Below are positions 1 through 64,000 of a stretch of DNA of 64,000 nucleotides, piece after piece. The notes under the pieces are model-generated. The model had not been told where the DNA came from. It did no database searches and saw only the letters and a list, made by a program, of their open reading frames with translations. Each line of letters starts with the position of its first letter. Position 1 is the first letter of the stretch. Source of the stretch: Anaerocolumna cellulosilytica (lineage in GTDB: Bacteria > Bacillota > Clostridia > Lachnospirales > Lachnospiraceae); contig NZ_AP023367.1 of NCBI RefSeq assembly GCF_014218335.1, forward strand, positions 1,117,501-1,181,500, written 5' to 3'. Made by a program: the position numbers and the translations under genes.

Positions 1-249
1 GATACTTTATGGCTATACCTGATTGGTTTTGTTTTTTATGGTTTAGGAGCTTTGCTTATGATAATTGCATTTAAATTTGGAGAATTATCAATATTGCATC
101 CTATGATGAGTATCGGTTATATATTATCTATTTTTATTGGGGCCACAATACTGCACGAAGCTATTACATGGAATCGAATTCTCGGTATAGGGGTGATTGT
201 ATTAGGAATGTTTTTTTTAGGACACAGTGGTATGAAAGGAGAAGGTTGA
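1..249 (+). CDS. SMR/EmrE-like small membrane flippase subunit (5' end cut off)
   Basis: The frame is open from base 1, so the gene begins before the window; about 82 residues are visible. They are very hydrophobic, with three membrane helices and a short basic tail, as in the small multidrug resistance/EamA fold. The gene ends one base before a second protein of the same kind, and then a GT2 glycosyltransferase. Paired small SMR proteins beside a polyprenyl-phosphate glycosyltransferase are known as heterodimeric lipid-linked sugar flippases (ArnE/ArnF-like). That role is inferred from context; a drug exporter is the alternative. Confidence 0.7.
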   Translation, partial: DTLWLYLIGFVFYGLGALLMIIAFKFGELSILHPMMSIGYILSIFIGATILHEAITWNRILGIGVIVLGMFFLGHSGMKGEG

Positions 250-250
250 A

Positions 251-601
251 ATGAATATTTTAATCCTTTCTATTTTAATTTTTATTATGACTGTTTCAGG
301 TACTTTTGGAGCATTATTTTTTAAACGTGCTATAAATGGAAATGATGAAAAAATACAACTTATTAAGCTTATACTATCGCCTTACTTATATATTGGGGGG
401 GCAAGTTATTTGTTAGGTGCATTCTTAAATATATATTTGCTCCGATTCATGGATTATTCAATATTATATCCAATGACATCACTTACATATATCTGGACTA
501 TGATAGTTTCTTATAAGGTACTAGGTGAAAAAATGAATAAATACAAGATACTTGCTGTTTTCTTTATTATAGCAGGAATCATAATTTTAAATATAATGTA
601 A
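251..601 (+). CDS. SMR/EmrE-like small membrane flippase subunit, second partner
   Basis: A 116-residue protein of four predicted membrane helices, the usual size of SMR-family proteins. Its ribosome site (AAGGAG, about 236-241) lies inside the end of the preceding gene and the two are one base apart, so they are surely co-translated. The partner upstream is a related but distinct protein, which fits a heterodimer. With the following GT2 and large membrane protein this resembles a lipid-carrier sugar flippase/modification set. Substrate unknown. Confidence 0.7.
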   Translation: MNILILSILIFIMTVSGTFGALFFKRAINGNDEKIQLIKLILSPYLYIGGASYLLGAFLNIYLLRFMDYSILYPMTSLTYIWTMIVSYKVLGEKMNKYKILAVFFIIAGIIILNIM

Positions 602-613
602 GGGGACAACAAA

Positions 614-1300
614 ATGACAGTAGGATTATGTTTAATTACGTGGAATGAAATGACAGGCTGTAAGAATGATATACCTCAAATTGATAAAACTAAATTTGAT
701 CAAGTTTATTGTATAGATGGTGGAAGTACAGATGGAACTGTTGAATATTTGGAAAGTCAAGGCATTAAAGTTTATAAGCAGACAAAAAAAGGTTTAAATC
801 AAGCATGTATTGATGGTGTTAATTATTGTACTTGTGATGCTTTTGTTTTTTATCATCCGAAAGGAACTATTCCAGTAGAAGATATATACAAATTTAGAGA
901 GCTTTTTGAAGAGGGCTACGACTTTGTTGTAGGAAGTCGAATGATGAAAGATTCGTATAATGAAGAAGATAGCAAATTAATACGACCTAGAAAATGGTTT
1001 GTGCTAGGAATGGGGTTATTAGCAAAGATATTATTTAAACGAGAAGGTAATACAATATGGGACACCCTTCACGGATTTAGAGGTATGACGGTAAAAACGT
1101 TCAAAATGCTCAAAATATCAAACTTTGATCCTTCCATTGATATAGAAATGGTATGTCGTAGTTATAAATATAAAGTAAAGCGTATTGAATTTCCAACTCA
1201 AGAAAGACCAAGGTTAGCAGGCGAAACACATTTTAAAGCATTTCAAACTGGTAAAAAATTATTAAAATATATATGGTGGGAAATGAGAAGAAAGGGTTAA
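614..1300 (+). CDS. Family 2 glycosyltransferase (polyprenyl-phosphate sugar transferase type)
   Basis: 228 residues with the GT-A fold of GT2: an N-terminal nucleotide-sugar region containing CIDGGSTDGT, then VVGSRMM in the position of the DPM1/GtrB active-site loop. There are no membrane helices, unlike full-length GtrB. It probably loads a sugar onto undecaprenyl phosphate at the inner face of the membrane for flipping by the SMR pair just upstream and use by the membrane protein just downstream. That three-part pathway is inference from gene order. The ribosome site AAGGGG sits about nine bases before the ATG. Confidence 0.75.
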   Translation: MTVGLCLITWNEMTGCKNDIPQIDKTKFDQVYCIDGGSTDGTVEYLESQGIKVYKQTKKGLNQACIDGVNYCTCDAFVFYHPKGTIPVEDIYKFRELFEEGYDFVVGSRMMKDSYNEEDSKLIRPRKWFVLGMGLLAKILFKREGNTIWDTLHGFRGMTVKTFKMLKISNFDPSIDIEMVCRSYKYKVKRIEFPTQERPRLAGETHFKAFQTGKKLLKYIWWEMRRKG

Positions 1301-1301
1301 T

Positions 1302-3005
1302 ATGCAACCTTATAATTTAAGGAAAAGAATTAACATATTGTTAATGGACTTCATTAATCCTTGGTTAAATAAAGATAAAAAAAAGACAGCGTGTTATACT
1401 TGGATTATATTTTCCATTGTATTAGGTATAATTAGTTCTATTAATACAGTGACTCTAACACTTGACGATACATATCTATATCAAAGATTTAATGATTTTG
1501 AAGCAAATAAAGGCTTTAGGAAAACAATTTTCACCTTATTCTTAAATTTAGACTTAGCTTCAACGGGAGAGTTGAGAACATATGGAGTGTCTAAAGTAAT
1601 ACATTTTTTATTGCATCATATAGCCAGAGATAATGCGAGTGTTTATCAATTTATTATAACAACAGTACATACTTTATCTGGTATATTGATTTATAAGACA
1701 TTGAAAAGATTGAAAATTGCTGAATTACCCTGCATATTAAGTGCTATTACTTTTACTTTGAATCCATTTAATCATCTTCAGACTTTTCATCATTGGTCTT
1801 ATTTAATGTTGCCCTTATACTTGGTTTTATTATATTGTTATCTAGAATTAGGTACTATTCAAAAATATGAGAATGAATGTAAGTTGACTTGGAGAAATTA
1901 TATATTTAGTTTTATACTAATTTTTATGATAGTCTTTACAGGTGAGTATACTCTACCAATGTTAGGATGCACTGTTTTGTTTTTTATAATTTATAGTATT
2001 ATTAAACGAAATAAAAAGTTGGTAATATTTTTTATACAGCATTTAGTATACGAAGGAGTATTAGTAATTGGATGGAGTATTCTATGGAAAAAGATTTTAT
2101 CAGAAAATAGTGTTGGACGATTTGTGGTGCAAAAACTTAATTTTAATTTTTTTTATAATATATTTTTATCTACTAAAGAGAGCTTTAAACGTTTTTTATT
2201 CATAGGAAGTAATAACAAGTTAGATATGGGCAAAGATGGCGTTTTTTCTTTAAATATGATGATATTATTTATTACGGTTATATTTATTATGTTATCAATT
2301 ATATATATATGTTTTAAGGAAAAAATTACTGATTATAATCATCTAGTCTCTTGGAAAACAAGTATCGCGATTACTTGCTTTTCTCTTTCATCTTTTGCTG
2401 TATATAGTCTAATGAGTATTATTTATAATGCAGGTATGTCATACCGTTATTTTTATAGTATCTTTTCGTTACTAACAGTAACATTTATTATTTTATTTTT
2501 TAGTATATTTAGAAACAAAAAAATTTTGTATTTACTGACTATTTGTATATTAGTAATTTTTACAGGTTATAATGTAATCTGGTATGCATTTTTGAAACCT
2601 ACTACAGCAAATATTGATAAAGAAATAGTTTCAAAAGTTACATCAGCAGCGAATAATGGAAAGAATACAATGATTGTAATAACGGAGGATACCGTATTTG
2701 GAGAGGTATTACTAAATTCAAAATGCTATAGACCACTTAGCGTATTTTCAGAAGCATGGGCGTCCCAGACTTTTTTTAATAACATTTTTGAAAATGTAGT
2801 ATATATTAGTCCCAAAGATAAGATTGTTGACAATTTAGATAATACAGTTAGTATAATTGGAGATGATATTATCCTTGGTAATAATTATACAACAGATACT
2901 TTAACATTTAATAAGCAGGATATATATATTATCAGTAATAATAGATATACTGATGAGCGCAATTATTATACAGATGTTAATGATTATTTAAATTATGAAA
3001 GTTAA
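1302..3005 (+). CDS. Polytopic membrane protein, GT-C glycosyltransferase-like
   Basis: 567 residues with about ten or more predicted membrane helices spread through residues 30-430 and a hydrophilic C-terminal domain of about 130 residues. After the first helix comes LTLDDTYLYQRF, an acidic motif at the place where GT-C enzymes carry their catalytic aspartate in the first external loop. It starts one base after the GT2 stop. The likely job is transfer of a lipid-linked sugar onto the surface polymer outside the membrane, as GtrC/GtrII proteins do; this is inferred, not diagnosed. A decayed fragment that may derive from a related protein follows at 3030-3252. Confidence 0.6.
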   Translation: MQPYNLRKRINILLMDFINPWLNKDKKKTACYTWIIFSIVLGIISSINTVTLTLDDTYLYQRFNDFEANKGFRKTIFTLFLNLDLASTGELRTYGVSKVIHFLLHHIARDNASVYQFIITTVHTLSGILIYKTLKRLKIAELPCILSAITFTLNPFNHLQTFHHWSYLMLPLYLVLLYCYLELGTIQKYENECKLTWRNYIFSFILIFMIVFTGEYTLPMLGCTVLFFIIYSIIKRNKKLVIFFIQHLVYEGVLVIGWSILWKKILSENSVGRFVVQKLNFNFFYNIFLSTKESFKRFLFIGSNNKLDMGKDGVFSLNMMILFITVIFIMLSIIYICFKEKITDYNHLVSWKTSIAITCFSLSSFAVYSLMSIIYNAGMSYRYFYSIFSLLTVTFIILFFSIFRNKKILYLLTICILVIFTGYNVIWYAFLKPTTANIDKEIVSKVTSAANNGKNTMIVITEDTVFGEVLLNSKCYRPLSVFSEAWASQTFFNNIFENVVYISPKDKIVDNLDNTVSIIGDDIILGNNYTTDTLTFNKQDIYIISNNRYTDERNYYTDVNDYLNYES

Positions 3006-3029
3006 ATTAAATATATACTCAATTAATAA

Positions 3030-3252
3030 AAATTATATTTGGCATTTGTAACACCATTAGTATATATTGACGTAGAAAGTGAAGATTCTAATTATGGTGC
3101 AGTAAGAGATAAAAAATATTCTAAAGACAAAAGTGATGAAATAAATTTATGATTACTTGAGTGAAAATAGTGTATCATACAAAGAGGTGATAGACACAAG
3201 TAATATAAACTTCTCAACGACAATTCAAGGTATTGGATTAATTGATAAATAA
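3030..3252 (+). pseudogene. Frameshifted remnant, possibly of a second GT-C-like membrane protein
   Basis: Reading from 3030 gives KLYLAFVTPLVYIDVESEDS and on to SDEINL, stopped by TGA at 3150. One base over, from 3145, the reading continues naturally as IYDYLSENSVSYKEVIDTSN to a stop at 3250-3252. Joined, these give about 74 residues that start hydrophobic and become polar, like the C-terminal part of the protein upstream, whose end also has a DYLNYES string. There is no start codon or ribosome site. I read it as the tail of a lost gene with one frameshift near 3147. Confidence 0.5.
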
Positions 3253-3265
3253 TCGGAGGATATAT

Positions 3266-4510
3266 ATGAAAGTTGCAGTATTAGGAGCAGGCGTATCAGG
3301 AATTACAATTGCAAAAAAGTTAGTGGAGAAAAATATTGATGTTGTGGTTTATGAAAAATGTAGTGAAGCAGGAGGTCTTGCGAAAACACGTATTACCGAT
3401 AATTATGTTTATGACTTGCACGGTGGACATATATTTAATTCTAAGCATAAGGAAATTGTAGATTGGGTATTCTCTTTTTTACCAAAAGAGCAGTGGCAAT
3501 ATTCAGTTAGAAATGCTAAAATTTATTTTAATGGTCGATATGTATCATACCCATTTGAATTGTCATTAAGTGAGCTGGAATCAGAAGATGCTACCAATTG
3601 TATTTATGATTTTATGATGTCCCAACAAGGAGACGAGCCTGATAACTTTCATGATTGGTTAATTTGGAATTTTGGACAAGCAATTGCTGAGTATTACATG
3701 ATACCATATAATGCAAAAATCTGGTCATATTCACTTAAAGAGATGGAAACGAGATGGATGCAAGGCAAGATGCCGTTACCAGAAAAGAAAGATATTATCC
3801 GTTCACTTTTATTAAAAGATCCAAAAGAGAGGAAAATGCCTCATTCTACATATTACTATCCACTCAATGGCGGTATCCAAACCATGATTAATGCCTTAAC
3901 AAAGGGATTAGATATAAAACTAAATACGCCTGTAATTAAAATAGAAAATTTGAATGGTAAATGGTTAATTAATGGTGAAGGAAACTATGACAGAGTTATT
4001 TCAACTCTCCCGTTACCTATTCTGTCAGATACTATTGAATTACCGAATAAAGTTATTTCTGCTATACGAGACTTAAAATATAACAGTTTAACTACAATGC
4101 TTTATAAATGCCCAGAAACAGATTTATCATGGTTATATATTCCATCCAGTGATTATAAATCTCACAGAGTATGTTATCAAGGGGCTTTTTCAACTTATGC
4201 ATGCCCTACAGGTTGCAGTGCTGCTATTGAAGTTATAGGGAATAAGTTTGAGGTTAAACAAGATATACTTGAAAAACAAAGTATTATCCCTGCGCAACTT
4301 GGTTTGTATGACTTAATAGATACAGAATATGCTGAATTTGCTTATGTCATACACGATAAAAATTATAGAAAAAATACAAATATAATAAAAGATTATTTTA
4401 ATGCAATAGACAATTTCGATTTATTAGGACGATTTGCGACTTGGAATTATAATAATATGGATATATGTATGTTGGATGCATTTAAACTTGCAGAAAATAT
4501 AAATGCATAA
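3266..4510 (+). CDS. FAD-dependent oxidoreductase, UDP-galactopyranose mutase/amine oxidase-like
   Basis: 414 residues. The N-terminus has the dinucleotide-binding motif VLGAGVSGITIAKKL, followed by YEKCSEAGGLAKTR and LHGGHIFNSKH, all typical of the Glf/protoporphyrinogen-oxidase FAD group. The mid-region (SYPFELSLSELE, WNFGQAIAEYYMIPYNAKIW) resembles UDP-galactopyranose mutase, but the canonical YTRKQW is absent, so furanose formation is only a suggestion. A longer frame opens with TTG at 3242, but GGAGGA at 3255-3260 places the start at ATG 3266. It precedes fcl by 14 bases. Confidence 0.65.
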   Translation: MKVAVLGAGVSGITIAKKLVEKNIDVVVYEKCSEAGGLAKTRITDNYVYDLHGGHIFNSKHKEIVDWVFSFLPKEQWQYSVRNAKIYFNGRYVSYPFELSLSELESEDATNCIYDFMMSQQGDEPDNFHDWLIWNFGQAIAEYYMIPYNAKIWSYSLKEMETRWMQGKMPLPEKKDIIRSLLLKDPKERKMPHSTYYYPLNGGIQTMINALTKGLDIKLNTPVIKIENLNGKWLINGEGNYDRVISTLPLPILSDTIELPNKVISAIRDLKYNSLTTMLYKCPETDLSWLYIPSSDYKSHRVCYQGAFSTYACPTGCSAAIEVIGNKFEVKQDILEKQSIIPAQLGLYDLIDTEYAEFAYVIHDKNYRKNTNIIKDYFNAIDNFDLLGRFATWNYNNMDICMLDAFKLAENINA

Positions 4511-4524
4511 AGGAGTAATATATA

Positions 4525-5457
4525 ATGGATAAAAAGAGTAAGATTTTTGTTGCAGGGCATAAAGGATTAGTGGGCTCTGCAATTATGAGGAAGTTAGAGG
4601 AATCAGGTTTTCTTAATATAATTACACGAACTCATAAAGAATTGGATTTGACAAGACAATTAGAAGTGGAATCATTTTTTGAAGAAGAAAAACCGGATTA
4701 TGTATTTCTTGCTGCAGCTAAGGTTGGAGGCATTCACGCAAACGCTACATATCCAGCTGATTTTATTATGTTAAATATGCAGATTCAATGTAATGTAATA
4801 AGTAGTTGCTATAAAAACAATGTAAAAAAGTTAATGTTTTTAGGAAGTTCTTGTATCTATCCTAAAGAAGCTCCGCAACCGATAAAAGAGGACTACTTAT
4901 TAACTTCACCCTTAGAAAAGACTAATGAAGCTTATGCGTTAGCTAAAATAGCTGGTTTAAAAGCTTGTCAATATTATAATCAGCAATACGGCACGAATTA
5001 TATCAGTGTTATGCCATGTAATTTGTATGGCATTAATGATAATTTTTCTGGTGAAAATTCACATGTACTTCCAGCATTAATTAAGAAATTTCATGAAGCT
5101 AAGGTCAATAACTCTTCAGATGTTGTCATTTGGGGTACTGGAAGACCTTTAAGAGAGTTTTTATTCTGTGATGATTTAGCAGATGCTTGTTTATATTTAA
5201 TGAAAAATTATTCTGGTAATGATTTTTATAATATTGGATATGGTGAAGAGGTCACTATAAAAGAGTTAGCTGAAATAATAAAAGAAGTAGTTGATTATAA
5301 GGGAGAACTTATTTTTGATACTACAAAACCAGACGGTACTTACAGGAAATTAACCGATATAAGTCGTATTAAGGATGTTGGTTGGAGTCCTAAAATAGAT
5401 TTAAAAACTGGAATTAAGTTAACTTATGATTGGTATATGAAAAATGTAATTGCATAA
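4525..5457 (+). CDS. fcl: GDP-L-fucose synthase
   Basis: 310 residues, the usual length. N-terminal NADP-binding [10 protein letters not shown], the [12 protein letters not shown] signature, catalytic serine region GSSCIYP and the YALAK Tyr/Lys motif are all present, as is the conserved [12 protein letters not shown]. It epimerises and reduces GDP-4-keto-6-deoxymannose to GDP-L-fucose (or a close GDP-deoxyhexose) in the cytosol. manC follows 20 bases on and gmd after that, completing the pathway from mannose-1-phosphate. The order fcl-manC-gmd in one strand supports a single unit. Confidence 0.93.
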
Positions 5458-5477
5458 TTTACAATAGGAGAAAAGTC

Positions 5478-6839
5478 ATGTATACAGTGTTACTATCAGG
5501 CGGTTCAGGTAAAAGGTTATGGCCGTTATCTAATGATTTAAGATCAAAGCAATATATCAAAGTAATTAATAACGAAAATTGTGAAGAACAGCCAACATCC
5601 ATGATTCAAAGAGTTTGGAAGCAGCTAACTAAGGCCGGCCTATCAAATAATTGTATAATTACAGCTAGTAAAGGTCAAGTTGAAATAATTAAGAGTCAAT
5701 TGGGTGATGAAATTAAAATAGCCATAGAACCGGAGAGGAGGAATACATTTCCTGCTGTTGCTCTTTCGTGTTCTTACCTAAAAACGGTATTACATGCGGA
5801 TGAAAATGATACCGTTGTAATATTGCCAGTGGACCCATATACTGATGATTCTTATTTTGCAAAACTAAAAGAAATGGAATCAATTTTATTGAATTCAGAC
5901 GCTGATATTGCATTAATTGGTGCTAAACCCATAGAGCCGTCATCAAAATATGGATATATAATGCCAGAAGTATCCGGAAATGAATCCGATTATATAAAAG
6001 TAAAAGGATTTCGAGAGAAGCCAACCAAAGAAGGAGCTTCAGAGCTTATTAAGAAAGGTGCATTGTGGAACTGCGGTGTTTTTTGTTTTAAAATAAAAAC
6101 AATATTAGACAAGGTAAAGAGTTATGGTTTATCAGATGACTATTATCAATTATATAATAATTATTCGGAATTACCTAAAATTAGTTTTGACTATGAGGTG
6201 TTAGAAAAGGCGGACAATATAATAGCTGCAGAATTTACAGGAACATGGAAGGACATTGGCACTTGGAACGCTTTAACAGAACAAATGTATAATAATACAA
6301 TCGGTAATGTTGTTTTACATGAAAGTTGTGAGAATACAAGTATAATTAACGAACTTAAAATGCCTATAGTAGCAATCGGTACTAAGGACGTTGTTATATC
6401 AGCTTCTGTAGATGGAATATTAATTTCTGATAAACAACAAAGCACTAGAATAAAGGATTGCGTCGATAATTTTACATATCCACCTATGTATGAAGAGCGC
6501 AGATGGGGAACTATTACGGTTCTAGATACATCTGTCAGAGATGGCATTTATACTTCAACGAGAAAAATAAAGATATTTGAGAATATGTCTTCTAGCTATC
6601 ATTATCATAATGATCGTGATGAGGTTTGGACTATCTTAATTGGTAATGCGGAAGTTATTATAAATGGTATTAAGCAACTATATTCAGCAGGGGATGTAAT
6701 TCGTTTTCCAGCGGGAACAAAACATGCGGTCAAATCATTAAATGGAATAGAATTTTTAGAAGTTCAAATTGGTCATACATTTGCAGATGTTGATATTAAT
6801 AGAATCACATTCAACTGGGATGAGATAGATGCAAAATAA
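5478..6839 (+). CDS. manC: Mannose-1-phosphate guanylyltransferase (with C-terminal cupin)
   Basis: 454 residues. The nucleotidyltransferase domain opens with LSGGSGKRLWPLSND and contains PVDPYT, GYIMPE and GFREKPT; the C-terminal 110 residues form a cupin (SYHYHNDRDEVWTILIGNAE). This layout is that of ManC/type II PMI-GMP enzymes; whether the cupin still has isomerase activity cannot be told. It makes GDP-mannose for Gmd and Fcl. A longer frame begins at 5430, overlapping fcl, but AGGAG at 5466-5470 fits ATG 5478. Confidence 0.9.
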   Translation: MYTVLLSGGSGKRLWPLSNDLRSKQYIKVINNENCEEQPTSMIQRVWKQLTKAGLSNNCIITASKGQVEIIKSQLGDEIKIAIEPERRNTFPAVALSCSYLKTVLHADENDTVVILPVDPYTDDSYFAKLKEMESILLNSDADIALIGAKPIEPSSKYGYIMPEVSGNESDYIKVKGFREKPTKEGASELIKKGALWNCGVFCFKIKTILDKVKSYGLSDDYYQLYNNYSELPKISFDYEVLEKADNIIAAEFTGTWKDIGTWNALTEQMYNNTIGNVVLHESCENTSIINELKMPIVAIGTKDVVISASVDGILISDKQQSTRIKDCVDNFTYPPMYEERRWGTITVLDTSVRDGIYTSTRKIKIFENMSSSYHYHNDRDEVWTILIGNAEVIINGIKQLYSAGDVIRFPAGTKHAVKSLNGIEFLEVQIGHTFADVDINRITFNWDEIDAK

Positions 6840-6898
6840 TGTATTATTAAGTACATTGTAATAAGTGGATTAACAAATATATTATTTGGAGGATTTAT

Positions 6899-7969
6899 AT
6901 GAAGAAAGCACTAATAACAGGTATCAATGGACAAGATGGATCCTATCTTGCTGAATTTTTACTGGATAAAGGTTATGAAGTATTTGGCATAATTCGAAGA
7001 TCATCCGTAAACAATACGGAAAGAATTGAACATTTATTTTTAGAAGAGCTGAATCAAACTAATAACAGATTAAAACTAGTTCATGGAGACATGACTGATT
7101 CTATGAATGTTGTTCGTATCATTAGTGAAATACAGCCAGATGAAATATACAATCTCGCAGCTCAGTCTCATGTTGCGGTTTCATTTGAAGAACCGGAATA
7201 TACCGCTAATGCTGATGGAATTGGTACCTTACGTGTTTTAGAAGCTGTCCGTATAGCTGGATTAACCGAGACTACTAAAATATATCAAGCTTCAACTTCA
7301 GAATTATTTGGTAAAGTTGAAGAAATTCCACAAAAGGAGACAACACCTTTTCATCCGAGGTCACCTTACGCTGTTGCAAAAATGTATGGATATTGGATAA
7401 CAAAGCATTATAGAGAAGCATATGGTATGTTTGCAGTAAATGGTATTTTATTTAATCACGAATCTGAGCGTCGTGGAGAAACATTTGTAACCAGAAAGAT
7501 TACATTGGCAGCAGCAAGAATATCGCTTGGACTACAAAAGAAAGTATCATTAGGTAATTTAAATTCTAAACGTGATTGGGGCTATGCTAAAGACTATGTT
7601 GAATGCATGTGGATGATTTTACAACATGATAAACCTGAAGATTTTGTAATTGCAACTGGAGAAACACGTACTGTCAGAGAATTTTGTACTTTTGCTTTTA
7701 AACACGTTGGTATTGAAATTGAATGGCAAGGAGAAGGGATTGAAGAAGTAGGTATAGATAAGGTAACAGGAAGAGTAGTTATTGATGTAAGTCCTCAATA
7801 CTTCAGGCCAGCAGAAGTGGATTTGTTATTGGGGGATCCTACAAAAGCAAAAACGCTTCTTGGATGGGATCCAAGAAAGACATCTTTTGAAGACTTAGTC
7901 AGAATAATGGTAGAAAGCGATTTAGATTTAGTTAAATCACAAAAAACACTAAGAAGAGCATTTGATTGA
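6899..7969 (+). CDS. gmd: GDP-mannose 4,6-dehydratase
   Basis: 356 residues, full length. It has the NADP motif [15 protein letters not shown], the family-typical IRRSS loop, the catalytic STSELFGK with glutamate, [10 protein letters not shown] (Tyr-x-x-x-Lys), and NHESERRGE. It converts GDP-mannose to GDP-4-keto-6-deoxymannose, the substrate of the Fcl encoded upstream. GGAGG at 6889-6893 sets the start. It ends the AT-rich GDP-fucose block; a hairpin follows at 8070. Confidence 0.95.
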
Positions 7970-8069
7970 TAAATAGTGCATGTTTTTCTATCTATATTGT
8001 TAACAGACTACCTGCGATTAAGTTTAGAAATTAATTATATGTAATAACAATAATGTAGTGCTAAGTGTG

Positions 8070-8113
8070 AGAACACATATGTAATGGAATTTATTATATT
8101 ATATATGTGTTCT
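8070..8113 (+). terminator. Hairpin in the gmd-wzy gap
   Basis: An 11-bp perfect inverted repeat (AGAACACATAT at 8070-8080, ATATGTGTTCT at 8103-8113) with a 22-base loop. There is no clear T-run after it, so termination is possible but unproven. It stands alone in the 268-base gap 7970-8237. Confidence 0.4.
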
Positions 8114-8237
8114 TAGAATTCTTAGTCGGCAATTTAACATAAGAAATAAATAAGCAATTTTCGAGAAGTAATTGATTATTTATTTAAGGATATTAAACAG
8201 CTGTTAGCAATTATACGTGACTTAAGGACAAAAACAA

Positions 8238-9677
8238 ATGACTAATATTATTACTAAGATATTTAATAAATTATTATATCTATGCACCATACTATTTATT
8301 TTTGAAATGTTTATAGGTTTTAATGGAAAGATGCTGATTTTACTAGGCACACCTATCAGATATATTTTATTTGGAATCGTATTTAGTGGTCTGTTAGTTA
8401 AAACTATTATAAATCTTGTAACTGAAATAACTTATATAACTACTAAAGAGAGTCATCCATGCTACAAAGAAAAAGTACGAATAAACAAAATTAGCATATT
8501 CATAGATCTCGTAAAAAACTACTTTACATTTTTTGATTTTATATTAGCTCTTTTTCTATTATTAAATATAATTTATGTGTTTGTAGTTCCATTTTTTTCA
8601 GGTACATCTATTATTCAAAGCCTTAAGGAAACCAAAGCAGTCCTTTTGGTTCTTTGTTATTTTCCTATTGTTATCTTAATAAAATTAAATAAATTCCCAT
8701 GGGAAAAATATAGGAAAGCAATAAAAGTCAATGTGATTTTATTAGCTCTTGTACATATTATATTTTATGTTGGGGAAGTAATTGCAGGAGATGCGACATT
8801 TGTATTAAATTTATTTCTGAAATGGGAAGAAATAACCTATGGATATTCCCAGCGTCCACTAGTTATGATGCCCAAGGATGGAATTCGCATCATTTACTCC
8901 ACTGGAATTTTGTTGGTTCTCATCTTTTATTTTACAATAGATTCGCTCAAAATTAAGGATATTGCAATTTTAATCCCTTTGGGAATATGTGCAATTTTTA
9001 CAACAAACACCAAGTCTTTAATATTTGGAATAGTAGGCGGTATGGTAGTTATTGGGGGAATGCTAATATTTAAGCATATAAAGTTCAAGCAAGCCTCTTT
9101 ATTTAGGAACTTTATAATCTTAATTACGGTGACAGCGGTATATGCTTTCATTATAGATACGACAATGTTTAATAATTATGTATTTTCAAGAATATCAGTA
9201 ACATTTGCAACAGCCACTCAAAATGAAGATTTTAGTGATAACACAATGTTTGAGGTATCAAGAGATTCCCAAATTTTAGTTGGAACAAAGAAGTCTAATG
9301 AGACTAGGTTAATACAAATTAAGCAATTGCTCAACACCTGGAAAGAACGACCATTATTCGGATGGGGTTATGGAAGTTCAGCTATAAATTATTTAAGAAG
9401 TTCAGAAGAAGTGCCGTATATTTATGAGATGACAGGTGTTGCACTGCTGATGAAGATAGGTATAACTGGTATCATGCTGTGGTTAAGCTATTGTCTTTAT
9501 CTATTATGGTATATATTAAGGAATGTGCTAAGAAATGAGAGAGTAATAGCTGTAACATTTATTGCTGTAGCTCTGGGAATTAGCACGCAGTTTAACCCAT
9601 ATTTATTTGGAATGCCGGGTATGGCTCTATTATTATTTTGTTTTATTGAAATTAAGAGTGGGAATTTGTTAGAATAA
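8238..9677 (+). CDS. O-antigen polymerase/ligase family membrane protein (Wzy-like)
   Basis: 479 residues with about ten membrane helices and one long external loop near residues 310-390 that ends in ERPLFGWGYGSS, the recurring G-W-G motif of the Wzy/WaaL family. It should polymerise or ligate lipid-linked repeat units outside the membrane. A second protein of the same family lies at 21548-22807, so the locus has two. Polymerase and ligase cannot be told apart by sequence. Start ATG 8238 has an AAGGA site nine bases ahead. Confidence 0.75.
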   Translation: MTNIITKIFNKLLYLCTILFIFEMFIGFNGKMLILLGTPIRYILFGIVFSGLLVKTIINLVTEITYITTKESHPCYKEKVRINKISIFIDLVKNYFTFFDFILALFLLLNIIYVFVVPFFSGTSIIQSLKETKAVLLVLCYFPIVILIKLNKFPWEKYRKAIKVNVILLALVHIIFYVGEVIAGDATFVLNLFLKWEEITYGYSQRPLVMMPKDGIRIIYSTGILLVLIFYFTIDSLKIKDIAILIPLGICAIFTTNTKSLIFGIVGGMVVIGGMLIFKHIKFKQASLFRNFIILITVTAVYAFIIDTTMFNNYVFSRISVTFATATQNEDFSDNTMFEVSRDSQILVGTKKSNETRLIQIKQLLNTWKERPLFGWGYGSSAINYLRSSEEVPYIYEMTGVALLMKIGITGIMLWLSYCLYLLWYILRNVLRNERVIAVTFIAVALGISTQFNPYLFGMPGMALLLFCFIEIKSGNLLE

Positions 9678-9698
9678 CATGAATATAGGAGGAAGTTT

Positions 9699-10502
9699 TT
9701 GAGAAAGAAACAAAAGTTTACTATATTTATTATATGTATTTTGCTAATTGGGATAACTGGATTCGGTTATGCAATTACCCATAAGACCGAAGTAAAAAAT
9801 CAACTAAGACGCTTTCAATATTTTATAGAATTAAGTGAAAGAAAGAATGAAGTGCCCGAATATAAAGTCATATTGAAGAATTATAATAAGTATCCGACTG
9901 ACCTTCTACAATTAGCACTAGATAATGTGGAGGCAGTAGAGTTCGTAAAAGACTATATTAATGAAAAAGATAAGTCAATCGATATTAACTTAATTGATGA
10001 CTTTAATTATGATAATGTGCCGCTATTAATACAATGGGACAAGCGCTGGGGATACTCCAGTTATGGTGATAATATAATCGGAATTAACGGATGTGGTCCG
10101 ACCTGTATGTCTATGGTATACACTGCGCTTACAGGTGACGTATCTATGAATCCTAAGGCGATGTCAGAATTTTGTATGGAATCTGGTTTTTACAATGAGA
10201 ATGGAACAATATGGACGTTTATGACAGAGGGTGCAAGAATTCTTGGTATTTATTCCAGAGAAGCGGAGTTAAATGAAGAAGGGATGATAAAGGAATTAGA
10301 TAATAATCATCTAATTATCTTGAGTATGAAACCAGGCGACTTTACTCAGAGTGGTCATTTTATTGTTATTACTGGTTATGACAACAATACTTTTTCCATT
10401 CATGATCCAAACAGTATATTACGCAGTAATAAAGCGTGGGATTATAATACTCTCAAAAACCAAACGAAGAAGATGTGGATATTTTCTGCAGATACAATGT
10501 GA
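9699..10502 (+). CDS. Membrane-anchored C39-like cysteine peptidase
   Basis: 267 residues with a single N-terminal hydrophobic segment (residues 6-26), then a papain-fold C39_2 domain. Catalytic residues are visible: Cys132 in NGCGPTCMSM, His220 in GHFIVITGYD and Asp236 in IHDPNS; the glutamine of QWDKRW (about 111) fits the oxyanion position. TTG 9699 follows AGGAGG at 9687-9692. It probably acts on a cell-surface or secreted peptide bond; substrate unknown. It sits 21 bases after the polymerase gene, which suggests co-transcription, but C39_2 proteins have no known fixed role in glycan loci. Confidence 0.75.
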   Translation: MRKKQKFTIFIICILLIGITGFGYAITHKTEVKNQLRRFQYFIELSERKNEVPEYKVILKNYNKYPTDLLQLALDNVEAVEFVKDYINEKDKSIDINLIDDFNYDNVPLLIQWDKRWGYSSYGDNIIGINGCGPTCMSMVYTALTGDVSMNPKAMSEFCMESGFYNENGTIWTFMTEGARILGIYSREAELNEEGMIKELDNNHLIILSMKPGDFTQSGHFIVITGYDNNTFSIHDPNSILRSNKAWDYNTLKNQTKKMWIFSADTM

Positions 10503-10601
10503 TATATCAGAAAAATACCATACTTATTTAACAATTAATTAATTGCTTTCCACATCTAATATCTGTATAATTATCATAAAGCATCAACGAAAGGAGCATT
10601 T

Positions 10602-11882
10602 ATGGGAATTACAGCAGATAATAAACCTCATAAGATGACAAAAGACCAACAGGAACAGCATGAAAAGAATGACTTCCAGTCAGAAAATATGTATGAAACC
10701 AATAGACCCTATAAAAAACCGATATTTGCAAATAAGAACTATTTATCTATAAGCCTATACGCACTTATGGTTATAATCATTGGTGCATTTGTTATCTATC
10801 TGTTCTTTAATATGAAACAGACAAAGGAAGTAATTGCTAATTTTTTAAATACCTTATCACCGTTTTTACTGGCTTTTTTTATTGCCTTTATGATTAATCC
10901 TTTGGTGATAAAGCTACGCAACTTTTTCCAGAATGTTGTAAAAATCAAGTCTAGGGCATTACGGGTATTTTTATCTATTTTTATTTCTTATTTGCTTGTT
11001 ATTGGAGGATTGACAATTACGATGCTGTATGTAACACCTCAATTAATACAAAGCATTACGGATTTGTTAGCCAATCAGAATAAAATGTATGATGAGATAT
11101 ATGGTTTCTTTACTAGCTTATATGAGAAGTACCCGGACTTGAATTTAGAAACGGTAGTTGAGTATGTTGAAAATATGATACCGGACTTGATTGGACAGGG
11201 TACGCAGTTATTAAGTAGTATGATACCAAAGCTATATCTGTTTTCTGTATCCATTATTAAGATGTTTGTAAATATATTATTAGCAATTGTTATTTCTTGT
11301 TATATGATATTAGATAGGAAGAATCTGAAATTTAATGCAAAAAGACTAATTTATTCTATTATGTCGGTAGACAGAGCAAATGGCTTCATTGAAACAGGCA
11401 AAGAATGTGCAAGCATTTTTAATAAATTTATTGTAGGAAAATTCATTGATTCTCTAATTATTGGTATCCTATGCTTTATCTTAATGTCTATATTACGTTT
11501 GCCATATTCCATCTTATTAAGTGTAATTGTGGGTATAACCAATATGATACCTTATTTTGGGCCTTTTATAGGTGCAGTTCCAGGTATTGTTATCTTCCTG
11601 CTAATCAACCCCATTCAAAGCTTAATTTTTGCGGGAATGATATTAATTTTGCAGCAATTCGACGGTCTATATTTAGGTCCTAAAATACTTGGTGAATCGA
11701 CTGGGTTAAAACCACTGTGGATAATATTTGCCATAACCATAGGTGGCGCTTATGCAGGAGCATTAGGAATGTTTTTAGGTGTTCCGCTTATTGCTGTTAT
11801 TACGTATCTATTAGATAAGTTTATAAAAAAAAGATTGACGCAAAAAAATATTGTGTTAGAAAAAAATCTTGATTCACTCTAA
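10602..11882 (+). CDS. AI-2E family transporter
   Basis: 426 residues with a charged, glutamine-rich cytosolic N-tail of about 45 residues and then the AI-2E/PerM/YdiK arrangement: helices near 55-115, a soluble middle, and a dense set of helices at 270-410 containing GITNMIPYFGPFIGAVPG and the terminal GVPLIAV motif. Members export small molecules or ions; the autoinducer-2 role is shown for few. A second family member is at 52322. Its place between two glycan blocks probably reflects insertion, not a biosynthetic role. Confidence 0.85.
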   Translation: MGITADNKPHKMTKDQQEQHEKNDFQSENMYETNRPYKKPIFANKNYLSISLYALMVIIIGAFVIYLFFNMKQTKEVIANFLNTLSPFLLAFFIAFMINPLVIKLRNFFQNVVKIKSRALRVFLSIFISYLLVIGGLTITMLYVTPQLIQSITDLLANQNKMYDEIYGFFTSLYEKYPDLNLETVVEYVENMIPDLIGQGTQLLSSMIPKLYLFSVSIIKMFVNILLAIVISCYMILDRKNLKFNAKRLIYSIMSVDRANGFIETGKECASIFNKFIVGKFIDSLIIGILCFILMSILRLPYSILLSVIVGITNMIPYFGPFIGAVPGIVIFLLINPIQSLIFAGMILILQQFDGLYLGPKILGESTGLKPLWIIFAITIGGAYAGALGMFLGVPLIAVITYLLDKFIKKRLTQKNIVLEKNLDSL

Positions 11883-11906
11883 GTAACTTAATACGATCTG
11901 CACGAT

Positions 11907-11962
11907 TTCCCACTTTTCGAATATACTGATTAAGTATCATCGGTTTTATTCGGGGGTGGGAA
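11907..11962 (+). promoter_or_regulatory. Stem-loop that covers the ribosome site of the next gene
   Basis: TTCCCAC (11907-11913) pairs with GTGGGAA (11956-11962) and CGAATA (11918-11923) with TATTCG (11947-11952); the TTT/GGG between them can form G-U pairs. The 3' strand contains the G-rich ribosome site of the TTG start at 11966, so folding would hide it. Confidence 0.45.
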
Positions 11963-11965
11963 TTC

Positions 11966-13129
11966 TTGTCTAAGAAAATAAAATATATAGCTTTCTATTC
12001 AGATAGTAAGGATACATTGCAAAACCGGCAAGCAGCACTGGCTGCAGTTCAGAAGATAAATTATATTAGCGATACCTTAGCAAATAGCGGCTACAAAGTA
12101 AATATTATTTCGCCGGCTTGGACAGATAATAAAAAAGGTTTTTACTGTGGCTATTCGAAAAGGATATCAAATAACATCGAACTAACGCTCTTTCATACCT
12201 TCAGTTCTGGTTTCAAATACATCCGCATGTTTAAATATATATATTCTCTGATGCAGTTATTTTTCTATTTACTCTTTCATGTCCGCAAAAGGGAACAGGT
12301 TTTGGTATACCATTCTATAGCATTAATACTTCCTGTACAAGTTGCAAAATTTATAAAAGGTTTTACCTTAATTCTTGAAGTGGAAGAAATATATCAGGAT
12401 TTGCAGTATGTCAATCCAATTATGAAGCGTTTAGAATACCACCTAATTCATAAGGCCGATAAACTTATCTTTGCTTCTAAGGAGCTTAATAAAAAGTTTA
12501 ATAAGGATAAGAAACCGGCAGTGACTATTTATGGTGCTTATACGGTACAAAAAGATAGAAAGGTTTCTTTTTTAGATAATAAAATTCATGTTGTATATTC
12601 CGGCACCTTAGATCCCAGAAAAGGTGGTGCTTTGGCAGCGATTTATGCGGCTAAGTATTTGCCTGATAATTATCATGTACACATTCTTGGTTTTGGTTCC
12701 CCAGAAGAAATTAAAGATTTGACAAATAGGATAGAAAAGATAAATAAAACTGCAACAGCAGCATTAACTTATGAGGGAATAGTGTACGGTGAGGCGTATA
12801 ATCAATTTCTACAAAAATGCCAGATTGGACTTAGTACCTATAAATCCCATGAGGACTTTTGCAATACTTCTTTTCCATCTAAAATTCTTACTTATCTATC
12901 AAACGGTCTGCAAGTAGTCGCAGGGCAGATACAATCCATAGAGGACGCACCTATGGGGAAACTGCTTCATTATTATGAACAACAAACACCCCAAGCCATT
13001 GCCGAAGCAATCGTATCCGTGGATATTAGCCGGGATTATGATAGTAGGTCTCTGGTAAAGGAGTTGGATATTCTGTTTAAAAACGACCTCAATAGGCTGC
13101 TGAAAATGAAAGATACGAGAAAAAATTAA
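11966..13129 (+). CDS. GT-B glycosyltransferase (family 1/4-like)
   Basis: 387 residues. The C-terminal half carries the GT4-type nucleotide-sugar site: HVVYSGTLDPRKGGALAAIYAA, then HILGFGSPEEI and a conserved SFPSKILTYLSNGLQVVAG loop with acidic residues. The N-terminal half is the acceptor domain with EVEEIYQD. No membrane span. It starts at TTG 11966 behind a G-rich site (GGGGGTGGG) that is part of a stem-loop. It probably adds one sugar to the lipid-linked repeat unit; donor and linkage unknown. Two terminator hairpins follow, so it may be a separate transcript. Confidence 0.75.
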   Translation: MSKKIKYIAFYSDSKDTLQNRQAALAAVQKINYISDTLANSGYKVNIISPAWTDNKKGFYCGYSKRISNNIELTLFHTFSSGFKYIRMFKYIYSLMQLFFYLLFHVRKREQVLVYHSIALILPVQVAKFIKGFTLILEVEEIYQDLQYVNPIMKRLEYHLIHKADKLIFASKELNKKFNKDKKPAVTIYGAYTVQKDRKVSFLDNKIHVVYSGTLDPRKGGALAAIYAAKYLPDNYHVHILGFGSPEEIKDLTNRIEKINKTATAALTYEGIVYGEAYNQFLQKCQIGLSTYKSHEDFCNTSFPSKILTYLSNGLQVVAGQIQSIEDAPMGKLLHYYEQQTPQAIAEAIVSVDISRDYDSRSLVKELDILFKNDLNRLLKMKDTRKN

Positions 13130-13252
13130 GAATATAGAATAATATGTGGTTCTTTTTTTATGACCTGCGAGGAAACAGTCCTCATTGAACAAGCAATATG
13201 TTTAAAACTAAAAGTACTATTTGGTAGTATTTTGAACATTTCATACATCGAC

Positions 13253-13305
13253 AGACCAATGAATCGTAGGATTTTAGTTGAGGAATTAAATATATGAATT
13301 GGTCT
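13253..13305 (+). terminator. Terminator-like hairpin after the glycosyltransferase
   Basis: AGACCAAT (13253-13260) pairs with ATTGGTCT (13298-13305), followed by TTTT. The loop is long (37 bases), so it is the weaker of the two hairpins here. Confidence 0.4.
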
Positions 13306-13309
13306 TTTT

Positions 13310-13337
13310 AAGACTGTTATTTTTACCAGTCTTTTTT
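13310..13337 (+). terminator. Intrinsic terminator
   Basis: AAGACTG (13310-13316) pairs with CAGTCTT (13327-13333) around a 10-base loop and runs into TTTTTT. Short stem plus U-run, as in a Rho-independent terminator. Confidence 0.7.
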
Positions 13338-13395
13338 CATTTCTATGTATAGATTGCACACATCACCCAAATAACCAAAATTTAACAGTAAAATA

Positions 13396-13424
13396 TTGAC
13401 AATTAGTAAAACCTTCTTTATAAT
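13396..13424 (+). promoter_or_regulatory. Consensus SigA promoter for the second glycan block
   Basis: TTGACA at 13396-13401 and TATAAT at 13419-13424 with exactly 17 bases between them: both boxes are perfect. Transcription would begin near 13431, about 85 bases before the epimerase gene. Confidence 0.85.
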
Positions 13425-13518
13425 ATCAATCTATAGATATCTCCGCTCGTGAATATTTATTATTAGATATTCTTTCTTATAGCTGTAACTTATAACGAAG
13501 AAAGAAGAAAGGGTGACT

Positions 13519-14553
13519 GTGTTATCTGGTAAAACAATCTTAATTACTGGGGCAGCCGGATTCATTGGCTCCCATCTAACAAAAGCTCTTTTGACCACAT
13601 ATGATACTGTCAAAGTCATTGGAATTGACAGTATGAATGATTATTATGAGGTAACTCTAAAAGAATACCGTCTAAAAGAATTACATACCAAGGAACGATT
13701 TGTTTTCGTAAAAGGAAATATTGCGGATAAAGAAATGGTGAATCAGATGTTTGAGCGTTATGAGCCAAATGTAGTTGTGAATCTGGCGGCACAGGCCGGA
13801 GTTCGTTATTCTATTACAAATCCGGATGCTTATATAGAAAGTAATCTGGTTGGCTTTTTTCATATTCTTGAAGCGGTTCGGCATTCTTATGATACAGGTA
13901 ATACGCCGGTAGAGCATTTTGTTTATGCCTCAAGTTCCTCAGTGTACGGTTCTAATAAAAAAATACCCTATAGTACAAATGATAAGGTGGACAATCCGGT
14001 TTCTCTTTATGCTGCGACAAAAAAGTCAAACGAACTAATGGCTCATGCCTACAGCAAACTTTATGACCTTCAAACGACCGGTCTACGTTTTTTTACAGTG
14101 TATGGCCCTGCCGGAAGGCCGGATATGGCTTATTTTGATTTCACTAATAAAATGGTACAAGGACAGAAGATTTCTATATATAACTATGGTGATATGTATC
14201 GTGATTTTACCTATATTGATGACATTGTAACAGGGATTATAAGAGTGCTTGAGAAGATACCATCCGTTAATGAAGAAGGCATAAAATACAAGGTTTACAA
14301 TATCGGGAATAATAAGCCGGAACATTTACTGCACTTTGTGGATACCCTTGAAAAATGTCTGATGTCAGAAGGTATAATTCATAAACCTGTAAGGCGGGAG
14401 CTTCTGCCTATGCAGCCAGGGGATGTTTATCAGACGTATGCAGATGTAGAGGATTTAGTGAAAGAGTTTGGTTTTAAACCCGGCACAAGCTTAGAGGAAG
14501 GTTTGCGTCGCTTCTCAAAATGGTATGGTGAATACTATTGTAAAGAAAAATAA
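13519..14553 (+). CDS. NAD-dependent sugar epimerase, UDP-glucuronate 4-epimerase type
   Basis: 344 residues of an extended short-chain dehydrogenase: ILITGAAGFIGSHLTKALL, NLAAQAGVRYSITNP, SSSVYGSNKKIPY, and the Tyr-Lys pair in YAATKKSNE. These motifs, including the RFFTVYGPAGRPDMA loop, match GalE-like UDP-glucuronate/UDP-GlcNAc epimerases; the exact substrate is not certain. The frame opens with GTG at 13513, but GAAAGGG at 13507-13513 spaces better to GTG 13519. It is the first gene behind a perfect promoter. Confidence 0.85.
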   Translation: MLSGKTILITGAAGFIGSHLTKALLTTYDTVKVIGIDSMNDYYEVTLKEYRLKELHTKERFVFVKGNIADKEMVNQMFERYEPNVVVNLAAQAGVRYSITNPDAYIESNLVGFFHILEAVRHSYDTGNTPVEHFVYASSSSVYGSNKKIPYSTNDKVDNPVSLYAATKKSNELMAHAYSKLYDLQTTGLRFFTVYGPAGRPDMAYFDFTNKMVQGQKISIYNYGDMYRDFTYIDDIVTGIIRVLEKIPSVNEEGIKYKVYNIGNNKPEHLLHFVDTLEKCLMSEGIIHKPVRRELLPMQPGDVYQTYADVEDLVKEFGFKPGTSLEEGLRRFSKWYGEYYCKEK

Positions 14554-14617
14554 ACAAAACGACTGGAAACCCTCACCAATATAAGCAGAGCAGGTAATGT
14601 TAAGATAGGAGATAAAT

Positions 14618-15088
14618 ATGGCTAAAAAGCATAATCGCACCCCAAAGCTTTGTTTTGTATCCTCCTCTGGAGGACATTGGGAGCAATTACAAAAGTTAAA
14701 GCCTTTAGCAGATAAATACATAGGATTTTTTGTTACGGAAAAGACCCAGTTTCCCGCCCCCATGGGAAGATATTTTATGAGACAGACAGATTTAAAGGAC
14801 AAAAGAATGCTCCCTAAAATGATATGGAATTCAGCATATGCGATATTTATCTGGTTAAAAGAACGCCCGGATTTTGTAATTACAACAGGCACTATGGTTG
14901 CGTATCCGTTTTACCTGTTGACGGTTCTTTTTCGTAAAAAATTTATATTTATTGAGACCTTTGGTCGTGCCAATATGCCCACAGTTGCTGGAAAACGAAT
15001 GGAGAAACATTCAGAACTTTTTATAGTTCAGTGGGAAACCCAGAAAAAATATTATAAAAATGCAGTATATGGAGGATGTTTGTATTGA
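14618..15088 (+). CDS. PssD/Alg14-like glycosyltransferase subunit
   Basis: 156 residues matching the Alg14/PssD/Cps14F family: N-terminal LCFVSSSGGHWEQL, then TTGTMVAYPF and FIETFGRANMPTVAGK. Family members are the membrane-associated partner that recruits the catalytic Alg13/PssE subunit. The next gene is exactly such a partner and overlaps this stop codon by four bases, so a two-protein enzyme, probably a beta-1,4-galactosyl or glucosaminyl transferase, is well supported. Confidence 0.88.
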   Translation: MAKKHNRTPKLCFVSSSGGHWEQLQKLKPLADKYIGFFVTEKTQFPAPMGRYFMRQTDLKDKRMLPKMIWNSAYAIFIWLKERPDFVITTGTMVAYPFYLLTVLFRKKFIFIETFGRANMPTVAGKRMEKHSELFIVQWETQKKYYKNAVYGGCLY

Positions 15089-15576
15089 TATTTGTTACAG
15101 TTGGCTCACGTAATTACCCCTTTGACCGTTTATTTAAAAAATTAGATGAATTATATGAAGATGGTACAATTACGGATTCTATGTTTGCACAGGTTGGGGC
15201 CTCTTCATACCGGCCAAAACATTTTGAGTATGAAGATTTTATAGCACCGGAGGAATTTACAGAACGAGTGGAAGCAGCGGATATTGTAGTCAGCCATGGT
15301 GCTTCCGGTTCCATCATGAAGGCTTTAAATGCCGGTAAAAAAGTGATTGCAGTTACAAGACTTGAAAAATACGGGGAACATATCAACGACCATCAAATTC
15401 AGAATAATGAAGCCTTTGGAAGCAATCGTTTTGTTATTCCGGTATATGAGATGGAGGAATTAAAGAGTGCCTTTGAGAAAATTTATTCCGGTTATGATGG
15501 GTTACTTCCCTGGAGGAATAAAGATTCCATGGCCATTGTTAAAATGATAGATACCTTTATTACAAATAACTGGTGA
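15085..15576 (+). CDS. PssE/Alg13-like glycosyltransferase catalytic subunit
   Basis: 163 residues: IFVTVGSRNYPFDRL at the start, then VSHGASGSIMKALNAGKKVIAVTRLEKYGEHINDHQ, the donor-binding region shared with the C-terminal domain of MurG/GT28. I place the start at TTG 15085 (MIFVTVGS) instead of ATG 15076, because GGAGG at 15071-15075 would touch the ATG. The TTGA overlap with the preceding stop implies translational coupling with the PssD-like subunit. Confidence 0.87.
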   Translation: MIFVTVGSRNYPFDRLFKKLDELYEDGTITDSMFAQVGASSYRPKHFEYEDFIAPEEFTERVEAADIVVSHGASGSIMKALNAGKKVIAVTRLEKYGEHINDHQIQNNEAFGSNRFVIPVYEMEELKSAFEKIYSGYDGLLPWRNKDSMAIVKMIDTFITNNW

Positions 15577-15633
15577 AGTGTCCGTTATTTCTGTGGCTTA
15601 AAATTGCAATTATCGAAAGGACATAGTATTTTT

Positions 15634-16905
15634 ATGGATTTATTATGGATAGAAAATGCGGGAAAACAGCTGACTGAGCAATTTCCGGCAATAAAATATG
15701 CTTGTAAACGTATTTATCAACTTGGTATGTTCACTATATCAAACGAGAAAATAAAGGCAGAAGGTGAAATTATTCGAGTATCTCCAGAGGATGGTTATGA
15801 ATATTTTTTTGGATATTATGATAAATCCCCTTGGGATGCCACGAACCGCTATATGATTGGGTTAAAGGTGAGGCAGACTTATAAACAAACTGCGCCAAAA
15901 GAGATTGGAGAAATCGTATTATTGGACAGCCATAATAGTTATACCCCGATTACAATTGCTAAATCCCATTCCTGGAATGTACAGCAAGGTTGTATGGCGC
16001 AATGGCTTGGACCGGATTTTAAAAGCCGAATCATTTATAATGACTGCCGGAATGGACGTTTTTGCTCGGTGGTTTTCTCAGTAGATACGATGAAAGAAGA
16101 ACGGGTTTATGAACTGCCGGTTTATGATGTAGCAAGGAGCGGTGAATATGCTCTTAGCCTTGATTTTTCAAGACTTCACAGGATGCGTCCGGGCTATGGT
16201 TACTCCAACCTGACAGAAGATACTAAAAATATATTCTGTCCGGATAAACCTGCTATTCGCATATTATATCTTAATAGCGGTAACATAGCCGACCTAAAGA
16301 ATTATACGGATTTTGCAGCATTTGAACCGGATGAGACGATGCAGGGTGCAGAACATAAAGTGAATCATATCATGATTTCACCTGATGGCAGTCGGTTTAT
16401 GGTACTCCATCGATGGTTTCAAAAAGGAAGGAAGCATACCAGACTGGTTACAATGAATGCTGACGGAAGTGAAATGTATAACTTGTCTGATACTGTCTTT
16501 GTATCCCATTGTTACTGGAAAAATAACAGAGAGATATTGTCGTTTCTTCGTAAGCCCGACGGCGGTGACCATTATTACCTGTTAAGGGATCAATCGCAAG
16601 ATTACAGAATGTTGTGGCCAGAGTTGCATACGGATGGACATTGCAGTTACTCACCGGATGGTAATTATATTATTACAGATACCTATCCAAACCGGAAACG
16701 GTTAGCTTCCGTCTATTTGTGCAGGGAGAATGGTAGGCTTCAAGGGGAAGCAAAGCGAATTGCCAGAGTATTTGCTCCGTTTCGCTATGATAATAATACC
16801 CGGTGTGATTTGCATCCACGATGGAATCATACGGGCGATAAGGTATGTATTGATTCGGTACATGAGGGAAAGCGGGCATTGTATGTTATACCAATAAAGA
16901 GGTAA
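15634..16905 (+). CDS. Beta-propeller protein of glycan loci (TolB/oligogalacturonate-lyase-like fold)
   Basis: About 423 residues with several propeller-blade signatures: ISPDGSRFMVLHRW, CSYSPDGNYIITDTYP and LHPRWNHTGDKVCIDS, plus early FFGYYDKSPWDA. No signal peptide is seen, so it is probably cytosolic. Such proteins occur in exopolysaccharide clusters but I know of no assigned reaction; the fold is shared with oligogalacturonate lyase and TolB. The frame opens at TTG 15604 without a ribosome site; GAAAGGA at 15615-15621 favours ATG 15634. Confidence 0.6.
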   Translation: MDLLWIENAGKQLTEQFPAIKYACKRIYQLGMFTISNEKIKAEGEIIRVSPEDGYEYFFGYYDKSPWDATNRYMIGLKVRQTYKQTAPKEIGEIVLLDSHNSYTPITIAKSHSWNVQQGCMAQWLGPDFKSRIIYNDCRNGRFCSVVFSVDTMKEERVYELPVYDVARSGEYALSLDFSRLHRMRPGYGYSNLTEDTKNIFCPDKPAIRILYLNSGNIADLKNYTDFAAFEPDETMQGAEHKVNHIMISPDGSRFMVLHRWFQKGRKHTRLVTMNADGSEMYNLSDTVFVSHCYWKNNREILSFLRKPDGGDHYYLLRDQSQDYRMLWPELHTDGHCSYSPDGNYIITDTYPNRKRLASVYLCRENGRLQGEAKRIARVFAPFRYDNNTRCDLHPRWNHTGDKVCIDSVHEGKRALYVIPIKR

Positions 16906-16920
16906 GAGGTGGTAGTCGGT

Positions 16921-18945
16921 ATGCAGAGCAATTTAAAAGTGATGGCAAAAGAAAGAGTAAGAACACTTCCTCCTCTTAATATAGAGAAGATAAAAAAGTG
17001 TATAGAGGGGTATTCCTATGTATCATTTGATATTTTTGATACCCTATTAAAAAGAACAGTAGAGAAACCAAGTCATATCTTTTATTTGGCAGCAGAGGAG
17101 TTTAAGAAAAGAACTGGGCAGGTAATTCTTGATTATGAGACTATGCGCAGTAAGGCTGAAATTCATGCCAGAGCTGTATTAGACGATAAGAAGTCAAAAG
17201 CAGGGCAGGAGTCACCAATACATTCGGAAGAAATCACTCTAACGGATATCTATAGACAGATTAACGGGCTTACCGTGCAGGATAAAGAAATCTTGATGCA
17301 AATAGAATATGATTTGGAACTACAACTATGCTGTGAAAATAAGGATATGAAAAAGCTTTTTGAATGGTGCTTAGAAAATAATAAAAAGGTGTTATGTATC
17401 TCTGATATATATCTGCCTGCATCATTGATTGAGGAAATGCTTACCAAATGCGGATATACCGCATATGATAGGCTTTATCTCTCCTCTTTAACCGGATTTA
17501 AAAAAAGTACCGGGAGCTTATTCTTGCATGTATTAAAGTCTTTAAAAATATCAGAAAAAGAACTAGTACATATTGGAGATTCGTTTCAAAGTGATTATTT
17601 GGCGGCGAATAAGCTTGGGATAAAATCGGTCTTAGTGCCAAATAAAATCAATCAGTTAAGCAGAGATGTAGTATCAGACGTTTCCCCAAAAGATAAATTA
17701 GCATACCAAATACTGCAAGCTATGATAAACTGCACTATGCCGTCAGAACAAGACGAGTATTACAGGTTTGGTTATGAAACTTTTGGTATTCTGCTGCATC
17801 ATTTTAACAGGTGGTTAAAGAAGGACTTGGAAAAAAGAAATATATCTAAAATATTTTTCTTTTCCAGAGACGGTAAAATAATGAAGGCAGCCTTTGATAC
17901 CATGTATCCGGAGAGTGGACTTAAAGAGCACTATATTTGTGTATCGCGAAGAAGCTTGCGTGTACCTCAGTTGTGGTTTCAATCGGATCTTAACAGCATT
18001 GTTTATGGTTTCCCGGCAGCAAAATATATAACCATGGAAACATTTTTAATAAATATTGGTTTAGAACCGGATAAGTATATGAAGGAGCTAAAGGAATGCG
18101 GGCTAACTCTTTCAACGGTAGTTAAGCGCAGCGAGATTTCAGCCAGTGAAAGCTTGGTTGCCTTCTATGGGAAGATAAAGCCGGATATGGTTGCGAATTC
18201 CAGGAAGGAGTATGACAGTCTTCTTAGATATCTTAAGGCGAATGACTTTTATGGTGAAGTGGCTGTAGTGGATATCGGTTGGAGGGGGTCTCTTCAATAT
18301 TTTTTACAGCAGATTACAGAACAAGCAGGAATACCAGTAAACATGCACGGCTATTACATCAGTCTATCAAAGGATGCAAAGTGGGACTTGGATATACAGG
18401 GTTATGTCGGTAATGACGCTGGGAAAAATGGGTGTATGGTTTGGAAACCTTTTGTAGGACTGGCAGAAACCTTGTTTATGGCTTTAGAGGGTTCAGCAAA
18501 AAAATATACCTGTTCTGATGCCAATCATACCATAGAACCGATATTGTATCCGTTTGAGTATGTGAAAAATGGGAAGCTTTTGCCGGAAGCGCTGCATGTA
18601 AAAGCGATTCAAGAGGGCGCAATTTCCTATATAAATACCCTTAAGCATTACCCTACTCTCACAGAGCTTACAGTATCTTCTCTTTCAGCATTTGCAAAGA
18701 TTATTGCAGTTGGCAATACACCCAACCGTAAGGAATTAAATATGTTTGCAAACTTTCAATTTTTAGATGAAAAAGTAACCTATCTGGCAAAACCAGCAAA
18801 ATTAAAGTTCTATTTAACAGCTCCTAAGCAGCTTAAACAAGATTTGTGGAGCAGCAGGTGGAAGGTTGGATTTTTAAAAAGACTCCTCCATCTACCGTTT
18901 AATTATGTAAAGCTTTATAAGGTATTAAGCAGCCTTAAAGAGTGA
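16921..18945 (+). CDS. Large HAD-superfamily protein (COG5610 type) of polysaccharide loci
   Basis: 674 residues. Residues about 30-245 are a HAD phosphatase fold: nucleophile motif FDIFDTLL, motif II CISDIYLP, and HIGDSFQSDYLAANKLG as motif IV. A C-terminal region of about 400 residues has a second DxD-like stretch (FFFSRDGKIM) and VVDIGWRGS, and is shared by COG5610 proteins. They are common among glycosyltransferase genes, yet the reaction is not established; sugar- or glycerol-phosphate handling is a guess. ATG 16921 follows AGAGGTGG; the frame itself opens at GTG 16909. Confidence 0.65.
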   Translation: MQSNLKVMAKERVRTLPPLNIEKIKKCIEGYSYVSFDIFDTLLKRTVEKPSHIFYLAAEEFKKRTGQVILDYETMRSKAEIHARAVLDDKKSKAGQESPIHSEEITLTDIYRQINGLTVQDKEILMQIEYDLELQLCCENKDMKKLFEWCLENNKKVLCISDIYLPASLIEEMLTKCGYTAYDRLYLSSLTGFKKSTGSLFLHVLKSLKISEKELVHIGDSFQSDYLAANKLGIKSVLVPNKINQLSRDVVSDVSPKDKLAYQILQAMINCTMPSEQDEYYRFGYETFGILLHHFNRWLKKDLEKRNISKIFFFSRDGKIMKAAFDTMYPESGLKEHYICVSRRSLRVPQLWFQSDLNSIVYGFPAAKYITMETFLINIGLEPDKYMKELKECGLTLSTVVKRSEISASESLVAFYGKIKPDMVANSRKEYDSLLRYLKANDFYGEVAVVDIGWRGSLQYFLQQITEQAGIPVNMHGYYISLSKDAKWDLDIQGYVGNDAGKNGCMVWKPFVGLAETLFMALEGSAKKYTCSDANHTIEPILYPFEYVKNGKLLPEALHVKAIQEGAISYINTLKHYPTLTELTVSSLSAFAKIIAVGNTPNRKELNMFANFQFLDEKVTYLAKPAKLKFYLTAPKQLKQDLWSSRWKVGFLKRLLHLPFNYVKLYKVLSSLKE

Positions 18946-18983
18946 ACATAGCTTAACCTGATGAAGAAGTGGGGTAAAGATAG

Positions 18984-20096
18984 ATGGAGAATAAATCGGT
19001 TAAAATCTTGATTATTGGTCATACGGGTAAAATGGGAGGCGTGGAGACCTTTATTCGAAATACTACTTTATTTTCGGACAAAGAGAAGGTGCAGTTTGAC
19101 TTTTTAATCCATGGCTATAAAAAGTGCCTCTTTGCAGAGGAATTTAGTATTTTTTATAACAACACAAATCACATTTATTTTTTACCAAAGTACAAGTTAA
19201 ATCCAGTGAAGACCATTGCGGCACTATGGAAGTTTTATAAAGAGCATCATGATTATAAGTATATTCACATAGAGACAGGGGCAGCGACTGAATTACTTTA
19301 TTGTTTTCCTTATTATCTCTTTTACGGCATGAAACTAATTATCCATAGTCATAATGGCGGTAACAGTGAATCAAAACTGATGCAGAAAGCACTAATCCCC
19401 TTGGTGAATGTAATTGCAGACAAAAAACTTGCCTGTTCTGATGCGGCGGCTGTCTTTATGTTTGGTAAAGTGTCTGCTACTGAAGCAAAATTAATCTATA
19501 ACGGTATCGATGCGGATAAGTTTCGATATTCTGAAAAAAAGAGGAAAGATTGCCGGGAAAGTTTCAATATTGAAGAAACTGCATTGGTTGTTGGACACAT
19601 CGGAAGATTTTCAAAACAAAAGAATCATACGTATTTAATTGAAATATTTGAAGAGATTAACAAACGACAATCGAATGCTTTTTTATTGCTGACAGGAACA
19701 GGTGAATTAGAAGGAGATGTAAAAGAGATAGTGAAGAAATATCAATTGCAGTCAAAGGTTATATTTACAGGTTTACATGATGATACGTCAGATTTTTATA
19801 GTGCTATGGATGTTTTTGTTATGCCCTCTCTTTATGAAGGACTGCCTATAGTTGCTATTGAAGCCCAGGCTTCCGGGCTTCCCTGTGTCTTTTCTGATAA
19901 GATATCTGAACAGGTAAGACTTACGGAACAGACTGAAATGCTTGCCTTGGAGGAAGGGGTAAGTATATGGGCGGATAGAATCCTTTCTTTGTATGCTACG
20001 AATATAGACAGACATAAAGGTGTCAAGACAATTCTTAATAGGGGGTATGATATCCACGATACGGTCAGACAATTAGAACAAATATATCTTTCTTAG
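18984..20096 (+). CDS. Family 1/4 glycosyltransferase
   Basis: 370 residues of the GT-B fold. N-terminal GHTGKMGGVETFIRNT is the acceptor-domain glycine loop typical of GT4; the C-terminal part has VVGHIGRFSKQKNH, VIFTGLHDDTSDFYSAMDVFVMPSLYEGLPIVAIEAQASGLP with the E-x7-E donor-binding motif. It should transfer a hexose from a nucleotide donor to the growing repeat unit at the cytosolic face. The gene lies 38 bases after the HAD gene on the same strand. Confidence 0.85.
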   Translation: MENKSVKILIIGHTGKMGGVETFIRNTTLFSDKEKVQFDFLIHGYKKCLFAEEFSIFYNNTNHIYFLPKYKLNPVKTIAALWKFYKEHHDYKYIHIETGAATELLYCFPYYLFYGMKLIIHSHNGGNSESKLMQKALIPLVNVIADKKLACSDAAAVFMFGKVSATEAKLIYNGIDADKFRYSEKKRKDCRESFNIEETALVVGHIGRFSKQKNHTYLIEIFEEINKRQSNAFLLLTGTGELEGDVKEIVKKYQLQSKVIFTGLHDDTSDFYSAMDVFVMPSLYEGLPIVAIEAQASGLPCVFSDKISEQVRLTEQTEMLALEEGVSIWADRILSLYATNIDRHKGVKTILNRGYDIHDTVRQLEQIYLS

Positions 20097-20180
20097 AGAG
20101 GAGTAAAGAATCTTAAGTTTTTAAATTCTACACGGCGTACTTAATATTGCAAGAGTTAAGGTACATGGAGGTAGTGTACG

Positions 20181-21350
20181 ATGCTAAAAATAATTAGGGA
20201 TAGTATTATTCGAAAGCTTCCATTTCTATGCTATTTAGATGGCTTAATTCATTCCGGTAAAAGAAAAGGTTTCTCTAAAAAAAATCTGGAAAAAAAGGTA
20301 GAAAAGGCTTCTGACGGTGGAGGATATATCGGCTTTGATAAAAAATACATAACCGGGTATCTGAGCACCTTAAATCGTTTTATGTGGGCAGAACCGGAGC
20401 ATGCTGCAGTTGTTACAGCATTCCTGGAAGCAAAAATCGGAATTATAAAAGAAGCATTTGCTAAGGATTCTCTTAAAGAAGAGGATGTTATAGTTATCTG
20501 CCTTATAAAGAATGATATAAACCGAATAGCAGATTTTCTAGAACATTACAGAGCCATAGGGATCACACACTTTGCTTTTATAGATAATATGTCTTCTGAC
20601 GGAACAAGAGAATTTTTAATAGCGCAGGAAGATGTGAATGTGTATTATACAGAAGTTACGTATACCACACATAACCGGGAAGGCTGGATGAACAGAATCT
20701 ATGCTTATTTTGGTCAAAAGCATTGGTATTTGTGTGTGGATTCTGACGAATTGTTTGTTTATATGGATTGTGAAAATAACTGTATTCAGGATTTTATGAA
20801 GGACATAAAAAATAAGAGTATGAAACGGGTTAGAGCATTGATGCTTGATATGTATTCACCAAATGACCTGTTTGCCTTTGGGGACAAGAATAGGGATTCC
20901 ATGCGTGATTATAGGTACTTTGATAAAGAGGGATATGTACCTGTATCCAGCTACCGTTTGGATTTAATACATGGAGGACCTCGCACCAGAGTTTTTTCCA
21001 GGTATAATGAGGATTTTAACTGTACCTTAACAAAATATCCTCTATTCTTTTATACAGAAGGTGATTTTCAAGGCTGCTCCCATTATCAATTTCCTTATTC
21101 CCGTAACTGTAATACGCCTTGTTACTCCGTTTTATTGCATTATAAGTTCATGATTTCAGATATGACAAAATACAAGGAGAGAGTAATTGCCGGTAATTAC
21201 GCCAATGGAAGCTTGGAGTATAAGACGTATCTGGGGGCAATTCATGGAGAGAAGAAGGTTAATTTTATGTCTGAAATGACAGAAAAGTACTGTGGTTCTT
21301 CTACATTAAAAAAACATAGGCTGCTTGAAGAAGTCCTTAGCAGGGAATGA
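20181..21350 (+). CDS. GT2/GT92-like glycosyltransferase
   Basis: 389 residues. The central part shows VIVICLIKNDINRIADFLEHYRAIGITHFAFIDNMSSDGTREFL, then the metal-binding DSDELFVY (DxD) and a late LLHYKF motif, as in the Glyco_tranf_2_4/DUF23 (GT92) group. The N-terminal 90 residues are basic and not recognised. Probably one more sugar transferase of the repeat unit. Start ATG 20181 follows GGAGG at 20167-20171. Confidence 0.8.
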   Translation: MLKIIRDSIIRKLPFLCYLDGLIHSGKRKGFSKKNLEKKVEKASDGGGYIGFDKKYITGYLSTLNRFMWAEPEHAAVVTAFLEAKIGIIKEAFAKDSLKEEDVIVICLIKNDINRIADFLEHYRAIGITHFAFIDNMSSDGTREFLIAQEDVNVYYTEVTYTTHNREGWMNRIYAYFGQKHWYLCVDSDELFVYMDCENNCIQDFMKDIKNKSMKRVRALMLDMYSPNDLFAFGDKNRDSMRDYRYFDKEGYVPVSSYRLDLIHGGPRTRVFSRYNEDFNCTLTKYPLFFYTEGDFQGCSHYQFPYSRNCNTPCYSVLLHYKFMISDMTKYKERVIAGNYANGSLEYKTYLGAIHGEKKVNFMSEMTEKYCGSSTLKKHRLLEEVLSRE

Positions 21351-21418
21351 CGGAACTCTAATATTTTCACACCTTAATTTATTTGTTGATTCTGACTGAT
21401 TCCGTCACGTAAGACTTT

Positions 21419-21449
21419 TAGGGCTGTTCAAATTTTTGAATAGGCCCTA
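21419..21449 (+). repeat. Inverted repeat after the GT92-like gene
   Basis: TAGGGC (21419-21424) and GCCCTA (21444-21449) frame inner complementary bases (TTCAAA/TTTGAA). Flanking T and A runs extend the stem. No T-run follows on the + strand, so termination is doubtful. Confidence 0.45.
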
Positions 21450-21514
21450 AAAAATTGAAAGGCACAGGTATTAGTTAAAAAGACAAAAGACGTTTTTAAA
21501 CATCTTGATCTTTA

Positions 21515-21534
21515 TGTGTACTATAAAGTACACA
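21515..21534 (+). promoter_or_regulatory. Perfect palindrome just before a ribosome site
   Basis: TGTGTACT (21515-21522) and AGTACACA (21527-21534) with a 4-base centre, directly before GATGGGAG, the ribosome site of the next gene. It could be an operator or an mRNA hairpin controlling translation. Confidence 0.5.
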
Positions 21535-21547
21535 GATGGGAGTTAAT

Positions 21548-22807
21548 ATGACAAATACAACCTTAAGAATACGAGTACCCCAATACAGTATATATGAGTG
21601 TGTTGTAATATTGTTTCTTTTGGCAATTCCGTTACAGCCTTTGTTTACCAGATATGGCTATTATGCCGTCGGTGGATTGTGTATGGTACTCTTTGTCTGG
21701 GGTATTAAAAGATTTCGGTTTATTCAGTTTGAAGTTTATTATGCTCTCTTTCTCACCTACTCCATTCTATCCGTTTATCGTTCTCCTAACGGTTCATTTG
21801 CCATGATTCGGGCAATGCTTATTAGTTTTTGCTTTGCCGTTTGTGCGATGAAGTTATTATACGGAGTGATGGGGAGTGTTGATAAAACGGTAGATTTTGT
21901 GAGTTACTGGATGATAAAGGGCTCTGTATTCATCACTATATTTTGTATACTATATGAACGTCCGTTTCACATCGGTGGGAGTAGATTAGGAACAACTGTT
22001 TTTGCAAGTTATGGTTCCAGAATGTTTCTAACATATGCTCTAACTCTTAGTATGTTATTTCTGTTACAAAAAATAATGACCGGTAAAGCGGTGAGATGGA
22101 ATTACCTGGAGGTACTTATAGTTTTTTCAGGAATGGCTTTATCCGGCACAAGAAAATTACTTCTTATTTTTGCAATATTTGTGGTGGTTTATTATTGGAT
22201 TGAGAATAGAAAAAGGGCTCTAAAGATAATGAAATTTTTAGCTTTAGGAGGCTTTTCTATATTCGTTTTATACTATCTATTTACCAATGTAACTTTTTTA
22301 TATAACAGTTTTTGGGTAAGGTTTCAAATGCTTTTTGATTTTTTAGAAACCGGACAGGGAGATTCTTCTGCCAGTGTACGGTTTCAAATGATTAAGGATG
22401 CTTTTCAGACCTTTATGTCTAATAAACTTTTCGGGGTTGGTACCGATGGTTTTAAAGCTTTGTTCGCCTATGAAGGAGTACGTTTATACTCACATAATAA
22501 TTTTGTTGAATTGTTATGTAATTTAGGTCTTACGGGTTTTCTGTTATTTTATATACCCTACTTTACAACGATTGGTAAATTAGCAAAAAGGATAAGCTTA
22601 AAAACAAAATATGGAAGTTTCTTTTTAGCAGCCTTACTGAGTATTTTAGTATCTGAATTTTTTACCATTACCTATTATCAGGTACCTTTTCTACTGTTTT
22701 ATGAACTGGCAGCATTATATGCAAAACATGGGGCAGAGTCTTATCAGATAGAGACAGCTTATCCTAAACAGACTGTAAAACATTCGGAGGAATCCTGCTA
22801 TGAGTGA
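21548..22807 (+). CDS. Second O-antigen polymerase/ligase family protein (Wzy-like)
   Basis: 419 residues, about ten membrane helices. The external loop near residues 260-320 holds SVRFQMIKDAFQTFMSNKLFGVGTDGF and YSHNNFVELLCNLGLTGFLLFY, the Wzy_C pattern (the H-N-x-F-V/L-E motif is diagnostic). Outside the membrane it should polymerise or ligate repeat units. The frame opens at ATG 21536, but GGGAG at 21538-21542 lies inside it, so ATG 21548 is the start. It overlaps the flippase gene by 8 bases. Confidence 0.8.
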   Translation: MTNTTLRIRVPQYSIYECVVILFLLAIPLQPLFTRYGYYAVGGLCMVLFVWGIKRFRFIQFEVYYALFLTYSILSVYRSPNGSFAMIRAMLISFCFAVCAMKLLYGVMGSVDKTVDFVSYWMIKGSVFITIFCILYERPFHIGGSRLGTTVFASYGSRMFLTYALTLSMLFLLQKIMTGKAVRWNYLEVLIVFSGMALSGTRKLLLIFAIFVVVYYWIENRKRALKIMKFLALGGFSIFVLYYLFTNVTFLYNSFWVRFQMLFDFLETGQGDSSASVRFQMIKDAFQTFMSNKLFGVGTDGFKALFAYEGVRLYSHNNFVELLCNLGLTGFLLFYIPYFTTIGKLAKRISLKTKYGSFFLAALLSILVSEFFTITYYQVPFLLFYELAALYAKHGAESYQIETAYPKQTVKHSEESCYE

Positions 22808-24233
22808 GGATAAGCGAAATCAAAAACTAATCAAGAATACGGCAATTCTTAGTGTGGGAACTATTTGTACCAAAGGTTTGATGTTTTTGATGACACCGTT
22901 GTTCACACGCTGGTTGTCGCAGGAGGGATATGGAACCTTTGATTTGTTATTAACCTATGTTACCTTACTGATGCCTCTGTTTACTTTGGACAGTAACGAA
23001 GCTGTATTTCGATTTCTTCTGGATACGGATGAGGATAAAAAACGGAAAAAGATTATTAGCACAGCCTCTTTCCTTAACCTGACAGGACTTTTAATTTCTT
23101 TCATTGCAATATCAGTTATAGCATTATTAAGGACAGAAATACGGGGCATACTGATTTATTTTTATATCTTACTGGTGGCTGAAACATTCTATACTATAAC
23201 CACAAGAATTGTGAGGGGTATTAAGAAAATACCCATATATGCTATATGCAGCCTGCTTTTTGTTATTGCTATGGCCGTGTCCTCTTTTATATTGATACAA
23301 ATATTGCAAATGGGACTACAAGGGATAATATTAGGGTACACAATCGGTTATGTTTTTTGTACGGTGATAATGCTTGTTGTATCAAGAGCTTATGCGTATA
23401 TTTCAATTTCAGGATTTGATTTTTCTTTACTAAAGGATATGTTACGTTATAGTATTCCTCTTCTGCCGGCTGAAATCTCCTGGTGGATTGTTAATGTATC
23501 GGGCAGAACCATTATCAGTATCTTTTTAGGCACTTCATATAATGCAATTTATGCTGTAGCCAATAAATTTCCTAATTTATGCCAGACTCTGTTCAGTGTC
23601 TTTCACCTGTCATGGCAGGAGAATGTTGTAGAGACCTTTCAGGACCAGGACAGGGATGTATATTACAGTTATATATTCAATGGAATTATTACAATATTAA
23701 GCTCCATATGTATGGTTATAATAAGTATGAATTTTTTGATATATGAAAAACTGTTTCAGCAGGAATATTTTACAGGATACTATATAACACCGTTATTGGT
23801 GGCTTCCGTCTTATTTTCCATGCTGTCCCAGTTTTTAGGCAGTATTTACTTGGCACAATTCAATACAAAAAAATCCGGTGGTTCAGCAGCAGTGGCAGCA
23901 GTTGTAAATATTATTATACATCTGGCACTTATAAAGGGGATTGGATTATATGCCGCCGCAATTTCCACGGCAGTCTCTTATTTTTCTTTATTTCTGGTAA
24001 GGTACTTTGATGTAGTGAAAAAGGTGAGGCTGGTCATCTGCAATAAGACAAAGATTTGTCTTATCCTTTTAGTGTACTTTGTAGCGGCAAATTATATATA
24101 TATAAGCTGGTTTAACTGGATAAATGTATTGGTAGCTGTAATAATATTTTTCCTTATTAATAAGGAGATTGTAACAACGTACTGGACAAAAAAGTATAAG
24201 TTAAAAAAACTAAAATTCAATTTATATAGATAG
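22800..24233 (+). CDS. wzx: Oligosaccharide flippase (Wzx/MATE-like)
   Basis: 477 residues with 12-14 membrane helices and the N-terminal pattern LIKNTAILSVGTICTKGLMFLMTPLFTRWLSQEGYGTFDL, typical of polysaccharide exporters (Wzx/RfbX, MVF superfamily). It flips undecaprenyl-linked repeat units across the membrane for the Wzy-like protein encoded upstream; the reading frames overlap (ATG 22800, previous stop 22807). It ends the + strand glycan locus, followed by a convergent gene. Confidence 0.88.
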   Translation: MSEDKRNQKLIKNTAILSVGTICTKGLMFLMTPLFTRWLSQEGYGTFDLLLTYVTLLMPLFTLDSNEAVFRFLLDTDEDKKRKKIISTASFLNLTGLLISFIAISVIALLRTEIRGILIYFYILLVAETFYTITTRIVRGIKKIPIYAICSLLFVIAMAVSSFILIQILQMGLQGIILGYTIGYVFCTVIMLVVSRAYAYISISGFDFSLLKDMLRYSIPLLPAEISWWIVNVSGRTIISIFLGTSYNAIYAVANKFPNLCQTLFSVFHLSWQENVVETFQDQDRDVYYSYIFNGIITILSSICMVIISMNFLIYEKLFQQEYFTGYYITPLLVASVLFSMLSQFLGSIYLAQFNTKKSGGSAAVAAVVNIIIHLALIKGIGLYAAAISTAVSYFSLFLVRYFDVVKKVRLVICNKTKICLILLVYFVAANYIYISWFNWINVLVAVIIFFLINKEIVTTYWTKKYKLKKLKFNLYR

Positions 24234-24366
24234 AAGGTTTCGAACAGAAAAATCTGTATGTAAGGATAAATAATGATTGGCAATCGTAGACATTATGGAT
24301 TACATAAACTTTAAAACAGGGACGTTTTTTATTAAATTATTTTAGTTATGAGCTAGGAGCGGCTAA

Positions 24367-26001
24367 TTATAGACTTCCTTTAAAATGAATCATTGTGGAA
24401 GCCTCTAAACCGCATTGGATGATACCCTTTCCATCAGCCATAGCTATTCCTGCGTACTTAAATAATTTGCCGTCTATATCACGAAAGGCAGTTTTTTGGT
24501 TTACTTCAATGGAAGAGGTATGCAGAAGCTGTGAGAACTCATAAGTTTGGCTGCCTGCTTCCGTACTACATTGAAATCCAATAATGTCTTTATTATTACT
24601 TAAAAAAACAACCCCATTCTCGTCAAATAGGTGTATTTCCGTTAGGCCGCTTTTAAATTGAATGTCCATTAAATCTTCATAGGTTAAAGGTTTTTTTGCA
24701 TGTAGACTAGCAATTTGGTGACAGACGGAGAGCATTTGATTTCCTATGACGTAATCGTATTTTTTCATAATTTCATCCAGATTTAATGAAACCTTTAATA
24801 ACTCGTTTGTACTTTTTTGATTTAATTTAGCATCTTCTAACTGTGTTTCAAGTACACTGGCTATTTCCTGAACGGAAGCAGTTCCGATATGTCCTTTTTC
24901 TGCGGCGGTGGCTGTGCTTTGCGATATGGTGTCTGTGGCATTTGATTGTTCATTCACATCAATAGATATTTTTTCGATTAAAGTTACAGTATCCGTTAGA
25001 GTATTCATCATGTTTTTAAAGTTATCGCCGGTGGAGGCAGCCAGTTCCACACTCAGGTCAGCATCCAGGCGAACCTGCTTCATTGCCGCAACAGCATCTG
25101 CTATCTCCTGCCAGACCATCTGGATTAATTCATTGATTTCATCGGTTGCCGTTTTAGATTCCTCGGCCAGCTTACGAACTTCATCAGCAACGACAGCGAA
25201 GCCTTTCCCATGCTCTCCTGCCCTTGCAGATTCGATTGCCGCATTTAAGGCAAGAAGGTTGGTTTGCTGTGAGATAGAGGCTATAGTATCCGTAATGGTA
25301 CCAATTTGCTTTGAGGTTTGCTCAAGTTCAATCATTCTTTCATAGGATGCTGTAATATTTTCCTTCATTTGCTGCATGGAAGAAGTAACCCTTTCCATAG
25401 CTTCACTTCCCTTTACGGCATTCCGATTGGTTTTCTGTATACTTTTAACGGCTGCGGAGCTTAAGGTAGTAATATTCATACTGCTGTCAGCTAATTGAAT
25501 GGTGGTACCGGCTATGTCATTTAACATACCGGAGCTTTCTTCAAAGAATTGTTTGATTTCATTTAAACTGTAATTGAGATGTCCCATGCCGTCAGCAGTT
25601 CTGCCGGAAGCAGAATTGATAATATCCGCGGACATCTTAATGGATACGGCGGAGTTTAATAATTCATGAACCCAATTATTAAACATACATCTTAGAGCCT
25701 CAAATTCCTCCTGTACTAATTGAAACTCTCCTCGATTTGATGTTCCATGAAAACCTACTGTAAAATTACCTTCATTAAACTGAGACAATATATACCTAAT
25801 CTCTTGCATAAATTTTACAATTTTTTGGTTTCCGAAGAAATTAATAAGACAAACAGTAATACTGGATAGGAGGATAAATGCCAAGAAAGCTTTTGTCTCA
25901 TTTAGTGTACCTCTATTTGTCATACGAGATACGCTGTAATAGATAAGAGTGTTTGTAACAATCAATAATAATACTTGCAGGAAATCCAGTCTTTTTTTCA
26001 T
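24367..26001 (-). CDS. Methyl-accepting chemotaxis protein with a C-terminal sensor domain
   Basis: 544 residues. Two close membrane helices at the N-terminus (about 10-27 and 38-56) have almost no external loop between them. A signalling domain follows, with the hairpin tip [42 protein letters not shown]. After that, residues about 400-540 form a separate domain ([24 protein letters not shown]) like a single Cache/PAS-type sensor. Usual receptors sense outside the cell at the N-terminus; this layout implies cytosolic sensing. Ligand unknown. No che genes are nearby. Confidence 0.9.
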
Positions 26002-26067
26002 AAAATGCCCTTTCCCATACCTGCATATATTTTAAACGCAGGCACAAATTTTCTCTTTTGATATAAA

Positions 26068-26105
26068 AAAGACGTCAAAACAAGGCTAATTGTCTCAACG
26101 TCTTT
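26068..26105 (-). terminator. Hairpin with U-run in the leader of the chemoreceptor gene
   Basis: On the minus strand AAAGACGT and ACGTCTTT form an 8-bp stem around 22 bases and are followed by TTT (A-run at 26065-26067). It lies about 65 bases upstream of the receptor start, so it may attenuate that transcript or end one from further upstream. Confidence 0.5.
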
Positions 26106-26476
26106 ATTGAATAAAATACATATGTAATTAAAAAATATCTAGATTTTATAATTTACTATATTACCACAATCTCAAAAGAAAAACCAGTACTAATTGTAAG
26201 GCTTTAAGAAATAGTATCTGTAGGTATTAGTCAGTTTATGATTTAATAAGTATGGTGGTATGATTTCTTCCGGTTTTCTACGTATTTGTTAAAAAAGTGT
26301 TCTTAAAATGTGAAAAAATGTATCTTTTTAACAAAGCCTGTAAGAGGTAACATGGTATTACACAAAGTAGTCCTGCAGGCATTCTTTGTTAAATTTGGGT
26401 ATTATAATTCTGACTAGTTCCTTCACAAATTAGCCATGAAGTAATTATCTATACTATAATCTTTGAGGAGGAAGTA

Positions 26477-26638
26477 TTGGAAAAAAGAAGTAGAGAGCTT
26501 ATCAAACATAATGTAAAGGAGTTTTAAAAAAGCGGAGGAAGGAGATATGGTAACACTGTAATAGACTTTCTAAGATCCATGGAAAGTAATGAAATAAATA
26601 TTATGAGATTAGTAACTTGTACTACACTTTTATTTTAA
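26477..26638 (+). pseudogene. Small ORF interrupted by a stop codon
   Basis: TTG 26477 lies behind a strong site (GAGGAGGAAG). The reading is 16 residues, MEKRSRELIKHNVKEF, then TAA at 26525, then in the same frame a further 36 residues (RRYGNTVIDFLRSMESNEIN and on) to TAA 26636-26638. The charged helical character on both sides of the stop suggests one former protein of about 53 residues. Family not recognised. Confidence 0.4.
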
Positions 26639-26648
26639 TAATGTAAAA

Positions 26649-26711
26649 ACATCCAAAAATAATGACATCCAAAAATAAAGACATCCAAAATAAACATCCA
26701 GTAAAAAAAAT
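26649..26711 (+). repeat. Four tandem ACATCC-led short repeats
   Basis: ACATCC begins at 26649, 26665, 26681 and 26694; the first two units are 16 bases (ACATCCAAAAATAATG and a one-base variant), the later ones shorten and decay. Too short and too regular for CRISPR. Confidence 0.75.
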
Positions 26712-26728
26712 ATATAAAATGATTGTCT

Positions 26729-26770
26729 GAAAATCTCCTCTTTCTGCTGTTAGGTATGGGGGAGATTTTC
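26729..26770 (+). terminator. Long-stem hairpin
   Basis: GAAAATCTCC (26729-26738) and GGAGATTTTC (26761-26770) match perfectly over 10 bp with a 22-base loop. The 3' arm itself contains TTTT, but no longer U-run follows. Possible bidirectional terminator left of the defence cassette. Confidence 0.45.
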
Positions 26771-27039
26771 TCAATGAGTTACGACAGATAGTTTTCTCAA
26801 TTAAAAATTACCAAGAAGAGTCTTCTCATAGTAGAATTAAAAGAAATTCTTGTATGTACTAAAATTTCTATTGCTTTTCTAAAGGTTATATTCTAAAATA
26901 ATTTTATGGGAATAATTTACTTAATACATAGTTAAAAGCCTGTTGAAGAAAGTTACTGACATAAGACACAGTGATGAATACATCTAGTATAAAATAAAAA
27001 GTCAATTTCGCGTGCATTAAGAGCTAAGGGGGGAGAAGC

Positions 27040-27654
27040 TTGGGGTACATAGAAAAACTTGTGAATGGGTTTGTTAATTCCAGCATAAAAAATAGTTGGG
27101 GCAGTTATAAGGGGAGTAAAGATATTACCTCTCATGAAAAAGATTATGTAGTCAAAATGCTTGATTTTATTGAAAAAGATAGTATCCGTTTTAGAACCAG
27201 TAATCTTTTAAAATGGTATATTGATAAAGCTGAAAGCAGTAAAAGAATGTACTATATATTTAACATTACAGCTTTGATATCCAATGCAGCCATACCCATA
27301 CTGGCACTTTCTAATAACAACGGTGAAGCCAAGATTTTTGTAAGTATTCTTGCTGCAATTGCCGGGGTTTCTTTATCTATAAATAATCTGGGGCATTATA
27401 AGGAGAACTGGACGAACTACCGGAAGTGTGCAGAGGGAATAAAACAGGCAGTTTCTGTCTATAGCATAAAAAAAGAAACCTATCTTACTCTTAATAAAGG
27501 TAAGAATGATTTAACGCCTGCCAATGAAAAGTACATAGTAAAATTAGAGCAAGAGCTTCTAACAGAAATTGATATGATTGTATCTTTAGAAGGAAAACGC
27601 TGGTTTGAAATCCATTCCAAGCAAGAGGAGGAAATGGACGCCAGTCAGCAATAA
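27040..27654 (+). CDS. SLATT-family (DUF4231-like) membrane protein, RADAR accessory
   Basis: 204 residues. Two adjacent membrane helices (about 74-94 and 102-118) sit inside an otherwise helical protein; the downstream NWTNYRKCAEGIKQAVSVYSIKK segment is the conserved SLATT/DUF4231 helix. SLATT proteins are predicted pore-forming effectors tied to nucleotide-signal conflict systems, and a subset of known RADAR loci carry one. RdrA and RdrB follow in the same orientation. TTG 27040 is preceded by AAGGGGGGAG. A weak TATAAA box at 26988 may serve it; the following gene has its own promoter. Confidence 0.8.
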   Translation: MGYIEKLVNGFVNSSIKNSWGSYKGSKDITSHEKDYVVKMLDFIEKDSIRFRTSNLLKWYIDKAESSKRMYYIFNITALISNAAIPILALSNNNGEAKIFVSILAAIAGVSLSINNLGHYKENWTNYRKCAEGIKQAVSVYSIKKETYLTLNKGKNDLTPANEKYIVKLEQELLTEIDMIVSLEGKRWFEIHSKQEEEMDASQQ

Positions 27655-28131
27655 AGCTTGCTTGCCTGTTTTAGGAGGTGAATACAAAAATATATGTAAT
27701 TCTACAACTGAAACCATAAGTTAATGCATCAATCAACATCTGCCATTTACCGAAAACAGGAAAAGCCCGGCTAAAATATAAAAAATAGAACAAAAACCTG
27801 GGGACAAATTATAATAAGAATAAGTTATCAGAAAAAAGGAATAATTACACACAGAGAGTAGATTGAAAGAAAACAATTTTAACTATCAAAGTAAATCTGC
27901 TAAAGCGGGCATAGGTATAAAGTCAACTAACTTTGGTGTAAAAAAGGATAAGCGGTTTGTTATTATCCTGACATTCTTTCACAATTGTATCATATAATAA
28001 TTCTGAGATGTTCTGCAATCCTTGTTTTGGATGCCACTCATTTCGGGCACGCATTGCAATATATTTACAATTGTGCTACAATAAAAATAACTTGTCCCTT
28101 TAAAGGTAAGGTGTCAGAAAGGTTGATGCAT
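27655..28131 (+). other. Gap between SLATT gene and the rdr operon
   Basis: 477 bases holding an orphan AGGAGGTGA site near 27673 with no usable ORF behind it, a 7-bp hairpin (AGGATAA/TTATCCT, 27945-27969) and the promoter at 28054-28082. The long frame through 27985-28131 precedes the promoter and has no ribosome site, so I do not count it as coding. Confidence 0.5.
28054..28082 (+). promoter_or_regulatory. SigA promoter of the small ORF-rdrA-rdrB operon
   Basis: TTGCAA (28054-28059) and TACAAT (28077-28082), 17 bases apart. Transcription would start near 28089, giving a leader of about 43 bases to the small basic ORF. Confidence 0.7.
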
Positions 28132-28473
28132 ATGAGTGCGGGAAAATCAAGTCAAAAAGCTTTTAAACACAAGGGGTATAAAACCAGTACTAAAAAAGGA
28201 ATGAAGTCATGTGTTACAGGGGAGTGTAAACACAAAGACCAAACCATTCCTGCAAGAATAGTGAATGAAAACAGTTTACTTCAATATAATGATCAGTCCA
28301 AGGTACAGTTGCCGGTCTACATTAAGGAAATGGCACAGAATATTGATGTAATCAAAGAAAAAAGATTTATTCAAAACGAAAAGCAGAACAACAACCCATT
28401 GTTAAAAGCGATACCGGTTGATGAAGGAAAAGTTATTGAAATTCTAGGTTATGCAGTACTAGAAAAGAATTAA
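28132..28473 (+). CDS. Small basic protein of unknown function, first gene of the rdr operon
   Basis: 113-114 residues (ATG 28132; 28126 is also possible), placed by AGAAAGG at 28116-28122. The N-terminal 40 residues are strongly basic (KSSQKAFKHKGYKTSTKKG) and contain CVTGECKH, a possible metal or RNA contact; the rest is mixed, ending in a compact KVIEILGYAVLEKN. I do not recognise the family. It is transcribed from its own promoter with rdrA 33 bases downstream, so it probably belongs to the RADAR system, as an RNA-binding, regulatory or trigger protein. That role is inference only. Confidence 0.6.
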   Translation: MSAGKSSQKAFKHKGYKTSTKKGMKSCVTGECKHKDQTIPARIVNENSLLQYNDQSKVQLPVYIKEMAQNIDVIKEKRFIQNEKQNNNPLLKAIPVDEGKVIEILGYAVLEKN

Positions 28474-28506
28474 AATTTAAACCATATGAATGAAGGGGGA
28501 GTATAT

Positions 28507-31500
28507 ATGGGGGGTCTTAATGATAGGAATCAGGAATTTAGATATGTACCAAAGTATAAGATGGGGATAAAAATCTTAACGCAGAAACAGTTGGCAAATG
28601 TTTTTCCTACCTACGACAATCTATTTGAAAGATTAGAGAATCATAGGAATGAAATATTTACTAGCAAAGTATGGACAGATTTAGGAGAACGTTATCAGTA
28701 CAATTTAATGTATGATAACGTTTTTTCAATATTTGGGAAACGGGGTACTGGTAAGACATCAGCTATTTTTACTCTAAAACACATGATTGAACATTCTGTA
28801 GAACATTGCTGTGATGTAGTATTCCCTATTATAATGCCTGAAATGATACCGGATAATGGAAACTTGCTAGGTTGGATTATGGCACTATTAGAGGAATCTA
28901 TAAGCAGGATAGAAGAAAAAATAAAAGCAAAACGTAATATAAGTACAGAAAGCAGCTTTTTTGATAACTGCCGATTTAATACGAATAATCCTTTGCGCAA
29001 GCAGTATAACTCTTTATGTGAACTATGTTTTTCTCAAAGCTATAACCCAATGGGGGAGACCTCCTTTTATGATGCTATCGGCAATTCGGCACAGCAGACA
29101 AAGAACAGCTATGCCTTTGCCAAAAATATTACCAGATTCTGGACAACCTTTGTTGAAGCGGTTATGGAGGCGAATGACATAAGTATCCAGATAGAAGCAA
29201 AGCAGCTGCCACTGCTATACTTCATCTTCGACGATGTGGATTTATCGCCGGACAAGGCAGAGCAGCTTCTTTCCCTGATAACCAAGTATTTGTCCCATCC
29301 AAATCTCATTGTGATTATTACAGCAGATGAAGAGATGTTTTTGGAGGTCTTAGAAAATAACCTGAACAAAAAAATCGGCAGAGGAAATACAGGGAAGGAG
29401 AACTGGGAAGTCATTCATTATTATGAATATCAAGAGATGGAGCAGGCAGTTACCCAGGAAAGAAGCAATAACATAGCTGCTTTATACCTGAATAAAGTGT
29501 TACCCCCTGCCAACAGTTACTATCTGGACAAATTCCTGGATTATAAAAAGAAAAGACAGTTTATCAATAAAGACAATAATCTGGAAATTGAACTAAATCA
29601 ATTGTTAAACCGTTTCATTGGTCAGGAGAATGAAAACGGTAAAGAGAATTTTTTATATTATAAAAATAATTTTATCAGCTTTTATCTCGCTTTTTTCGGG
29701 GATACTTCAAGACAACTCTCCAACGGTTATTTTATCTTGGAGGAGCTAATACAAAACCTCATTCATGAAAGTGAGGATTATACAAGAACAGGTAACACTC
29801 TACTGCTTCTTTCTAACGTGTTTCATCAGATAAAACATTTTTTATATAGTACACTACATGCCAATAACAGCATAGACATACCGATTGGAGAGATACAGCC
29901 TTTGGTCAGTAATTTATTTATGTATGAATATAATCAGTGGAAACTATATCTTAACTTCAGTTATCTCAACAAAAGATTTCATGAAATATATGCTGAACTT
30001 GTGAATAAAGGAAAACTAAACAGCCAGATACAGCAAAATCTTGCGTTATATGCACTGCTGTTTTTTACAGAGAACTTGCTGCTAATACTAAACCGGAAAT
30101 TAAACGGAAAACTTAATCCGAAAGGAAAGCAGCTGCATGGGTATAAAGAAATAACTAATTTTATGAACCGCTATCTGTTCAATGGAGCAATACTAGTAAG
30201 CGAAAATTGGGATAAATCCTCGGGATATTTTTTCTATCACTATGAGGAACTCATGCAGAATAATGTACTAAGGGCCTATGCAGATATATTTGAACCTAAT
30301 TTTATGTATTCTTATCTGCATTGCTTTTCCCTAAAGGTGGAAATTGAAAAGGAGATTACCAAAGCCCAGCTGGTGGATTGGTATCTACAGGATAAACAGT
30401 GGCTGTTAACAATTACAAAATTAATATATATAGCATATAGCAATATATATTTAATCGATCAGAATTGTTTAGAGCAGGTAGGGATTGCTTTTCGAATACG
30501 TTGTTCTTATTTAAAAACCATTGAAAAAGACATTACATGGTTTGTTGGAAATTATCTGGAGGGCTATGACTTTGTAGAAAAATCAAGAGAATTATTAAAT
30601 AACAGTCCGTTATATCTGAGTGAATTTACAAAAAGCATGGAGAATGAATCCAATGTAAGAGATGACTTTTGCAGAATGGTAAAGAACACCTTATTTAAAG
30701 AATCTAAGAATATGGTGACCTTAACCAATGTCGCCAATTTTATTAACGAAACTTTTTTAGATGATGACAATATGTTTACTAATATAAGCTTATTCTTAAA
30801 GGAAGACAGTTTGTTTCAAACTGGTTTTAATTTTTTAGACAATATTCGTGCCAACCGTATACTATTGAATTTAAAGTCTGATTTAATTACACTAGGTGAT
30901 AATTTCTTATATATAATTGTTATTGATACGGAGAAATTCATAGAAGGCATAACAATATTGCGGTCCTTAAACTACAGTAATTTCAATGTACGGTTAGAAC
31001 CTTATATAGAGGCCTTAAAAGGGAAGGAAAACGGTGCGGTTATTAATAAACGTGAGCTTTATGCCATACTGGAGGATGTGAGAAATTATCTGCTTAATGT
31101 TCGAAAAAATGATAGAGATGCAGTTAATTCAGAGACCTATGTGGTAAGCGTAGAAGCTTTTCATGACATACTGGACAGCCTTGACTATGGGGTAAATCCA
31201 GGTAATCTGGATAAGGCAATTGAATTTGTTATGAAAACCGAGTTGTATAAAGCCTTTATTCCACTATTCTTAAGTAGTTATGTCTTGAATTCCCATAAAG
31301 ACGAGCATCTTCTCTCCTATGAGGAATTACGGTACATTACTGCAATGGATACTGGACAGGCTGACAATAAAACAGAACATTATTATTATAAACTCTATCT
31401 GGAATTATGTAGTCTTCTAAAGGAAGAAAACTCCCTAAAAACCCAGGAGGAGGACGAGATTGTCCGTATTGAGAGTATAGACAATATGGAGAATATTGAA

Positions 31501-31878
31501 GTCATTACCTCCATACAGGAAATAAAAGAAGGAGAGCATGAACCGAAGGCAGATAACGCAGAATTAACTAAAATAGAAATACCAAAAAAAGAACCAGTAA
31601 GGATACAGGAGGAAGATAATTCAGGAGGTAAAAACAAAGAAGCAAAAATACAGGAGAAATCTAAGAGAAGGAAGCTGCTTAACCGGCATATTGATAATAC
31701 TACCACGTTACATGGTCAACTGGTGCAAGAGCATAAGAAAGTCCCTACAGAAGGAGAAGGTGAAAAATGGGAATATATGGGCAAGGAGTTTACCGATACC
31801 ATTAAAGATGCCATGCAGGATGCCATTAACCAGTACTACGCAAGAATAATACGAGGGATAGAGGATGAACAAATATAG
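28507..31878 (+). CDS. rdrA: RdrA, large P-loop ATPase of a RADAR antiphage system
   Basis: 1123 residues from ATG 28507 (site GGGGGAG inside the longer frame from 28486). Walker A is GKRGTGKT at residues 77-84 and Walker B YFIFDDVD with Asp242-Asp243; the domain is AAA/STAND-like. The middle 600 residues are helical and unassigned. Residues about 975-1060 are a charged, probably disordered linker rich in Glu and Lys, followed by a short helical tail. In RADAR, RdrA is the ring-forming ATPase that works with the RdrB deaminase to disable infected cells. The adjacent gene is RdrB, overlapping by 14 bases. The pairing drives the call more than RdrA alone. Confidence 0.85.
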   Translation: MGGLNDRNQEFRYVPKYKMGIKILTQKQLANVFPTYDNLFERLENHRNEIFTSKVWTDLGERYQYNLMYDNVFSIFGKRGTGKTSAIFTLKHMIEHSVEHCCDVVFPIIMPEMIPDNGNLLGWIMALLEESISRIEEKIKAKRNISTESSFFDNCRFNTNNPLRKQYNSLCELCFSQSYNPMGETSFYDAIGNSAQQTKNSYAFAKNITRFWTTFVEAVMEANDISIQIEAKQLPLLYFIFDDVDLSPDKAEQLLSLITKYLSHPNLIVIITADEEMFLEVLENNLNKKIGRGNTGKENWEVIHYYEYQEMEQAVTQERSNNIAALYLNKVLPPANSYYLDKFLDYKKKRQFINKDNNLEIELNQLLNRFIGQENENGKENFLYYKNNFISFYLAFFGDTSRQLSNGYFILEELIQNLIHESEDYTRTGNTLLLLSNVFHQIKHFLYSTLHANNSIDIPIGEIQPLVSNLFMYEYNQWKLYLNFSYLNKRFHEIYAELVNKGKLNSQIQQNLALYALLFFTENLLLILNRKLNGKLNPKGKQLHGYKEITNFMNRYLFNGAILVSENWDKSSGYFFYHYEELMQNNVLRAYADIFEPNFMYSYLHCFSLKVEIEKEITKAQLVDWYLQDKQWLLTITKLIYIAYSNIYLIDQNCLEQVGIAFRIRCSYLKTIEKDITWFVGNYLEGYDFVEKSRELLNNSPLYLSEFTKSMENESNVRDDFCRMVKNTLFKESKNMVTLTNVANFINETFLDDDNMFTNISLFLKEDSLFQTGFNFLDNIRANRILLNLKSDLITLGDNFLYIIVIDTEKFIEGITILRSLNYSNFNVRLEPYIEALKGKENGAVINKRELYAILEDVRNYLLNVRKNDRDAVNSETYVVSVEAFHDILDSLDYGVNPGNLDKAIEFVMKTELYKAFIPLFLSSYVLNSHKDEHLLSYEELRYITAMDTGQADNKTEHYYYKLYLELCSLLKEENSLKTQEEDEIVRIESIDNMENIEVITSIQEIKEGEHEPKADNAELTKIEIPKKEPVRIQEEDNSGGKNKEAKIQEKSKRRKLLNRHIDNTTTLHGQLVQEHKKVPTEGEGEKWEYMGKEFTDTIKDAMQDAINQYYARIIRGIEDEQI

Positions 31879-34855
31879 GATAAACCAGATTTTAAGTATT
31901 TTATTAATGCCTTATATTAATATGGAATTCTATGAAAAGGACAATCTGGCAGAGTTAGGAGTCAGATTCTATCATTTGTATCATACGGAAATCGGAAAAT
32001 ATACAGAACGAAAAAATTATAACAAATTATATGAAGATGCCAGGCAGCAGTTAATGGAATACATATGTACAAAAAGAGAATTTCGGCCGAAATCTCTGGA
32101 TGATGTGTTTTTATTACTGGAACTATATTATCCCCAGAATGAACTAAGAAAAGAGGTTGCAGCTTATCTTAACCAGTATCCGGAAAGTAGTATGCCGGAG
32201 AATGGAGTGTATTGTTATTACATAAAAAATCTTTTTAAATTATCGAACTCATTTTTAACCTTCCGGGACGGAGTAATTGCTATCCGCACTTGGAAAAACA
32301 AATACTCGCCTGCCTTTAAAGAAGATATACTGGGAGTCAGCAGAGCCTTTGATAAGGTAGAGATGTGGAATTCCTTAAGCCGGATAATGGTTCCGGACGT
32401 ATTGATTGCAGCTTTTTTTGTACTTTCTGATTTGGATATGCAATACCTTTATCAGCAGACCGGCACTATATCACTTGCAGATAAACTCTTATGGGAAATT
32501 CTGAAAAAGGGAGTGGCAGAAACACATCTTCATATGAATGCAGGTTTTGATTACAATTCCCTTTGGTTAAATGAAACCAATCCCTATACTTGGCTTTCAA
32601 TGGAATTGCAGATAGAGAAAAAGGAAATTTATTTATTACAGGGAATGATTTTCCGTATTCTTCTTGCCGAATATTTAACTGAAAAAGAGAGGGGGCTTGC
32701 TGATACTACTATTTTTTATTATATTCAAAGAACTTATGACAAAGAGCAAGGAGAAAAACTTATTGATATCCTGCTGGCCATGTATGAAGGAAAAATGCCC
32801 GCAGACATAAACTGGCGTATCCTCATAAAGGAATTGATAGATACAATTCTTAAGAAGGCAGAATGTAATTATACGAAAGAAACGAAGACGGATTTTTTGC
32901 TTACCACCTATTATAAAAATTATAAAAGCTATCAGACCTCTTCAGAACTTATATTGTTGTATCAGGCACTAAAATACTTAAAACAGGGAAAAGAAGATTA
33001 CATACTAAATAAACTCTTTATCCAGTATATAAGAATAAAGAATGAGTATTTTGGTGCTATCTTACAAAGAAGCTCTGTTCTGGGCTTGGAATATTTCCAA
33101 AGATTCTTCAAACAATCAAAGCTTCATATGAAAAAAGCAAAAAGCCAAGAAGCTTTTATAAAGGCAATATTTAAAACACAGTTTCAGGTAGAAAATATTA
33201 AAAAAATAGAACTTCGGATTGCCCCAGATATACCAGAACAAAGTCTTAGAAGCAACAGTTTAGAAATTGCTGAAATTAAAAAAAGAATGTTAAAGCAGGT
33301 AAAGGAAATTCTATCAACCTATCGGAATTATATCTACGAGCTTGTATTTGATCCTGCTACCTATGAAGCACTGATAAAAGAGGAACGGGCAATAGGAAAC
33401 TACTATAATATTCTTAAAAGGAATGAAACAAAAAAAGAACTGGCAGAAATACTTCTGCGAAATCCCGTTCATATTCCTACCATAGGTCTTGTATTTCATT
33501 TTATTAAAAGAAAGTCCACGGATAACATCTTAGGGGATGCCTGCTGGTTAAGCTACATAAATGGCAGTATGGGCTGGTCAAATCATAACCTGATTTGGAG
33601 GAGGCAATTACTCAACACTGCCTATGCCATTGAAGAAATGCGAAGTGAAGTTCCTTTTCTGAATCAATATATCGTCGGAATAGACGCCGCATCCAATGAA
33701 AATGATGCAGAACCGTGGATTTTTGCGCCGGTCTTTCGTACCATACGCTCCAAAACCTTAACCAAACCATTTATATTCCCCGAAGGAGGAACAGTTCCTA
33801 GTAAAATTCAGAACCTTGGTTTTACCTATCATGTAGGAGAAGATTTCAGACATGTTCTTTCCGGCTTCCGTCACATTGATGAGGTAATTGATTATTTTTA
33901 TTATAAGACAGGCGATCGATTAGGACATGCGATTGCTTTAGGTGTGGATTTGGGGTATTGGCTAAGGGAGAACGAAATTGTAGCCATGCCCATATTAGAA
34001 CACCTTGAGAATTTGTTATGGCTATGGGGAATTTTAATTTATCAGAATATAAAACTGCCGGTGAGTGCTGAGGCGGTAGAGGGACGGATTATGTTGCTGG
34101 CTAAACAGCTTTATGTCGATACTACCGGTATGAATGCATATATTCTCTATGAGGTATACCAAGATAAATTTCTGATTAATCAGGATGACATATTTCGTAA
34201 ATATAAGGCGATGATAGACCATTGCAGTGATAATAAGAGCGAGGAGAATTTAAACTGCAAGGAGCGTTCTGTAAAAGAAGAAGGAAGCTACTTTTGCCGT
34301 GAATATGACAGTTGTTATGATAATGGAAATAGTTTCTTATGGAATAAGGAAAAATTATTATGTACGTATTTTTGCCCGGTGTATGAGGAACGGTATTCTA
34401 AAGTAATTTTAATTGATGCAGGAGAATTTAGTTATGAATTATTAACTACCATACAGAACCATGTCAGGAATAAGATTGAGCATCTGGGTGTCTATGTAGA
34501 GACGAATCCGACGTCCAATACTTCCATAGGTGAAATAGAAAGTATCTATAAGCATTATATTACGAAATTAAACGGAGTGGATCAGCAGACAGAGAATAAA
34601 AAATTACCCAGTGTTCTGGTTACGGTAAATTCGGATGATCCCATTGTGTTTAATACCAATGCAGAAAATGAGCTGGCTTATATTTATCATGCTTTAGTGT
34701 ATGACGGGCACAGCAAAGAAACGGTTCTCAACTGGATAGATAAAATCAGAGAGTTCGGTATGTCCGGAAGCTTCATAAAAGGTGTTAAGGAGACGGGACA
34801 ACTTATCTATGAATTAAATGAAATTCTATCTTCTATTGATAAATATTTATGCTGA
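31865..34855 (+). CDS. rdrB: RdrB, divergent adenosine deaminase of a RADAR antiphage system
   Basis: 996 residues. The amidohydrolase/ADA metal and catalytic motifs are all present but widely spaced: ETHLHMN (His221, His223), YHVGED (His656, Glu659), DRLGHA (His688) and VNSDDP (Asp924, Asp925). In ordinary adenosine deaminases these fall within about 300 residues; here big insertions separate them, as in RdrB. Known RADAR deaminases act on adenosine in RNA and/or adenine nucleotides, giving inosine. Its ATG lies inside the end of rdrA (14-base overlap), so the two are translationally coupled. All expected catalytic residues are intact, so it should be active. Confidence 0.9.
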   Translation: MNKYRINQILSILLMPYINMEFYEKDNLAELGVRFYHLYHTEIGKYTERKNYNKLYEDARQQLMEYICTKREFRPKSLDDVFLLLELYYPQNELRKEVAAYLNQYPESSMPENGVYCYYIKNLFKLSNSFLTFRDGVIAIRTWKNKYSPAFKEDILGVSRAFDKVEMWNSLSRIMVPDVLIAAFFVLSDLDMQYLYQQTGTISLADKLLWEILKKGVAETHLHMNAGFDYNSLWLNETNPYTWLSMELQIEKKEIYLLQGMIFRILLAEYLTEKERGLADTTIFYYIQRTYDKEQGEKLIDILLAMYEGKMPADINWRILIKELIDTILKKAECNYTKETKTDFLLTTYYKNYKSYQTSSELILLYQALKYLKQGKEDYILNKLFIQYIRIKNEYFGAILQRSSVLGLEYFQRFFKQSKLHMKKAKSQEAFIKAIFKTQFQVENIKKIELRIAPDIPEQSLRSNSLEIAEIKKRMLKQVKEILSTYRNYIYELVFDPATYEALIKEERAIGNYYNILKRNETKKELAEILLRNPVHIPTIGLVFHFIKRKSTDNILGDACWLSYINGSMGWSNHNLIWRRQLLNTAYAIEEMRSEVPFLNQYIVGIDAASNENDAEPWIFAPVFRTIRSKTLTKPFIFPEGGTVPSKIQNLGFTYHVGEDFRHVLSGFRHIDEVIDYFYYKTGDRLGHAIALGVDLGYWLRENEIVAMPILEHLENLLWLWGILIYQNIKLPVSAEAVEGRIMLLAKQLYVDTTGMNAYILYEVYQDKFLINQDDIFRKYKAMIDHCSDNKSEENLNCKERSVKEEGSYFCREYDSCYDNGNSFLWNKEKLLCTYFCPVYEERYSKVILIDAGEFSYELLTTIQNHVRNKIEHLGVYVETNPTSNTSIGEIESIYKHYITKLNGVDQQTENKKLPSVLVTVNSDDPIVFNTNAENELAYIYHALVYDGHSKETVLNWIDKIREFGMSGSFIKGVKETGQLIYELNEILSSIDKYLC

Positions 34856-34900
34856 GGCTTGCGCTGTATATCCGGGCTTAGCGGTACTACGTTCAGAAAG

Positions 34901-34956
34901 AATCAGGGTTATGTAAGAACTGCCATAGGGTAAGGCAATCTTTCATAACCCTGATT
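34901..34956 (+). terminator. Long hairpin between convergent rdrB and protease genes
   Basis: AATCAGGGTTATG (34901-34913) and CATAACCCTGATT (34944-34956) match over 13 bp with a 30-base loop. The T-run is weak on both strands, but its position between two converging genes suits a two-way terminator. Confidence 0.6.
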
Positions 34957-35027
34957 TGGTTATACAGGTCAGTAACAATCTCTATCAGAAACTGTATACA
35001 TGAGTATTACTAAAAAGCCAAGAAGCA

Positions 35028-38000
35028 TTACTTTATAATAACCTTATATTTTTGAGTAAGCTTTCCGGCTTTTGCTATTACATAAACAGTACCGGCTTTT
35101 TTTGCTTTTAATTTACCGGTTTTCTTATCAATCGTAGCTAACTTTGTGTTAGAAACACTGTATGTAATAGCGTCTGTCACACCGTTAGCTTTGGCAGTAA
35201 AGGTATAGGTTTTCCCAACCTTTAAGGAAGCGGTTTTCTTTGTAAAGGTAATAGAAGGCTTCTTAACCGTTACTTTAGTAGTAAAGGTTTTTGACTTTTT
35301 GTTAATCGTAACTTTTGTTGTTATGGTAGCGGTGCCAACTTTTTTTGCGGTAACTTTTCCTGTGGAAGATACAGTGGCTACAGACTTTTTATTGGAGCTG
35401 TAAGTTATCTTTACCGTATCTTTTGTGTTTAATTTTGGAAGACTCACCTTAATACTGCTGGTTTTTCCTACATATAGAGTTTCCTTAGTAGGACTAACCT
35501 TTACCTTATCAATAGGTGCTTTGGTAGGAGTAGGGGTGGCAGTAGGCGTAGCACTAGGGGTAGGAGTGGCACTTGGTGTAGGTGTAGCACTAGGTGAAGG
35601 TGTTGGGGTAGGAGTAGTTGGAGGATACCATGGCTCTCCTGGATCCGTAGGGTCTGTAGTTGGTCTTGGTGTTACAGTAGGTGTAGGAGTAGTTTCTTTT
35701 ATTAAATCATATGTACCACTGTTCATGGCATAATCGTATACAGTTATGGATAAATCTTTTGCAGTTTTTCCGGCTAATCCTAAATCCGCAGGATCAATAT
35801 CAATTGTTGAAGCGGTGCCTTTCTCAGCTTCATCAAGCAGAATACTGCCGACAGGTGTTGCAGGGTTGCTCTTATCAAATAAGAAAACGGCTGCTATGTA
35901 CTGATTATCCTTCACTGTAATTTTGATGGTATTGTTTTTGGTAACCACATTTGTTAACACAGGAGCCTCTGTATCAATTGTAATAGGGAAAGATATGGTA
36001 CTGTTTAAATTGTTCTGTGTAGGTGCATCATAGTCTAAGATTCCGCTTACTGTAAAGGTAACAACAGAATTGTTAGAAAGAGGTTTGTTGCTGCCATCCG
36101 TGCCTTCCCAGGAAGAGTTGCTAATAATGATTGGTCTGACAGCCTGGCTGGTAGAATTATAAATACTCTTTCTTGTGTAGGCTGAATCATCTGACAGGAG
36201 AATTTTGCCGCTGCTGTCCGTAATACTCCAGTTAAATTCTTTTGCATTACGTAATAAGCTTATTTGAGCAGCATCAAAACGATCAAATTCACCATCACCA
36301 TTTGGGGAAATTGCTATTTTTTCCAATCCGGCAGCAGGATTATACGTATCATAATAGTTTTTGTAGAGATAAGGGTTGTATTCACCAATTAAAGCATAGG
36401 CATTTTCATCGAAAGGATTAACCCCTAGATAATTATTACCTCCATTGGTATATAAGGCATGTATTGTCTGTTGATAAGCTTCTAAATCATTGGCAGAACC
36501 GGTATCTAAGAGTGGTGCCTGTGTCCAGTCGCCGTAAAAACCGAGAAAAGGAATGCTTAAGTCATAATTGGTTTCCAGAGAATCTAAGTGTACAAAGCCG
36601 TCTATAAACTCTCCGTTTTCAAAAGTAGTATTTAGGTACTCTTTGGCGGTATCTGACAGATTTATGGTTAAGGTAACTTCCACATCGGAATAAGGTGCCA
36701 CTGTAATAGAATCAGCTTCATTGATTTCTAAACCATCCACTTTTATGGTAGCACTTGTAAGATTGCTGATATCATAAGCACTTTCTAACAGAAGACCATA
36801 AGTATCAGTTTCCGTTAAGGTAGTGACAACTGGATCATAAGAAATAGCAGCATCTGTCACACTTCTGATATGGAAGGACTTTGTATACACACCTGTTTTT
36901 GATGCATCATCTCCTAAATGTAATTTTGGACGACTGTTTGCTTCATTGGAATCCTCAACATAAAGATACGCATCTGTCTTAATAGCATTATAAACATTTA
37001 CAATACCACTGCCCTGTTTACGGGGAGAATAATAGGTGTTGTTTCCGTCTTTTGTGGGAAGGGCAGTACTCATTAATAAATTATTGGAAAGTTCCGCTTT
37101 TTCTGAATTGGTTAAAGAACCAAACTTATCAGTTGTATTTAAGTATTGTTTTACCAACGCAAAGGTACCTGCAATGTGAGGTGCGGCCATGGAGGTACCG
37201 CTCATGCTTGCATATTGGCTAAAAGGAACAGTTGAATAAATATTTTCGCCTGGTGCTGCAATCTCAGGTTTTAATTTTAAATCCGGTGTAACACCCCAGG
37301 AGGAAAAGCCAGAGGCCTGATTTGCTTTGTCATCCGGATAGGAACCCATATTTTCTGATATATGAAGAATTTTATCTGCTGCCTTTAATAAGGTAAGTCC
37401 ATCTTTCTGGGTGATGGAAACAGCCGGAATCAGATAATCAGAGAGAGACATGTTAATAGTGCCGGCTTGGTTATTATAAACAATAATGCCAATAGCTCCA
37501 TTTGCATGTGCATTTAATAATTTGTCATTAAAGTTGATGCTTCCTCTTTGTACCAAAGCGATTTTACCTTTTACATCAAGTCCTTCATAATCAGAAGGAT
37601 TACCAGCGCCCGGTACAGGCACATAAGTAATTGCCCCGCCGGATACAGTAGAAAGGTGGCTAAAGTAAGGCTGAGTTGCGGCAGCAGTTTCATTGTAAAA
37701 ATAGTCTTTATTCTCTACCTTAAAGGCAGCCGCATGGAAATAGGTGTTGATAACACTGGCAACAGAAGTGGACGCTGCATAGGTAGACGGTGAGCCAACA
37801 ACAGCAGTATCAGGATTACTGCTAAAAGCAGCTCCTTTAAGTCCATTATTATAGGTACTGCTGTAACTATTACCCGCCGATACCGCTAAAGTTATACCTG
37901 CATCGGCAATTCTTGCATATACGTTAGATTCAGATTCACTGCCTTCTGAGGAGAAGCCGGAGCTTGAGCCAAGACTCATGTTAATAACATCGGCACCCAG

Positions 38001-39032
38001 AGTAACTGCATCATCCAAAGCAGCAACAATATCTTCTGTATAGGCTCCTGTATTACCTGGAATATCACTAAATACCTTCATAATCATTAACTGGGCCTCG
38101 GGAGCAACACCTGTTATCCCGTCCTCATCTCCAGCCGGAGCCGCAATAGTACCGGCTACATGAGTTCCGTGGTCGTTACTGTTAACAGTAACACCCTCTA
38201 CAGTTGGAGTTACTTCGTTATCAGTATCCGCATAATCGTATGCATATGGTATCTTTGCGTTTACATAGGTGTCATTCGCGTTGCTTATGCCAGATTTTAG
38301 CGGACTGGTGGTACTGTCTATTTTATCCTGAATATCCTGTACGCCAAATTTAGGTTCTGCCGGATCCACTTGAAAACCGGTATGTCCGGTATCTAATCCC
38401 GTATCTAGAATGGCTACAACAGTGCCTTGACCCTTGTAATCTAAATCCCAAGTAGGGACAGCACCTACTGTGCTGGTACTGGTCTTCATTACGGGTTCTA
38501 CTTTTTCATAATAGCCTGCCACATAAGCAGTTTTTACTGAGGCTAATTTGCGTATAGAAGCTAAAGAGCCATAATTGGTTTTTATGGCAAAGCCGTTCAT
38601 AACACTTGTATAATGATATACAATTTCTGCTTTTGCTGAAGTTGTCTTTAATGCTGTAATATCACTGGCAACCTCAGTCTGTTGTTTGAGTAAATCATCT
38701 GATATTACCTCAGCCTCCGGAGTAAGGGCATACTCATCAAAACTGATGGTATCAGCAGCAAAAGAGGACATTCTTTTACTGTTATAATGATCTAGTAAAG
38801 GTTCATCATTTAACTCAACAATGATGGTTACCTGCTCGTCCGGTAAATGGATATCGGAAAGAATTGCTCCATCAACCGTATATTTTTTGATACCACTTGT
38901 GTCTTCAACTTTGGAAAAAGACTTCTTAGTACTGCTGTTATCTGGTACAGCAGCGAAAGTAACTAGATTTGCTGCAATGGTGGTAATTATCAGCATAATT
39001 GCCGTAAAGGCAGCAGTTATTTTTCTTTTCAT
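35028..39032 (-). CDS. Secreted subtilisin-family serine protease, lactocepin-like, with Ig-like C-terminus
   Basis: 1334 residues. Signal peptide (1-28), an I9-type propeptide to about 185, then the S8 catalytic domain with Asp210 (AILDTGLD), His288 (DHGTHVAG) and Ser614 (GTSMAAPH); a PA insert lies at about 465-540. Fn3-like and FlgD-like segments follow (SPNGDGEFDRFDA). Residues about 1110-1172 are a Thr/Pro-rich linker, and the last 160 are two Big_2-type Ig-like domains. No LPxTG is present; the basic Ig-like domains may hold it at the wall. Likely role: nutrient proteolysis or surface-protein processing. Its leader is long and structured. Confidence 0.93.
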   Translation of the reverse strand: MKRKITAAFTAIMLIITTIAANLVTFAAVPDNSSTKKSFSKVEDTSGIKKYTVDGAILSDIHLPDEQVTIIVELNDEPLLDHYNSKRMSSFAADTISFDEYALTPEAEVISDDLLKQQTEVASDITALKTTSAKAEIVYHYTSVMNGFAIKTNYGSLASIRKLASVKTAYVAGYYEKVEPVMKTSTSTVGAVPTWDLDYKGQGTVVAILDTGLDTGHTGFQVDPAEPKFGVQDIQDKIDSTTSPLKSGISNANDTYVNAKIPYAYDYADTDNEVTPTVEGVTVNSNDHGTHVAGTIAAPAGDEDGITGVAPEAQLMIMKVFSDIPGNTGAYTEDIVAALDDAVTLGADVINMSLGSSSGFSSEGSESESNVYARIADAGITLAVSAGNSYSSTYNNGLKGAAFSSNPDTAVVGSPSTYAASTSVASVINTYFHAAAFKVENKDYFYNETAAATQPYFSHLSTVSGGAITYVPVPGAGNPSDYEGLDVKGKIALVQRGSINFNDKLLNAHANGAIGIIVYNNQAGTINMSLSDYLIPAVSITQKDGLTLLKAADKILHISENMGSYPDDKANQASGFSSWGVTPDLKLKPEIAAPGENIYSTVPFSQYASMSGTSMAAPHIAGTFALVKQYLNTTDKFGSLTNSEKAELSNNLLMSTALPTKDGNNTYYSPRKQGSGIVNVYNAIKTDAYLYVEDSNEANSRPKLHLGDDASKTGVYTKSFHIRSVTDAAISYDPVVTTLTETDTYGLLLESAYDISNLTSATIKVDGLEINEADSITVAPYSDVEVTLTINLSDTAKEYLNTTFENGEFIDGFVHLDSLETNYDLSIPFLGFYGDWTQAPLLDTGSANDLEAYQQTIHALYTNGGNNYLGVNPFDENAYALIGEYNPYLYKNYYDTYNPAAGLEKIAISPNGDGEFDRFDAAQISLLRNAKEFNWSITDSSGKILLSDDSAYTRKSIYNSTSQAVRPIIISNSSWEGTDGSNKPLSNNSVVTFTVSGILDYDAPTQNNLNSTISFPITIDTEAPVLTNVVTKNNTIKITVKDNQYIAAVFLFDKSNPATPVGSILLDEAEKGTASTIDIDPADLGLAGKTAKDLSITVYDYAMNSGTYDLIKETTPTPTVTPRPTTDPTDPGEPWYPPTTPTPTPSPSATPTPSATPTPSATPTATPTPTKAPIDKVKVSPTKETLYVGKTSSIKVSLPKLNTKDTVKITYSSNKKSVATVSSTGKVTAKKVGTATITTKVTINKKSKTFTTKVTVKKPSITFTKKTASLKVGKTYTFTAKANGVTDAITYSVSNTKLATIDKKTGKLKAKKAGTVYVIAKAGKLTQKYKVIIK
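35520..35690 (-). repeat. Low-complexity coding repeat (Pro-Thr linker)
   Basis: Degenerate tandem units encoding TPTPSATPTPSA in the protease linker. Such tracts vary in length between strains by slippage. Confidence 0.75.
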
Positions 39033-39204
39033 TTACATCCCTCTTTCTTTATTCATTATAGTATCATTCCTATTTCCGCTTTTCTAGATATAACCATTGA
39101 ATAACACCTCTGTGAGAGGTATGATATTGTCTCCAATTAGGATAATCCCTTCGTGATTACTCTTACAACTCCCCCTTTCTGTGGGAGACAGCATGCTTAA
39201 TACT

Positions 39205-39233
39205 AAAAAAGGGGACTGCTGCAAATGCAGCAG
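39205..39233 (-). terminator. Hairpin plus U-run inside the protease leader
   Basis: On the minus strand CTGCTGC-ATTT-GCAGCAG is followed by TCCCC and six T. It is about 100 bases into the predicted transcript and 170 bases before the start codon, the position of an attenuator. Confidence 0.6.
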
Positions 39234-39342
39234 GCCGTTTGGTAGGAAATGATATGCAGTTTTTAAATAATACACAGATACGAATGTGCGGTAGTATGTA
39301 GGAACGAGAATAACTGTTAAAATCTGAGTATTATTGTCAGCT

Positions 39343-39371
39343 ATTATAGCATGAGAATTTACTATTTACAA
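39343..39371 (-). promoter_or_regulatory. SigA promoter of the protease gene
   Basis: On the minus strand TTGTAA (39371-39366) and TATAAT (39348-39343) are 17 bases apart. The predicted start near 39336 leaves a leader of about 300 bases. Confidence 0.7.
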
Positions 39372-39458
39372 TATATGGCAAGTAAAAAAGTAAAATATTT
39401 TAGAACACCATATTTTGGTGATTATTTTAAACGGGGTGGAGATACCTGTTAAGAAGAA

Positions 39459-40112
39459 TTACCCTGTTGCCATGACCTTTTTTTGATAGGTACGTACAGA
39501 AACAGAGAGAATAAAACAGATAACAAAATAGATAGCAGCCAACAGAGCGAATAAGGACATAATTTCTGTGGCTGTTACTGCTTTTCCCATTACAATGTCC
39601 GTATTTCTGGATAATTCGGCTATATCTACCGCCTTCAAATAAGCAGTGTCTTTGATAACGGTAATCATTTGTGATAGAACAGAAGGAATAATCTGCTTAT
39701 AAGTTTGAGGAAGTATTAGATATAACATCGTACGGGGAAATGAAAAGCCCTGGGAAGCCGCCGCCTCAAATTGCCCCTTTGGGATGCCGTTTAGCCCTCC
39801 TCTTATAATTTCAGCCATAATAGCTGAGGTAAAAAGTGTAAAAGCAAATATTTCTTTTGCAATAACATTGCCGGGTATAATGAAGCGGAAGAAAAAAATC
39901 CAGAGAATATTGGGTGTACAACGAAAAAATTCAATATAGGCACCGGTTATTTTAGCCAAGGGCAATAAGTTACCTTTGGCATAAGTACGGATAATTGCAA
40001 AAAGTGTACCAAAGCACATACTTAGTAGAATGGTTGCAATGGATAAAAACACAGTAAGCTTTAAACCATCCAGCATAAATAGTAAATTGTTTCTGGATAA
40101 AATATCACTCAT
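39459..40112 (-). CDS. Polar amino-acid ABC transporter permease
   Basis: 217 residues, about five membrane helices, with the HisM/GlnP-family inner-membrane motif EIIRGGLNGIPKGQFEAAASQGF (the EAA loop that contacts the ATPase). It is the second permease of a four-gene minus-strand transporter and overlaps the first by four bases (ATGA). The pair forms a heterodimeric channel for an amino acid. Start ATG 40112 follows GGAGG. Confidence 0.92.
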   Translation of the reverse strand: MSDILSRNNLLFMLDGLKLTVFLSIATILLSMCFGTLFAIIRTYAKGNLLPLAKITGAYIEFFRCTPNILWIFFFRFIIPGNVIAKEIFAFTLFTSAIMAEIIRGGLNGIPKGQFEAAASQGFSFPRTMLYLILPQTYKQIIPSVLSQMITVIKDTAYLKAVDIAELSRNTDIVMGKAVTATEIMSLFALLAAIYFVICFILSVSVRTYQKKVMATG

Positions 40113-40816
40113 GAATCCACCTCCATTATGCGAAGTGGTGTAACGGCAGGAAGCTGTCTGGCCTTATTTTCTAGCCGTGCCGTGAGCCTGGCAAGAGGAA
40201 AACAGAGCAGAAAATACAGCAATCCAGCGGTTAGATAACCCTGATAGAAAAAACCATTATTGCCCGCCCAGGATTTTGCGTAATACATAATATCCATACC
40301 TGCAATCATTGCCAGTACAGAAGTATTCTTTACTAAATTCATAGCCTGATTGGTAAGAGGCGGTAATATGACTTTAAGAGATTGCGGTAATATAATATAT
40401 CTCATGGTCTGTATATAAGGAAATCCCTGAGACGTGGCCGCCTCAACCTGACCCTTTTCAACGGCTTCAATACCGCTTCTAATGACCTCAGATATGTAGG
40501 CAGCATGATATAGACCGACGCCCACAACACCAACCATGAAGCCTGGGAGTCTGATACCTAGAAAAGGGAGACCAAAGGAATAGAAGAATACTTGAACAAC
40601 TAAGGGAGTATTCTGAAAAAATTCAACAAAAATTCTGGTAATTATACGGAAGCCATAAAGCTTGACACAGGACAATATACCTAAAATTAATCCCAACCCC
40701 AAGGCAATAAGTAAGCCAAATAAGGCAACTAGAAGAGTTGTCTTCATACCTAAAAGGAACTGGTCAAAATCACCGATTAAGCGCAGCCAACGTCTTGCAT
40801 CAAACAGTTTAGACAT
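40109..40816 (-). CDS. Polar amino-acid ABC transporter permease
   Basis: 235 residues with the EAA loop VIRSGIEAVEKGQVEAATSQGF and five membrane helices. The frame can open at GTG 40825, but AAAGGGTG spaces properly only to ATG 40816 (MSKLFDARRW). It is co-translated with the second permease and follows the binding-protein gene by about 20 bases. Confidence 0.92.
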   Translation of the reverse strand: MSKLFDARRWLRLIGDFDQFLLGMKTTLLVALFGLLIALGLGLILGILSCVKLYGFRIITRIFVEFFQNTPLVVQVFFYSFGLPFLGIRLPGFMVGVVGVGLYHAAYISEVIRSGIEAVEKGQVEAATSQGFPYIQTMRYIILPQSLKVILPPLTNQAMNLVKNTSVLAMIAGMDIMYYAKSWAGNNGFFYQGYLTAGLLYFLLCFPLARLTARLENKARQLPAVTPLRIMEVDS

Positions 40817-40837
40817 AGTTTTCACCCTTTCGCTTTG

Positions 40838-41638
40838 CTATTGTAGGTTGTATTGTTCTTTATAGGTATTAAGCCGACCATCAGCAATCATATCTTTTAT
40901 AACACCGTCTACCAGTTCTGCCAGTTCTTTGTTCTCAAGTTTTGTAGCAGCACCGTAATCTTGTTCTTTAAAGCGATCTTCTAATAGTAAAGTAGTATCA
41001 TCGGCATAGCTGGAAAGAATGCCTCTGTCAACAGAAAAAACATCAACATTTCCGGAGGATAAAGCCACTTTAACACTGGGATAGGTATCAAACTCTTTAA
41101 AAGATACCGATACATTCTTATCTGTCAGATATTCCGTTACGGCATCCTTTGTAGTGGCGGCATTGGAGACACCAATAATCTTACCTTCCAGATCACTAGC
41201 AGAGTTGATTCCGGAATTCTTAAGCACAAGAAAACCTACGGAATCTGTATAGTATGAGGTTGAAAAATTCCAGCTTTCCTTACGTTCCTCCGTAATGGTA
41301 AAGGTGGCTAAAACCACATCTATATCGCCGTTATCAAGTAAGGGGCCTCTGGTCGTAGCATTAACAGCGGTAAACGCCACCTTATTTTTCGCTTCTTCTA
41401 AGGAGCAGTTAAAGATTTTAGCAGCGATTTCATAGGCAATATTAATTTCGAGACCTTCATATTGGTTGGTGTCAGGATTGAGATAGCCAAAGTTAAGAAC
41501 ATCTTGTTTACAGCCTACTTTTAAGACCTCAGCCGATTTTATAGTTGCAATAGTATCCTTCTTCTCACAGCCGTTTAAGGAAAAAAGCAAAAGTGTTATC
41601 AGAAGGAGTGACAATAATTTTTTAGATATATGTTTCAT
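40838..41638 (-). CDS. Amino-acid ABC transporter substrate-binding lipoprotein
   Basis: 266 residues. A lipoprotein signal ends in LFSLNGC, so Cys27 should carry the lipid anchor. The mature part is a family 3 solute-binding protein (LKVGCKQDVLNFGYLNPDTNQYEGLEINIAYEIA, then VVLATFTITEERKESWNFSTSYY). It captures an amino acid outside the cell for the permeases encoded downstream. A CGCAGG hairpin and GGGTG ribosome site directly before its start recur before another binding-protein gene at 50315. Confidence 0.92.
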   Translation of the reverse strand: MKHISKKLLSLLLITLLLFSLNGCEKKDTIATIKSAEVLKVGCKQDVLNFGYLNPDTNQYEGLEINIAYEIAAKIFNCSLEEAKNKVAFTAVNATTRGPLLDNGDIDVVLATFTITEERKESWNFSTSYYTDSVGFLVLKNSGINSASDLEGKIIGVSNAATTKDAVTEYLTDKNVSVSFKEFDTYPSVKVALSSGNVDVFSVDRGILSSYADDTTLLLEDRFKEQDYGAATKLENKELAELVDGVIKDMIADGRLNTYKEQYNLQ

Positions 41639-41655
41639 AATTTACACCCTTTGCT

Positions 41656-41671
41656 CGCAGGCCTGCCTGCG
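41656..41671 (-). promoter_or_regulatory. CGCAGG hairpin before a binding-protein gene (copy 1)
   Basis: On the minus strand GTAT-CGCAGG-CAGG-CCTGCG precedes GGGTGTAAATTATG. Almost the same string precedes the thiamine-type binding protein at 50278-50293. Such hairpins between operon genes can protect the mRNA and raise binding-protein output. Confidence 0.6.
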
Positions 41672-41724
41672 ATACAATCCTTTCTTTGATTATAATTATT
41701 TAGGGAATAGCGAAACGATAGGAC

Positions 41725-42447
41725 TTATCTTAATATTTTGCTTAAAAAAGCTTTGGTTCTTTCCTGTTCTGGATTTGTAAAAAAATGTTCCGGTGTACCG
41801 GTTTCAATAATCTGACCTTCATCCATAAAAACAACCCTGTCTGCCACTTGTCTTGCAAATCCCATTTCATGGGTTACACAGACCATAGTTATATTGTCAC
41901 TGGTCAGACGAATCATGACATCTAGTACTTCCTGCACCATTTCCGGATCTAGGGCACTGGTAGGTTCATCAAATAAAATAATCTTTTGTCTTGTGGTCAA
42001 AGCTCTTGCAATAGCAACCCTTTGCTGCTGGCCGCCTGAGAGCATAGAAGGATATACTTCTGCCTTATCAGCAAGTCCAACTCTTGTTAAATACTCCATT
42101 GCAATTTCCTTTGCTTTATCCGGTGGTATTTTATGTAGCTTAATCGGTGCCAGCGTTAGATTTTTTAATACTGTCATATGAGGATAGAGATTAAATTGCT
42201 GAAAGACCATAGCGGTAGTGTTTTTCACCAACTGTGTTTTGTTTTTTTTAGTAAGCTGCTCATTATCAATAAAAACAGTTCCTGAGGATGGCTCCTCTAA
42301 AAAATTCATACACCGTATCAAGGTGCTTTTTCCACTGCCACTGGGGCCGATTATAACCAGTTTCTCTCCCTCCTTTACCGTAAGGGTGACATCCTTTAGC
42401 ACATGCAGATTACCATAATGCTTGTTTAAGCCTTCAAGTCGAATCAC
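41725..42447 (-). CDS. Polar amino-acid ABC transporter ATP-binding protein (GlnQ type)
   Basis: 240 residues with all ABC motifs: Walker [10 protein letters not shown], signature [15 protein letters not shown], Walker [14 protein letters not shown] and switch His in [10 protein letters not shown]. Length and motifs match GlnQ/HisP. It is the first gene of the minus-strand transporter operon, starting at GTG 42447 behind AGGAGG. A consensus promoter and a hairpin with U-run stand just upstream. Confidence 0.93.
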
Positions 42448-42472
42448 AAAAACACCTCCTTTATATACAAAA

Positions 42473-42499
42473 AAGTGCGCCTTTATAAAAAGCGCACTT
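42473..42499 (-). terminator. Hairpin plus U-run in the transporter leader
   Basis: On the minus strand AAGTGCGC and GCGCACTT form an 8-bp stem followed by TTTTT. It ends about 25 bases before the GTG start and about 40 bases after the predicted transcription start, so it can stop the transcript before the operon. Confidence 0.65.
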
Positions 42500-42545
42500 G
42501 CTTAAATTGTAAAATATTATGATTGATTGGTTTTATTTGTTAGCT

Positions 42546-42574
42546 ATTATAATGGAGTAATACAGTAATGTCAA
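42546..42574 (-). promoter_or_regulatory. Perfect SigA promoter of the amino-acid transporter operon
   Basis: On the minus strand TTGACA (42574-42569), 17 bases, TATAAT (42551-42546). Both boxes are consensus. Confidence 0.85.
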
Positions 42575-42690
42575 TATATTTTGAGAAAAAATGGAATAAT
42601 AAACTAATTAAAGTAAGCATTTTTCATATATATACAATAATTCAAGTGAAATATATTACCAGAATACATCGAACTAACCTTCGTTAATTA

Positions 42691-42719
42691 TTGTAACTGG
42701 ATAAAAATTGTGATAATAT
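42691..42719 (+). promoter_or_regulatory. SigA promoter of the sugar dehydratase gene
   Basis: TTGTAA (42691-42696) and TAATAT (42714-42719), 17 bases apart, about 73 bases before the GTG start. Confidence 0.6.
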
Positions 42720-42791
42720 GATAAGGGTGAAAACAAAACAATTACATAACTTTGATTTGAGAGCCGTCAGAGCGGTTAATGAGGAACTAAT

Positions 42792-44657
42792 GTGAGACAA
42801 TTTATAAAAGATAAAAAGTTATTTATTAGAAGATTATTTTTAATTATTCTGGATGTGCTATTAATTAATATGGCATCCTTTTCAGCACTGCTCATACGAT
42901 TTGATTTTCGTTTGGGTCAGATACCAACCAATTATGCTGAGGCAGTATTATCCTATGCTGTATATAATACCATTACTGCAATTGTTGTCTTTGCCCTCTT
43001 TCGACTATACAACAGTCTATGGAAATATGCGGGTATTGATGAATTATCTAACATAATTTTTGCCTGCGTAGTAAGTGGCGGCATACAGTTAATAGTAATG
43101 CATTTTATACTTAGAATCCATGTACCAAGAAGTTATTATCCTTTAAGTGTCCTTTTTCTGGTAGCTCTGATTAGCTTAAGTCGTTTTTTTTACCGATACA
43201 TAAGAAGACTTTCACGCAGAAACTTTGGTACCTATCAGAGCAGGATTATGATTATCGGAGCAGGAGAAGCAGGAAATTCAATTATAAGGGAGATTACAGT
43301 AAGTACTTATGTAAAAGGTATGGTAGTATGTGCCATTGACGATGATAAAGATAAACAGGGAAGCTATATACAGGGAATTAAAGTGGTTGGGGACAGACAT
43401 AAAATTGTTGAAGCAGCTGAAAAATATGAGATTACAGATATTATCATAACCATGCCCACTGCAAGTAAAAGGATAATTCGAGAAATACTTGATATTTGTA
43501 AAGGGACAGGCTGTGCATTAAAGATTCTGCCGGGTATGTATCAGCTTATTAATGAAGAGGTAAGTGTAACAGAATTAAGGGATGTTGAAATAGAAGACCT
43601 TTTAGGCAGGGAGCCGGTTAAGACAGATTTGCCTGAAATTATGAATTATGTAAGCGGCAAGGTTATATTAGTCACAGGCGGCGGTGGTTCTATTGGCAGT
43701 GAGTTGTGCAGACAGCTTGCTAAGCTAGAGCCAAAACAGTTAATTATAGTTGACATTTATGAAAATAATGCGTATTTTATACAACAGGAACTAAGAAATG
43801 AATATCCGGAGCTGGATTTAATCGTATTGATAGCCTCAGTACGAAATTCCAACAGGATGAATTGGATACTTAATTGTTATAAACCGGAGATTATTTATCA
43901 TGCTGCTGCACATAAGCATGTACCCTTAATGGAGGAAAGTCCGAATGAAGCCATAAAAAACAACGTTGGCGGTACCTATAAGATGGCTTTGGCAGCACAT
44001 AAACATGGAGTTAAGAAATTTATCCTCATCTCCTCCGATAAAGCAGTGAATCCGACGAATGTTATGGGAGCCTCTAAGCGTATTTGTGAAATGATTATTC
44101 AGGCATTTCATAAAAAATCTGATACGGAATTTGTAGCAGTTCGCTTTGGAAATGTATTAGGCAGTAATGGAAGTGTGATTCCTCTATTTAAAGAGCAGAT
44201 ATTAAGAGGTGGTCCGGTAACGGTAACTCATCCGGACATCATAAGGTATTTTATGACCATCCCGGAAGCAGTTGCTCTTGTTTTGCAGGCAGGTGCCTAT
44301 GCTAAAGGTGGTGAAATCTTTGTGTTAGATATGGGCGAACCGGTAAGAATTGCAGAATTAGCAGAGAATCTAATACGACTGTCAGGTTATGAACCGGGCA
44401 GGGATATTTCTATTGAATATACAGGTTTACGTCCTGGAGAAAAGTTATATGAAGAATTGCTTATGAAAGAAGAAGGACTTCAGGAAACAGCTAATAAATT
44501 AATACATATTGGGAAACCTATAGAAATGGAAGAAGAACTTATACTAAAAGAAGTAGAAGAATTGGATAAGGCAGCTAAAGAAGAAGCAGAGGACATCAGA
44601 ATCCGGATTAAAAGACTGGTACCTACCTATGCCTTAAAAGACGAAAAAACTATATAA
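42792..44657 (+). CDS. Membrane-bound nucleotide-sugar 4,6-dehydratase (CapD/PglF/WbpM type)
   Basis: 621 residues. Four N-terminal membrane helices (to about 115) lead to a CoA-binding-like Rossmann domain (IMIIGAGEAGNSII) and then the catalytic SDR domain with VTGGGGSIGSELCRQL, HAAAHKHVPLMEESP and SSDKAVNPTNVMGASKR. This is the long PglF/WbpM form, which makes UDP-4-keto-6-deoxy-GlcNAc for bacillosamine- or FucNAc-like sugars. It lies 18 kb from the glycan locus but probably feeds it or a glycoprotein pathway. A ferritin-like gene follows closely. Confidence 0.9.
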   Translation: MRQFIKDKKLFIRRLFLIILDVLLINMASFSALLIRFDFRLGQIPTNYAEAVLSYAVYNTITAIVVFALFRLYNSLWKYAGIDELSNIIFACVVSGGIQLIVMHFILRIHVPRSYYPLSVLFLVALISLSRFFYRYIRRLSRRNFGTYQSRIMIIGAGEAGNSIIREITVSTYVKGMVVCAIDDDKDKQGSYIQGIKVVGDRHKIVEAAEKYEITDIIITMPTASKRIIREILDICKGTGCALKILPGMYQLINEEVSVTELRDVEIEDLLGREPVKTDLPEIMNYVSGKVILVTGGGGSIGSELCRQLAKLEPKQLIIVDIYENNAYFIQQELRNEYPELDLIVLIASVRNSNRMNWILNCYKPEIIYHAAAHKHVPLMEESPNEAIKNNVGGTYKMALAAHKHGVKKFILISSDKAVNPTNVMGASKRICEMIIQAFHKKSDTEFVAVRFGNVLGSNGSVIPLFKEQILRGGPVTVTHPDIIRYFMTIPEAVALVLQAGAYAKGGEIFVLDMGEPVRIAELAENLIRLSGYEPGRDISIEYTGLRPGEKLYEELLMKEEGLQETANKLIHIGKPIEMEEELILKEVEELDKAAKEEAEDIRIRIKRLVPTYALKDEKTI

Positions 44658-44678
44658 ATTTAAATGAGGCATAAATGA

Positions 44679-45143
44679 ATGAACCATACCATTAAGACGT
44701 TATTAGTAAGAATTTTAGACTTAGAAAATTTTTTTGAAAGTTTTTATAGGAATTTAGCTCTGAGTCAGGAAGCACAAAAGGACTATGCTTTAAAAAATAC
44801 GGCAGCTATTCTTTCGCTGGAAGAAAAAAGGCATGGAGAAGTCTGTCAAGAGTTAATAAATAAAGATGTGGGCGCAAAACACTTGATATCAGATGATATT
44901 TTATCGCAGGTTGAGTATTTCTTAATTACATTAAAACAATCAGCGAACAGTTACGGAATACTGACTGCAAAACAATTAATTGCCCATGCTATTGATAGTG
45001 AAAATCGACAGATTACGCTGCTTAACAGAATTTTAGAATTACTTCGAAAAGATAATATAGACAGCTCTCTTGAAGAGGTATTTGTATACTTGTTGGAGGA
45101 AGAGTCTAAACATGTTAATAATTTACAGGTTTTTTTAAAGTAG
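44679..45143 (+). CDS. Ferritin-like four-helix protein
   Basis: 154 residues, all helical. The carboxylate/histidine pattern of a di-iron four-helix bundle is visible: ENFFE in helix 1, EEKRHGE (Glu-x-x-His) in helix 2, AIDSEN in helix 3 and EEESKH in helix 4. This resembles rubrerythrin/ferritin-like domains without the rubredoxin part. Iron binding or oxidative-stress protection is inferred. It is 21 bases after the dehydratase and shares its strong terminator. Confidence 0.65.
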   Translation: MNHTIKTLLVRILDLENFFESFYRNLALSQEAQKDYALKNTAAILSLEEKRHGEVCQELINKDVGAKHLISDDILSQVEYFLITLKQSANSYGILTAKQLIAHAIDSENRQITLLNRILELLRKDNIDSSLEEVFVYLLEEESKHVNNLQVFLK

Positions 45144-45161
45144 TGGTTAAAAGAAATGAAT

Positions 45162-45222
45162 GGTGTTGTAATATCTTGTATTATACTTTTTATAAAGGTC
45201 AAGATATTACAACGCCTTTTTA
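45162..45222 (+). terminator. Strong intrinsic terminator
   Basis: A 17-bp stem with one G-U pair (45162-45178 with 45200-45216) is followed by TTTTT. It closes the dehydratase/ferritin-like unit. Confidence 0.8.
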
Positions 45223-45287
45223 TATAATAGGAGTTTTTTCTACTACATAAAAAGATTCATAACTAAGACGCACTTCTTACGTTCAGA

Positions 45288-45827
45288 TTATGCAGCCTGG
45301 GAGTTTGCGTATATCATTTCACGAATACCTGGAACTTTAGTTAATAAAGGAAACAACAGGGCGGAAACTATAATACCAAACAGGTTTTGAACGAGATTAA
45401 ACAATAAACCCTGTGCCCCTGCACCAATTCCAAGACCAAGAATAAAAGCTTCAAAGAAAAAATATCCGCAAGTTATAATAATTCCACCACCGATTCCTGA
45501 AAGGATAAGAGACACTATATGCATTTTAAATAATCTGGTTAGAAGATGAAAAATAAAATAACCCGTAACAGCAGCCAAGGCTTTAATAAGCAGAGTAGCT
45601 GGCGCGAACCCCATGTATCCCAAAAATATATCAGCAAACATGGAACCGATACCTGCAGCGGCAGTACCATAAACTGGTCCCAGTAAAATACCGGATAATA
45701 AAACAAGTCCATCCCCCAGATGTATGAAACCTCCTGTAGGAGAGGGAACTTGAACAAGTATGGTAGCGATGCAAGTCATGGCAGCCATGAGAGCTGCAAG
45801 TACTAATTTACTCGTTTTATTTGTCAT
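45288..45827 (-). CDS. ECF transporter S component
   Basis: 179 residues with six membrane helices. The early AATILVQVPSPTGGFIHLGDGLVLLSGILLGP is the hallmark of the ECF_trnsprt/QueT-HmpT-like S components; AAAGIGSMFADIF follows. It captures a vitamin-type solute and works with a shared EcfA/A'/T module encoded elsewhere. The substrate cannot be read from sequence. The frame opens at TTG 45848, but that includes its own GAAAGGAG site; ATG 45827 is the start. Confidence 0.85.
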   Translation of the reverse strand: MTNKTSKLVLAALMAAMTCIATILVQVPSPTGGFIHLGDGLVLLSGILLGPVYGTAAAGIGSMFADIFLGYMGFAPATLLIKALAAVTGYFIFHLLTRLFKMHIVSLILSGIGGGIIITCGYFFFEAFILGLGIGAGAQGLLFNLVQNLFGIIVSALLFPLLTKVPGIREMIYANSQAA

Positions 45828-45960
45828 TAAGTACAACTCCTTTCGCAATTGCCAATTGTCTCAACAATTAAGTATGTTGTAACTTTATTATATTTTTGGT
45901 ATGATTAAAAGTTCCAGTAATGATAAAATTAACAGTGCCAGATTATTGAACAGTGGCTTC

Positions 45961-45989
45961 TTGCAAAAAGAATGGATTTCCGTTAATAT
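45961..45989 (+). promoter_or_regulatory. Probable promoter of larB
   Basis: TTGCAA (45961-45966) and TAATAT (45984-45989) are 17 bases apart, about 60 bases before the larB start. Confidence 0.5.
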
Positions 45990-46047
45990 GATAATACAAT
46001 AGGATGAAATTACTTACTAAAGGGTTGCAGAGGAGAAAAGAAAGACA

Positions 46048-62505: not shown

Positions 62506-62704
62506 TGTTTTCGCCCTCCTTGTGTTCAAAAACTTCATTGATTGAAACATTAAAAACTTCTGCAATTTTGAAAGCTAACTCTAATGAGGGAGTATATCTA
62601 TACTTCTCAATTGATATAACCGCTTGCCGGGAAATACCTGCCCTATCGGCTAATTCAGCTTGTGTCCAATCACGCTCCGCTCTCAAGACCTTAATTCGAT
62701 TCAT
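62498..62704 (-). CDS. XRE-family transcriptional regulator
   Basis: 68 residues, essentially only the Cro/C1 helix-turn-helix: RIKVLRAERDWTQAELADRAGISRQAVISIEKYRYTPSLELAFKIAEVFNVSINEVF. This is the short YgzD/PBSX-like type. ATG 62704 follows AAGGAGGTGA by about nine bases; TTG 62710 is too close. A perfect 11-bp palindrome on its own promoter suggests self-repression. Confidence 0.9.
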   Translation of the reverse strand: MNRIKVLRAERDWTQAELADRAGISRQAVISIEKYRYTPSLELAFKIAEVFNVSINEVFEHKEGENNE

Positions 62705-62726
62705 TATCAAGGTATCACCTCCTTGT

Positions 62727-62757
62727 CAAAATGTAATCTATTGATTACATTTTGTCA
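62727..62757 (-). promoter_or_regulatory. Promoter with palindromic operator for the XRE pair
   Basis: AAAATGTAATC (62727-62737) and GATTACATTTT (62742-62752) are perfect inverted repeats with a 4-base centre. On the minus strand TTGACA (62757-62752) and TACATT, 17 bases on, place the palindrome between and over the promoter boxes. Confidence 0.7.
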
Positions 62758-63089
62758 ATAAAGTAGTACTATTTTTTATCCAGTCTGCTTTTTAAATTTT
62801 CTGTTAATCGGAATATATACATTCCAATTAAACTGTTTTTTTAAGGTAAAATAGAAACTACATTAAGAAAGCAACTGAAAAAAGAGACTATATGCTATTA
62901 GCAATCTACTCTATAAGTAGAAAAAAGACCGTACGAATATAACAAAACCGGAATAATGGTAACAAATGTGAAATATTTGTGAAATTTTTCCCAAATGTGT
63001 ACATTGTTCACAATTTTTTCGCAAACTACATGTAACATATATTTGTTAGGGGCTATTTACGGTCCAATTCTTATAAGGAGGAGAAACGA
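62758..63089 (+). other. Upstream region of the terminal ABC gene
   Basis: No gene. GGAAT/ATTCC (62810-62825) and TTGTGAA/TTCACAA (62977-63013) are inverted repeats, and TGTGAAAT occurs twice in tandem near 62967 and 62979. These may be regulator sites; no convincing SigA promoter is identified. Confidence 0.4.
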
Positions 63090-64000
63090 TTGATAGAAGT
63101 TAAAAATCTAACGAAAAAGTATGGGGAGCATCTGGCAGTTGATAATTTAAGCTTTACGGTTGATAAGGGTCAGATTCTGGGTTTTTTGGGGCCGAATGGA
63201 GCTGGGAAATCAACGACTATGAACATTTTAACCGGTTACATATCTGCCACTGACGGAACCGTGCTGATTGATGGGCACGATATCTTTGAAGAACCAGAGG
63301 AGGCAAAAAAAAGTATTGGCTATTTGCCGGAAATACCACCGCTCTATCAGGATATGACGGTCAGAGAGTATTTGAATTTTGTTGCTGATATTAAACAGGT
63401 GAAAAAATCTGAAAAGGCAACTATGTTAACCCAAATCATGGGAATGACAAAAATAGCAGATGTTTCAGAACGCCTGATAAAACAACTCTCAAAAGGCTAT
63501 AAGCAAAGGGTGGGATTAGCACAGTCAATTGTAGGGTTTCCAGATGTTTTAATACTCGATGAGCCAACCGTAGGTCTTGATCCCATGCAAATTATTGAAA
63601 TCAGGGATTTAATCAAAGAATTAAGCAAAAAACATACAATTATTCTAAGTTCCCACATCTTATCGGAAATCAGTGCCATCTGTGACAGGGTAATGATTAT
63701 CAATAAAGGACGACTTCTTGTAAGTGACACTCCAGATAATTTATCAAAGCATATTGGCGGCTCCAATGGCCTGCATCTTAAAGTAAAAGGTGAAAAAGAC
63801 GTTATAAAGAAAGCATTAGGAAATATAGATGATATTGCAAAGATAGATTTTGATAGTTCAGAAGCAGATGGCTTTGTCAAATTTACGGCTTATTCAGCAG
63901 AAGATAAGGATATCAGAGAAAAGGTATTTTATGCTTTAAGTGACGCAAGATGCCCGATTATGGATATGAAATCCACCAGTATGTCTCTGGAGGATATCTT
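63090..64000 (+). CDS. ABC transporter ATP-binding protein (3' end cut off)
   Basis: Open from TTG 63090, after AAGGAGGAG, to the window end: about 303 residues. Walker A GPNGAGKST, signature LSKGYKQRVGLAQS, Walker B VLILDEPTVGLDP and switch His in LSSHILSE. This is the CcmA/GldA/NatA class with a C-terminal extension that usually pairs with a membrane permease encoded next. The downstream partner lies outside the window, so the substrate is unknown; antibiotic or Gld-like export are options. Confidence 0.9.
   Translation, partial: MIEVKNLTKKYGEHLAVDNLSFTVDKGQILGFLGPNGAGKSTTMNILTGYISATDGTVLIDGHDIFEEPEEAKKSIGYLPEIPPLYQDMTVREYLNFVADIKQVKKSEKATMLTQIMGMTKIADVSERLIKQLSKGYKQRVGLAQSIVGFPDVLILDEPTVGLDPMQIIEIRDLIKELSKKHTIILSSHILSEISAICDRVMIINKGRLLVSDTPDNLSKHIGGSNGLHLKVKGEKDVIKKALGNIDDIAKIDFDSSEADGFVKFTAYSAEDKDIREKVFYALSDARCPIMDMKSTSMSLEDI

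What the first reader, a model, noticed from the sequence alone, without database searches (positions are those of the whole stretch)
27040..34855. RADAR-type antiphage cassette with SLATT accessory
Two adjoining, overlapping genes encode an 1123-residue P-loop ATPase and a 996-residue protein with every adenosine-deaminase metal and catalytic motif (His221/His223, His656/Glu659, His688, Asp924/Asp925) spread by large insertions. A SLATT two-helix membrane protein precedes them. Known RADAR systems consist of RdrA and RdrB, some with a SLATT or Csx27-like membrane protein. All key residues look intact, so this should be a working abortive-type defence system in a Clostridia chromosome.
Basis: partly seen in the sequence, partly recalled or inferred. 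Interest (0 to 1): 0.85.

Follow-up and report, generated by a model that had tools for sequence, protein, structure and literature searches.

The report
RADAR phage-defence operon with SLATT gene
A Clostridia-type chromosome carries an intact-looking RADAR anti-phage system (an ATPase and a deaminase that, in known cases, turns ATP into ITP) with a small membrane protein nearby; the type is known, but relatives that carry an ITP-sensing, NAD-destroying protein in the same operon suggest the ITP may be a danger signal and not only a poison.

Summary
SLATT 27040-27654, a small ORF, RdrA 28507-31878 (1123 aa) and RdrB 31865-34855 (996 aa) lie in a row on the + strand, with all named deaminase and ATPase residues present. 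RdrB matches RADAR RdrB (E 3e-53) far better than adenosine deaminase (E 1e-4). RdrA matches RdrA weakly by sequence (E 7e-11), but its predicted structure has RdrA chains as its 19 best PDB matches. SLATT-linked RADAR is a published subtype, so this is a new member of a known kind, in a divergent clade below NCBIfam's naming cut-offs. The chromosome holds a second, distant RADAR.

The new part comes from relatives. In 3 of 84 related loci a fused KomB-KomC protein (HAM1 dITP-sensor fold plus SIR2 NADase, as in Kongming) sits at one end of RdrA-RdrB, as SLATT or a Csx27-like protein does in others. Two RdrBs 54% identical have KomBC in one genome and SLATT in the other, though both these operons have a broken RdrA frame. 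Kongming is triggered by dITP; RADAR makes dITP. I suggest, unproven, that in such RADARs (d)ITP is a second messenger read by exchangeable effectors, SLATT being one.

The parts
27040..27654 (+). SLATT two-TM membrane protein (204 aa, TTG start behind GGGGGGAG); proposed accessory effector
   Evidence: NCBIfam SLATT_1 69.7 bits > cut-off 41; Pfam DUF4231 58.2 and SLATT_1 27.9 bits, both above cut-off; two hydrophobic stretches by a simple hydropathy scan
28132..28473 (+). Small ORF (113 aa) between SLATT and RdrA, function unknown
   Evidence: 18/41 identical to an ORF before RdrA in L044, E 3e-11 for the single comparison; no Pfam match at E 0.01
28507..31878 (+). RdrA, AAA+ ATPase with long helical C-terminal lobe (1123 aa)
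   Evidence: NF041743 RdrA 41.4 bits, E 6.6e-11; AlphaFold2 model pLDDT 78; Foldseek: 19 of 19 PDB matches at E <= 1e-3 are RdrA
28735..28761 (+). Walker A, GKRGTGKTS (residues 77-85)
   Evidence: aligned with annotated Aliivibrio RdrA; G77, R79, G80, G82, K83, S85 at 90% or more in 36 RdrAs
29230..29235 (+). Walker B D242-D243
   Evidence: invariant in 36 RdrAs; aligned with annotated Aliivibrio RdrA
29710..29712 (+). Arg402, candidate sensor 2
   Evidence: invariant in 36 RdrAs; correspondence to E. coli R377 inferred
31865..34855 (+). RdrB, adenosine-deaminase-fold protein, predicted (d)ATP deaminase (996 aa)
   Evidence: NF041744 181.4 bits, E 3.3e-53; PADLOC RdrB E 8e-34; PDB 8fnw E 1e-25; Foldseek best 8 are 8fnv RdrB and 8hr7 RdrA-RdrB complex chains, E 5e-24 to 6e-20
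32525..32533 (+). H221-x-H223 metal ligands
   Evidence: invariant in 40 RdrBs
33830..33841 (+). H656..E659 (HVGE) metal ligand and catalytic Glu
   Evidence: invariant in 40 RdrBs; aligned with the E. coli RdrB chain
33926..33928 (+). H688 (GDRLGH) metal ligand
   Evidence: invariant in 40 RdrBs; aligned with the E. coli RdrB chain
34634..34639 (+). D924-D925 (SDDP)
   Evidence: D924 invariant, D925 >= 90% in 40 RdrBs

Best explanation
This is a SLATT-associated RADAR system. RdrA forms an ATP-driven ring that detects infection and docks on the RdrB shell (inferred from homologues). RdrB then converts ATP and dATP to ITP and dITP (shown for E. coli and C. rodentium RADAR, inferred here from intact residues). 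The inosine nucleotides stop phage replication at the cost of the cell. SLATT acts at the membrane as an added effector or regulator (inferred).
For: Family models, PDB sequence hits and structure searches agree for RdrB; family model and structure search for RdrA; family models for SLATT. Catalytic and ATPase residues are conserved. The pair overlaps by 14 nt, and 65 of 79 named loci have an ORF over 600 aa directly upstream of RdrB. Homologous SLATTs lie within five genes of RdrB in 6 of 84 loci, the window included. (d)ATP to (d)ITP activity of RADAR: PMC9994260 (section 7 part 1 of 4, sections 10, 13 and 14 read). SLATT-associated RADAR as a named subtype: PMC7699616 (passages).
Against: RdrA scores 41 bits against a curated cut-off of 600, RdrB 181 against 800; the cut-offs are narrow, since 8 other RdrBs given reach only 143-195 bits and 2 other RdrAs 183 and 83. 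PADLOC gives RdrA no RdrA match, only mad8 at E 2.6e-4; Pfam gives KAP_NTPase just above its cut-off; a PDB sequence search found no RdrA. Global structural overlap of RdrA with solved RdrA is low (TM 0.22-0.26). SLATT lies 852 bp from RdrA, and no homologue of it was found at E 1e-3 in the genome of the closest relative (L044, RdrB 52-54% identical), so it is not obligatory.
Confidence: 0.85

Rival explanations
1. Messenger model: (d)ITP made by RdrB is a second messenger. Exchangeable effectors encoded at either end of RdrAB read it: a KomB-KomC fusion (NAD destruction) in some loci, SLATT or a Csx27-like protein (membrane attack) in others, including the window.
For: A HAM1-SIR2 fusion sits with RdrAB in 3 of 84 loci (L031 19 bp after RdrB; L066 6 bp before the first RdrA ORF; L064 overlapping the long RdrA ORF). 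Best PDB matches are KomC (E 1.6e-52) and KomB (E 3e-37, 5e-42). The fusions have Glu-His where housekeeping HAM1 has Asp-Asp; the second Asp is also lost in all four KomB-like rows (His in three, Gln in one), and Met or Ala replaces the His of SHR in all seven. Sister RdrBs 54% identical carry KomBC (L066) or SLATT (L092). KomB binds dITP and activates KomC (PMC12948488, passage). SLATT was predicted to be a nucleotide-responsive pore (PMC7159879, passage).
Against: No KomBC in the window's genome at E 1e-20. No ligand is known to me for SLATT or Csx27-like proteins in RADAR. 56 of 84 loci have no recognised accessory, and the two-gene E. coli RADAR protects (PMC9994260). In the key sister pair RdrA lies in more than one ORF in both loci (L066, L092), and the accessory is upstream in one and downstream in the other, so those operons may be decaying and the position is not the same. 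Zero loci with two accessories is not significant (about 1.8 expected from the counts).
Confidence: 0.35
2. SLATT is a neighbouring gene with its own role, for instance with another defence module, and not part of this RADAR.
For: 852 bp separate it from RdrA; no homologue was found in the nearest RADAR relative's genome. One of the 3 non-self homologues in the order sample lies beside a TIR-like and an integrase-like ORF with no RADAR in the stretch searched, and another (G215) is about 2.5 kb from RdrA.
Against: Homologous SLATTs lie 10, 25 and 63 bp after RdrB in L092, L068 and L038 (L068 only by iterated profile). 2 of 3 non-self homologues are in RADAR neighbourhoods.
Confidence: 0.15
3. 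RdrB is a housekeeping or metabolic adenosine deaminase beside an unrelated ATPase.
For: Adenosine deaminase models match weakly (E 1e-4).
Against: RdrB model E 3e-53; Foldseek E 5e-24 for RdrB against 2e-4 for the best adenosine deaminase; RdrA-type partner upstream in relatives.
Confidence: 0.02

Closest known systems
RADAR (RdrA-RdrB), E. coli, C. rodentium, S. suis
   Same: AAA+ ATPase next to a large adenosine-deaminase-fold protein, same active-site residues, nearest fold by Foldseek
   Different: RdrA 1123 aa and RdrB 996 aa against 742- and 850-position models; 17% identity to E. coli RdrB in the structural alignment; far below NCBIfam cut-offs
SLATT-associated RADAR subtype (Gao et al. 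2020, as told in PMC7699616; the paper itself not seen)
   Same: SLATT membrane protein encoded near RdrA-RdrB
   Different: 852-bp spacer with a small ORF; a clade in which SLATT, Csx27-like or no recognised accessory alternate
Kongming (KomA-KomB-KomC)
   Same: deaminase, inosine nucleotide and effector logic; a KomB-KomC fusion is present in RADAR operons of relatives
   Different: the window has no KomB-KomC; in three relatives RdrA-RdrB stand where KomA would; KomB and KomC are separate genes in the Kongming-like loci seen
Cad1 (CARF-adenosine deaminase)
   Same: adenosine-deaminase-fold ATP-to-ITP enzyme in defence (PMC11645235, passages); Foldseek E 5e-4
   Different: activated by cyclic oligoadenylates through a CARF domain; no RdrA partner

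Membership tests
RADAR | RdrB: adenosine-deaminase fold with HxH, H..E, H and D motifs and large insertions | tested here: met
RADAR | RdrA: AAA+ ATPase with helical crown insertion and helical C-terminal lobe | tested here: met
   Foldseek 19 of 19 hits at E <= 1e-3 are RdrA, TM 0.22-0.26; five predicted helices at residues 120-222 between Walker A and the Walker B strand, where the crown would lie; crown charges not mapped
RADAR | rdrA directly upstream of rdrB | tested here: met
   14-nt overlap; relatives
RADAR | Score above NCBIfam RdrA and RdrB naming cut-offs | tested here: inconclusive
   Below both: 41/600 and 181/800 bits; all 8 other RdrBs (143-195) and both other RdrAs (183, 83) given also fall below, so the cut-offs do not define the family
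RADAR | (d)ATP to (d)ITP conversion on infection; heptamer and dodecamer assembly; phage protection | not testable with these tools
   needs the bench
SLATT-associated RADAR | SLATT-domain gene near RdrA-RdrB | tested here: met
   6 of 84 loci, window included; 2 of 3 non-self homologues in RADAR neighbourhoods
SLATT-associated RADAR | SLATT contributes to defence | not testable with these tools
   needs deletion
Kongming | KomB (HAM1-like) and KomC (SIR2) genes in the locus | tested here: not met
   no match in the window genome at E 1e-20; none among the Pfam results of the cassette and 10 flanking proteins
Housekeeping adenosine deaminase | Best match to adenosine deaminase models | tested here: not met

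The most novel reading that the evidence does not exclude
RADAR is, at least in Clostridia, a nucleotide-messenger immune system. RdrA senses phage, RdrB makes (d)ITP, and a swappable effector gene next to them reads it: a KomB-KomC NADase fusion in some operons, SLATT in the window, a Csx27-like protein in others. The KomBC-carrying operons would be natural RADAR-Kongming hybrids in which RdrA-RdrB replaces KomA.
Probability: 0.35. Interest if true: 0.85.

Novelty: new member of a known kind. Interest (0 to 1): 0.55.

Why it matters
What the accessory membrane proteins of RADAR do, and whether (d)ITP is a poison or a signal, are open as far as I know. The KomB-KomC fusions found in related operons turn this into a biochemical test: does the fusion's NADase switch on with ITP or dITP? 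If so, RADAR and Kongming join into one class of inosine-nucleotide signalling, and SLATT becomes a candidate (d)ITP-gated pore. None of the 9 RdrBs given to NCBIfam (window and 8 relatives) reached its RdrB cut-off, so such RADARs go unnamed by that model.

Tried and rejected
Housekeeping deaminase: rejected by scores. Kongming membership of the window: no KomB or KomC. Mutual exclusion of accessories as proof of a shared slot: 0 of 84 loci have two of SLATT, Csx27-like and KomBC, but about 1.8 are expected by chance from the counts, so I do not use it. Mobile element or defence island around the window: the 10 flanking proteins scanned are glycosyltransferase, O-antigen ligase, two polysaccharide-synthesis proteins, chemotaxis receptor, S8 protease and amino-acid-type ABC transporter parts (the rest of the window was not scanned); no tRNA gene in the window. 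Empty-site comparison: in the relative G784 the best matches of the two flanking genes lie far apart and L044's RADAR is elsewhere, so no clean empty site was found. No RdrB relative in the phage collection; 7 plasmid records, one annotated rdrB; 5 distant viral-contig hits not followed. A CRISPR array near the RAMP-RADAR operon was sought in 20 kb and not found. Promoter and terminator scan was no better than shuffles (44 against 39.5; 7 against 5.0). Co-occurrence in the phylum sample was uninformative: true RADAR only in the own genome of 398 (two other matches are short deaminase-like). Literature: ten searches, seen as listings and starts of abstracts; only 1 paper in the library holds 'Kongming', 'RADAR' and 'phage', and its passages treat the two apart. 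The primary Kongming and Gao 2020 papers were not seen, so I cannot say the link is unpublished.
Full report
OBSERVATION. On the + strand lie SLATT 27040-27654 (204 aa), a 113-aa ORF 28132-28473, RdrA 28507-31878 (1123 aa) and RdrB 31865-34855 (996 aa).

RDRB. NCBIfam RdrB E 3.3e-53 (181 bits) against adenosine deaminase E 1.3e-4 (21 bits); PADLOC RdrB E 8e-34; PDB E. coli RdrB 8fnw E 1e-25. The AlphaFold2 model (40-row alignment, pLDDT 85.5) has as its best 8 PDB matches two 8fnv RdrB chains and six chains of RdrB length from the 8hr7 RdrA-RdrB complex (E 5e-24 to 6e-20); the best adenosine deaminase is at E 2e-4. H221, H223, H656, E659, H688 and D924 are invariant in 40 RdrBs and align with the NCBI-annotated Aliivibrio RdrB. 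The NCBIfam cut-off of 800 bits is narrow: Halomonas 143, Streptococcus 154, the second own-genome RdrB 160, five other relatives 156-195.

RDRA. Sequence evidence is weak but specific: RADAR RdrA model E 6.6e-11, 41 bits, cut-off 600. PADLOC gave only mad8 (E 2.6e-4), Pfam KAP_NTPase 20.8 bits against a cut-off of 20, and a PDB sequence search no RdrA. The AlphaFold2 model (36 rows, pLDDT 78) has 19 PDB matches at E <= 1e-3, all from RdrA or RdrA-RdrB entries (8hr7, 8hr8, 8hra, 8hrb, 8fnt, 8fnw, and S. suis 8fnu), though TM is only 0.22-0.26 by query length. Walker A positions are at 90% or more, and D242, D243 and R402 invariant, in 36 rows. Five predicted helices (120-222) lie between Walker A and the Walker B strand, where the published crown would be (inference from PMC9994260). 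Most of residues 989-1078 are below pLDDT 50.

SLATT. NCBIfam SLATT_1 69.7 bits, above its cut-off of 41. In 392 genomes of the order, 3 other than the own genome have a homologue at E <= 1e-5. G064 has it 63 bp after RdrB; G215 about 2.5 kb before RdrA, with a 444-aa ORF and a 125-aa reverse ORF between. The third (G248) has it beside a TIR-like and an integrase-like ORF (names from my reading of the letters) with no RdrB in the 16 kb searched. With 14 non-self RADAR genomes in the sample, 2 of 3 has P 0.0035. No plasmid match.

RELATIVES. The order sample and a scan of genome contigs (185 relatives, best 80 kept, 79 loci) plus the window gave 95 loci. I removed 7 duplicates (judged by identical gene lengths) and 4 loci with an RdrB ORF under 740 aa, leaving 84, one RdrB each. 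Within 5 genes of RdrB: Csx27-like 15, SLATT 6, KomB-KomC fusion 3, another TM protein 2, LRR protein 2, none recognised 56. Limits of these labels: of the Csx27-like, 11 form a BLAST cluster and L070, L076 (E 2e-4), L079 and L107 joined only by iterated profile; PADLOC Csx27 matched L048, L030 and L061 (E 3e-6, 8e-8, 6e-10) but not L079, the fourth member given; L039's copy is two ORFs away from RdrA. Of the SLATTs, L045 and L068 joined only by iterated profile and are below the Pfam DUF4231 cut-off (21.7 and 16.7 bits against 24.7). Of the 28 loci with an accessory all but L070 have it on the same strand, upstream in some and downstream in others. A quick tree (SH-aLRT, 87 rows) puts the window RdrB with L044 (100) inside an 18-row set (99) holding Csx27 8, none 7, SLATT 3. 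Sisters differ in accessory: L068 SLATT and L030 Csx27-like (100); L066 KomBC and L092 SLATT (100; 54% identity over 966 columns). SLATT needs 5 changes for 6 rows and KomBC 3 for 3, so these are gained or lost repeatedly; the Csx27-like label is more clustered than shuffles (10 changes, shuffled mean 14.1, 0 of 500 as low).

KOMB-KOMC FUSIONS. L031 (488 aa), L066 (467 aa) and L064 (569 aa) join a HAM1 and a SIR2 part (Pfam Ham1p_like E 2e-36 and SIR2_2 E 6e-26 for L031, the only one given to Pfam; all three match SIR2-type NADase models in PADLOC). The PDB best match of the L031 SIR2 part is KomC (E 1.6e-52) and of its HAM1 part KomB (E 3e-37); the L066 HAM1 part hits KomB at E 5e-42. The SIR2 GAG, TTN and HGD motifs are kept in all three; the His of HGD is the one changed in the deposited KomC H146N entry. 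The second Asp of the housekeeping ADD[S/T]G motif is His in the three fusions and in three of four KomB-like rows (Gln in the fourth), and the His of SHR is Met or Ala in all seven. The housekeeping HAM1 rows keep both motifs in 18 of 20 rows (two of the 18 are one gene; the other two, L143 and L144, align badly). That this Asp is catalytic in HAM1 enzymes is recalled, not tested. The RdrBs beside the fusions keep the catalytic residues. In other loci the parts are separate genes: adjacent HAM1 and SIR2 matches in 3 genomes of the 398-genome phylum sample (G616, G730, G770; in L160 my ORF caller missed the SIR2 ORF), and the 30 plasmid rows listed of 200, one with an annotated adenosine deaminase gene in front. 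Four more phylum genomes (G746, G782, G674, G402) have the SIR2 part with no HAM1 ORF in the 14 kb read. In the order sample the only KomBC match at E <= 1e-30 in 392 genomes is the RADAR-linked one, 19 bp from RdrB. Against: RdrA is in two ORFs in L066 (590 and 525 aa) and in pieces in L092, so these two operons may be broken; L031 and L064 have one RdrA ORF each.

MECHANISM. Shown elsewhere: RADAR makes ITP and dITP on infection, both active sites are needed, and RdrB alone deaminates ATP and dATP (PMC9994260, section 13). Kongming's dITP binds KomB and activates the KomC NADase (PMC12948488, passage). SLATT has been predicted to be a nucleotide-responsive pore (PMC7159879, passage). Inferred: the window system senses phage by RdrA, makes (d)ITP by RdrB, and SLATT adds a membrane effect. 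The bolder reading is that (d)ITP is itself the signal that SLATT reads; the KomBC fusions make this testable but do not prove it.

KNOWN OR NEW. SLATT-associated RADAR is published (PMC7699616 passage; PMC11676413 passage). The window cassette is a new member. A RADAR operon carrying KomB-KomC did not appear in the listings or passages of my ten searches (named under Tried and rejected), but the primary papers on Kongming and on RADAR's discovery were not seen.

CHECK.

Noticed in passing
L029 8951-14559 (G000:C1 about 322.9-328.6 kb): The same chromosome carries a second, distant RADAR (RdrB 933 aa, RdrA 930 aa) with a 161-aa ORF of no Pfam match in front; it groups apart from the window RdrB in the tree.
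   Followed up: partly
L031 7480-8946; L066 5181-6584; L064 4166-5875: KomB-KomC (HAM1-SIR2) fusion genes in RADAR operons.
   Followed up: yes
L097 1-13270 and L191 5289-20000 (Peptostreptococcaceae MAG): RdrA-RdrB at the end of a long run of genes with CRISPR-type RAMP proteins (two TIGR03986 above cut-off, Csx10- and Csx7-type matches below it); no array found nearby.
   Followed up: partly
L037 864-5601: RdrB followed after 17 bp by a nucleotidyltransferase-like ORF (matches below cut-off) and a TIR-STING ORF, i.e. a CBASS-like pair at the end of a RADAR operon.
   Followed up: partly
L042 9868-13119; L116 11053-14049: Large leucine-rich-repeat protein, in L116 with a Roc GTPase match just below cut-off, directly after RdrB in two sister loci.
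   Followed up: partly
G787 (L092, L070, L193) and G785 (L064, L097, L107): Two genomes with three RADAR-type RdrBs each, with different accessories; in G787 two lie about 4.5 kb apart with reverse-strand Csx27-like genes.
   Followed up: partly
L066, L092, L038, L101, L108: RdrA lies in two or more ORFs, one case (L092) in a complete genome; break or real split not decided.
   Followed up: no
window 28132-28473 and small ORFs before RdrA in L030, L044-L047, L049-L051, L063: Several members of the window's clade have a 66-130 aa ORF just before RdrA; only window with L044, and L049 with L050, were found alike.
   Followed up: partly
L054 5820-6773: A TIR-like ORF (26.4 bits, below the 28-bit cut-off) 58 bp before RdrA in a locus that also has a Csx27-like gene.
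   Followed up: no
L197 7890-9045 (G248): A SLATT gene next to a TIR-like ORF and near an integrase-like ORF, no RdrB found in the 16 kb.
   Followed up: no
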